Positions 1 to 64,000 of a DNA stretch of 64,000 bases are shown here, piece by piece. Source of the stretch: Cliona cf. orientalis. Taxonomy: Eukaryota; Porifera; Demospongiae; Clionaida; Clionaidae. Location of the stretch: positions 682,001 through 746,000 of the forward strand of contig OZ005702.1 of assembly GCA_963930775.1 (NCBI GenBank), given 5' to 3'. Numbering within the stretch: position 1 is the first letter of the stretch; every line of letters starts with the position of its first letter. The notes beneath the pieces were generated by a model that saw nothing but the letters and a program-made list of their open reading frames with translations, searched no databases and was not told the DNA's origin. The position numbers and the translations under genes are program-made.

Positions 1-545
1 CCACCGACCCGTGGACTCTGGCCATGCTCGTCTCTCTGCTAGACCAGGCTCAAGACATCAAGGACAAGTACCGTCAGCTGGTCATGCTGCACAGTGAGTA
101 GCCTACAAACTAGTCTCACAAGGCAGACCCTCCTATGGAAAAAAAGGTCTGGCTTGTGAGACTCAATAATATGATACTAGTTTTGTTCATGAGTAGTCCC
201 AGTCCAACTAGCTCCCCCCAAATAACTGGTATATTTCCCCTTGGATTGAGGCTGCTGACTGTACACAATGAGGGTATATACCTTCCCCCCTCCTCTCCAT
301 TATGCACTCCTGATACCATGCACCTGGTGTTACTATGTGACGACAATGATTATTGTGATGCATGCTTATGTGGTTGCTTTGAGCTGGTACATCTGGTCTC
401 ACACACACACACACATGCACACAATTATGCTTCAGTTGAAGAAGGTCTTCACCAGATCTCGGCAAAGGAGGTACAGAGTGCAGTGGACAAGAGCTACCAG
501 GCATCCTTACTCTCACTCCAGCAGTGGGCAGCAGCTGCTACCTAA
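1..545 (+). CDS. 3' end of an unidentified protein-coding gene (last two exons)
   Basis: Two exons, 1-93 and 436-545, join in phase across a GT-AG intron (donor GTGAGTAG at 94, acceptor ending at 435) and end in a TAA at 543-545. The C-terminus reads TDPWTLAMLVSLLDQAQ, continues IKDKYRQLVMLHIEEGLH and finishes SLLSLQQWAAAAT. It looks helical and hydrophilic, with no motif I can assign. The gene starts left of the window and converges on MOCS2B, whose stop lies about 107 bp away, so both 3' UTRs must be very short or overlap. I do not recognise the family. The splice phase and the conserved-looking sequence make it a real gene rather than a chance ORF. Confidence 0.6.
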
Positions 546-652
546 CTCACTCTCTCTTTGAACAAGGAATCATATTTTTTTTGCATAATTATGGTGTAAG
601 GATATTTCACATAGATTGTACAAAAAAATGCTGTAATTATATTATAGTCAAC

Positions 653-731
653 TCAAGCGTTGACTCTCCACTTGCACTCTTTATTCTCTTTCCATTCTCC
701 TTCACCCTCAGCATACATCTCCTAGGGTAGG

Positions 732-773
<42 letters not shown>

Positions 774-3700
774 GTCATGTATTTACCATTCACCCTTCCT
801 GTTAGCAGTGCCATGATTATAATTATGATTGCCTAAAGACAAAAAAGTTTTCACCTTTTTCCAGATAGTTGCGGTAGCCTTGACAGCGTCAATGGCGTGT
901 GCCACAGCCTCTATAGCCTCCTTCCTGTGCTCTGATGATGCTGCTATCATCACGCTAGCTTCACCAACAGGCACAACCCTGTGCAGTGTATATTATGTGC
1001 ATGTAGCATGGGAGTATATTTAGCTATGCTTGTATCAACGTGTAGGCTGATTACACATGCATACAATAAACTACAATGCTATGAGTTAAAGATCCCAAAT
1101 GGTCCCCTTTCATTTTCTCATATAGCTGGTCACATACAAAAAATTAATGTATTACAGCATAGAATTAGTATAAAATGAGAAGTGTTTACAAATTTTTACA
1201 TGTAATATTTTTTTTACAGTTTATTGATGCACTTTAGCTCCCTATGTACACCATACCTAAATGACAAAGTTCTCTCTATACTGGCTATGTACAATAATAT
1301 TATTGTCTATCAGTTTTAGCTGTAATAGTTTTATGATTTTCAGTGGTGTGTCTTGGGGCGCTCTTGGATCCATTTTGCAATCTTAGGCAGCGATTCCACA
1401 GCTGCCTTCTGCTTTGAAACTGCCGTGTAGCCCTCCAGTATACCTGGATTGATCATGACCAGAAATCCCGTTGTCAGGACAATGCTCATGTCGACGTAGG
1501 TGACCTTTGACCCATAAACCCACCCCTCGGGGGACCCGTTACTTGTGATACGCTTTTCCAATATTCTGAGGAATTCAGGAAGGTCCTTCTCTTGAAGGGT
1601 CTGCTTCATCTCCGTTTGTCTTTTCTCGTCCTTTTCGAAAAACATGAGAACCATTTTCGCCTGCATGTCCTCAATCAGATCATGCATCCCAGCCAGCTCA
1701 GCGTTTTCAAAAGCGTTTGATCCAGCTAGCCCGTGCTCTTCGGCGAGGTAGCGTGCAATCGGTCCACTGCCTGCTAGCAGTTTGCCGCCATCGACTTCCA
1801 GCACTGGTATCTTTCCGTAAGGAGTCTTTGGCTTGAATTCGGCCCATTCTTGGTCGGTGAGGCGTACGTCTTCGTAGGGAAGGCCAGCCTGTAGAAGGAT
1901 CCACCTGATTAGCTCACCCCTGCCCATTTGGTTGAAGTAGTACAGCTTATAGGAGGGCATTCTGATAGCTAGTATATACAAACAGCTATAAGCTTCAAAT
2001 TTCAAGTGATCTTTATAAAAACTAATGCAAATTTCGGTTTTGCTGGAAGTAACAGACTGAGAGTGAGAGGTAAGCTAAAGGTGGTCTATATTATTGAGGA
2101 TGGCCGTAATACAATAGTATTGCTACCAGCAGAGGCAGTTTGGAGTGGTTTGAAGTGGTTTAAACTGGTTTGGGTCTAGTCAGAACCCTCACTACACGCA
2201 ATAAAACCACCACATAATAAAATTCATACTCCCTTACATGTGTGTACATGCACTGCATACCAGCGGAAGCACCATGGCAACTGATTAGCCATACTGTACA
2301 TCCCCACAGCGGACAGGGATACTCTAAAATTGCATTGTTTTATGACCATAAATTTAATTAACTGGCTCTCAGTAATAGGCCTTTATACCGGAACAACAGT
2401 GAAGCTAATTAACCTTACTGGCATCACTCCCATGATCCACAATGCTTGCTTACTTTGTTCATGCAAATCACAAAGAAAATTCTAATGTGGTATGAATCAG
2501 ATGATTGAGTCGTGAAAAGATGAAGCACTTTATGCATCTATTATTTAATAGCATTGTGTCATAACTTTGTGAGTATGTTTAGAATTCAGTCTTTGGACGC
2601 TCCTTGATCCACTTGGCAATCTTTGGCAGGGCCTCAACAGAAGCCTTGAGCTTCAAAACAGCAGGATATGACTCCAGAGTGCTGAGACCGCTCCTAATGA
2701 TCATTTCAGTCACTACAGTCAGAAAAAAGTCTGGATAGGTGACCTTTGACCCATACGTCCATCCCTCTGGAGTCCCGTTTTGAGTAATTTTCCTCTCCAT
2801 GATCCCCAAATACTTTGCAAAGTGGTTCTTGACGAGATCTTTCTTCAGCTCTTCCTTTCGCACTTCCTCTCTCTCGTGAACGTAGATCAGTATCTTCTGT
2901 ACCAAATCTTCGATTACATCGTTGTTGCTGGCAATTTCGGCATTTTCAAGAGCAGTTGTTCCCGCAAGCCCAAACTCCTCTGCAACATAACGTTGAATCG
3001 GTCCCCTGCCTGCTAGTAGTTTTCCATCGATGTCTAACACGGGCAAGCCTCCGTGTGGGGTCTGGGGTTTGAAGACGGCCCATTCCTCCTGGCTTAGTCT
3101 GATATCCTCAAAAGGCACACCAGCATGGACGAAGATCCATCGGATCACCTCTGGCCCACCCATCATGTTGAAGTAGTAAAGTTTGTAAGCTGGCATCTTT
3201 CCTTCTCTCTCTGCTGGCTGTAGCTATTAATGTGTGTTGTACCACTCAGTCTGTGGGACATGAGGTAGCTAGGGTGGTGACTTCCTGGGTGTGGGTGCCA
3301 AGGAAATTCCCTCAATGCCTAATAATAGCTTTGCATGATGTGTTCGTTACTAAAAATTCTGATTTGGAGCTTAATAACAATTGCACAATTACACAAGGAC
3401 TCACACAATAATATTATGGATTACAGTGAAAATTTGAAATCACTAAAAGAAGGGGGAAACTAATTTCATGTCCAAATCTAGTAAGTCACTTGCTAGGAAG
3501 CACACATAAAGTTGCATTTAATGCTCGGTCTTGGGGCGCTCCTGGAGCCACTTGGCGATGTTTGGCAGGGCCTCGACGCTTGCCTTGAGTTTAGCTATTG
3601 CTGGGAAGGGCTCCAAAAACTGGGCCCCACCACTGAAGGTGATCAGCATATCAGTGATGAAAGCAAGATACATGTCAACATACGTCACCTTCTGACCAAA

Positions 3701-6700
3701 AATCCACCCCTCGGAAGATCCATTGTCCGTGATCCGTTTGTTAAGAATTCCGAAATACTTTGGAAGATGAGTATCGTTGAATTCTTTCTTGAGCTCTTCT
3801 TTCTTCTTCTCATCTTTTTCATAGTATTGTATCATTATACGAATAACAAGATCGTCAATCACATCATTGATGGTGGCAAGCTCAAAATTCTCGACGGGGT
3901 TCGATCCAGCAAGTCCGTGCTGCTCAGCAACGTAGCGAGCAATAGGCCCACTCCCTCCGTAAATTTTCCCGTCAATATCCAGCACTGGCATGGCCCCGAA
4001 GGGGGTTTTGGGCTTAAATTCTTTCCACTCCTCCTGAGTGAATCTGATGTCCTCATATGGAACACCTGCCTGGATAAAGATCCATCGGACCAGTTCCGCT
4101 CTCCCCCTGGCTTGAAAGTAGTACAGCTTGTAGGTAGGCATGTTTTTGGTGGTTGGTTTTTTCTTTCTTTCCTGCAGTCAAATCTTGAAGAGGAGAACAG
4201 AGAGAGAGGGGGGGGAAGTGAATTTCTTCAGCAACTGTTCAAATAATGCAACTTACTATACTTTCCTGCACAGATGGTAGGAAGCTTGGTCCGCTTCTTT
4301 TGTAGCTGCACGTTATTCCAAAGATAACCCCTGAAAAAGGTATACAGAGCATGCGCATACACGTACGTACACTTGCAAACGGCGCCCGCGCGTGCACTAT
4401 GTGTCAACGCAACGTCATAGATCAGGCATTTTCAGCTTTGAGCGCTCGAGCGGGGGCGATACCATCAGCGCAGACGAGTTGCCCTACCCACTGTCACGTA
4501 CTGCTTCTGTTCCCGCCCCATCTATTGACTACACTTCGAGCTAGCTAGTGATTATCCAAGTGAGTTGCCTCGAATGGGCTATTCCAGATAATGGGCGTAA
4601 ACCCCTGTGGAGGGAGAGATTTGCATTTTGTACCCTAATTACTACTTAAATTTGTAAAAATTAATTATCATCAATAGCTACTAATCAATTTTCTGATTTT
4701 ACCCCGAGACCATGCCTACCTACAAGTTGTACTACTTTCCTTCGAAAGGAAGAGCTGAGCTGATCCGATGGATCTTTGTCCAGGCAGGCGTTCCGTTCGA
4801 AGATAAGAGGGTAGCAGGCGAGGAGTGGGCTGCCTTCAAACCCCAAACCCCCTTCGGCAGCATGCCCGTCTTGGACGTTGATGGCAAGCTGCTTGCAGGC
4901 AGTGGGCCCATTGCACGCTACCTAGCTGAGGAGCTCGGGCTTGCTGGATCAAATGCTGTTGAGAACTGTGAGCTAGCCTCCCTCTACGATGTGATGGATG
5001 ATCTATTCGCAAAACTTTTGAGCTTCTTCTTTGAGAAAGACGAAGCACGAATGGCAACCTTGAAGAAGGACCTTGACGACACTCAACTCCCCAAGTATCT
5101 AGGAATCCTCGACAAGCATATTAAAGATAACGGGTCATCTGAGGGGTGGATTTATGGCCAGAAACTCACTTACATTGATCTGCGTGTTGCTCTGCTTTCT
5201 GATATTGTGGTTATGGTCGGTGGAGCAAATGTCTTGGATGCCTACCCAGATCTTGCAAAGCTCAAGGCAACTGTTGAGGCCCTGCCAAATATTGCAAAGT
5301 GGATCCAGGAGCGCCCAAAGACAGAGTATTAATCAGTTTGAACTTGAAAGGGACTACTCTTTAGGCCACATCAATTTGATTTCATGTTTCTTGTGCCGAC
5401 TGTTTATTTCTGAGATTTGGAGAAAAAATTAAAAACCACAAGCACGTGATCCACCAAGTATGCATTAAGCAGTCCACGACAAGGAGCCAAGAAAAGAAGC
5501 TTCTCTTGCTTCTTAGACTCTAGTTGTAACAAATTCTGTCATTTGATTGGTTGGAATCAAGTATCTAAGTCACTTAGTAAGCCTACAACTTAGAAAGCTT
5601 ACAACTTAGAATACTTACAACTTAGAAACCCAGTTTTTGATACCTAGGGCAACAACTTGCATCATGTTACTTAGCAACCTCATGCTAGAGCCTAAATAAG
5701 TTAGACACTTCAGCCAATGGGATCTACAGTCTTTAGAATACTTCAGACACTTATAAAACCCTCAGGCTTCGCCTTCGGGATTTTATATCAGTGTCTTCAG
5801 TATTCTAAATCCTGTAGATCCCTTGGCTTCAGTGTCTAACTTATATATAGTTGGTAAGAACTACCATCATGGCTTCATTTTATCAAGGCTCAGTGTTCTG
5901 GAGGAGTCTTGCATTGATTTCTTGGTCAAATCAGCTTGTTCATAGCAGGACAGCGAATTTTAATGATATTAATTTTGTAACATTTTAATGAGATTCATAA
6001 ATTTTTTGCTTACCTACAGACCCTATCTCAGCCTTCCATCTGTCCAAGAAACATGAAATTAATTTGATGTGGCCTTAGCTTCTATATAGTGTGTATAATA
6101 ATTATTATTCTATATTTATATAGCATTACTGTTCTATCAAATAATGATTAGATTATTAGCACAAAAAGTTAGCCCAAACTCCTCCATGACATAACATTGA
6201 ATCGGTCCCCTGCCTGCTAGTAGTTTTCCATTGATGTCTAACACGGGAAAGCCTCCGTGTGGGGTCTGGGGTTTGAAGACGGCCCATTCCTCCTGCCTTA
6301 GTCTTAAAAGGCACACTGGCATGGACGAAGATCCATCGGATCACCTCCAGCCCATGCACCCATCATGTTGAAGTAGTAAAATTTGTAAGCTGGCATCTTC
6401 TCCTTCTCCTCTCTGCTTGCCGTGTTGGTCTGTGGGACATGAGGTAGCTAGGGTGGTGACTTCCTGGGTGTGGGTGCCAAGGAAATTCCCTCAATACCTA
6501 ATAATAGCCTTGCATGATGCGTTTGATACTAAATTCTGATGTGGAACTCAATAATAACTATTACACTTTCTAATAACTGCACAATTACACAAAAAAGGAA
6601 TCACATAATATGGATTACAGACAGAGTGAAAATTTTAAATCACTAAAAGAAGGGGGAAACTAGTTTCATGTCCAAATCACTTGCTAGGAAGCACACATAA

Positions 6701-9700
6701 AGTTGTATTTAATGCTCGGTCTTGGGGCGCTCCTGGATCCACTTGGCGATGTTTGGCAGGGCCTCGACGCTAGCCTTGAGTTTAGCTATTGCCGGAAAGG
6801 GCTCCAAAAACTGGGCCCCACCACCAAAAGTGACCAGCATATCAGTGATGACAGCAAGATACATATCAACATACGTCACCTTCTGACCGAAAATCCACCC
6901 CTCGGAAGATCCGTTGTCTGTGATCCGTTTGTTGAGAATTCCGAAATACTTTGGAACATGTGTTTCGTTGATTTCTTTCTTGATCTCTTCTTTCTTCTTC
7001 TCGTCTTTTTCATAGAAAAATATCATGAGACGAATCACTAGATCCTCAATCACATCACTGATGGTGGCAAGCTCGAAATTCTCGACGGGGTTCGATCCGG
7101 CAAGTCCGTGCTGCTCAGCAACGTAGCGTGCAATAGGTATAGTCCCTCCGTAAAATTTCCCGTCAATATCCAGCACTGGCATGACCCCAAAGGGGGTTTT
7201 GGGCTTAAATTCTTTCCACTCCTCCTGAGTGTATCTGATGTCCTCGTATGGAACACCCGCCTGGATAAAGATCCATCGGATCATCTCGACTCTCCCTTTG
7301 GCTTGAAAGTAGTGCAGCTTGTAGGTAGGCATTTTTTTGGTTGTTTTTTTTCTTCTTTCCTGCAGTCAAATCTTGGAGAGGAGAGCAGAGAGAGGGAGGG
7401 AGTGAATTTCGTCGGCAAACGTTCAAATAATGCAACTTACTACACTGTCCTGCACAGATGGTAAGAAGTTTGGTTCGCTTCTTTTGTAGCTGCACGTTAT
7501 TCCAAAAATAACCCCTGAATGAAAGGCATACAGAGCATGCGCATACACTTATAAACGGCGCCGGCGCGTGCACGATGTGTCAACGCAACGTCATAGATCA
7601 GGCATTTCAGCTTTGAGCGAGGGCGGTACCATCAGAGCAGACGAGTTGCCCTACCCACTGTCACGTAGCTGATTCTGTTCCCACCCCATCTATTGTCTAC
7701 ACTGAGTTGCCTCGAATATAAAACGGCCGCAAGCTTGCCCCCTTTCAAGCGTGAAGTACAAAAAATTACCTAGCTTCTTTCTAACTCCTGCCCCACCCAC
7801 CACCTTTGTACAGGTTTCCGAGACCATGCCTACCTACAAGTTGTACTACTTTCCTGGAAGAGGAAGGGCTGAGCTGATCCGATGGATCTTCGTCCAGGCA
7901 GGCGTACCGTACGAAGACAAGAGGATAGCAGGCGAGGAGTGGGCTGCCTTCAAGCCCAATACCCCCTTCGGTGGCATGCCCGTCTTGGACATTGATGGCA
8001 AGCTGCTTGCAGGCAGTGGACCCATTGCACGCTACCTAGCTGAGGAGTTCGGGCTTGCTGGATCAAATGCCGTTGAGAACTGCGAGCTAGCCTCCCTTTA
8101 CGATGTGATGGATGATCTATTTGCAAAACTTGCGGGCTTCTTCTTCGAGAAAGACGAAGCACGAAAGGCAACCTTGAAGAAGGACCTTGACGACACTCAA
8201 CTCCCCAAGTATCTGGGAATCCTCGACAAGCGTATTAAAGATAACGGGTCATCTGAGGGGTGGATTTACGGCCAGAAACTGACTTATGCTGATCTGCGTG
8301 TTGCTCTGGTTTCCGATATTGTGGTTATGATCGGTGGAGCAAATGTCTTGGATGCCTACCCAGATCTTGCAAAGCTCAAGGCGACTGTTGAGGCCCTGCC
8401 AAATATTGCAAAGTGGATCCAGGAGCGTCCAAAGACCGAGTTTTAATTAGCTTGAATTCAAAAGGGAGACACTAATGACTACTCCTTAGCATCTATACAG
8501 TATGTATAATTATTATTTTATTATTATTATAGCTTTTAATACAGTTCTATCAAATAATCATTATTCTTGAAGATTATTAGCACAAAAGTAATAGCTAATG
8601 AAGCTACATGTAAGGCCACTCATTTTTTAAAATTAACCTGACAGACCGTAAAATTTAAAGCATCCAATAGCTGAGGTTACTACAGGCATATAATACCAAC
8701 CCAGAGACTGCCTTAAATTAAAATTATTTTTACTAACACACAGCACAAACCTCTAGACAGCTGGATCATGGAATACTATAGAAATGTTGACACTTGTAAT
8801 TAAAATTCTTTGGTTAAATTATCATCCGCCGGACCGACCCACCCTACTATTTTGTGGTCATGTTAGTTCAAACAAACAATTTATTCTGTGTGGCTTAAGA
8901 GGAAACTTTCTATATAGTCTTTGCATACGATAACTTGGTAAGCATCCATGCTTTAAATTTAGCACAAAATCTATGTGCATATCACCATAGGTGACCTTTA
9001 TCATTAGACCCAGGTCCACCCATTATTTTACTGTTATGTTGATAGTCAAAGCCGCAAAGAGCGTGCATGCGTACGCACATGGCCTGAGCAGTGACGTAAC
9101 AATACAAAACACGATCTATATGTACCGTGCAATAATTGATAGCGCATGGATAAATCAACGTGATATGAAATTATTGGTGAATTACAAAATAGAAATGAAT
9201 TTGCAGTAATAATTCAAAAGTTAGAAATCAGACTTTGGACGCTCCTTGATCCACTTGGCAATCTTTGGCAGGGCCTCGACCGTAGCCTTGAGCTTTGCAA
9301 CTGCTGGATAGGCATCCAGAGCAGTGGGACTGGACAGCAGAATTAAATCAGCTAGCTGAGCAACTCGAAGATCAACATAGGTGACCTTGTTGCCATAGAT
9401 CCATCCGTCAGCTGCACCGTTATCGGTTATCAACTTGTTGAGAATTCCGAGGTACTTGGGAAGGTGCGTCTCCTCTAATTCTTTCTTCAGAGCAGGCTTT
9501 CGAGCTTCCTCTTTTTCAAAGTGGTGCAGTACGACCCTCAGGAGTAGATCCTGAGTAACGTCAAAAATCGTACTGAGCTCGAAATTTTCAATTTCACTGG
9601 ACCCGGCTAATCCGTGTTGTTCGGCAATGTAGCGTTCAATCGGTGCGCTACCGCCGAAGATTTTCCCATCGATTTCCAACGAAGGCATGCCCCCGTAAGG

Positions 9701-12700
9701 AGTTTTGGGCTTGAAGACAGCCCACTCCTCTTGGGAAAATCGAATGTCTTCATAGGGGACACCGGCCTGGGTGAAAATCCATCGGATCAGCTCAGCCCGA
9801 CCGCGACCTTGGAAATAGTACAACTTGTAAGTAGGCATTTTATTTGTTCGAATTAGTTATCTCTATACACATAAAATTTGGAAGAAGAGAAATATTATTC
9901 ATGAATAATATTCAGAAATGGCAATTGTAAGAAGTTAGATTCTACTCACGATTTAGAAATAATTTATATTGCCAGAGGGCGTAGATTCGAATTCGTTGGA
10001 GTGAAAATTTGCTGCAGTGACTGAGGAAGGCTGCTGCTGTTTATGGCAAATTATTTGCAAAACACAACACTTTATGAGCCACGTTGGGTGGGCAAGCCCT
10101 AGCGTGCCATGCTGAGTGTAAAAAGCAATGACGTAATGTTCGCGCGCGTGCGTGCATGCGCAATAGCGCAATAGGAGGAGCTCAGGCCTCGAAACAGCTT
10201 AGTACATGCTCAGCTCAGGACAAGCGGGTGATCTATCTAGCGCTTCTTAAATTAACCTATTTGGATAGTGTATCTCAAGTAAGTAACTGTATGGAACTCA
10301 ACTTTATTTATAACGTACATATTTACAAACAGATAGGATAAAACTGTATGATCATGCCATATGAATCATTCATCAGGGTTCTCCCCAGTAATAAATTAAG
10401 GCAGAGCGGGTGGGCGTGGTTTGGGCGGAGCCTGTGACCACATCAAAGGATTTTGTTCCCACAACAAAGGGAATCTAGTGAAAAAGGCATAGGGGGCCGC
10501 TCTGCTGAAAGGGCCTGGGGAGAACACTGATTCATTGATGATCCCTAACCCTCTACAGGAACTGAAACTGAGAATTATGCCAACTTACAAGCTGTACTAT
10601 TTCAATTTGAAGGCCAGAGCTGAGCCGATCCGATGGATCTTTGCTCAGGCAGGAGTGAAGTATGAAGACATCAGATTGGATAAGGAACAGTGGGCTAAGA
10701 TGAAGCCAGACACTCCCAATGGTTCCCTCCCAATTCTGGATGTTGATGGGCAAATGCTCGCAGGATCTATCCCCATTTCTCGCTACGTTGCAGAACAGCA
10801 CGGGCTAGCTGGCGCAAATGAGATTGAAAACGCCCAGATTGCCGGCATCGACGATCTGCTTACAGATATTGCCAACCGATTCGCTCGATTTTGGTTCGAA
10901 AAAGACGAGGCAGCTAAGGCAGAGATGAAGAAAGACCTGGAAGAAAAGCACCTTCCCAACTACCTCTCCTTCTTGGAGAAATCCATCACGACGAATGCTG
11001 CCCCAGAGTGCTGGCTGTTTGGCAAACACGTGACCTACGTTGACCTGAGGCTGACTCTGTCGCTTGAGTTTGTGCAAATGGCTATGGGTAACGACAAATT
11101 CCTGGAGTCGTATCCGGGCATCTCAAAGTTGAGGCAGTCCGTATTGGCCCTGCCAAATATTGACAAGTGGATCAAGGAGCGCCCTCAGACCAACTTTTAG
11201 TCTGCTTATTAGAGCTTGCTTTGTGTAGCATATTATATAACAGTGAGACTGTACCCTGTGTTATTTGACTCCAATTTCTGTTGGTATTCAATCAGTTACT
11301 TAATAAGCATATTCATGAAACAATGGGACACACCTGTATACATATACACTCAGCAAAAAAAGCACTTAACACACCCTCCTTTTTTGCACTGGAGCATGCA
11401 TCACTACAATCGTGAGTTACATAATATTATGTAACAGCCCGTTGAGGTATGTGACACTCCTAGAGCTTGCATCAGCTGAACAGAAGCCATAGACTGATTA
11501 ATCAAGCTCACACAGATTAGATGCCTTCTGTAAACTACAAATATCACGTAATATAGGTACATGGTTACAGCAAGTAAAATAATTTCGTTGAAACTGTACT
11601 AAAGTTCCCAGATTTTTAATAGCTTTCCTTTTCTGGCGTTGGGCGCTCAGCAATCCACTTTGCTATCTTTGGGAGGGCGAGAACTTTACTATCGAGAGCG
11701 GCAACTCCAGGATAGTTATCGAGAACAGCTGGGTCCATTCTCTTTAGTACGCCAATGATTCGAGGGACACGGAGGTCAATGTAAGTGACCTTTGAGCCAA
11801 AGAGCCACCCTTCAGGAGAAGCATTCTTCTTGATCTGCTTCTCCAACACATCAAGGTACTTTGGTGCACCAGTTTCGAAAAATTCCTTCTTGAGGGCAGC
11901 CAATTTATCCTCGTCCTTCTCAAATTTAAACCTAAACAACGCATTTTGAATGTCCTGAATGACATCACCGATGCCTGCAAGCTGCGCGTTCTCGATGGCG
12001 TTTTCACCAGCAAGGCCGTGCTTTTCGGCCACGTAGCGAGCGATGGGTATGCTTCCAGCAATCTGCTTCCCGTCCACCTCCAAGACAGGCAGGCAACCTA
12101 AGGGCGTTGTGGGCTTCATAGCGGGCCAGTCTTGGAAGGGAACGCGAATGTCTTCGAACGGGACTCCGACCTGTAGAAAGATCCATCGAATCCACTCGGC
12201 TCTTGCCTCTAGGTTGAAGTAGGTCAGCTTGTAGGTAGACATCGTTGATTCCTGGCAGAAATATCTTGCAGTTTGCTCTCGGTGTACAGCAAGTCTTTGC
12301 TCGTTTTATAGCCCAGAGTTTCTCTCGCGCGTGTGGAGATTGTCACTGTATGCTTCCCAATCCGGAGATGTGTATATAAAACAATGTAAACTGAGATAAG
12401 TACGTGCGTGCTGCTCCACCGGAGGTGGAGTCAGCCAAAATCTGAGCATGCGCAGTAGCAAATCCACAGACCCCACTTATGCTAACAATGTCAACAGGCG
12501 CTTACCCGATCCTGTGGATTATAGCCAGCTTGCAGACAGGCCACTTCTCTCTCACATTAACACAGATTTGCTTCAGCTGCTTGAGTGCCATTGCATTGTA
12601 TGCCTCATATTCTAACTGAACAACTTCCCTGCCTTCACAACAATAAGCATGAAAAATAGCATAATAAATGAATTACTATACGATAAAAAATTATTACACA

Positions 12701-12937
12701 ATATCCACTCATTCTAACCTTGGAAATGATCCCTAGTTATACCTACACAATCATAAATAATCAATCGGAAGTTTAATTACGTTAGATTACATGAATACCT
12801 AAGAAGATGGAGACCCCTCCAGCTGAAGGATCCGTGACAAATTTAGTCACCTCCTCTTGGGAGATTCTCTCTGAAGTTATTCTCACAAGATCCCTATCAC
12901 TATCAGGTGCTTGATCACCTGAATGCATAAGGAGCAT
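653..12937 (-). CDS. MOCS2: Molybdopterin synthase catalytic (large) subunit MOCS2B, MoaE family
   Basis: MOCS2B transfers sulfur from thiocarboxylated MOCS2A to cyclic pyranopterin monophosphate to make molybdopterin, in the cytosol. Five coding exons (minus strand): 12937-12799, 12742-12719 (24 nt), 12632-12506, 978-855 and 721-653, giving 160 residues with all phases consistent. MoaE-family landmarks appear in order: GVSIFLG then [11 protein letters not shown] (residues about 40-60), [26 protein letters not shown], the lysine-rich [15 protein letters not shown] stretch containing the catalytic lysines, and WKENKEC near the end. The start ATG at 12937 is the first in the MoaE frame. The join between the third and fourth exons restores [12 protein letters not shown] exactly, although they are 11.5 kb apart. 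That intron contains the GST cluster. The coding region follows MOCS2A in the same strand and probably the same transcript. Confidence 0.88.
1340..1960 (-). CDS. Sigma-class glutathione S-transferase, copy 1
   Basis: A 206-residue single-exon GST that would conjugate glutathione to electrophiles or isomerise prostaglandin-like substrates in the cytosol (family knowledge). The thioredoxin-like N-domain starts MPSYKLYYF with the tyrosine expected to activate glutathione, followed by GRGELIRWI. The cis-proline region is KIPVLEVDG and the glutathione-binding loop is [15 protein letters not shown]. The helical C-domain follows, with [17 protein letters not shown] chose the ATG at 1960 because all paralogues start there; an in-frame upstream extension exists. 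A CAG that could be a splice acceptor lies immediately before the ATG, so a 5'-UTR intron is possible. It is the most downstream member of the array on this strand. The stretch 1961-2578 upstream of it is AT-rich with no gene that I can see. Confidence 0.92.
   Translation of the reverse strand: MPSYKLYYFNQMGRGELIRWILLQAGLPYEDVRLTDQEWAEFKPKTPYGKIPVLEVDGGKLLAGSGPIARYLAEEHGLAGSNAFENAELAGMHDLIEDMQAKMVLMFFEKDEKRQTEMKQTLQEKDLPEFLRILEKRITSNGSPEGWVYGSKVTYVDMSIVLTTGFLVMINPGILEGYTAVSKQKAAVESLPKIAKWIQERPKTHH
2579..3196 (-). CDS. Divergent sigma-class glutathione S-transferase, copy 2
   Basis: A 205-residue intact single-exon GST. The fold-defining parts are present: MPAYKLYYF, the cis-proline segment [10 protein letters not shown], and the C-domain ending [18 protein letters not shown]. 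Two conserved positions differ from all intact siblings. The usual GRAEL after the first strand is GGPEV, and the glutathione-loop serine of AGSGPI is arginine (AGRGPIQRY). In sigma GSTs that serine contacts the gamma-glutamyl group of glutathione, so binding may be altered (inference). The reading frame is undamaged, so the protein was probably kept under selection. The gene spans the left breakpoint of the tandem duplication, and a truncated copy of its first half lies at 6169-6396. Confidence 0.88.
   Translation of the reverse strand: MPAYKLYYFNMMGGPEVIRWIFVHAGVPFEDIRLSQEEWAVFKPQTPHGGLPVLDIDGKLLAGRGPIQRYVAEEFGLAGTTALENAEIASNNDVIEDLVQKILIYVHEREEVRKEELKKDLVKNHFAKYLGIMERKITQNGTPEGWTYGSKVTYPDFFLTVVTEMIIRSGLSTLESYPAVLKLKASVEALPKIAKWIKERPKTEF
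3197..3517. other. Spacer duplicated at 6397-6708
   Basis: No gene. The stretch beginning CTGTGGGACATGAGGTAGCT and running through the AAGGAAATTCCCTCAAT segment recurs almost unchanged at about 6430-6530. This shows that non-coding DNA was duplicated together with the GST genes. It contains the promoter side of GST copy 2 and the 3' side of GST copy 3. Confidence 0.7.
3518..4141 (-). CDS. Sigma-class glutathione S-transferase, copy 3
   Basis: A 207-residue single-exon GST with [20 protein letters not shown] at the N-terminus, the proline-containing AMPVLDIDG, the binding loop [14 protein letters not shown], and the C-domain signature [16 protein letters not shown]. It is closest in sequence to copy 5 (6709-7332), its duplicate in the second block. 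It is transcribed away from copy 4, so the two share the 570-bp spacer 4142-4711. A TTTGACTGCAG acceptor-like sequence lies some 30 nt upstream of the ATG and is repeated before copy 5, suggesting a conserved 5'-UTR intron (inference). Confidence 0.93.
   Translation of the reverse strand: MPTYKLYYFQARGRAELVRWIFIQAGVPYEDIRFTQEEWKEFKPKTPFGAMPVLDIDGKIYGGSGPIARYVAEQHGLAGSNPVENFELATINDVIDDLVIRIMIQYYEKDEKKKEELKKEFNDTHLPKYFGILNKRITDNGSSEGWIFGQKVTYVDMYLAFITDMLITFSGGAQFLEPFPAIAKLKASVEALPNIAKWLQERPKTEH
4142..4711. promoter_or_regulatory. Shared divergent promoter of GST copies 3 and 4
   Basis: This spacer separates two head-to-head GST genes. The GC-rich part, about 4272-4530, is nearly the same as 7460-7700 between copies 5 and 6, so both promoter regions descend from one. 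It contains GCATGCGCA at 4349-4357, resembling half of an NRF1 palindrome, a GC-rich GGCGCCCGCGCG segment, and an AACGTCAT that resembles a CRE. Which elements act is inference. Confidence 0.5.
4712..5332 (+). CDS. Sigma-class glutathione S-transferase, copy 4
   Basis: A 206-residue single-exon [23 protein letters not shown], then [21 protein letters not shown], then a C-domain with [17 protein letters not shown] and the family-typical end [11 protein letters not shown]. By eye it differs from copy 6 (7826-8446) at roughly 16 of 206 positions, consistent with duplication of the block that contains both copies 3 and 4. Its 3' flank is interrupted by a 711-bp inverted-repeat element inserted at a TTA, whereas the copy 6 flank is uninterrupted. 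Confidence 0.94.
   Translation: MPTYKLYYFPSKGRAELIRWIFVQAGVPFEDKRVAGEEWAAFKPQTPFGSMPVLDVDGKLLAGSGPIARYLAEELGLAGSNAVENCELASLYDVMDDLFAKLLSFFFEKDEARMATLKKDLDDTQLPKYLGILDKHIKDNGSSEGWIYGQKLTYIDLRVALLSDIVVMVGGANVLDAYPDLAKLKATVEALPNIAKWIQERPKTEY
5364..6074. mobile_element. Non-autonomous PIF/Harbinger-like element (MITE) with TTA target duplication
   Basis: The ends are inverted repeats of about 30 bp. The left end starts GGCCACATCAA and the right end finishes TTGATGTGGCC, both continuing into TTTCATGTTTCTTG on the respective strand. TTA flanks both sides (5361-5363 and 6075-6077). The corresponding position downstream of GST copy 6 (CTCCTTAGCATC near 8482) has a single TTA and no element, so it is an empty paralogous site. 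GGCC-type termini and a 3-bp TWA duplication are typical of PIF/Harbinger elements. No transposase ORF is present. Confidence 0.78.
5696..5844. repeat. Internal fold-back hairpin inside the MITE
   Basis: Two arms of about 65 nt are imperfect reverse complements. The left arm runs from ATAAGTTAGACACTTCAGCC to ACTTATAAAACCC; the right arm runs from GGGATTTTATATCAGTGTC to CAGTGTCTAACTTAT. They flank a short loop, TCAGGCTTCGCCTTC. A run of CTTACAACTTAGAA-like repeats lies just to the left. It may be a second element nested in the first. Confidence 0.6.
6169..6396 (-). pseudogene. Truncated GST fragment (5' half of a copy 2 duplicate)
   Basis: From the former ATG (6396) to about 6169 this matches the first half of GST copy 2, including its unusual AGRGPIQ loop, then stops abruptly at AGCCCAAACTCC. 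An 8-nt deletion and a 4-nt insertion relative to copy 2 (near 6300 and 6350) break the frame. The abrupt end coincides with the junction of the tandem duplication, so truncation was caused by the breakpoint and the indels came later. It cannot encode a functional GST. Confidence 0.85.
6709..7332 (-). CDS. Sigma-class glutathione S-transferase, copy 5
   Basis: A 207-residue single-exon GST, the block B counterpart of copy 3. Features are [34 protein letters not shown], then [11 protein letters not shown], in which the conserved serine of the glutathione loop is replaced by threonine, and the C-domain [16 protein letters not shown]. The hydroxyl is retained, so glutathione binding is plausible. 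It is divergent from copy 6 across the 7333-7825 promoter. The 6397-6708 stretch downstream on this strand is a duplicated spacer without a gene. Confidence 0.93.
   Translation of the reverse strand: MPTYKLHYFQAKGRVEMIRWIFIQAGVPYEDIRYTQEEWKEFKPKTPFGVMPVLDIDGKFYGGTIPIARYVAEQHGLAGSNPVENFELATISDVIEDLVIRLMIFFYEKDEKKKEEIKKEINETHVPKYFGILNKRITDNGSSEGWIFGQKVTYVDMYLAVITDMLVTFGGGAQFLEPFPAIAKLKASVEALPNIAKWIQERPKTEH
7333..7825. promoter_or_regulatory. Shared divergent promoter of GST copies 5 and 6
   Basis: This is the duplicate of 4142-4711. GCATGCGCA recurs at 7535-7543, with the same GC-rich block and the GTCAACGCAACGTCATAG stretch. Near its right end a pyrimidine-rich run followed by TTTGTACAG lies 12 nt before the copy 6 ATG and looks like a 3' splice site, so the first exon of copy 6 may be a short untranslated exon further upstream (inference). 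Confidence 0.5.
7826..8446 (+). CDS. Sigma-class glutathione S-transferase, copy 6
   Basis: A 206-residue single-exon GST, the block B counterpart of copy 4. Features: [42 protein letters not shown]-domain [18 protein letters not shown]-terminus ERPKTEF. The reading frame is open 75 nt upstream, but I placed the start at 7826 because it aligns with all paralogues and the upstream part carries a splice-acceptor-like sequence. The 3' flank preserves the uninterrupted TTAG site used to date the insertion beside copy 4. Confidence 0.94.
   Translation: MPTYKLYYFPGRGRAELIRWIFVQAGVPYEDKRIAGEEWAAFKPNTPFGGMPVLDIDGKLLAGSGPIARYLAEEFGLAGSNAVENCELASLYDVMDDLFAKLAGFFFEKDEARKATLKKDLDDTQLPKYLGILDKRIKDNGSSEGWIYGQKLTYADLRVALVSDIVVMIGGANVLDAYPDLAKLKATVEALPNIAKWIQERPKTEF
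8447..9220. other. Gene-free spacer inside the MOCS2B intron
   Basis: AT-rich DNA. The first 140 bp belong to the duplicated 3' flank of GST copy 6. The remainder shows no coding potential that I recognise and no clear repeat boundary. It ends at the 3' side of GST copy 7. Confidence 0.5.
9221..9838 (-). CDS. Sigma-class glutathione S-transferase, copy 7
   Basis: A 205-residue single-exon GST. Features: [45 protein letters not shown], then a C-domain with [17 protein letters not shown] and the end [11 protein letters not shown]. The cis-proline is present, although the segment reads GMPSLEI instead of the usual MPVLDI. The binding-loop serine is retained. It diverges from copy 8 across 9839-10576. 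It is not part of the recent block duplication; its similarity to the other copies is clearly lower than between copies 4 and 6. Confidence 0.93.
   Translation of the reverse strand: MPTYKLYYFQGRGRAELIRWIFTQAGVPYEDIRFSQEEWAVFKPKTPYGGMPSLEIDGKIFGGSAPIERYIAEQHGLAGSSEIENFELSTIFDVTQDLLLRVVLHHFEKEEARKPALKKELEETHLPKYLGILNKLITDNGAADGWIYGNKVTYVDLRVAQLADLILLSSPTALDAYPAVAKLKATVEALPKIAKWIKERPKSDF
9839..10576. promoter_or_regulatory. Divergent promoter region of GST copies 7 and 8
   Basis: The region contains CAATGACGTAATG (CRE-like) and a CpG-rich GCGCGCGTGCGTGCATGCGCA stretch that includes GCATGCGCA at 10154-10162, the same 9-mer as in the other GST promoters. The right end is occupied by a 156-bp inverted-repeat element (10374-10529). 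CCCTCTACAG just before the copy 8 coding region resembles a splice acceptor. Confidence 0.5.
10374..10529. mobile_element. Short hAT-like MITE in the GST copy 8 promoter
   Basis: The termini are CAGGGTTCTCCCCAG on the left and the reverse complement of CAGTGTTCTCCCCAG on the right, a 15-bp inverted repeat with one mismatch. ATTCAT flanks both ends (10368-10373 and 10530-10535). Subterminal GGCAGAGCGG and CCGCTCTGCT are also inverted, so the whole element can fold back. CAGNG-type ends suggest the hAT superfamily, although only 6 bp of target duplication are clear. It ends 47 bp upstream of the copy 8 ATG. Confidence 0.65.
10577..11200 (+). CDS. Sigma-class glutathione S-transferase, copy 8
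   Basis: A 207-residue single-exon GST. Features: [20 protein letters not shown], where alanine replaces glycine in the usual GRAE and proline follows the glutamate; [25 protein letters not shown]; and a C-domain with [17 protein letters not shown] and the end [11 protein letters not shown]. An in-frame upstream ATG at 10535 would add 14 residues, but a likely splice acceptor lies between the two, so I start at 10577. The spacer after it (11201-11615) is AT-rich with no recognisable gene. Confidence 0.92.
   Translation: MPTYKLYYFNLKARAEPIRWIFAQAGVKYEDIRLDKEQWAKMKPDTPNGSLPILDVDGQMLAGSIPISRYVAEQHGLAGANEIENAQIAGIDDLLTDIANRFARFWFEKDEAAKAEMKKDLEEKHLPNYLSFLEKSITTNAAPECWLFGKHVTYVDLRLTLSLEFVQMAMGNDKFLESYPGISKLRQSVLALPNIDKWIKERPQTNF
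11616..12242 (-). CDS. Sigma-class glutathione S-transferase, copy 9
   Basis: A 208-residue single-exon GST and the most diverged member. The start is [20 protein letters not shown], resembling insect sigma GST in KLTYFN. Then [25 protein letters not shown] and the C-domain [17 protein letters not shown] follow, with a longer tail ending RPTPEKESY. It lies nearest the upstream MOCS2B exon and is in the same orientation as MOCS2. TTTCTGCCAG lies just before the ATG and may be a splice acceptor. Confidence 0.92.
   Translation of the reverse strand: MSTYKLTYFNLEARAEWIRWIFLQVGVPFEDIRVPFQDWPAMKPTTPLGCLPVLEVDGKQIAGSIPIARYVAEKHGLAGENAIENAQLAGIGDVIQDIQNALFRFKFEKDEDKLAALKKEFFETGAPKYLDVLEKQIKKNASPEGWLFGSKVTYIDLRVPRIIGVLKRMDPAVLDNYPGVAALDSKVLALPKIAKWIAERPTPEKESY
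12446..12454. promoter_or_regulatory. NRF1-like GCATGCGCA motif upstream of GST copy 9
   Basis: The same 9-mer found at 4349, 7535 and 10154. It lies 204 bp upstream of the copy 9 ATG, between that gene and the MOCS2B exon at 12506-12632. Confidence 0.4.
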
Positions 12938-13112
12938 GTATTCTTGGGCATCTCTTCTCTGTATAGGCAATTTCTAACTCCTGCTATTGTCAGATCTATT
13001 ATTATCACTTTACAGTAGTGTATATAGTAGCCACAGAAAGTGTGCTAATCTGTTCTGAACTCAAACTCAAACTCAGAAACAATGGTGGCTTTTTAGAGGT
13101 TGCATTTCTTAC

Positions 13113-13617
13113 TCATCCTCCGCTGATGGGTGGGATCACTGCTACCTCATCACCAGCCTTCAGCTGCACAGTCTGATCAGAACCAACGTACTCCTGGTTC
13201 ACGGCAATGAGAATATTCTTCTCAATCTCAGAGAGTCTGAAAATTAAATAGTAAAGCATGGAACCATTACTATCATCAAATATTTCACGAGACATGATGA
13301 GGTTTATGACAAAAATTTAAAATTCGTCAAATGTCTGCACAATATTAAAATGATTCAAGCTGAGTCATACTACTTGGTACTAATTAATCCTCACGCTGGA
13401 TAAGCAGAGAGGATTTCCTCTAGCAGCTGTCTCCCGGTCAGGACGGTGGAGGGTAATTCTATCTTGGCTTCTGAGACTGCAGCTAGCTCACGACTTTTTG
13501 CAAAGAACAACAGGTTCACCTGTAGGACATAAAGATCATAAAATATTATATGAAGCAGTCAGTTAGAAAATATTTCCCACAGTACAGACAATCACACACC
13601 TGTACTTTTTCACCCAT
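13113..13617 (-). CDS. MOCS2: Molybdopterin synthase sulfur-carrier (small) subunit MOCS2A, MoaD family
   Basis: Ubiquitin-like sulfur carrier whose C-terminal glycine is thiocarboxylated and donates sulfur to MOCS2B. Three coding exons, 13617-13600, 13519-13395 and 13236-13113, encode 88 residues, the length of the human protein as I recall it. The N-terminus MGEKVQVNLLFFAKSREL is the MoaD first strand and helix. The C-terminus is GDEVAVIPPISGG, ending in the obligatory Gly-Gly. A donor GTAAGA begins immediately after the TGA stop (13113), so the intron separates the stop from the MOCS2B exon starting at 12958. This gives a spliced bicistronic message, as known for animal MOCS2, although here the second frame is the same as the first. 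Confidence 0.9.
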
Positions 13618-13896
13618 TTACATATACGTAGCACTATGAGAAGATTGCTGACTCAGCAAAAAGGACTAGCCCCGCCCACACACATGTGCATTAGATTTGT
13701 TGGGTGGAGTTCTGAGTGGAGTTCTTGGGGGTCGGGGGAGGAGTTTCAATCGACACGTCGACTGATTGACAAACGTGACGCCCATCATCCTCGTTGTGTG
13801 TGCTTCGAAACCAGTCTGTCTAGCTAGGCAGTCAGCACTTTTTTAAGCCTCCTTCTTCAGCCATATCACCAAGTGAAGCAGGATAATAAATCAAAG
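13618..13896. promoter_or_regulatory. Bidirectional promoter between MOCS2 and the RING E3 gene
   Basis: The two start codons lie 279 bp apart, head to head. The spacer includes CTAGCCCCGCCCACAC, a GC-box-like sequence, and the GC-rich GTTCTTGGGGGTCGGGG. No TATA box is evident. Shared control is inferred from the spacing. Confidence 0.45.
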
Positions 13897-16591
13897 ATGT
13901 CCGACGTAGCGAATTTCTTCTTACAAAACATCATAAGACCGAGACCCGTGCCCCCATACTTCTGCCACGCCTGTAACCACCGTTTTCAACATAACTCAGA
14001 CGACACGGTGAGTTTTATAAGGTTCTTAAACTCTATTAAACTCTCTTGATTGACACTTGTATGTGTGTGTATTAATAAAGAGATGGTATGAGTTTGAGTG
14101 AAAGATTGAGGGCATAGAAACTGAAAGTTATATATACCATTATCTATTAAACTATATCACAAAAAGTCCATTCAGGATTGATTATTTTACTAGAGGCTTG
14201 GTTATACGAAGCAATCCTAGACTGCCTGCTTCCCAAAAGTATTTTCATTAGTCCCTAAGCTTCCTATTCTAAATGAAGGTCAACTATGTACTTGGCATTG
14301 TACGTAACATGTCGCTAGCTATAGCTAGCGTATATAGTCGATCTATCATTTGTGAATATTTCACTCTCTCATATTCACAGAGCTCCTGTGATCCAGTGTG
14401 CCCCCAGTGCGGGTCAGACTTTGTGGAAAAGATTGAACAAGAGTAGGTTCCAGGGAGAGAGAGATTGATATATAGTGTGCTCTATTTAGAATTATAAGAT
14501 TTGGCTATAAAATTAATATACGTGCACATTGTAGTTCATGAAGTGTGTGAGAGAGAGGGAGGGAAGGATACAAATATCGAGTTAGACTCTGTCTATCTAC
14601 CCATTCTTGCAGGGAGCAGCGTACAGCTGGGGGAGGTGATGGAGCAGGCAACACGTCAACTTCAACGGTGACAGTGAGAGGCCCCAACAGTATCACCACT
14701 ACCACCACTACAACCGTTAACGAGGAGGAGGAAACCCCTATGGTTACCGATGACGACCCCGAACCAGAAATTATTGGAGTAAGTGTATGATAACTTGAGT
14801 TTTCATCTACATGTAATCTTGAGAGATATAATTAAAGATTAGAGTGTGGTGTTTATGGAATTGTAGTTACGATTTCCTATTAGGAAAGGGGTGGGGAAAT
14901 TTCCCCTATTTTTTAATGAATATTATCTATTATCGCATAACTACACCTTGATGAGTATTGTTCTCCCCAAGCCATAGATTGAATGTTTCTTTTTTTATTT
15001 TGTAGCAAGAAGACGGTCCTCGCAGAAGGCCAAACCCCCCGACCTCCAGGGCCACACCCTCTATGCCCCCTGGCGCCATGGGGGGACAGGGAGGATCTCC
15101 GTACGGAGGATATGGTGGGCCAATGGGTGGACCTTTCGTGAGAATACGAGGGCCAAGAGGACGGCCTCTAGCTCAGTGAGACACTCTATTAAATTTTTGT
15201 GTTTTATTGTTTCATTTTTAAAGGAAAATCCACTGAACTTGACTTTTTCTTCTCTCTCTCCCTCCACCCAATACAGAATGTTACATGAGCACATTGAGAA
15301 CTTGATGAATCCTAACAGAGCACGTAAGCAGGATATTATAATTATTCAGGGGTTCTCCTTAAATCGTGTCTGAGTGATACTATACCACTGTGGTATGTCC
15401 ATATTGAAAGTTGTGTGTGTGTTGGTCCCTGAGGCCATGTTCAGAGGGCATGTTCGCATGTGGGACATCGTATCCATGGCAACCCTGGACTCTAGACTGA
15501 GAAAGCATGGTTCTGTTTAACACTGTATCGCTCACGTCACGTGCATACACAGGTCAACGTTCTGAACGTGACCACACTGATGGTTCTGATGACACAGCCC
15601 CTCCCTCGAGAAGGCACCGGCGACACACCAGTCCCCCGAGGGACGGGGAGGAGGACGAAGAAGATGATGAGGACGAGGAGGCGGAAAGAAGGAGGGAAGG
15701 GGAGCGGACGACGACGGGGGGAGACGGAGGGGAACAGAGTAGCGGAGACGGAGATGGAGCGGGGGGAGGGACGAGTGCGGCCGACCTCCACTTTTCCGTC
15801 GGTCTCCCTTGGTATCTCATGCTACACGGACGGGACCACGCACGTCGGAGTCATCCCCAGGGGCGTGGCCGGGCCCGCGGCGGGGGACAGCCACGCCCAC
15901 AGCAGAATCCTCAAGTGCCAAGATTTGGAGTCCCTCTGGTCATTGGATTCAAGTAAGTTTATTCTCTTGAGAACTTCTTGTGAGGTTAGACTTGTTATTC
16001 TTCGCAGCTCCGGACCAGTCCACAGTAGCCCTGGTGATTATGCCTGGGGGCCGTCTGGTCTCGATGATATCATCACACAGATGCTGGCCAACCTTGAGGA
16101 CAGCGGCCCACCCCCGGCCAAGGAGGAAAAGATCGAGGCAATTCCAAAGATTTCTGTTACAGCAGAAGACATTGTTCTTTGTAAGAGAGCGGGAAGGAGG
16201 GAGAGAGAGAGAGAGAGAGGGAGAGAGAGAGAGAGGGCATACACTGTGGAACAAATTTGGTTCTAATGTGAATTTAAGTGGATCCTCTTTTTCTTCCTTG
16301 AATGAATAATATTATAGGTAATGACTGTTCGGTGTGTAAGGAGCAGTTCACAGTCGGTGAGGAGTTATTGAAGCTGCCGTGCACTCACCTCTACCACAGA
16401 GACTGTGTCATCCCATGGTTGAAACTGGTAAGTCGCTCTTTCATTCCTCCAACAACTTCATAGCACCATCCTTCCCTCTCTCTCTTCCTCCCTCCCTCCC
16501 TCTCCCCCTCATGCAGCATGACACCTGTCCTACATGTCGTTATCATCTAAACACTGGCAAGTACGAACCTGATCAAGAGGCCGCCAACTAG
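13897..16591 (+). CDS. RNF126: RING-H2 E3 ubiquitin ligase, RNF126/RNF115 type
   Basis: Cytosolic ubiquitin ligase of the RNF126/RNF115 family, which ubiquitinates client proteins such as those held by the BAG6 machinery (family knowledge). Nine coding exons: 13897-14007, 14381-14442, 14613-14778, 15006-15175, 15277-15323, 15553-15952, 16008-16180, 16318-16427 and 16517-16591. The N-terminal zinc ribbon has [10 protein letters not shown] and [10 protein letters not shown] cysteine pairs, the substrate-binding part of this family. A long low-complexity middle, rich in acidic and Arg/Gly residues, sits in exons 4-6. The family-diagnostic [18 protein letters not shown] precedes the [12 protein letters not shown], then [10 protein letters not shown], then CPTCR. 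The 400-nt acidic/RG exon is longer than I recall for vertebrate orthologues and may contain a retained intron. Confidence 0.87.
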
Positions 16592-16985
16592 TGCTATGTT
16601 ATTCCTTACCTCGTAGCAGAAGGTGGCACCTCTATCATAGTGCCATAATAATATTATTTTCTGTGAGTCATTAGGGGAGGTCATGCAAAGTAATATTAAT
16701 AATAATAATTATAGTTTTATTTGTACATGATGCTGTGTAATACCTATGTATACTGCATGACAGCATGCTTAAAGCTGTATAAAGAAATGTACGTAAAAAT
16801 AGTACTGTTTTTGCACTTAATGATGCTATCTGCACACCTCTCAAGCCATTAATTATTATTGTGTCATCAAGCTACTCTGTTAATTAACTATTATTGCAAG
16901 TACACAATCTTTTTTTTAAAAAATATCGATCAAATCACAAGATTAATCTTATTGTTCGTATGAAGATGTCAACCCTCCAAATCGT
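16592..16985. other. Spacer between convergent RNF126-like and HSD17B4 genes
   Basis: 394 bp of AT-rich 3'-flanking DNA shared by the two convergent genes. No ORF or repeat that I can define. Confidence 0.5.
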
Positions 16986-19900
16986 TCAAAGTTTTGCTTT
17001 ATTCACTGGGAACACAGCCGATAGCTTCTGACTCAGCATGATATTTCCACCAAGCTTCAAACGACCAGTAGCGAAGGCCTACAGATGGAGAAAAAGTATT
17101 GGAGTACAAGGGCAGATTGATCACAACAGAGTATCATTGAAATTACATACAGGCCCCGATTTTTAGCTTTTTGTAAAAATATACTACATGGTGGATATTG
17201 TTTTATTTGCACTACAAGGCTCAGGAATGGTCAGAATTGGTTTGTGCATAGATCATTTAAACGTACTCTGTGATATGGTTGCACTGTTAATAGATGATCA
17301 TGCATACTAGCCACATTATCCCATGACCGTGACGTTAACCATACTTGAAAAGTATTATGACAAAAATTAATTATAATTAATGAAAATGAAAAAAAAAAAC
17401 CCCATCCTCCCGTCGACCTTCCGAGCTCTAGGCTGGAACGTTGGTCAGGGTACACTGCACATTACTGCAGCCAGTTAGGCTTCTGTGTCACAGCCACAGG
17501 GGACCGAAGTCAGCCTATGGTGGATTACCAGGCTTTATCCAGGATGGTGGGTATTCAAGGGAGGAACCTGGGCGACCCCTAAGCCATATATGCCCAGGAC
17601 CATGTGCAGTTTTCAGCTGCAGGTGCCAGAGGGGGTACCCCTGACACCGTCTAGCCCCGATAGTCCCTACCGGAAAACGCTATTTATTGAGCTGGGACTG
17701 GGGGTAGCAAAACGCGTATGGGTTTCACGTTGGAATGTACGGACCGTGACGTAATTAATTAATAGCTATGAATATCATTAACTCCATACCGCGGCGCGCG
17801 CCAAAGTGTATCTCGGTAACGGAAAGAGCTATGGAGCTGGAACAAAGACCAGAACATAGCTCGTAACCAGATGAAAGCAGCTATCATGGTCCTAAACATG
17901 CTACTTTTATATCTAGACTATACCATAGTGCACACAAAAATTAATATAGCTGGACTCCTCTTCATAGATTCATGCTTCCTCAAAGACATAATGATATTGG
18001 CAAGATAAAAAAATAATAATACATTGTACTTGTACCAGAAGAATTTATTATATTATACATACCTTTTGTGGGTTCAGTGTCCCAGCGACAAAGCCCATGA
18101 AGTCATCGTCAGAGAGAGTGAGGGTGCAGCCCGCCTTGGCCCCCTGGGGTGGCCCCTCATACACGGAACCAGGGGCATTCTTCAAATCAACAGCTGAAAG
18201 GAAAAGGAATGAACCATTATCATGCTAGCCTTTCCCCATACCAGGTCCTATACATGTATATTCCCAGGTTTTCTATATTCAATTGCACACTGAAAAAAAA
18301 AAAAAAAAACAGTTATCAGAGAGCCTGGCCTGGTGACGAAGAGCTCTATAAAGATTTAAGATACGGAAATAATACTATACGTACTGAAGCTTGTAATTAA
18401 TTATTACTGACTATAATATTATACTACTGTACATGTTGCTCACTCCATTTTGCTGCTATCTCCCCGTCCTTGGTGATGTTCCACTGGTAGATGGCCTTCA
18501 CCTTCTTCACGATGTCAGGATTAGCTGTGACATGCTCCTTGATTTGCCTGAAGATGGTAGCTGCCTTCAATTCAGAACCACCACCTCCTCCTGTCTATGT
18601 ATAAAAAATCCTTTAAGTACTGTAATTCACGAAAATTTTGTTTTTTTGTTTTGCATGAAGTAACGAAAAATTTTTACACAAAAATAGTTTACCTATACTA
18701 ACTTATACAGCAAATATACGGCATGCGCTTGAAGTTGAAATAATATTTTTAACATAAAAATTTTGAAAATAAAATCAACACAAATTATGGTATATATATT
18801 TATCACAGTAAAAACAGGAGTGGGTGTGATGAATATTTTAGGATAGGAGGTCAGCTTATATTAGATGTGTAGCCTCCGTACCCACCCAGCTTTTCAAAAT
18901 AATTTTTCTATATAATAATATTATGCAAAAAAATTGGTAGGCCTGGGGACGAGGTTCTTAGGTATGTATATGTAAGCAGCATATTATATAGTACACCAAC
19001 CTGTTGTGTGGCTCCAGTTGACTTGCTGCTGGCAGCAGCTCCAGGGTGGAGGTCAATGTAGCCCCCACTGAGACACTCCTCACCAGTCTCCACCACCTGT
19101 CGATCATGCAACAGATGCAATATCACTATTAAATATTATTATGATGACATTGTGTTATTATTATGTGTAAAACAATTGGATATTGTACAACCATCTTTGT
19201 GCATCGACAATCCCTACTATATACACCCCAGACCCTCCAAGCATTTATCCTGCATCATGTGACCTTTCAGACAATCTCACAATCCTCTATGTTAATATTG
19301 CTCAGCAAATTTATTTCTGTAGCTTTCGAGAAAGGATCACATTCTCATTAACTGCCATTACTTTCTCTTTTTTATAATGTTTATACTGATCCTACTATTG
19401 GATCTCCTGGCCTCTACTGTCATAATTTGACCTTTGACCACAGAGCTCTAAATCAGTAGTCTGGGATTACATCATCGTACCTTGCATATGAAGTGTACCC
19501 TGTCCCCTTCCTTCCACATGTCCGTCTGTATTGTCTGTCCCGGGAGGACCGGTTTAGAGAAGCGAGCCTTGATTGCCTTCACCATGGCGACGTCATCCCC
19601 ACAGTACTGCCTCAAGACGTGGCGAGTAGCTATGCCGTAGCTGCACAGGCCGTGCAAGATGGGCGTCTGGAAACCTGTGCACAAGGATAGAAATATATCT
19701 CTTGAGTATTGATGATTAGGGTTTGAAATTTCATTTTGAAGCTTCTTACTACCATAATAGTATGTAATTATTCATTACCTCCGAGTTTGGCAAAGTCGGC
19801 ATCGATGTGCAAAGGATTGTAGTCGCCATTGAGTCGGTAAAGGGCGGCCTGGGACGGGAGGGTCGGCGTTCGGAGCGAAGCATCAGGAGAGCGGCTGGGA

Positions 19901-22900
19901 GGCTTCATAATTGGCTATATAAACATATGGGCAAATAATGGTACAACAATAAAGCGATAAATATATCAACAAAAGTAAAAAAAAATTGCTTACTTTGAGG
20001 GCAGAGGATTGTCTCTTCCCTCCAAAGCCTCCGGCTCCAATGATGAAGACGATGAACTGGTTGATGGCCACCACCTCACCACGCTCTGTCTTTGTCTCAG
20101 CTATATACATGTAGGTGAGTGTGGAGCAAGTAAATAATATTTATGAGGGAGGGAGGGAGGGAGAGAGAGAGACCTACCGTCGAGGATGATCAAGGCGCCA
20201 GACTTCTTGTCGAGAATATCAGTCACCCTGCTTTCAGTGTATAGGGTACCTACCAAAAAAACATGATCATAATTTATTATGATTTCCAATAATTACAATT
20301 ATTAATATTATGTATAATACATGTACCTTCAGTTGGGAATGGTCTCTTCAGCTCAACATACTGCTCTCCGTGCAAGGCCTGGAATAGAGAAAGAAAAAAA
20401 AAATGATTTCGCATTTGAAGCTCAACAAGGTAGTACATAGCAAAACATTGTCTAGAATTACGGAAGGTGACATGTACCTGTGCTAGGTTGAACTCCTTGA
20501 TGCCTGGTATACCTCCAGACAGGGTGCCATTCATCGCTGCCTGGAAAAAAAAACAAAACAACAGAGAAGGAAAGACGCATCAATTCACCAATCAATCCCT
20601 TGATTTTTTCTTATTTTTTTTTACTTGAGCAGGAATGACAGCATAAGAGGGTACTACAGAGAACTCAGGGTGGCCCTCATAGAGGTACTTCAGATTGGAC
20701 GTGTCGGTCTGAGAGATGGTGCAACCAACTGGAAGTGAGAGAGAGAGAGTACAAGTGTGAAGCTCATAATGATATTATCATTACTATTATACCCCAAATT
20801 TTATGATTACTACGTTGACACACCTCCAAGGTTGTAGAGGATGATATCCCTGTGTGTGAAGTTGAAAGGCTCGGACTTCACTGGTGCTCCAATGACAGAA
20901 TTGACATCACCTCCACTGCCTGGGGGGGGGAACAAGTCAAATACTTTACATGGTGGTTACTATAGGCAACACTACGTATAAGTAAGTTCTACTTACCTTG
21001 GCTTGGACTAGCAGTTGTGGTCTTAATTTCTGACATAAGATCACCCAGATAGTCTAGAGGGTAACGGTATGAGAGAGCGAGAAAGAGAGAGAGAGAGATA
21101 ACTAGGAGGGAAGAAGACTTCACTAGCACATACCACTGGCTGCAGTCGGATAGCGAGCCTTTGACATGTCACAAATATCATTCCAATTGTCTCGTACTGA
21201 CAAAAAAAATGAAAGAAATTTTTTTCTCATTTTCACCATAATTATATTTCACTCAAAATTCTATACCATCTTCCATGGAGTGAGGCTTCTTCAGGATCAC
21301 ACCCTTCCCCTGCTGCACTTTGATCTTTGTCACCCACCCTCCAAAGGTCTCAATGACGGAACCGTTCTCTTCAAAGCTCTCGTGGCAGAGGTAAGCTACA
21401 ACGGGAGCAATGTCCTTCACTGGCATCAATGTCTCCATCTCTGGGGGGAGAGGGATAGAGAGAGAGAAAGAGAGAGAGATAGAGGAAAGAGAAAGTCCAT
21501 TCATCAACAGCATAAAAATTATGTCAAATTTCTGCTTAAAAATCTTCTGCCTTTCAGCAACTTCTACTTGATTCTCCTTCCTATCCCCATCCCACCAAGC
21601 CATTATTTCCCCCACCTGGAGGCATGAGATCCTTTGTCATTCTCGACCAGGCTGTTGGGGCAACAGTGTTGCAAAGAACATTGTACTTGGCACCTTCCTT
21701 AGATACGGTGTTGGCGAGTCCAACCAGGCCAAGTTTTGCTGTGATGAAAGGGTTAAATTATCCACGACACATGCACAGTGTGATGCATTCATAATTATTA
21801 TACTCTGAAGTACCTGCAGAATAGTTTGCCTGCCCAAAGTTGCCATAGAGACCAGATGGAGATGACGTCATGACAATCCTAGGATGGATTTTTACAATAA
21901 TATTATTAATTTTAATGCAGCTTATACCAATGGCCATGCACATATATACCTGCCATAGTTTTGTTTCTTCATATACGGGAAGGCAGCACGAGTGATCAAG
22001 AATGACCCACGGAGATGAACCCTGTGGACAAGATCTAGCGAAAAAATTAAATCATTCATTTTTATAAGTAGTTATTGAAAATTTATTATTTTACTTACCC
22101 CAATCTAGGTCAGTCATTTTGGCCAAAGATCGATCTCGAAGAATTCTGAGATACAATAAAAAAAAACCCACATGTATAATCAATGCCATGCAATTTTACA
22201 TCAGTAACATACCCAGCATTGTTAATCAGGATATCTGGAGTTGTGTGAGGACAGACATGACATTGTAGGAAAGAGGACAAAAAAGGGTCATTGTTTAGAA
22301 GGAAAAGTGCCAAAATTATGTGCATTTTCTAGACCACAGACTAGCTAGCTGAGAGAGAGAGAAAGGCTTACCGATGCGGCCAAAATTATCGATTGCTGTC
22401 TTCACCACTTTATCACCATCCTCAACGGAATCTATAATATGAAATTTTGAATAAAAATGGATCAATTTAATCAATTGTTATTGCTACACTATAACTCACC
22501 ATAGTTTGCAACAGCAGTGCCGCCTCGAGAGCGGATAATATCGACAACATCATCGGCTAATTTCTTGCCACTCCCAGTTCCATCCATAGTCCCACCAAGA
22601 TCATTCACTGCAGTATATAGCAAAATTAATCATCATGCAATCAGCCACGCCCCTCACACACCCATGATCACTACAATACTTCATGCATATCAAAATCAGC
22701 ACAAAAATCACCATTAGAGCCTATGATCCCATACTCACCGACAATCTTGGCTCCTCTAGATGCCAGCAGCAAGGCATACTCCTTACCCAGACCTGAAAAG
22801 GAGAAGTTTTGCAAAGAAGGTCACCGATTTTAGTGTGTCCTTTTTGATGGATTGCCTCGACCCTACTAGCGGTAGCCACAGACGAATTCTATCTTGCTAA

Positions 22901-22969
22901 GACTGTCTTACCTCCCCCGGCTCCTGTGATGAGCGCCACGCGGCCATCAAATCTCATCAGTCCCGCCAT
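16986..22969 (-). CDS. HSD17B4: Peroxisomal multifunctional enzyme type 2 (17-beta-HSD4)
   Basis: Catalyses the hydratase and D-3-hydroxyacyl-CoA dehydrogenase steps of peroxisomal beta-oxidation of very-long-chain and branched acyl-CoAs. Twenty-four coding exons from 22969 to 16986 join in phase to 736 residues, the human length as I recall it. Domains in order: an SDR dehydrogenase (residues 1 to about 300) with the NAD-binding GAGGGLGKEY, NNAG and the catalytic YSAAK; enoyl-CoA hydratase 2 (about 320-600) with [18 protein letters not shown]; and an SCP2 sterol-carrier domain (about 620-736). The C-terminus is AKL, a PTS1 peroxisome signal. Exons with convenient checks include 22431-22372, 21878-21814, 21440-21267 and 19674-19481. 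The last intron (17079-18062) carries a dispersed repeat; introns 18595-19000 and 19097-19480 show only AT-rich filler. Confidence 0.95.
17383..17985 (+). mobile_element. Dispersed repeat, copy 1 (also at 43680-44259)
   Basis: About 600 bp almost identical to 43680-44259, starting with an A-rich run then ACCCCATCCTCCCGTCGACC and ending near CTTCCTCAAAG. Both copies keep an 89-codon ORF (17485-17754 here) ending [10 protein letters not shown] then stop. WNVRT resembles the first strand of APE-type endonucleases of non-LTR retrotransposons, but the match is too short to prove origin. No terminal inverted repeats or target duplication found. This copy has 23-28 extra nt near 17830. It lies antisense in the last HSD17B4 intron. 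Confidence 0.65.
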
Positions 22970-23057
22970 TGTACGGATCGCCCTGATCATATCATTTGCA
23001 AAACGTGCAGCAATCAATCAGCTGAAAGGTCAAAAGTGTGTAGGACGAGCCTCATAC

Positions 23058-23066
23058 TGCGCATGC
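23058..23066. promoter_or_regulatory. NRF1-like TGCGCATGC motif upstream of HSD17B4
   Basis: Reverse complement of the GCATGCGCA 9-mer in the GST promoters, about 90 bp upstream of the HSD17B4 ATG, within the 167-bp gap to the preceding gene. That gap must also hold the 3' end of the hydrolase gene upstream. Confidence 0.4.
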
Positions 23067-23136
23067 GTTAACGTTACAATTGGCCTTTTTATCATGAAAC
23101 ACAATAAAATTTGCATTAAAAATATTGCTGTTCATT

Positions 23137-25116
23137 CTAACAGGATTTATTGCATGGATAGGCACAGTCCACCTCTTCCTTGACTCCTGACCTATCGAAG
23201 TACCAGTTTGCAAAAGTGGTGGCCGCATTCTGACCCTTGACCTTTGTCTTGCTCCACGACAAATTCAAAGACTGACAATGGACAATGCATGAGTCAAAGA
23301 AATAGCCTCGATTCTGGCGCGACATGAGACCAGCTGCTGTCTTCAAAAATTCCTATAGCACATCAATGTTTGTAATAGAACAATATTATATTTTATGAAT
23401 GCAGAGACAAAATTTAATGCGTAGATGCAGAGAATACTGTACTAGAAAGAAAAGGCTTGCTAGGTAGAAATTGGATGCAATCATTACTATACTAAATCTC
23501 ACTTTTCCATAGTTCTCTACGGCCTCCATGTATCGAGGATCACAGTCTGGCGGTTTGCAGGGAATCTGGAGGATGTTTGCCAGCTGCCACGAGTCGTAGA
23601 TGGAGTTGAGAGCGAAGAGCCGGGTGGAAGTGAACGGCTCAGCGTACGGAATGGAGAGACACTTCCATGTTTCATTTGTGGAGGAGTACGCCTCAATGCA
23701 TTTCTGGTTCACTCCTCCAGTGCTGTTTTGCATTTTGAACACTGCAGTGGGGATATCATTATGGCTATGAATAACTTTACCATGCATGAGAATGTTGATC
23801 AGGTGGCCAGGGATGTGGATTGACAAATTAGAGTCACATGGCTACTAGATTTTTATAAATGCATAGGTATTGTGACTCTGAGACTAGCATACTTTACATA
23901 CCATATTGGGTCTTTGCTTGGATGTCATTGTCTCCATTGATGTTTGGTTCATCAAGAAAGTAACTGTGTATATAGGACAAAAAGTAAAATTTTATTTAAC
24001 TACTTTTGATTTCCAGAGCCACTAACAAATGTACTGTTGGTATGACATACCCAGCGTCTGCCATAGCTCGAAACTTTGCCGATTGAGGAACAATACTGGC
24101 GACATAGTCAGCATGGACGTAGGTGCCCAGACCTCCAGCTGAACAGCCGGTGAGGATCACTTCATCGGCATTTTTCATTCCCTTGTCTAGGAGAGACTGA
24201 AGCGCGGCTTGAAGAATGGGGAAACCCCTGAAATAGAGCACTGTCCCATTGTGAGTGACTGGGTGATTTCTGAATGGTGCGTGGTGCATGAGTGCAAGTA
24301 TATAACTATAATAATATACAGAACTTAAAGCGCAATCAAAGGTAGCTAACAGTTACTATTATGTAAATTTGATGCAACTGAATCACAACTGAACAGGTAG
24401 CTAATTGTGTTATCAGAGTACCTATGACAACATTAAAATCCCCAATGCTGGCTGACTTACACATTGCCACTAAAGGAAGTGCCGTCACAGTAGGCAATAA
24501 ACACCATGTTCCAGTTGTAAAAATCGGGGTTAAGCAACTTGTTGTCGCCAAGAAATCCAAACGTAAAGTCACCAGACGGTGGCCATTTCTTAGATGAACC
24601 AAGGTCTGTTTTGCTTCTCTGTACACATTCATCTTCATCATAGCACCAGCCACCTCCCTCCATGTGAATGATCCACTTTGATGCACCACTACCAGAACCT
24701 GCGTGTGACAGCATGCATTATTTGATCACTTCTATCAAGATATGCTGCAAACTTATATTATGATAATACAGTGACGTTGACACTTCAAGACTGACTTCAA
24801 CAATGTGACTACCATTGTTGAATTATTAAATAGTCTATTCATATTTATAATATTATGTACCTTGTCTGAAGTAATAGCCGGGAGGGGAGCCATCTAGACA
24901 CATGGCAGACTATGGTATTAGAGAAAATTTAATATTAGCAGTAGCTAGGTGAGCAGTAAACATGAGTAAAGTATAGAATAGCTAGAGGTGCACGATTTTT
25001 GAACAGAAAGAGCTTACATATTCCGTTGGAGCATCCTTCAGCAGTACTAGACTAGCAGGTACCCCATTTGAGAGGGGGATGAGAGAGATAGCAAGCGCAA
25101 CCAACAGACCGCGCAT
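23137..25116 (-). CDS. Secreted pectinacetylesterase/Notum-family hydrolase, copy A
   Basis: Alpha/beta-hydrolase of the family that includes plant pectinacetylesterases and animal NOTUM. Seven exons: 25116-25018, 24909-24861, 24698-24461, 24269-24051, 23963-23902, 23741-23503 and 23352-23137, encoding 373 residues. The signal peptide is MRGLLVALAISLIPLSNG. Landmarks: MCLDGSPPGYY, HMEGGGWC, the nucleophile motif LTGCSAGGLGTY, ADAG with the probable catalytic aspartate, NSIYDSWQL, and DSCIVHCQS with the catalytic histidine. It ends CAYPCNKSC. Many cysteines suggest an extracellular enzyme. The sequence resembles pectinacetylesterase more than vertebrate NOTUM (CDGTSFSGN rather than NOTUM-type residues), so a Wnt-deacylating role is not established. 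It is the most diverged of the three tandem copies. Confidence 0.85.
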
Positions 25117-25272
25117 CTTTCCTGACTGTTTACGAGCTCGAGCTCCACCCGGACACTGTTGCTTGCGCAGAGCGTTATCACGTGATATTCCGTTTTGCAT
25201 GTGGGTGGGGCTGCATACTTTGTAGATAGTAACACAACTATTATTATAGCATAAATAGTCAAGTTTATTAGT

Positions 25273-26902
25273 CTAGCAGGACTTATTGCAGGGGTAGGCA
25301 CAGTCCACCTCCTGGGTGACACCTGTCCTCTGAAAATACCAGTCAGCAAAAGTGGTGGCAGCTGTTTGGCTGTTGACCATTATTTTACCCCATGATCCTC
25401 CCAGGGACTGGCAGTGAATGACACAGGAGTCAAAGAAATATCCTCGTGCCTTATTACTTATAAAGCCAGCAGCTGCATTCAAAAACACCTAAGATTTAAA
25501 AAGAAAATGATGAGATTGGTCTGTAGAATTAATAATGGTGAATTTTTACTTGTCTGTAATTATCAAAATCCTTCATATACTCTTCAGTGCAATTTGGAGG
25601 AGCGCAGGGAATCTGAAGTATCTGTGAGAGCTGCCACGAGTCGTAGATGGAGTTGAGGCCAAACAGAGGGCTGGTGATGAACGGTTCAGTATACTGAGCC
25701 ATGAAGCACTTCCATGTTTCATTCTTGGGTGCCATGGCCTTGATGCATGCCTGGTTCACTCCCTCACTGCAGTTCTGCATATTGAACGCTGTGTGCATGA
25801 TATTATGTGCATTGAATTAATTTTGCATGTGTCCATAGGGTGTTCACATAGATCAATAAAGCATACTGTATTGATATTTTTCTCGAATATCCATATCTCC
25901 TTTGATGTTGGGAGCATCAAGGAAATATCTATAAAATCAGAGAAGAATAATTATTTCATTATTGTACTAGACATTATTGGAAAATTGTCTTTACCCTGCA
26001 TCTGGTATGGCGTGGTATTTGGCAGACTTAGGGATGACGCTGGCAACATAGTCAGCATGAAGGTAAGTGGCTAGACCTCCAGCAGAGCAGCCAGTGAGGA
26101 TGACCTCGTCAGCTTTATTCAGCCCTTTGGCCATCAGAGAATTGAGGACAGCGTTGAGAATCGGGAACCCCTTGAAATGGAGAGTGACTCCATTGTGCAC
26201 CACGGGCTGGTCCCTATGAGAGAAAGAATCAGTTTTCCACGATTTCTTTCAAGATTCTGAAAATTACGTAGATCAAGCTTACACATTTCCAGCGAATGAG
26301 GCACCGTCACAGTAGTTCACAAACGCCAGATTCCAATTGTAGAAGTCGGGATTGGCTGTCTGATCGTCGCTAAGGAGACCACCAGGGTACTCGGATGTGG
26401 GCTTCCAAAACGTCGAGGAGCCAAGTGGAGTTTTGCTTCTCCCAATACAGTCATCCTCGTTGTAGCACCACCCACCTCCCTCCAGGTGGATGATGAACTT
26501 TGTCGCTCCACTACCAGATCCTATACGAAAGTTACAAATTTTGTGCCTTAGTACAGCCTGCTACTGCTACTGTTTATTCAATCAATTTTGCAAGCTGGAA
26601 GGCTACCCATATTGAACTACTGCTAGGGTACTAGCACAGATGAATGGAAAATCGTACGGCATCATAATTAATTTTAATGGCTCGTAATTTAATATACCTG
26701 GTCTATAGTAGTAGCCTGGAGGGGAGCCGTCAAGACACATCGCACCCTGTATGAAGGAATTAATTATGAGTTTCAGAGCTTATTTTGTTTCTCTTACACT
26801 CTGTTTAGGGGCATCAGTCAATAGTACCAGGTTAGCACTCTTTCCCTCTGAAAGAGAGGCCACGCAGAGGGCGAACGCGATCACTACCCAGCTATTCTGC
26901 AT
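25273..26902 (-). CDS. Secreted pectinacetylesterase/Notum-family hydrolase, copy B
   Basis: Seven exons, 26902-26798, 26746-26698, 26520-26283, 26213-25995, 25928-25867, 25788-25550 and 25488-25273, encode 375 residues. Signal peptide MQNSWVVIAFALCVASLSEG. Landmarks: MCLDGSPPGYYY, HLEGGGWC, LTGCSAGGLATY, IPDAG, NSIYDSWQLSQ and DSCVIHCQS. All exon lengths after the first equal those of copies A and C, so the three arose by whole-gene tandem duplication. Between B and A only 156 bp separate stop from start; that gap contains the palindromic TCACGTGA. Confidence 0.87.
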
Positions 26903-27062
26903 CTTCTGAACAATTATAAAGTCACTAACTCTGGTATGCTAATTCATTAGCACACCTCACCAGCCCCACCCACTAATCGAGGGGTGTGATTTTGCATGAT
27001 ATAAATAGAACACAATCATAGCAGAAGTGCTAACAAATAAACACAAAAAAAAAAAGAAATGT

Positions 27063-28762
27063 CTAGCAGGACTTGTTGCAGGGGTAGGCACAGTCCACCT
27101 CCTGGGTGACACCTGTCCTCTGGAAATACCAGTCAGCAAAGGTGGTGGCAGCTGTCTGGTTGTTGACCATTGTCTTGCTCCATGCCGTGCTCTGCGACTG
27201 ACAGTGAGTGACACAGGAGTCAAAGAAATAGCCTCGGGCTTTATTGCCTATGAAGCCAGCAGCTGCATCCATAAATACCTATGTACATGTAGTAGTAAAA
27301 CTTGTGATATTTAGACTATATTATATGAGTCATTGACATTGCAATTCTGATCAAGGAGCCTAAGGGATGTAGGAAGAAGAGATGGATTTCTTACTTTTCT
27401 GTAGTTCTCAAAGTCCTTCATGTACTCAGCAGAACAGTCTGGCGGTTTACAAGGAATCTGGAGTATATTGGCCAGCTGCCAAGAGTCGTAGATGGAGTTG
27501 AGGCCAAACAGAGGGCTGGTGATGAACGGTTCAGTGTACTGAGCCATGAAACACTTCCATGTCTCATTCTTGGGTGCCATGGCCTTGATGCATGCCTGGT
27601 TCACTCCTTCACCGCAGTTTTGCATCTTGAATACTGTCAGTGTGATAATTTTATGGTTCACAGGTGATAATTTTTATATTATGTCAACCTACCATATGAG
27701 TACTTTGCTCTGATATCCATATCTCCCTTGACGTTGGGGGCATCAAGAAAATACCTGAATCGTGAAATAATTTAACTCAAAGCTGAAGGCCTCTATGGAG
27801 TAAACTATGGATTACCCTGCATCTGGTATGGCATGGTACTTGGCTGACTGAGGGATGGTGCTGGCGACGTAGTCAGCGTGAAGGTAAGTGGCTAGACCTC
27901 CAGCGGAGCAGCCAGTGAGGATGACCTCGTCAGCTTTATTCAGCCCTTTGGCCATCAGAGAATCGAGGATGGCTTGTAGGATCAGGAACCCTTTGAAGTG
28001 GAGAGTGACTCCATTGTGCACTACTGGCTTCTCCCTGTGATATTAAATTATATTAAAGCAGGATGTACTCCTGGTAAGAGATATCCAAGGTGTGGAATAA
28101 AATTTCTACAAGGGGTGAATTGAACGTTTTCTGAATTTATCTAGGCTAGTGTTTACTCAGGGATATAAGCTTAAGCAATCATTTATTCAATAGCTTACAC
28201 ATTTCCAGCGAATGAGGCGCCATCACAGTACTTAGCGTAAGCCAAGTTCCAGTTGTAGAAGTCGGGATTGGCTGTCTGATCGTCGCTAAGGAGACCACCA
28301 GGATATTCCACCGTGGGGGGCCATTTTGTGGACGAACCTAGCGTACCTTTGCTTCTTTCCACACATGAATCTTCGTCGTAGCACCAGCCTCCCCCCTGGA
28401 GGTGGATGATCCACTTGGAGGCACCGCTACCAGAGCCTGAATGGATTGTGCATCAATAATTATTTGATCTAGACCTATAAAGTTGCAGCAAGACTTTGAA
28501 AATATATTAATGTGCTTACCTGGCCTAAAATAGTAGCCTGGAGGGGAACCATCCAGACACATAGCACCCTGGAATTGGAAAGAGATCCATCACCATCAAT
28601 GATCATGATTTGCAAATCACAATGTTCTGTATCCTGTATATAGCTGATGTGTCTTACACTCTGTCCCGGGGCATCACTCAGTAGCACCAGATTAGCGCTC
28701 TTTCCCTCCGAAAGGGAGGCCACGCAGAGGGCGAACACAATCACCAGCCACCGGCAGCTCAT
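27063..28762 (-). CDS. Secreted pectinacetylesterase/Notum-family hydrolase, copy C
   Basis: Seven exons, 28762-28658, 28568-28520, 28436-28199, 28034-27816, 27754-27693, 27633-27395 and 27278-27063, encode 375 residues. Signal peptide MSCRWLVIVFALCVASLSEG. Catalytic landmarks match copy B: LTGCSAGGLATY, IPDAG, DSCVTHCQS. It is closer to B than to A throughout, including identical stretches in exons 4, 6 and 7. First gene of the minus-strand series C-B-A-HSD17B4. Confidence 0.87.
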
Positions 28763-29097
28763 CCTTGAGAAATTCCAGCAAAATTATGCAATGCAGTGCA
28801 ATACTATACAGTAAGAGCCCCACCCACTGACGGTTATGTTGAAGTCACGTGACTACGCGAAATTAATATAATTATTGAAAATTTGCGAAAAATTTCATGA
28901 AAAACATTTCATAGCATGAAGATATCCATTGATTCACTGAAAAATTGTCATACATTATTACACAAGTCAACTATAAATGTACCATCATTAATTTTGAAAA
29001 GTTTCTATAACACACACACACACGGCAGAATGCGGACATGATATCAAATGATAATAAACCACAGACAAGAAAAAAAAAAAACCTAAAAATCTTCTCA
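28763..29097. other. Spacer between RASA1 and hydrolase copy C
   Basis: 335 bp, AT-rich, with a short (CA)n run near 29010. It should hold the RASA1 3' UTR and the copy C promoter. No ORF recognised. Confidence 0.5.
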
Positions 29098-36686
<7,589 letters not shown>

Positions 36687-37021
36687 ACTAAGCCTGGACG
36701 GAACAGCAAGCCTTCTGCTAGCATGCTACATACACACAACGGCCGGCCATATGTACAGCTCCGATATGATTTTCGTTCGGTTAATTAGAAGTTGACGATC
36801 AGTTCCAACCAAGCTGTAGCCTAGTTGTGATACAAGCCATGATACAGAAGCCTAACTGTGCATGGGTGATCTCTCCCTCTCTCTCACACACACACATACA
36901 GAGAAAACGAATAGGTGTAATTATTGGGCTTTAATGACATAAATAGAAGTAAGATAATATTCATCATAGTCCTGCAATTTTACTAGCTAGATCTGATTCA
37001 AGTCAACAGCACGACAGTGGC

Positions 37022-39998
37022 TCAGTGAATATAGGACGGGAGGGGGACGGGCTGCAAGGAAAAGAACAACTGTGAACTGAGAGCATGTGATGTCAAAATT
37101 AAAACTTTAAGGATCCCATAAACACCTAACTTTCCTGACCAATTCCGTAACAGTCTATGTGTGAATATAATAGGTCGTCAAGCAAAAATGGTCACTTATA
37201 TATGTGTGGCTATAGTAGGTAAAGGTCGTCAGACAAATAAGTCACGGAGTAGCTAGCAATGAGGACAGATATTCAACCTCCTGCCCTGTACCTGTGGAGG
37301 GGGTACGCAGACATCCAGTCTCTCTGAGTGCCTCTCCACCACGGAGCTGTACTTGCTGTGAAAGCCAAGCAGCTTGGAGAGAGACGAGAACCAGATGTTC
37401 CCTCCGATGTTGTAGCGACCGGCCTTCCGCACGATCATGAAGTGGTGAAACCGATTGTCCCTATCGAGGAAGGAGAGAACGAGATTCCTCTCGCTGCCCT
37501 CTCGGACCAGGTAGGACCCCGGCTTCCCTACTCTCTCCAGCCGCTGGCATGCTGTTGCTCGATCTATAGCTCCATGGTACCACCTGGGAGAAAAAAATGG
37601 TGGTGTAATAAAAAAAATGGTGAATTGTTACTATTAGATTTAAAGTACATGTAGTACTATCACACGGATTGTGATATTTCAAGGCTGGAACAGCATTAAA
37701 ATTTTGGTACAAAAATAATAATTATATACATGCCGACTAATCCAATGAGAATTTTTTTCTCACTTACATGGAGGAGTCGGGGGCGTCGAGGTTGAGTTGA
37801 TCCTCAACGGCGTTACTGGACTCAAAATCCGCTGGTTCTTGGCCACTGTTCATGTGCATCACCTCTTGAGAGCCTGACCAGCAGAGACAGAGAGAGAGAG
37901 AGAGAGAGTGAATGATAGTATGTGCATGAGTACCGTATAGCTGGAAATATTGGCGGGAATTAAATTTGGCGGTTGATCCCAAAATTGCTATTGCAAATTT
38001 AAATTTGGCAGTTTGGTACGGGATCGCCATACGTATATTATTATATGCAAGTAGGAAATTTTGGCAGATTTTAATTTGGCGGTTGTGATATAGACCACCA
38101 AACCACCAAATTTAATTACCTGCCAAATTTTCTGGCTATACGGTGTATCGTCAATTTACTCTTGATATTGTGCATACAGAGTGAGGGAAAGACAAAATTA
38201 ATGTGCTTCACCTATTACTCGATCTACACACAGCAAAGACAAAGCAGTTTCAAAATGTTTACAAAATATGACTCGACTACTTCACGTACGTGCGGTGGAC
38301 AACACAAGGCTTTCCTTATTAATACGTAATTCAGCAAACTTACGATAGCTTTATATACCTACTGCTCGTAATAATTTTAGCAAGCTTACACCTATTAGTG
38401 CTTATATGCAGTTGTGGCTTGAAGGAAACAAAGTACACACGGCCGCCATATTAGGGCACTAGAGTCCCCCACCCATCCTGCACGGAGAAAATTGCTTTTA
38501 CATGTACGTAAAATGTCATGTACATCTGTGTGGTCCCACACCAGAGGGCTTAGGGGAAACCAGAGCAGGAAGCTGGCCAGCCAAGCAGGACACAGCTGAC
38601 AACTCAGCAAACAGAAGCAGGAAGAGTGAACAAACAAGGGAAATCCCCTACTTTAAAACCACACACACATCTCTCTCCCTCCCCCCACACACACTCTCTC
38701 TCTCTCTCTCTCTCTCTTGCATACAACTGACCTAAGATTGAATCATTCTGGATAGACATTGGTGAACCCACATTCCCCATTCCCCGATTATCCATTCTCA
38801 ATTCCACCAACTCTCTGTGCATTCTCTCGCAGTCCTCCTTGAGTGATGCTATAGTTCTATCCCTCGCGGCCAGTGCTCTCTGCTTCTCCTCTTCCCCCTC
38901 CTCCCGAATCATGGCAATTGTGCTCATTTTCTGTCGAACCTCGTCCCTTAATCGTTGAATCTCTTCGTCCCTGGCTAAGACCGCACGTTCGAGTCGCTTC
39001 ACTGCAGTGTACGATTCTTGCTGCTCTGCCATGCTGTTCAGAAACGGCTGCTTCCTTTTGAGTATCGCCAGCTGTCTGCATATGTGACTGGCGTGCGCTC
39101 TATCTGCCGGCTCGTCTGCTAAACAATTCAGAGCCATGTGTCTGAGAGGGTGGTCAATATGCACTCTATCGATGTCTTCTTTTCTTCGCTCTAGTTCAGG
39201 CACGGGTTTTTCTATCACCCCCAGACGTGGGTCTCGAATCGTCTCCTTCGGATCTTTAGGATTCGGAAAGTTACATGTAGCTATTTGTAGCATGAGAACT
39301 CCCAGGGAGAATATGTCCAGTTTCTCGGTATAAGATGGCGGGGTCCGTAGCGCCTCGGGGGACATGTAGACCATGGTCCCCGGACACTGAGTGAGGGGGG
39401 TCATCCGGGGGTTCACGTCGGTCAATCTGGACATACCGAAATCGGTCACTTTGGCTCGACTTCTAGCGATCATTAGGATATTGTTGCTGGAGAGATCTCT
39501 ATGGATGATGCCGTGAGTATGAAGAAACGACACTGCCATGGCTACGTCGTGACAGATGTTGACCTGTATGTGGTAGAAAACTGGAATTTGCGACTCTACG
39601 GAGCTCTCAAGAAACTTTGTCAAACTCTCGTCCATCAGCTCCATGAGAAGAACAGGCAGCCTCGTTTCGGGGTCACGATACGTCGCTAAGAATTGCACTA
39701 TACAGGGGTGCCTGATGCTGTTCATTAGCTCGCACTCTTGGTGGAACTGTGTCATCATTCGCGACGGCGTTCCCGGACTCAGATCGTTCAGCTGGAAGAA
39801 CGTCATGTGAAGGATCTTGGCGGCGCAGGTTAGATCGCCTACCGTGGCTTTACATACCATCCCGTAGGAGCCCGTCCCCAGTTGCTCTTCGCGAAACAGT
39901 CGAATATCTTGGTAGGAAAATTCTTTCTGAGGTTGCTTGTTTCTCGGCCAAGTTCTTGGCTTCGCCAGAGGAGGTTGTTGATGATTTCCCTGAGCCAT
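37022..39998 (-). CDS. TKL-type protein kinase with coiled coil and C-terminal RASA1-like SH2
   Basis: Four exons, 39998-38732, 37873-37768, 37583-37292 and 37051-37022, give 564 residues. The kinase domain (about 30-330) has the glycine loop GTGSYGMV (41-48), AAKIL with the ATP lysine (61), HRDLSSNN (166-173), DFGMSRL (186-192) and MSPEAL, so it should be active. HRDLxxxN with serine is typical of TKL kinases. A charged helical stretch (about 345-415) probably forms a coiled coil. The C-terminal SH2 (about 458-554) has WYHGAIDRATACQRLE and the phosphotyrosine-binding arginine in YLVREG. The last exon adds only PVPLPSYIH. Linker, SH2 exon and last exon mirror the first three RASA1 exons in order and intron phase. 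Alternative: read-through of the first exon ends at 38604 and the SH2 part is a separate gene starting at an ATG in exon 2. Confidence 0.78.
37932..38144. mobile_element. 213-bp inverted-repeat element in the kinase intron
   Basis: The left end ACCGTATAGCTGGAAA and right end TTTCTGGCTATACGGT are near-perfect inverted repeats. Internally AATTTGGCGG and AATTTGGCAG segments recur in both orientations. No clear target duplication. Likely a MITE; it lies in the 858-bp intron between the kinase and linker exons. Confidence 0.65.
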
Positions 39999-40176
39999 TG
40001 CTACTCGACTTGATATCAAGGTGCTTCAATCGCAGTACTAGTCGATTTAGTCTTCGCTTAGCTTGCGCGTGATAAGGTAATGGTCGAAGGACATACAAGT
40101 GAAATTTACGATAATTACCAAACAAAATGCACATGGATATTTATGATTCGACACAAAAGACATGTTTTGGTGGGGT

Positions 40177-40443
40177 CTAGTGTGATAAAATCCATCTTCC
40201 TTTAGCCATTCTTCTTGCTAGCACTCTTCTTCCTTCTTTAGTCCTTATGCGATGCATGAACCCGTGGCGACGCTTTCTCTTCAGGTTGCTGGGCTGATAC
40301 TCCATCCCAAACCGAGCATAGCGAACCAGCTGCAATGGACTCACAAACGGAAGAGGAGCCGCTAGAGGTCTAACAGATTGTGAAAATATTGCACTAGTAC
40401 ATAAAAAGAACAGAATTTGAGACAATTTTGCTACCTGATGCAT
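40177..40443 (-). CDS. MRPL34: Mitochondrial large-subunit ribosomal protein bL34m
   Basis: A single-exon 88-residue protein. The C-terminal half is the bL34 signature [18 protein letters not shown] followed by [15 protein letters not shown]. The N-terminal half ([14 protein letters not shown] and on) is less conserved, consistent with a mitochondrial presequence. The gene lies 178 bp upstream of the kinase gene on the same strand and 276 bp from the divergent POLR3C. Confidence 0.92.
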
Positions 40444-40719
40444 ATTTGTGGGTGTGGTGAGCTGTTTTTTAGCTGGTTAGTGAGAGTTGGAGAGTACAAA
40501 TGTCTCACTGGAGCCAGGCTTGAGCTCGATCTGCACCACAGGGCTCTGAAAAACGCTGACATTTCCCTTCTTCTTCTTGCAGCTCGGAAATTTCGTACCA
40601 ATAGGGTTAAAAATTATGTTGTTATGCGGAACATGTCACGGAAAACAATCTAGAGTATACTAGTTCCATTAACGTATAACGGAGAGATTACTCGAGTTTT
40701 ACGGTGGATCAGTGAGAAA
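40444..40719. promoter_or_regulatory. Bidirectional promoter between MRPL34 and POLR3C
   Basis: A 276-bp head-to-head spacer without coding sequence. No TATA box or known site is clear; shared promoter inferred from geometry. Confidence 0.4.
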
Positions 40720-43700
40720 ATGTCCAACGAGCAGACGAGAGTGGCTTGTCTCCTTCTGCAGGAAAACTTTGGAGATCTAGTGGAGCAGATTGGATGCTAC
40801 CTACTGAAGCATGGCGCATGCTCACTGGATGCCATCGTCAAGGGAACAGATCTCAAACAGAATCAGGTAGCTTGCATTTGAAAGAGAATTCTGGGTGTGT
40901 AACTTTCCTTTAATTACAATATTATTACATCATAATGATGTAACATGGTATATATACGTAAGGCGTGTGCACCAAAGCATGTGGGTGCTTGCGTCCAGCC
41001 GAGAGTTGAGGGCATAAATGTTTACTATTCAATGCCTGCAGGTCTTAATAATAATATTATTATGGGTAATGTAGGTAATGCTATATTAGTATTGTAGGTA
41101 ATGTAAGTAAATAATAAAGTAATCATAAATTTTGGCAATTATTGGTAATATTCAGAGAGAGAAAGTTCTATGATATGCACACCTGTCCCACAGATCAGAC
41201 CAAGTAATATTGGTATTGTAGGTAATGTATGATAATATTGGTAATGTAGGTATTATGGGTAATAATGGTAATATAGCTTGTAGAGAGAGAAACTTTTATG
41301 ATGTTCACACCTGCCCCACAGATCATCTAGATCAGGTTGCTCTTGAACTACTTGTAAAAATTGTATCTAAAGCAAATTTTTGTTGATCTCTTATTCATTC
41401 CCTCCGACGAAACAATTTTCTTAGGTGAAGAAGTCCCTCTGTGTGCTGATTCAGCATCACCTGGTCAGCTGTGAGAGCCAGAGCAAACTGGGCGGAGTTT
41501 CGGGCCAGCCGGCAGCAGCTGCAGCCAATAAATCGGTCATGCTGTACAGCGCTAGAGTTGAACACATTCTGTGGAGGGTGCGGTTTCCTCGCTACATCCA
41601 CGCGGCTAAGGCGGAGTTTGGCGACTTTGGTGAGGTCATTGTCGAAGATATACTGCAGCAGGGACGATCACTGATGAGCGAAGTAAGTAAAGGAATAAAA
41701 AAATTAGATCTTACTCATTAAAATTTTTATGATTAGAACTATAATAATTATTATTGAATGGTCAAAAATAATTTTGTACTTAGCCTTTATCCCCAGCTAT
41801 AGACCCATTGCACGTACGAGAAAAATTCATAAAACACTGATCCTCCAATGGCCATCAAATTCTCCTGACATCACGTATATTATAATATTTTGTTAACGTT
41901 CCTTTTTGTCACTTGCTCTAGTGTGTCCAGCGTGTGTGTGAGAGGATAGAGGCGGCAGACGTGGTCGAGACATCGAAGGTCGGGGAGCTAGTCAAGGAGA
42001 AATTTGTTGCCTTAGTGGAGGGTCGCTTCCTGGAGAGAGTGAACCCCCTCAATCAGCTGCTCGTCATTGCGACGCACGGTGAGCAGGAAGCGGGCGGGAT
42101 CACGAAGATGGCGCTGGATGTCAGATTTGACCTCCCTCCCTCCATCGATGGTGAGTCAATCAATTACATTAGCTGTACGTATATTATTTCATTATTTTTG
42201 TTAGCCATAAAGTATGATAGTCGAAAGCGAAAGAGGGCGTCTGACAGCAATGGAGATGAACCTCAGGCTAAGAAGAGCAAAAAGTTAGCTATTAAACTGT
42301 CCCATCGATTATAATTTTTTATTGCGATCTCCTTATTACAGAGAGAGCAAGGTAGGACACCATTTCAGTGAAGTGGAACGTGTACAGTTTGCCAAAAAAA
42401 TTATGATCTTATTAATATTCTCCTTCCTTCTCCAACAGGAACCAGTTGATGCTGGTGTTCAGTGGCGAGTCAATTTCGACAGATTTCACCAGCACTTCAG
42501 GGACAAGGTTAGCCAGTTATGGGGCATCAGTGCGGAATATGGATACTATAGATCTTCTTTGTTTCTCTTTTCTCTATATAGGCAATTGTGTCTGCAGTGA
42601 TGGAGAAGATTGACGAAACAGCTGCCCTGGTGATGGGCGCAGCTCTCTCTGTCTCCAGTATCCTGCTGAAAGAGTCCACCATGAAGGAACCCACTAGTCC
42701 CGAGGTGAGACAAATAGAACATCAATGTAGCAAGAAGTCATCCTCTCTCCCTCCACCCCCCCCCCCCCCCCCCACCCCCGCCACCACCGATGACTCTGAG
42801 CAGCTGTACATGATGCAGATAGCAGATGCTCTACCAAAGAAGCTTAGGTTGAGTAGAAGTGAGTTGGAGCAGTACCTCAAAGTGCTCGCTGATGATGAGG
42901 TGTGTATCACATGAATCCAACTCCCCTCCCCCTAGTTTAATAACTCTCGATTAACTTTTACCAACAGGCTCAGTTTCTGCACAAAACTGGAGATAGTGGT
43001 GGCGGATCTTATACAGTCAGTATCCTCAAATTTTAACGTACAAGATTTGTAATGCATGGCTATGTGCATAGTTTTTATCATGACATTAAGCCAGTGTGCA
43101 AATTTGTTGACTTTAATTTCCCGAAATATGGAAGTCTCAGTCCAACTGATATTAATTCCATAGAGTGATTATTTTTCTCCTTGACCGTTGATTCTTGTCA
43201 GGTTACCGCCATTCCTCCGAGGTCATCTGCCGGGCGTCCATCGAGTCAATCATCAAGGAGAGGTTTGGGTCAAAGTGCTTCCGTGTGTTCCGACTCCTCC
43301 TCCTGAAGAGGATGCTGGAGCAGAAGCAGGTGGCGGACATGGCCATGATCCCAAGCAAGGAGGCCAAGGAGCTACTCTACATACTCATGGCTGAAAACTA
43401 CGTCACTTTGCAGGTTGGAACACAACCAAGACACAACTGACAGACAGACACACATTCTCTCTCACTTTCTCTCCTTGGTTAGGCCTGCTGAGCAGGCGCT
43501 AGCCACCGAGCCTCAAACCAAGCGAGAGGCGAGGCCTATTCTTTGTCATACCAGTCATACCTGTCAATAGTCTGGTAGTGACGTACAAACAGAGTAAGAA
43601 TCGCCATTACACACTTCTAGTTCTTAAATATTTCAAGAAAAGGCATAATTATAGCAGGCTACAATGATATTCTACTGTTAAAATGAAAAAAAATAACCCC

Positions 43701-45343
43701 ACCCTCCCGTCGACCTTCCGAGCTCTAGGCTGGAACGTTGGTCAGGGTACACTGCACATTACTGCAGCCAGTTAGGCTTCTGTGTCACAGCCACAGGGGA
43801 CCGAAGTCAGCCTATGGTGGATTACCAGGCTTTATCCAGGATGGTGGGTATTCAAGGGAGAAACCTGGACGACCCCTAAGCCATATATGCCCAGGACCAT
43901 GTGCAGTTTTCAGCTGCAGGTGCCAGAGGGGGTACCCCTGACACCGTCTAGCCCCGATAGTCCCTACCGGAAAATGCTATTTATTGAGCTGGGACAGGGG
44001 GTAGCAAAACGCGTATGGGTTTCACGTTGGAATGTACGGACCGTGACGTAATTAATTAATAGCTATGAATATCATTAACTCCATACCGCGGCGCGCGCCA
44101 AAGTGTATCTCGGTAACAAAAACCAGAACGTAGCTTGTAACCAGATGAAAGCAGCTATCATGGTCCTGAACATGCTACTTTACATCTAGACTATATCATA
44201 GCGCACATAAAAAAATTAGATTTTTCACACATGCAGCTTAGATTCATGCTCCCTCAAAGTATGAATACATGTCAAATCATAATCATGATATCAGCTAATA
44301 TTAAAATAATATTTAGGCCAAAAAAATTTGTAAAATCTTTCTTGCAGGAGATACCTCGTACTCCAGACTATGCTCCTTCCCGAACCTTCTACCTGTTCTC
44401 CGTTCACTTGCCCCATGTGACTAGGATGGTGGTCGAGAGATGCTACAAGGCTCTGGGTAACCTCATCTCTAGGAGGGCTACAGAGACAAAGGACAATAAG
44501 TAAGCGAAACTGACTGAAAAAGTATTATCTAGCCTCGATCATCCCCCAGGCCACTCCCACATTTTCAGTGTGCTGGGTGTAGCGCTAAAAATAGTTATGG
44601 GAGTGGCCTGGGGACGAGGCTAATCAAGATTCACATTCAGTAAGTACTGGGTGCTCATTTTTTTCTGTTCAAGAGCGAGCTCTTTGCCTATGTACTCTTA
44701 TATATCATAACTAGTATGGTCTGCTCATGGTGCTCAATGTACATTGAGCTTTGATAAACTAGTATGATCTGACGACCATTACCTACTATGGTCTGCTATT
44801 ATGCACGGTGCTTGACGTATATTGAGCTTTGATTTTTTTTTATAATCTTCTGCAGGAGGTTACTGGAGCGTGATCAGATGTACGAGAGGCAGCTGGCGGA
44901 GGCCGGGGGAGAAGGGGCGGGGCTACACGAGGAGATGGAGGAGGTACTTACGCCCGACGAGAGGGAGAAGGTGACTGCCATCAAGAGAAACGTCGCCAAG
45001 TGAGCTACATGTATAGTAAAGCAGCTGCTGTTTAGTCTGGTCCCAGCCAGTGAAAGTATAATCTATATATATAATAGCTACAATTATAGCTTGTATAGTC
45101 TTAGGCCCGTTCCCCAGTTGTTCAGTGTTGTGTATATGCAGTACTGAAGCAGCTGCTTCAAGTATACAGATCTATTTAGAAATTCAGCCCATTTGTATTG
45201 AAACTTATCTTGCCCTCTGTGTATGTGTTTATAGGCTGGAGCAAGCTGAGATACAGCTGGACGAAACAATCGAGGTCATCTCCGACTACATCACTTTCCA
45301 ATCGACAATACCCACAACTACTACCAAGAAGAAGAAGAAATAA
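40720..45343 (+). CDS. POLR3C: RNA polymerase III subunit RPC3
   Basis: Subunit of the Pol III initiation subcomplex with RPC6 and RPC7, made of winged-helix domains. Exons: 40720-40866, 41425-41682, 41922-42150, 42205-42283, 42342-42351 (10-nt micro-exon), 42439-42507, 42582-42704, 42804-42899, 42968-43019, 43202-43413, 44348-44499, 44856-44999 and 45235-45343, giving 559 residues. Family landmarks: LLLQENFGDLVEQIG, RFPRYIHAAKAEFGD, WRVNFDRFHQHFRD, IIKERFGSKCFRVFR, EQKQVADMAMIPSKEAK and TPDYAPSRTFYLFSV, then a C-terminal coiled coil and a lysine tail. The 99-nt interval 42705-42803 is in frame and open, so it could be retained as a 33-residue proline-rich insert. Intron 40867-41424 holds short TAATATTGG-type repeats. 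Confidence 0.92.
41155..41330. repeat. Direct repeats in POLR3C intron 1
   Basis: AGAGAGAAA followed by TTTATGATxTxCACACCTG and CCCACAGATCA occurs at about 41155 and 41283, separated by GGTAATATTGGTAATGTAGG-type short repeats. No ORF. Confidence 0.5.
43680..44259 (+). mobile_element. Dispersed repeat, copy 2 (also at 17383-17985)
   Basis: Nearly identical to copy 1 from the A-rich start and CCCCACCCTCCCGTCGACC to CTCCCTCAAAG, with the same open 89-codon frame (43782-44051). Here it sits sense-oriented in the 934-bp POLR3C intron 43414-44347. The left flank (43440-43680) includes GGCCTGCTGAGCAGGC, another short palindrome. Confidence 0.65.
44531..44621. repeat. Fold-back repeat in a POLR3C intron
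   Basis: AGCCTCGATCATCCCCCAGG plus CCACTCCCA on the left pairs with TGGGAGTGGCCTGGGGACGAGGCT on the right around a short loop. The core GGCCTGGGGACGAGG also occurs alone near 18945, so it belongs to a repeat family. Two partially matching copies of TACTATGGTCTGCT...TTGAGCTTTGAT follow at 44713-44832. Confidence 0.6.
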
Positions 45344-45454
45344 TCCATAAATTTAATTAGTATCCACCCTTTCATCACTGTTATTAATAATTATTGATTC
45401 TGATCTTATGAAATTGAGAAGATTGTCATTGAATGAGAGAGAAAGCTTTAATGG

Positions 45455-46574
45455 CTACCCACTAATACTCTCAGTCTTATCGACTGACGAGTCGCGTGGA
45501 TGATTTGGTTCTAGTTCCGTCTTCTTTGTCTTGTCTTTTCTCCCTGTGGCAGCTGCAGCTGATGGTGGGTCATCCGCTATTCCCATGGTTTTCCTGATAT
45601 CCTCTTCAAACGAGGTCAGAGAGGGGATGTACGTTCTCTTGGTGACAAAGTCAGCAGGGGTATCCAGGGGACCCTCTGATCAGCAAAAAAATAGAATTTA
45701 ATTTTAATCCATTATTCCTACCTACCCCTCCCTCCTTGAAATTTCTATAGTGTACAATGTCATACATAACATTATAGAGGAATGAAGGCTCATTGCTACG
45801 TGTGACTGCTATTAAGTATTTGCTCAACTCACAACAATCTGCTATATAATATACGAAAGTTGAGCTTAACATAAGTACTGGAATATTATGTCTCATCTTC
45901 CCCTCTGTGAGTTCTAACCTTCATAGCCACTTCTCAATTTCCAGTCCTTTCGTTCGGAGAGCTCTGGTGGTTTAGGAATGATCATTCCAGAGCGTCTTGA
46001 TGCCCTCACCTTCTCCCCATCCTCCGTGTACTTGTAGTTAATCCGACATGGCTTCCTAAAATTAATGTCAATAATGAACTGTAATTAATGTGGTACAGTA
46101 TTATAGCTATTTATTGATAAACGAGGCTTACCCATCTTTAGGATCCACTAGAGCCACGTTGGAGATGTGGAGAGGGGCTTCACTCAGAACTCTACCAGGT
46201 GGCATATCCCCAGATGCCGGAACATGACGGATGTGCTGCACAAAAGTTGATCGATATTAAAAATCTTATAATATTTTTGCTGATGATTAGCTTACGGTAT
46301 TGAGTCCTTGTACAAAGACTCTGTGTCTCTTTCTATCCACTATTCCTATAACGCCCTGCTTTCCTTTGTCCTTCCCAGCCAGTACCTCAACCTGCACACA
46401 GCATGCATATGATGCGCTTCAAAGCTTTGGTGTGGTTTATATAGAAAACGATACAGCACTCACAGTATCTCCCCTGACTATACTCCACTTCTTTATCGGT
46501 TCTGGAAGCTTTCTCTTTACTCCCTTCATGTACCTCACCCGCTTAGCGGACTGCGTCCACGGTCTCCAAGACAT
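45455..46574 (-). CDS. MRPL24: Mitochondrial large-subunit ribosomal protein uL24m
   Basis: Five exons, 46574-46464, 46391-46296, 46235-46132, 46055-45919 and 45675-45455, encode 222 residues. The KOW motif region reads VEVLAGKDKGKQGVIG, followed by VFVQGLNT as in uL24m. PCRINYKYTEDGEKVR and SGMIIPKP match the mitochondrial C-terminal extension, as does RTYIPSLTSFEEDI. Convergent with POLR3C, with only 111 bp between stop codons, and 213 bp downstream of RPUSD2. Confidence 0.92.
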
Positions 46575-46787
46575 GCTCCAGCAGAGAGCCACGTGAATGA
46601 TCAGAAGCTAGGTAAAGATCGTTACCGTAGAAAAATGCAATGTATTGACCATCTATGCAACATTTTCTTCACGAATTCATGTACATGGTAGCAAAAGTAA
46701 AATAGAATTTTGTGGATGATGATAATTGTCTTCCATGACAGATATGGCATAAATAATTCAAATTATGAGATTGTAATGATCAGCTAG

Positions 46788-48911
46788 CTAGCTAGCATTT
46801 AACAAATTTGTCCACGCCGGTCTAGGAGCTTCAAATGTCCAAGGATCGCTGGGATCTTGTGACGAACAGCGATAGGAGTGCAGCCATATGGAGTAGGAAC
46901 TGTCAACCAGCGGGACCCGGACATCCCTCGGCTCGTCATCACCAGAGTTGCATCGTGAGCACCACGGAATCTTAGCGTAGTCAGTCACAGCGGGGATCCT
47001 CCCGCCATTGAAGATCCTATCACAATTATTATTTCTAATAATCACATTCATTTCAATGTTGTTTTGTCAAGTGTGAACGTCCGTTATTTTAAGAGAAATG
47101 CATTATCGTCATTATTGTCACTTACTCGTAGTCGTTAAGTTCTCCCCCGTACTTGATGTCGTTTGATATCGGATGTCCTATAAAAATTACAAAATTGTGC
47201 AGCTGTCATAGCACAGCGTCATAAATACAGTTGAACCTCCAAACAAAGGACACTTTGGGAACAATATTATAAATTCAGCTGTTTTGTCCCTTATAGAGAG
47301 GTTGTCCTCTTCTCGGAGGTTCTCAAATAGAAAGTATAGGGAATGGTAGTTTTTGGGACCTCAAACAGTGTCCCCCTATAAAGAGGTATAACATACAGTG
47401 CCCCTTTCTCGGAGGGCCCTTTATTAGAGGTTCAACTGTAATATTAATACCAGAACCAGTATACCTTATCAGATTTTGATTTCTCTCACCTAGCCATTGC
47501 AGATGCAGTCTGATCTGATGTGTTCTTCCCGTGATTGGTCTGCATCTGACGATGGACTCTGACTTATCCTCGGCAACCGATTCCCTCTCAAACACAGTCA
47601 CTGCACTCTTTCCTGTGCACAGAAAGAGCTATGATAATGTACAATAATACGCAGCAGCTTATTGAGTCTGGAGAAAAGCTGGCCATCATAATATTATTAT
47701 TATTATTTATTATAATTATGCATAACATCAGTTTTCGACGATCCCTATCGCAGGACTACACTATTGCTTAAAATTTTATTTATGTTTTGTCACATAACGT
47801 ACCATCAGGGGAGACCCCCCAGAGGAGCGGTGGGTGGAAAGTTTTCCGTTCAATGGGTTGGTCAACTGTCACCACACCTTCAGGAAACACTCCCTATAAA
47901 GGAATATTTCCGCAATATTCAATGTCAATTTTACAAAAAAATTGGGGGGGGGGGGGGGGGGGGCAACCTCAATAATATATGAGGCAGGGGGGAGGGTAAT
48001 TAAGCTATTTCTAGGGGAGGGAAAAAGCACCTATAGACAAACACAGCGGCCAATTGTATTCCAATACTTCACCTTGACCCTAGCAAGATATTCCTTGTTC
48101 ACGGACCGTTTCATGAAGATGCCGGAGTAATGAGCAGCAGCTCTTCGATTTCGGGTAAATAACAGCAATCCAGAAGTCTGGCGATCAATTCTGCAGCATA
48201 CAAGAAAAAAAAAATCTCTCAAAGTATATTCATGATAATAATACCTGCTAGATGGAGCTATAAAGCTTCCTGGACCAGCCAGCTCTGGGTGCTCACTAGC
48301 CAGTATTCTCTGTATGGTATTAAACTACATGCAAAAAAAAAAAAGAGATATCAACTTTATATTTCTAAGGGGAAATTTTTCTGCATTTTTTTTTTTTGCT
48401 ATTCTCACTTTGAATGTGCCAGTTGGATGAATAGGTATAGAGCTCGGTTTGTTGACGACTATGACATCATCGTCTACATGGAGCAATCTGATTGGACGAT
48501 CTAGCACCTGGCGATACAGAATACAACATAAATTTCACACTCCACCGCATTCAGCCGATCACAGTAATAACTTCCGACACTCACTCACCTCTGGCTCATG
48601 CATGTGCACCAGAAGTTTTATGACATCACTTGCAGACAGAATGTAGCTGGGCTTGACGAATCTGTCATTGACTGTCAGTCTACGGCCATCAAACACAGAC
48701 TGAAGCCCCTCTGATGAAATAAACTGAAAGTACTCAGGAAGGACCTAGTGCAGTACATGTACTGTCAGCTTTATACGACAAAGTTCATGATATAAATATT
48801 GGTACGAACTTCTTCGATTTTCCTTCCCATCCATGCTAGCCGAACCGCTCTTTTTATGGTATAGAGATAAGGTACCACCAGCCGGAAACCTCCAACGAAC
48901 GTATAACTCAT
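46788..48911 (-). CDS. RPUSD2: RNA pseudouridine synthase, RPUSD2/RluA family
   Basis: Isomerises uridine to pseudouridine in RNA. Nine exons, 48911-48810, 48744-48589, 48507-48409, 48324-48245, 48190-48073, 47893-47803, 47612-47490, 47177-47126 and 47016-46788, give 349 residues. An S4-like region ([18 protein letters not shown]) precedes the catalytic domain: [27 protein letters not shown] with the catalytic aspartate, [16 protein letters not shown] and LGHPISND. The tail has CSRCNSG and SIWLHSYRC, matching the RPUSD2-specific C-terminal cysteine-containing segment. The usual HRLD is SRID here. It is shorter at the N-terminus than I recall for the human protein. Intron 47178-47489 holds a MITE; intron 47894-48072 holds a poly-G run near 47945. 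Confidence 0.9.
47228..47438. mobile_element. TA-flanked MITE in an RPUSD2 intron
   Basis: The ends CAGTTGAACCTC and GAGGTTCAACTG are perfect inverted repeats, with TA on both outer sides (47226-47227 and 47439-47440). Internal pieces such as TCTCGGAGGT and TATAGAGAGGT are also partly repeated. Length and TA duplication fit a non-autonomous Tc1/mariner- or pogo-type element. No ORF. Confidence 0.72.
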
Positions 48912-49658
48912 CTATATCATGTATATCTTGGCTAAAAAGTATCCTATCGTTTCAGTATCGTGTACGCTTCCATGTGCTCGTGTTCTAAATATCGCCCACC
49001 AAAACCTAAAAGGTCACGTGTTCACGTCCGTACACTGCGAGTTTACGGAGCACTGGGAAAGTTCCCAGGTGCAACAAATTCAATGGACGTCGTGTTATAG
49101 AGAAGTAGCCAGCTGATAGATGATACCGTTGAAGTATTCGCTAACTGTTTCGTCTACGCTGGACCTCCGAAAAGTTTTGTAAGTGAGTGTAGGGAGCTAC
49201 TTCTCTTTGCTATTTTTAGTACCCAAAGCGTAACTATTTTCTGTCAACAATCGTACACGGTTGGTAGTTTTTGTCGTGAGAGAGATATCTATGAGCAACT
49301 CTGCAGTTGCAGGTCGCTTACTGTCTGTCGCTGGCAGTCAGTGTGCTGTAATATGAGCCAGACATTTACCAGCTATTAAAGTGGAATTGACGAGGGGTAG
49401 GGTAACTCGGTGAATGCAGCTAGGCTGATCAGATGCAACTCTTCTACAACATACGTGAGACAGTGACGGATTGTTCCCACTGGAGAGAGAAATTGCTTGG
49501 GCTGAATATATTGAGCGTGAAGACAATATTCCTTTACAAAAGCACTGTCTGATACCTGATTTTCACTACCTAAGGAGTCTGACTCATTTCCTTTCCTCCC
49601 TTTATCTTTATCGCAGGTGAAACCACAAGGCTGATTTGAGTTGTTCACTGGGCCCAAT
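48912..49658. promoter_or_regulatory. Divergent promoter and likely 5' UTR
   Basis: Spacer between the RPUSD2 ATG and the first coding exon of the AKAP13/ARHGEF28-like gene. The left part (48912-49060) is the RPUSD2 promoter side. The right part probably holds the 5' UTR of the plus-strand gene, since its first coding exon is only 10 nt. No coding sequence or repeat recognised. Confidence 0.4.
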
Positions 49659-51099
49659 ATGACAACTGGTGAGTGCCTAGCTCATGATAGTAGCTGATTT
49701 CTATGGCATCTTCCATCCACAAACTCATGCATCCACACAGTAGTATAATAATATGGTGGTGGTAGTGGTAGTAATGAAATGAGGCTTATAACGCAAGGGG
49801 TTAGCCCAAATGTGGTGCGCTCTCTCTCTCTCACACACACACCATTATAGACTACATGTTAGAGGGTAGTTAGCTAATACTCCTGGAGTAGTGCAGAGCC
49901 TACTGGGCATGGGTGTACTCACTTTTATCACTTGTGACCTTTCCTCAGATCTACAAGATCTTGGAACACATGGTCAAATTGTATTGTAGCTATATCCTGC
50001 CCCATGGGTAGCAGGTGGCAAGAAGGGTTTGTATGGGTAGTCAAGTACATTGTAGGTGTATAGGATGAGAGAGAGTGTTCCTATCAGCACATGTGCACAG
50101 TACAGAGATTTGCTACATGTACAATGTAATGTGTATGTAGTGCTCCCTACCTTCTTTATGTGACACGCTGGTACTGTACGTGGTACCATGGTAGAGCTTT
50201 AGGTGTCGATTTGTTGGCAGGTTTGTGCAAATTGAAAGCCTTACACATGTATAGTAATGCCAGTCACACTGCTGGACTCTCTCTCTCTCCTTCTCTCTCT
50301 CTCTTTTCTGTTCCCTCCCATACCCCCACCCCACCCTCTCTCTCTCCTTTTAAAACCTCTAGCAGTCACTTGACTAACATCCGTTGAACAGTGATGAGCT
50401 CATTGTTGCCATAGTACAAGAGCTGGATGTTGCAGTGGGAAGATGCTTGTTTGACATTTATTACACTTAAGATGTTCCCATTGAGTGCCGTAATTATTTC
50501 ACACAGTACATGCCATATACATGCATTGGCCTTCCAAATCTTGTGCCCATAATATTATCATAGTACATGTATACAGTGGAATCTCCTCTCTATTGCAGAC
50601 ATGATATTTTTGTATATTTCTCGTTTCTCTGTGTATCCAAGCAAGGCCCTAGATCTTTACGTTAGGTGTGAGTTCTTATCATAGAGGTTATAGCACTGCA
50701 CATTAAAAAAAAGATTTTTGTGTAATGTGCTCTTGATTTTCTATCATCCCACGGCTAAACTGGTGGTTTCGTGGCCATTTCATTTTAACGAGCATGGCTA
50801 GTTACAGATAGTGGGGATTCTTAGGCTTAATTAGTATCTAAAGTAGTTTGTTTTATTCCACCCCAGGTATGCATACTTTTATCCCATACCAGTCACCCCC
50901 AATCTTAGAGTGTACTTACTTAGTGTTTTCCTGGAATCAAAAATGAGGGGAATTTAACACTAGTTAATGATATGTAGAAACAGAAATTCAATTGGATTCA
51001 TGAAAGAGAAAGTATATTAGGTTTGGTGGTGGCTCAAGTAGCGATGGTGGAGGACCGTTTCATTCAATTGTGAATATATTGGCTCTCCCATCACTTGTA

Positions 51100-51130
<31 letters not shown>

Positions 51131-52277
51131 GTTGTAGCTTTAGAGTGCTAACTGTGTGAGGGTAGTGACTTGGGGGTTTGCTTGTTCACAACTCCCTATC
51201 TTGATTACTGTAGCTGGGGTGCTCAGTTACACAGGTGGGGTATGGTAATTACATTTATACTCCATGAATATACTTACAGTACTCTCGGCCACTATCTAAT
51301 CTTCAACACATCTCCCTTTAGGCTTAAAAATAGTAAAAATATAGAGTGCCCAGATTATTATTTCAAAAAATCCCTTAACTAGCGACCTTTTCTTAAGGTT
51401 TAAAACACTAGTTAATAAGCTTTTAGAAAGTTCCCATCGTACTGGCTATGCCCAGGGCCCATTAAGCGATTATCCTGCAATTTACCGAGGCCGCGGTGGA
51501 ATGTCCGCTATCTATTAAGCCTACATGGCAATTTCAGTTAGCCTTTATGAGGGCTGTGTTTTTGTGTGTCGTTTTTATTGTGCTCAGGTGTTTGGGGTAT
51601 GTATGTGTGTGGGTGTGTCCAAGTGCTGTGCAAGGGAGGGGGAGAGAGAGAGAGTAAAAGAGAAGGGATAGAGAGAGAGAGAATAGAAAGAGAAGAGAGG
51701 GAGAGAGAGAGAAAAGAAAGGGAGGGAGAGAGAGAGAGAGAATGAGCATTACGTACACACGTAGAAAGCTTCATGGGTACAGTTGCTGCACTGTTTGTTT
51801 TCAGTTGTGTATACATGTGTTGTATTTCCAAGTTTGGCGTATTTATAGCCGAGAGCTTTTCTAAAAGGTCTGTTGGGACTTCCTACCTCATGCATTATGT
51901 TCGTGTATAAACATAGTATGTACACTGATACTTGTATAAGCAGAGTATAATATGTAGATGTTCAGTTAAGGGGTGATATACTCATATATCTTGCTCTGTG
52001 TGTGTGAGTGTGTGTGTGAGTGGGTATTCATTCTTCAAAGGTAGGGGGGCTGGGGACTAGAAAGAGGTGGAAGGAAACCAGGCTTCTGTGTTGCTCCCTG
52101 CTTTTCTATGGGAAGTGAGTGTTGCATAATTAGTACAAAGGTCCTTTCTATTGCACATACACAGTGTATTGTATTATTACTATGTGTGTGTACCTATTTC
52201 TAGAACGTAGGAGAGCATCTTGCGGTGATGAAGAAACTGTGACCATCAGCCCTCATGAATGTTCTGTCGAGGTAAGC

Positions 52278-52327
<50 letters not shown>

Positions 52328-54265
52328 GATCTTATAACAAAATCAATGCACACATTCACTTAGTCTCACACATACGCACCATAACCATATTGTCCATGCA
52401 CATCCCTTACTTGGGAGCGACAACCTTCTGTCTTTATGTTTTCATATGTTCTCCCACATCCTGCACCACTCTCAGTCTCAGTACGTAGCTACCAGTAATA
52501 GTATAATTTTCCGCTTGTCCTTACCTTATCATGCACACACTAGTACACATGTTGTGTTTCTGTGAGAGAGAGCTCATACTCTGATGGCTATAGACGCCTT
52601 ACTCATAATAATATGCATATTCCAACATGTATATATGTACCTGTACCTGTGTATGAATACAGCGGGCTAGGGAGGGAGGGGAGGGGTGGGTTGCACTCTG
52701 GCTGGGTGGGTATTAGCAGCCAAGTCCATGGGAGTGTTGGTTGTCAAACAATGACTCCTCTTGGTCGAATTTGTCGCCAGCTGTTTGTCTCGGCTATAGG
52801 ATGTGGTTTGGTAATAGTGCTCCCACTAATGAATGACCCCATGCCACTATATACTCTACTGGGCCTCTTTAAATGTCTTGCTTGTAAGTAGATTACGTTG
52901 TTTTGTTGCTTTCGGCCGTAACAGCTTCATCCTGATCAGCTCAGTCAATCTGTAGCTGTGAGGTACAATCGCCTAATTTGGAGCTTATCTCCACTATAGG
53001 ATAATATGGCATGGTAGTCTACTTCTCTTTACTTCGTGTACTGGGCTTGATTTCATGTACGCATGTATTTCATCCCATAGATATGTACGTAGGTTACTGT
53101 ATTATGTAGTATCAACCAAGTCTCCCATAAGCGTAGTTTATAAAACAATGCTTATGATAGCTTATACCATAATATTATTATTATTTGCTCTGTGCAGTAA
53201 TTTTAAGCATTCGCGTAGTATACGTACGTATATGGTGCGTGTATGCACATTGTAATCCTCTCAAAAAACAGAGCGCAGCATAAGGCAACTTACATTATGT
53301 ATAATTATTCCATGTGTGCTATACATGTACCAGCCAGTGTCCATTGTTCCCCCCACCGTCACACACACAGAGTAATATCATAAACTCCCTTTTCAAACTT
53401 TGGCTCTTGTTATTGTGCATGACTCTACTGCCTACTTAGAGCAGGTATACCCTAGCCAGCCAGCTCCTCAACAACATACATGTACATCCCCTTTCGTGTG
53501 AGGTGTATTATCCTCTGAGTGTGTGTGTGTGTACACATGTATATATTGATCATTTTATTCCTTGTGGCTGGTTCCTTAGTAGTGCTTCCCTCCTTCCTGG
53601 TGTTGGCTAGGCTGATGCTTCTTAGGAAGAGGTGGTGTAGTGGTGTGGTGGGGGATGGGGGGGGGGGGGGGGGGATATTGGACAGCTCAGTGTCGTCATA
53701 GCTGGGCTTCACTCTCAGTCTTCACAGTGTGAATTTGTTCATTGCCTTCCTCGGCTTCAGTATAGTGAGAAAGAATAGCTAGCGTCTCACCGTCGGTCAA
53801 TACATACATGTATGATTATTTTTGGAAATGTCAGTGTACTAAATGCTTCATGAAAGAATGTGACAATAATTCTACAATGGTCTCGATTGATATGGGTGTG
53901 GTCTTGCTCCATCCCCTGCCCCTCCCACACATTGCCCTATATAGTTCCTCTGACTTGCTCAATGCGGTGGTCTTTTCATTTCGTAATTATCAGTAATGAC
54001 TGAATGAGCCGATACTTATGTGCACGCACCACAATCACTCACACATATTATGCGTATGTGTGTATGTATGTATACTCCCACTTGCGCGTGATGACCACAA
54101 GTCAGTGTGTGTGTGTGTGTGTGTGTATACATGTACATGTGCACACGCATACACGTACCTACCACATGTGCGCCACACGCTCTGTGTACACACAAACAAT
54201 AATTATTGCCCCTGACTCCTCTGACCTCATTATTATGTGTATGTATAATTATATGTGTGTATTTG

Positions 54266-54300
<35 letters not shown>

Positions 54301-57300
54301 GTTGAAAGTGGCTTTTGCAAGCTAAGCTATGCTATGTACATGTACATGCAAGAGCGTTACATGTATACAATGGCAATATGCACTAGGGGATTTCCCCCGT
54401 TTTATTCTGGCGGTATGATTTTATATTGAAAGCAGCTGGTGGTGCATTAGTGCTTGTGGGGGGAGGGGGGTGGGGGATGGGGGAGTAATGGCTGGATTAA
54501 CTCTCTTCCTCTCCAAACACTTGCAGTGCTATAAATAGCCACTTAGTGATTAATAGGGCATAATTAGAATCTAATTTGGGAGCCCTCCCTTTCTCCCTTG
54601 ATCTCGGACTAGTCTTTTTTGAGGTATTGATGGCTCATATCACATGTGAGAGTGCCAATGTTTGGAGTAATGAGCCAAGATTTCTTCAAATATGTCCTTA
54701 CCCCGGGTGACCTTTTCTTTGTACTTGTGTGAGTGATCTTTCCAATTGGCAGCATTGCTGCACCTTCCGAAATTCACACTGTGGAAATTCACTCTCTCTC
54801 TCTCTCCTTTAGACAGAAGGTGGTAAAATTAATATTCCCACCTTGCACAGTTTTGAGTGGGGGGGGGGGGGGATAACTTGACCCCTACCAGTAGATTTGA
54901 CCTTTGATAACTCAGCATCGCTATCGGCCAACTGGCCATTGATAGCTACCACCGAGTCACACTCTGCATATACAATAATACATAATACATACCGCCTCAC
55001 TGACTACATTGTATATACAATGTGATGTACATGTATGATTGCTGATAATTCTCTATTGATGTGTATATACATATACCAGGCAGCGGCCGGGGGAGAGGGG
55101 GGGAGGGAGAGAGGGAGGGAGGGAGATTCGTGAGTGAATCTTCTGCATTATCAGCACGCTTGTACAATAATAATGCCTACACAGATGCTTGTGCACACAT
55201 ATTATAAATATTAGAGAAAGCTTCCATCAGCACACCTGTGCCACTATCCGACATAATATTATTATAAAGAGGGGGAAGGAAGAGATCGAAATGGGGGAAA
55301 GGGGGGAGAGAGAGAATGGGAGGGAAAGAGAGAGAGAGAGGAAGAGAGAGAGAGAGAGAGAGATGGTAGCCATATCGATAGCTTCTGTGTTCATTGACTA
55401 CAATTAAAGTGTGCATATCACGTTACTCTAGTAATCGGGTATTAAATGGGTTCCTATTTCCTCTGCTACATGGCATACCTGTACCCAAGAGTATCACCCT
55501 TACTCTGGGGCTCTGTCCTCTGTCTTTGGCTAGCTAGCACTGATCTGGGCTCCAGTAAATTGGCACCTCACGCTCACACCTTATTTCAGAAATCGATACG
55601 CCTGATCGCTGATCACAGTAATACCAGTACATTATATTATTATACATCCCATTCTTCCTTGCTATAGCAACAGCATAGGCATATTGCTCTACTCTATCTA
55701 AAATTGTATACATAGTAGGAGTAATTATGACCAATCAGATTCCTGACCTACATTACTTTACAATACCTATATTACCTTATAATACCTACATTACCTTACA
55801 TTAGAATGTAGTTGTAACAAATACTGTGATCCGATTGGTCACTCAGAGGCCTGAGGCTGTAGCATCCCTAGCATAGCGAAGTAAAATAGTGGACCTTCAA
55901 CTGACCAATCAGATTCCTGATCTACATTACCCTACAATACCTTACAATACCTTATAATACCTATATTATTATGTAGTTGTAACAAATACTGTGATCCGAT
56001 TGGTCACCCAGAGGCCCGAGGCTGTAGCATCCCTAGCAAAGCGAAGTGAAATAGTGGACCTTCAACTGACCAATCAGATTCCTGATCTACATTACCCTAC
56101 AATACCTTACAATACCTACATTACCATAATAGCACCTTATGTATCGTAGATGCATAAAATTTTCTACATTCATAGGTCAGTACAGATGTTTACTTAGCAA
56201 CCTACGAGATTGGTAGCACAAGTAGGGGATGTTTTATTATTAGTACCATAATGAGAGTCATGTGTTTAAATGACGCCTTTTCAGTGGAACGTATTATGAT
56301 GTTTTGTAATAGTATGCCAATTGCGTAATAAATCGCTTTTACCTTGCTATACAAAAGAGGGCCATTACTGTACTCCAGCAGGAGGTAAATACCTCGAATC
56401 TCTCTCTCTCTCTCCCTCTCTCTCTCTCTCTATGCATAAGTATAGGGTGAAATGGCCCACATGAGAAGTATGTTTAGAATTTACCGTACAAATTGGCTGC
56501 CATCTGCCATGGCAGTGGCCTGGTACTTTCAAATCCTCACAGAGTCACAGCATATGTTGAGAACACTTGCCCGTTCATCCCACATCCCACGTACTCGTAT
56601 GGTAAATGTAACACATGTATGAGTGTTTATCTCAGCTTGGCAATTGCTGTAGTGGATGGGGTTATACTAAGTGAGCGTGTGTACCGTTGAGCTTCGTCAT
56701 GAGTGAAGTCATTATAGTATTATGGTCATCTTTGATTGTTGCCACCAACCCGTAAACCTAAGGGAAACCATTTCAGCCTCTGTCCATGCAGGTGCGCAGT
56801 TTTATCAAAAGTATGCTGCATATATTATTATACTGAGTACTTGTCCTGTGAGGACTCCCTGTTTTAGTGGTGTATTGAAAGCTGCTGGCTGTCACCTCAT
56901 GAAGCCTGCCCCGTGTGTCTTCTGTTCAGTTTGCCCACAGTTCTTAAGCTTTTTACCTTTTTCTTTGTTTAGAGCTCTTATTTCTCTGTTTGCCTGATCA
57001 CATGACACTCGGGGGGGGGGGGGGATACCTACGTGTAGCTAGAACAGTGTCTACGTATGCATGTACGTATGTATGTACGTATGTACGTGACTCACGTTTG
57101 ACTTAGCACCTTCTGACTTCACTGCTGTGGAGCTTTTGAATGTGCTAAATGTTTGCTACTTAGTAAATATTGAAACGTTGTAATGCTGTCATGTTGCAAA
57201 TGTGTGTAATTTTGCTGTAGTAGAAGTGTGTGCTACAATCATTTCGCCCTTCAGCTAAGCTATGTGGATGTATGAATACCGCTGCATGTGTGTCTCTCTG

Positions 57301-60300
57301 TGACATAATCAAAAGTCTGAAGCGTCTGAGAGTGCTTTTAGGAGGTCCATTTGTGACATAATTATAGGATATTGGATTAGCTAATCGGAGGCCTGTAGTT
57401 ACATACATATTCCATACCCGTATCCAAGGCTGTGATGTGTTTAAAATAGTATGTACTTCATACTCGAGTTATAGTCAATTCCGTTCACTACACTTGCATA
57501 TATTGTGTGCATAGGGTGGTGAGCGTATGCTGGTGACGTTCCCCGAGCATGTTCCCAGTGGTGAGCCAGTGTTCTTGGTCTTCAGTGGATCACGACAGAG
57601 GCACGAGATTACAACTGGACGACACAGCCCCACCTCTCTCTACGCAACCATTCCAGGTGAGGTAGCTGCCTCTCTCTCTTAATCCTCCCCCCTCTCTCTC
57701 CCTCTCTCTCTTTTTCTGTCTCTCTCCCCCCTCTCCCTTATCTCTCTTTCTTTCTTTCTCTCCTCCCTCCCTCAAATCTTACTTGTTTATTATGTCTGTT
57801 GCCCCACTTCACTCACTCACTTAGTCCATGGAGTCTATAAAAACCGTGTGTATTCATGCATGCTTGTACATGCCTGCATGGGGGCACTTGGCATATCTAT
57901 CTCTCCTTCAGTTCCCATGTCCATCCACTCTCTAAGTGTAGTATGGCACAGATGATCAGATAACGTCAATTTCCCGTACCCAATCCAATCACTTCATACT
58001 ATAATATAGTGTGTAGCAGTCTGTAGCAGTGTGCCTCCTCTATGAGCTCACCGTCATAATTATGCCTTTATACATCCATCTGTGTGTGTGTGTGTGTGCG
58101 TGTATGGGATTCCTGTCATTATCCAGTTTTAGGTCATTCGGTGTAGCCTCGCATGAAAAACCTTAGATCTATTAAGCTTTTTTTAAAATGCCCTCTCTCT
58201 CTTATCTCATCTCACTCTCGATTCCTAGGTCCTGGGGTGCAAGTTTTGTCTATCATGCAAATATGCTGCGTATCTGATTGCGTGAATAATGTTATCTCTC
58301 TAATTGTCGTGCGACTAGCTTGGCGGAGCTCGTCCAAAGAGATCCTGATATGGTGCATCGTTAGCATAACTCGGGCTTGTTGGAATTCAAACTATCCTTG
58401 TCTAGTGAACATAGGCCACACATAGCCTGCTGTACGTACCTATACACATATACGTACGTATTTATATAGCTTGGAAGCGTTTTTGTATGACAATTTTATA
58501 CCATCTAAATCTATATAAGATTGTTCAACCTTCGTGTATAATAATAATAATACCCTCTGGGGTTTTTGTGGGATTTTGTCATGCATACTAATGAACATGT
58601 GTGTCATAGTTTCAAGGCTGAGTATGTGTGTGTCTGTTATTGTAGCGATGATTCCAGACTGGAATTTTTGTTTCGTTTGCTTAGGAGATGGAGTCCCAGA
58701 GGTGATTAACTGTTATTGTGTGGTTATTATCGATCGATGTCACAATAGCTCACTCTGCGCATGTGCTGGCTTAATAATTGTGCTATGCGTAGTGTAATAC
58801 TATATCTAGGTAATCTTTGTGGAATTGACCAATAAGAGAATGATGTAATGAATGATGCAATGAATGATGCAATTCTTCTTCTCTCTCATTGGTCAATCCC
58901 ATATTAACAACCATGTGATAATTTACAGTCTATTAATTCTCTTTCTCTTTCCCTCCCCTCCCCCCTCCCCCCCCCCCCCCCCCTCTCTCTCTCTCCAGCT
59001 CATCCTTTAGCTGAGGTAGTAGACCTGTCTGTGTGCATACTGGACGACAACGGTGAACAAAAGACCCTCTACAAGACCCAGTTTGCCTTTGTCACTGACC
59101 AGAAGCAGTACATGGCTCAGCTCCTCCTGGGCAGCGTGTCGAATAAGGTGGGAGGAGAAGGAGAGGGGGAGGGTGGGGGTGGGGGCAGTGAGTATCCCAT
59201 CTTTCCCCCGCTACCCTCGGCAGAGGCGCTGAGAGAGTACGACCAATCGTTGGCCGATGCTCTGATGGACTCTGATCTCCCTCCCGGCTGGACGCTCGTC
59301 GGTTACAATAATCACAACACCATCAACAGCGTGCAAGGTATGCTACATATGTACATTAATAATCTCTTCTCCGATGAGTTTTGTGTGTTGTTCTCTTTTT
59401 TTTTGAAAAACAAAATTTCTTGCCATACTAGCAGAGTTGATACTCATCCCGTTATTAACGAACTCCTTTTTTTTTGTATATAGTTTGGTGGCATATTTGC
59501 TTCTTCTCTGTTTTTTTTGAAAAACAAAATTTCTTGCCATACTAGCAGAGTGGATACTCCGCGTTATTAACGAACTCCTTTTTCGTAGTTTGGCGGCATA
59601 TTTGCTTCGATAGATGGTAAAAATTGATTTTCGTTTTTACAGTGTTGACAAGGTCCACTGTGGGTGGGCATACCACAGTAGCACTCACAGAGAGAGAGAG
59701 AGAGAGAGAGGGTGGGGAGAGCTTGCCTTACTTTTGATGCTTGAGTGAGAACGTGAACTTTGCACGAATAGTTCAGCTGGAAATGGCAAAATGTAATAAT
59801 TATAATTAGCAGGTATGCATATATAGATATAATTGTTATGTAGCTTATTTGGGATGACTACAGTTCCAGTTCTGGTTTCACCCAATATTTGGTGTTTCTG
59901 AATGGAGAGTGTATATGAGTATGTGAGTATGTATGTGTGTGTCTAGTGTGTGTGTGTGTATGCAATGTGTGTGGTGGTAGCTGTCAATCTAGACAGTTGG
60001 CTTGTCACGCTTCCTGGAGCAATGGCAGCTCTTCCTTAGCGATTTCATCCATTCCAAATGACTTAATCCCCCCAATACTCCACCCCCCCAACCCCAAATC
60101 CCCCTCTCTCTTAACTTTTATGACTTAATCTTTCATTCCTCGGCAGTGCATGTGCTTGCTTTGTCAGCATACCCAGTACAATCTACACTTGTACAGTCCT
60201 CCATTCCTCTACTCCCAGTGGCCATATTTGCTTCTATTGAAGCCTTCAAAGAGTAGCTTAGCCTTTCATCCTGGTCTCAAGTGTCCTACCAGCCCTGTAT

Positions 60301-62430
60301 GCCGCAACCAACCCTGGACCACCAGCCCCAGCTGAGCCTATATTAAATAGCCATCACATTAATTTTGTGAATGAGTGGAAATGCCATTTTTTACTTTGCT
60401 TCTCTTAATTAAGCTGGTTCATGTGCCCACCTGGGGCCTCCATTGTCTTCCCATGCTATCTATACATTGTATATACATGTACATGGCAGTACATAATATT
60501 ATGGCTATGATTGTACAGATAATTGCTGGTGGGTACGTATACAATGTATATATAGGTTCAGGCACTGTAGGAGAAACAATTTTGCTCTGTCTAATAGTGA
60601 TGGTGGACACTGTGTGTGTTATTAGCTTACCAGACGGTGAGATAATGGCCTTCGCCCCCTCGCTCTCATGCTACCCCATTTCACCAATTGAACTTTGTGG
60701 GGGTGGCTTGGACAGCTACCCTTAATTAACTGTCCATTAGTTATTACGTAAGTCTTAACATCTATAGTGCACTCGTAGTCACCATAGGTACTCTTTTTTT
60801 ACTCGGCTGATGTGAGTGATAGGCTTGCAAGATATCAATTTGTCGATTGAAACAATTTGAGGATAGTCCAATAATTAAAGGGGATGCGCTATCTGAACCA
60901 GTGGTTGAGTTGATATCAGTTGCTATGGTAAATATACATGTACACAATGAATGTACACTGTAGTTTTGATGACATGAGCCAACGTTCTTCCAGCCATTAT
61001 GGTGTGTGTAGTACTTACCCCTACTTAATGAAGGGTGCTGGGGTCATTTCCCCTCGGGTGATTAACGAGTGGCGTCGCAAAGTTCAATATGATCATCTTG
61101 TGATGTAACTCTTTCCTGTACCGCCACCAAACGACATCCTGTAAACAATTTAGGCGTGGCCATTTTCTGTCATATCAAATATCATAGTGTTTCGTTGTCG
61201 TGAGTTGACCATATTTCTAAGAATTGTTTATTAATTTATTTGCTTGTTGACATGGTATTGTGTATGGTTTGACCTTTGACCGATGACATTTAATTCCATT
61301 AGAATTTTGTTGTGGTCAGTTTTCTTTGTTGCGCAACTTTTGTCCAGTACATCAGATTAAGTGGACGACAATGCTGGTCACATGATGTTTACTAATTATA
61401 CTAATAATATTATTGTAGGGGCAATTGGGAGCGACCAAATTTGTAAATTACATTGTACAGATATGAATACATGAACGTGTACATAGCTATATGTGTACCA
61501 GTATGTTCGTTCTCTCTCTCTCTCCCTCTCTCTCTCTCTCTCTCCCCCTCCATCCAGACTGCCCCCACCAGGAGACTCTGCTCCACTTTGCAGCTCGCCA
61601 CGGCCTCAACAGCCTGGCACAGTACCTTCTCTCCCTCCCCGGCTCGGGTATGGCGGCCATCCTCCCTAACGAGCAGGGGCAACTCCCAATCGACTTGGCC
61701 AGGGAACAGGGCAACCACGGTCTTGCAGAGCTCCTTACCTTGTAAGTATAAAACTGCATCCATGCATAAAATAAGTTCCATCCATCCATAGCTCCATTTG
61801 GAAAGGCACTATGTTAATACAAGTAGGATTTATAATAATATCTATATAGTACCAAGAGCCCTTGATAGTTATAGAGATGCCTGTTTCTAAGCTATGTGCC
61901 TGTCATACTGCATCATGCTGTACTTCTTTGTGAGTTTCTTTTTACTTGATAGACAATCGTTGCATTGCATGTTATATATTAAGTACTGTATAGCATAGGA
62001 TTCATCAGAGCATCCCTGTGGCTATGAGCTGTTGTAAACATCTTGTTTCTAGAGTGGGTAGTGATGCTTTCACTTTTGACAATCTCTTCAATTTCATGTA
62101 GAGCGACAGTGTCTATATATTGTATGAAATGTACGATTCATTGAAGTATTCATTTTTATTACATTTGTGCATGTTATGAGGTATGTCACACATGACTTCA
62201 GGTGCATTAGACTATATTACGCAAGGTGCATGATATCATTATGATTTTGTATCTTTGTGTGTAGATTTATGAAGCAGGTTCGGCCTAATGGTGTAATGGA
62301 GGACAGCCCTCTACCGAGCCCTGTGACCAGTCCAAACCGCATCACTGAAGAAGTGGGTATGTCAGTTGGCGGAGAAGGTGAGGAGCCAAAGCACAGGAAG
62401 GGCGTGAAAAGAAGCTTGGAGGATGTAGAA

Positions 62431-62512
<82 letters not shown>

Positions 62513-62857
62513 GGGGGGGGGGGAGGGGGAGAGAGGGAGGAAGGAAATGAGAAAGAGGTCATAAAGTCTATGTAAGAAGTCACAAATCCCCAAGAGAGAG
62601 AGAGATGAGAGGAAGATGACAGCTTCTTACGTCACCCCTGGTTATAATTACCCAGTGTGCATGTGACTTCCTTTTACGGTGATGTCATTGGTGCATTGCT
62701 TTCATATTTTTGCAGAGCTATCAAAGTTTAAGGAGATAAATGACCAGTGGAAGTCTGAGGTTAGAACATGTCACCATCTGTCTCTGTCTTGTACAAACAC
62801 ATGCACATGCATTTTTATATTCGACATGTCCCTTAGGAGTTTAGCTACGTTACATGA
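49659..62857 (+). CDS. Protein with the N-terminal TIG/ankyrin-like module of AKAP13/ARHGEF28
   Basis: Exons in phase: 49659-49668 (10 nt, ATG ACA ACT G), 52204-52271, 57515-57656, 58999-59337, 61558-61741, 62265-62431, 62716-62759 and a possible last exon 62837-62857. This gives 324 residues ending EFSYVT. Residues about 25-110 resemble the immunoglobulin/TIG-like start of ARHGEF28 (LVTFPEHVPSGEPVFLVFSG, VVDLSVCILDD). Then LPPGWTLVGYNN and an ankyrin-like ETLLHFAARHGLNSLAQYLL with LPNEQGQLPIDLAREQGNHG follow. The same architecture occurs in BANK1/BCAP. No DH/PH Rho-exchange domain is in the window; it may lie beyond 64000, or this may be a short stand-alone protein. The exon joins up to 62759 are secure; the last one is uncertain. 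Confidence 0.68.
49669..52203 (+). other. Intron 1 of the AKAP13/ARHGEF28-like gene
   Basis: 2.5 kb without recognisable coding sequence. It contains (CT)n tracts near 50280 and 51105 and a (GA)n-rich block at 51640-51740. No gene or structured repeat that I can support. Confidence 0.6.
52272..57514 (+). other. Intron 2 of the AKAP13/ARHGEF28-like gene
   Basis: 5.2 kb, the largest gene-free stretch. It contains (CT)n right after the donor (52280), (GT)n near 54100 and 54270, poly-G runs near 53660, 54860 and 57010, a (GA)n block at 55090-55360, a tandem repeat at 55729-56130, and (GTAC/GTAT)n near 57060. No coding exon recognised on either strand. Confidence 0.6.
55729..56130. repeat. Roughly 170-bp tandem repeat with internal inverted CCAAT segments
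   Basis: GACCAATCAGATTCCTGA starts units at 55729, 55903 and 56068. Each full unit continues CTACATTACC(T)TACAATACCT, then AACAAATACTGTGATCCGAT, TGGTCAC and CCTAGCA(T/A)AGCGAAGT. Within a unit TGACCAATCAGA and TGATCCGATTGGTCA are partly complementary, so each can form a hairpin. The third copy is truncated. Confidence 0.7.
57657..58998 (+). other. Intron 3 of the AKAP13/ARHGEF28-like gene
   Basis: 1.3 kb. It holds CT-rich DNA after the donor, (GT)n near 58083, a fold-back at 58822-58899 and a poly-C/CT tract (58945-58997) forming the polypyrimidine tract of the next exon. No gene. Confidence 0.6.
58822..58899. repeat. Short fold-back element
   Basis: AATTGACCAATAAGAGAA on the left and TTCTCTCTCATTGGTCAAT on the right are inverted repeats around three copies of AATGATGYAATG. 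It resembles the inverted CCAAT arrangement in the 55.7-kb tandem repeat. Possibly a small MITE. Confidence 0.5.
59338..61557 (+). other. Intron 4 of the AKAP13/ARHGEF28-like gene
   Basis: 2.2 kb with no exon recognised. The first 275 bp contain a two-copy direct repeat. Further on are a (GA)n run near 59690, (GT)n near 59945, and a long (CT)n polypyrimidine tract before the acceptor (61510-61557). Confidence 0.6.
59391..59609. repeat. Two-copy direct repeat of about 110 bp
   Basis: TTTTTTGAAAAACAAAATTT, CTTGCCATACTAGCAGAGT, GTTATTAACGAACTCCTTT and GGCATATTTGCTTC occur in order at 59391-59502 and again at 59504-59609, with a few differences. Recent tandem duplication; no ORF of interest. Confidence 0.75.
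62432..62525. repeat. (GA)n followed by poly-G next to a 5' splice site
   Basis: The exon ending at 62431 is followed directly by GTGAGAGAGAGA..., a GA run of about 70 nt, then about 20 G. Same geometry as the RASA1 intron tract at 35827-36017 seen on its sense strand. Confidence 0.85.
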
Positions 62858-64000
62858 CCATTTTCTGTCTGACCCCCGCATGTTCCAACCTTTGACCCTG
62901 CCAAGAGAGTACGTGGAGTGGTGCAGCAGAAGATCATGATAGCCTTAGCCAACGTGTCCCCCTCACCCCCTCGTTTCATTGGGTTTAATTGGACAAATGA
63001 ATACACATTAAATTTTTTACCCACCCCAAACTGTTACATGTAACATTAAAATATTGTACATGTACATGTAGTGTGAGTATGGTATGACTAAGGCTGCACG
63101 TATCTAGGATACAGCCAAAAAGGAAGTTATAATTTTTGGTGCATAATGTAATTTTTGGAGCAGGTGGCGTTTTTTCCCCCTCTCCTGTTGAGATTCATAC
63201 TCTGGTAGCTCTCTAATTGGCCTAGCAATTCATGCCTTTCGTGGTTTGGGCTCAATTAAGTGTGATGCTTGGAATGTAGCACTTAGTATGGCACGTACAT
63301 ATGTATGTATGTATCCGTCTATACCCACGTGTGCGTGTGTGTGTGTGTGTACTAGTGTGGTGTAGTGTGCATATATGGCATAGTCGGGCCATTTAAATAG
63401 CAGCAGTTGGCCCAGCCCAGGCTCAGTTTACAAGTCAAACAAGACAGCCAGAGTGTTACATTTTCTCAGTGCCTGAGTATTAGCTACAGAGCCCTTATAG
63501 CAGTAAGAGCATAGCTAGCTAGTAGTAGGTGCAGCTCATTCAAGTCAAGTGCAAACAGGCTACAATATAAATTGTACTGTGCTACACCTCTTGGAGAAAG
63601 TATTTTTGAAGTTTCTTTACTGGATATCATCAAAGTATAAGCTGTGAGTGATTGTGTTCTCTGTAAAGTGTTGCTAAAGTAGTGTGCTGGTGATAAAGAT
63701 ATTGACATGAATATGATGATTAGCATGATCCCTACTGGTGAAAAGTTTCTAAACTAAGTTGCACAAGGCTTGTGCTCCAGAGTTGCTCATATTATATGAT
63801 ATGAATGTGATGATTAGCATGATCCTACTGGTGAAGTGTTGAACCAATCTAAACTAAGTTGCACAAGGCTTGTCTTGGCTGTTATAATGCTATATATATA
63901 TATACATATAGCTGCAGGCATAGCTCCAGAGTTGCTCATATTATCATCTTGACTCTGGACTGAGAGTGGTAGGGACTCATAAACTGGTTAAATAGTGGCC
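62858..64000. other. Right-end region without recognisable genes
   Basis: AT-rich sequence with ATTAAA-type polyadenylation-like sites near 63008 and 63048 and a (GT)n tract near 63332. A duplicated segment of about 100 bp lies at 63705-63795 and 63803-63950: GATGATTAGCATGATC, CTACTGGTGAA, CTAAACTAAGTTGCACAAGG and CCAGAGTTGCTCATATTAT. Either 3' flank of the preceding gene or another long intron. Confidence 0.5.

Follow-up and report, generated by a model that had tools for sequence, protein, structure and literature searches.

Nine sigma-type GST genes nested in an intron of the molybdopterin synthase gene MOCS2 in the sponge Cliona cf. orientalis

We identified an expansion of the GST family nested in one intron of MOCS2 in Cliona cf. 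orientalis. The window (the whole stretch of DNA analysed, 64,000 nucleotides) contains nine intact single-exon GST ORFs that encode 205-208 aa; six run with the host gene and three against it. One fragment is also present (Table 1). Both the exon anatomy and the protein alignment over the join place these genes in the interval between neighbouring exons of a single host. The initial annotation had described nine intact sigma-class GSTs on both strands plus a fragment, and all nine indeed pass the Pfam cut-offs for GST_C_3 and GST_N.

The host gene MOCS2B, the molybdopterin synthase large subunit, has a complete CDS of five coding exons on the minus strand (160 aa); when joined it contains no internal stop, and all four introns are GT-AG. 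The joined product matches Pfam MoaE at 135.7 bits (profile positions 1-113 of 114, in one frame after splicing), and its best PDB match is 5mpo_C, a molybdopterin synthase catalytic subunit (E = 2e-44). The alignment with 5mpo_C is gap-free at the HRIG/VVPV join (979-12505), and has one gap near the C-terminal end. The bounds of the large intron are exact, with the donor CGG/gtaagc after 12506 and the acceptor tgcacag/GG before 978 (slashes mark the exon borders); from these signals we infer normal splicing over the GST array, by which 12506 would be joined to 978. RNA-seq of this species is on record (ERR13669944, listed in PMC12639293). Exons 3 and 4 thus fit as neighbours, as the initial annotation had proposed, given the exact splice signals and the gap-free protein at the join; its exon list was correct for these two but lacked the microexon and the last coding exon. 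It had also put the other MOCS2 introns below 250 bp, and the five that could be placed in MOCS2A and MOCS2B measure 56-158 bp. A second complete MOCS2B, or halves of the gene at different loci, had been named as findings that would speak against the nesting. Our MoaE family search of the 217-Mb genome scored three candidates and matched two, both of them exons of MOCS2B at this locus, and gave no further MoaE match; both halves of MOCS2B thus share one locus. The corresponding ThiS search for MOCS2A matched one place in the genome.

Table 1. Host gene exons, large intron and GST genes (positions in the window; parts of MOCS2 are listed along the direction of transcription).
Feature	Position	Strand	Description	Basis
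MOCS2A first coding exon	13600-13617	minus	MGEKVQ	placed by reading; ThiS spans the joined protein from residue 10
MOCS2A middle exon	13395-13519	minus		ThiS match
MOCS2A last coding exon	13113-13236	minus	end ...PPISGG*	ThiS match
MOCS2B first coding exon	12799-12937	minus	start codon putative	
MOCS2B microexon	12719-12742	minus	24 nt; with flanking split codons GITRDHFQG	aligns with GTTRNNFEG of 5mpo_C
MOCS2B exon 3	12506-12632	minus	end ...HRIG	MoaE match, splice sites, 5mpo_C alignment
MOCS2B intron 3	979-12505	minus	11,527 bp, phase 2; hosts the GST array	splice signals, no gap at join
MOCS2B exon 4	855-978	minus	VVPVGEAS...IWKK	MoaE match, splice sites, 5mpo_C alignment
MOCS2B last coding exon	653-721	minus		splice sites; in part under 5mpo_C alignment
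GST g1	1340-1960	minus	206 aa, single exon, sigma type	
GST g2	2579-3196	minus	205 aa	
GST g3	3518-4141	minus	207 aa, head to head with g4	
GST g4	4712-5332	plus	206 aa	
GST fragment	~6171-6400	minus	truncated copy of g2 5′ part	made by block duplication; also matched in the GST search
GST g5	6709-7332	minus	207 aa, g3 duplicate, head to head with g6	
GST g6	7826-8446	plus	206 aa, g4 duplicate	
GST g7	9221-9838	minus	205 aa, head to head with g8	
GST g8	10577-11200	plus	207 aa	
GST g9	11616-12242	minus	208 aa	

The array genes resemble sigma-class GSTs and haematopoietic prostaglandin D synthase over their whole length, judging from the matches of g6. Forty PDB sequences matched g6 at E <= 1e-20; 13 of them are prostaglandin D synthases by name, and most of the others we take to be of the sigma class. 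Tyr at position 8, presumably the catalytic residue, is invariant in all 28 aligned GST rows, nine of which come from the window. Ratios of dN/dS are 0.25 for g3/g5 and 0.27 for g4/g6. The array carries the marks of duplication in place: 2967-4535 matches 6171-7703 at 86.6% (a 1.6-kb alignment), and a further duplicate alignment covers 650 bp at 92.9%. Because the duplicated block includes its 5′ part, g2 has the fragment as its truncated copy.

We also checked whether MOCS2B exons and GSTs occur together in other assemblies, reading linkage from the equal size in bp of the contigs listed for MOCS2B exon ORFs and for GSTs (the best 120 of 349 GSTs). At least 8 of 20 exon-4 rows and at least 2 of 7 exon-1 rows share a contig size with listed GST rows; a jittered null, run 20,000 times, gave 0.31 size matches on average and never more than 4. 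One match at 972 bp, which pairs two GST rows with the exon-4 row P0134, was discounted, since the source labels differ (lgn vs ena) and the chance of coincidence at that size is 3.8%. This leaves nine contig sizes, at least seven with exon 4 (one apparently from the same species) and at least two with exon 1; both flanks are seen together only in the window. At least 20 of the listed GSTs belong to these nine sizes; two of them are identical to g3 and g7, which leaves 18 others. In a GST tree built by a quick method, from which the two identical rows were left out, all 18 fall with the nine window genes into one 87-row clade (SH-aLRT 95, among the listed GSTs). Among the matches listed, the linked contigs carry types g1, g3/g5 and g7 and relatives of g4/g6, and types g2, g8 and g9 occur only on other contigs. 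Against the best 120 of 349 GSTs, two of the nine window-type exon-4 rows (contigs 54333 and 1551) and all 11 rows of other types have no counted GST link. The equal sizes suggest that MOCS2B exon ORFs and array-type GSTs share contigs in other assemblies, the linked contigs being presumably sponge DNA, and the linkage, to one flank or the other, seems to extend beyond the window. One contig of this kind, of 445,635 bp, differs from the window's own 8.4-Mb contig. A search of genome_contigs for DNA of relatives gave 14 loci, all titled bacterial MAGs (26-33% identity), which were not used, and viral_contigs gave no match.

Two related GSTs on contig 12 of the genome bear on the origin of the array. 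They have four CDS introns in common, at identical positions and phases, and their matched exons are 44-55% identical to g6; in all nine array genes none of these four coding intron positions is occupied. Since the array genes are intronless where these relatives have four coding introns, the founder was probably a retrocopy, an origin read from the missing introns, with a parent gene that is putative. A single-exon GST is also found on contig 5, so that an intronless coding sequence is not peculiar to the array. A GST_C_3 match near 187,000 on contig 5 was considered as a nearer relative and rejected, since it belongs to a distant GST that is divided into several pieces and shows 21-45% identity to the queries; GST_C_3 also matches on contigs 7 and 15. 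As for the intron itself, 13 of 20 exon-4 ORFs run on past the upstream border of the exon, and in none of these, GST-linked or unlinked, does exon 3 sequence come next; these upstream extensions suggest that the phase-2 intron predates the arrival of the GSTs.

We consider the following account, taken as a whole, to be likely. A processed and thus intronless copy of the mRNA of a sigma-type GST would have entered the pre-existing phase-2 intron of MOCS2 in the ancestor of a sponge group, and tandem and inverted duplication inside the intron would have produced the nine genes and the remnant, with the host gene intact throughout. Transcription of each GST most likely starts at a promoter of its own, with three of the gaps serving as shared head-to-head promoters, and the MOCS2 pre-mRNA would be transcribed through the array, the 11.5 kb being removed as one intron. 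We infer both the single entry and the independence of the GST promoters. Alternatively, the GSTs may have come in as a DNA segment, their coding introns being lost in some other way, or in several entries. A donor-like site and, by eye, an acceptor-like site precede the ATG in at least g3, g5, g7 and g8. The array may therefore contain 5′-UTR introns, which would suit such an origin; but all nine genes lack all four introns and belong to one clade, and a single loss in the founding copy is the simpler assumption. We regard this alternative as unlikely.

GST and MOCS2 could possibly affect each other's expression, as the initial annotation suggested. In a stronger form, compatible with the retrocopy account and an addition to it, MOCS2 read-through or shared elements would tune the GSTs, or the reverse, and selection would keep both together. 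Other assemblies seem to retain the linkage, but passive lock-in explains persistence equally well. With six of nine GSTs on the host strand, read-through and poly-A competition are conceivable, and an AATAAA/ATTAAA-like signal is present within 400 nt in three of these six. On the 5′ side of MOCS2A (13646-13658) there is a perfect palindromic Maf-type site, yet a second perfect site at 32063 in the window makes it less telling, and the motif scan found none in the intron. For degenerate RTGASnnnGC sites the intron has 6 where its length predicts 3.6, but strict TGACnnnGC sites number 2 against 3.1 and half sites 6 against 5.4. Antioxidant/Maf sites were therefore rejected as a shared switch, the strict forms not being enriched in the intron and only one degenerate form reaching 6 vs 3.6; the motif scan gave no clear shared control element for MOCS2 and the GSTs, and Rfam at gathering scores gave no match in window positions 1-14500. 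The nested TipE genes of insects, moreover, correlate poorly with their host (PMC3240667). Functional coupling thus appears quite improbable. Slightly more doubtful still is the view that the main sigma GST stock of one sponge group has long been confined to the intron of its only molybdopterin synthase gene and is transcriptionally coupled to it; if true, a detoxification family and cofactor synthesis would be tuned together, by read-through or by shared Maf/Nrf-type input.

That MOCS2 is broken or split, with exons 4-5 not joined to exon 3, is very improbable: an 11.5-kb intron with other genes inside does stand out against 56-158 bp for the other placed introns, but frame, splice sites and sequence similarity are kept in both halves, and the genome has no other MoaE match. 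An assembly artefact, which a repetitive array might invite, is hardly credible, as the window contains no N, the 445,635-bp contig lists proteins identical to g3 and g7 along with an exon-4 ORF (98% identical), and other equal-sized contigs link GSTs to exon 4 and exon 1. Gene callers may, the anatomy suggests, break MOCS2 into pieces in animals with such a nest.

We did not find GST-in-MOCS2 nesting in the literature searched, whose coverage leaves out most subscription papers. The initial annotation knew of no described case, which can hold for the GST/MOCS2 pair but not for the architecture: a cluster of paralogues nested in an intron is known from insects and mammals, and this pair is another example. 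It adds an example from sponges, in which an enzyme family grew inside a coding-region intron of another gene. For comparison there are intron-bearing GST relatives outside the array, as well as assemblies that show the apparent link and others that do not, and the nest could help to decide between lock-in and shared control as the reason why such arrangements last. In four insects, an intron of Flo-2 holds 10-12 GMC oxidoreductase genes (PMC1891103); as here, a single intron of a conserved gene accommodates paralogous enzyme genes, and the nest is held to have grown by tandem duplication and is kept across the four insects. It differs in gene families and phylum, in intron size (>83 kb in D. 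melanogaster vs 11.5 kb in MOCS2B), and in orientation, almost all its nested genes lying opposite to the host, whereas six of the nine GSTs share the host strand (PMC1891103). In insects, the last intron of CG18675, a conserved gene present as a single copy, likewise houses several paralogues, the TipE/Teh cluster; that nest is conserved across species, and one paralogue arose by retrotransposition (PMC3240667). Unlike the GST array, it comprises at most four genes, for sodium-channel auxiliary subunits, and some lineages escaped nesting (PMC3240667). Human KRTAP genes in TSPEAR introns are, like the GSTs, many single-exon paralogues within another gene's introns, but they encode hair and wool proteins, occupy more than one intron and belong to mammals (PMC8657448).

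MOCS2 lies on the minus strand, and its MOCS2B part, which encodes the molybdopterin synthase large subunit, has five coding exons separated by four GT-AG introns. The 160-aa MOCS2B product matches Pfam MoaE (135.7 bits) and aligns (E = 2e-44) with 5mpo_C, the solved structure of a molybdopterin synthase catalytic subunit, presumably the human one. The initial annotation had named only the two exons that border the 979-12505 intron; both exons and the intron bounds were correct, given the splice signals and the gap-free join (HRIG|VVPV) in the alignment to 5mpo_C, but the annotation did not include the last exon or a microexon of 24 nt. Across the genome (216.8 Mb, 149 contigs) there are two MoaE profile matches, each an exon of this gene, so the second MOCS2B that would have spoken against the nesting was not found; ThiS has a single match. 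A plus-strand gene, presumably RNF115/126-like and starting with a zinc ribbon (Zn_ribbon_19), stands head to head with MOCS2, and another plus-strand coding sequence runs convergent with MOCS2B, apparently with ~110 bp between its end and the MOCS2B stop codon.

Features of the MOCS2 locus, and contigs of other assemblies linked to its exons by equal size
Feature	Position or contig size (bp)	Strand	Remark
MOCS2A coding exons	13600-13617, 13395-13519, 13113-13236	minus	followed by MOCS2B
MOCS2B coding exons	12799-12937, 12719-12742, 12506-12632, 855-978, 653-721	minus	second is the microexon
RNF115/126-like gene (presumed)	13897-14446	plus	
Convergent coding sequence	1-545	plus	
Duplicated block, first part	2967-4535, 6171-7703		86.6% identity
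Duplicated block, second part	4704-5353, 7818-8467		92.9% identity
Hairpin-forming repeat	5660-5850		arms 5693-5720/5820-5847 and 5719-5758/5783-5822
Maf-type sites	13646-13658, 32063		TGCTGACTCAGCA; first just 5' of MOCS2A
Exon 4 linked contigs	445635, 820743, 142603, 12597, 5779, 4110, 2141		
Exon 1 linked contigs	817295, 7563		

The intron contains nine ORFs (g1-g9), each intact, in a single exon, and 205-208 aa long; six share the strand of the host and three run the opposite way. All nine pass the Pfam GST_C_3 and GST_N cut-offs, in agreement with the nine GST genes first proposed. The GST fragment noted beside them is also present: a block with part of g2, g3, and g4 was duplicated to give the fragment (a partial g2 copy), g5, and g6. 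Three pairs have a head-to-head arrangement: g3/g4, g5/g6, and g7/g8. Forty PDB sequences match g6 at E <= 1e-20, 13 of them named prostaglandin D synthases; most of the others are GSTs, presumably of the sigma class. The two recent duplicate pairs, g3/g5 and g4/g6, have dN/dS of 0.25 and 0.27, and silent sites in older pairs are near or past saturation (dS at least 1.37, or not computable). Between g4 and the fragment lies a hairpin-forming repeat with at least 39 further near-full genomic copies at 96-100% identity (40 of 327 candidates scored), a MITE-like element with apparently recent activity.

Searching the whole genome with g6 gave 16 matches, of which ten are in the intron (nine genes and the fragment), five are contig 12 exons, and one is on contig 5; the GST_C_3 profile gave 17, nine of them in the array. 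The contig 5 match (locus L021, 3059-3823) is a single-exon GST, presumably alpha-like, with 35% identity to g6. The nearest intron-bearing relatives of the array in the g6 search are two tandem GSTs on contig 12 (locus L020, 3277-6857), both with four coding introns at identical positions and phases (1, 1, 0, 0), versus none in the array genes. Judged by gene structure, the simplest account would be a retrocopied founder that multiplied afterwards. Several array genes have donor-like sites 5' of the ATG, which may belong to 5'-UTR introns. Most likely each GST would be an independently transcribed enzyme gene, with MOCS2 spliced across the array; a link between MOCS2 and GST expression is possible. 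Two perfect palindromic Maf-type sites occur in the window (0.004 expected, first-order model), none of them inside the intron.

For linkage in other assemblies, presumably of sponges, we used the best 120 of 349 protein matches to g6, and ORF searches with exon 4 (20 rows) and exon 1 (7 rows); an exon row and a GST row on contigs of identical size were counted as one contig. Among the 27 exon rows, 10 share a contig size with one of these 120 GSTs, compared with 0.31 on average and at most 4 in 20,000 null runs (sizes jittered by a factor of 0.8-1.25). One 972-bp match was discounted, leaving nine: by equal size, array-type GSTs are linked to the downstream flank of the intron on seven contigs and to the upstream flank on two, although for the shortest contigs a chance match is not negligible singly (1.6% for 2141 bp). 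Among the matches listed, the two flanks came together on no contig but the window's. The two GSTs on the 445635-bp contig match g3 and g7 exactly, so this contig is apparently from the same species. These links suggest that GSTs are nested in the MOCS2 intron in the animals concerned.

A tree of 123 rows, including 111 homologues (it omits nine of the 120 GSTs, of which two equal window genes and seven are shorter), places the nine window genes in one 87-row clade (SH-aLRT 95, quick method). Every one of the 18 linked-contig GSTs that entered the tree falls in this clade as well. Of the 33 homologues placed elsewhere, none is on a counted contig, with the reservation that near relatives are favoured by the exon search. 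The 111 homologues include relatives of every type (g1, g2, g3/g5, g4/g6, g7, g8, and g9); on linked contigs, the matches listed are limited to the g1, g3/g5, and g7 types plus g4/g6 relatives.

The MOCS2 intron looks older than its link with GSTs, since 13 of the 20 exon-4 ORFs reach past the upstream end of the exon, and in none of these 13 is the added stretch exon 3 sequence, whether the row is linked or not. Linkage to one of the best 120 of 349 GSTs occurs in seven of the nine exon-4 rows with the window's sequence type and in 0 of the 11 with other types (Fisher p = 0.0005); because the types were assigned by eye after the matches were known, and the linkage was judged on those 120 GSTs, this is only a hint that the nest characterises one sponge group.

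Taken as a whole, a retrocopied GST founder that multiplied in the MOCS2 intron, with the host splicing over the array, is in our judgment the probable explanation, held with good confidence but short of certainty because the linkage rests on equal contig sizes and the g2, g8, and g9 types were unseen on linked contigs. The initial annotation knew of no described case; this can hold for the GST/MOCS2 pair, of which we found no report in the literature, but not for the architecture. Paralogue clusters likewise sit within introns of host genes: GMC oxidoreductases in Flo-2 (PMC1891103), TipE genes in CG18675 (PMC3240667), and KRTAP genes in TSPEAR (PMC8657448). Intron-nested paralogue clusters as such are thus already known, and the GST array in MOCS2 is a further case.
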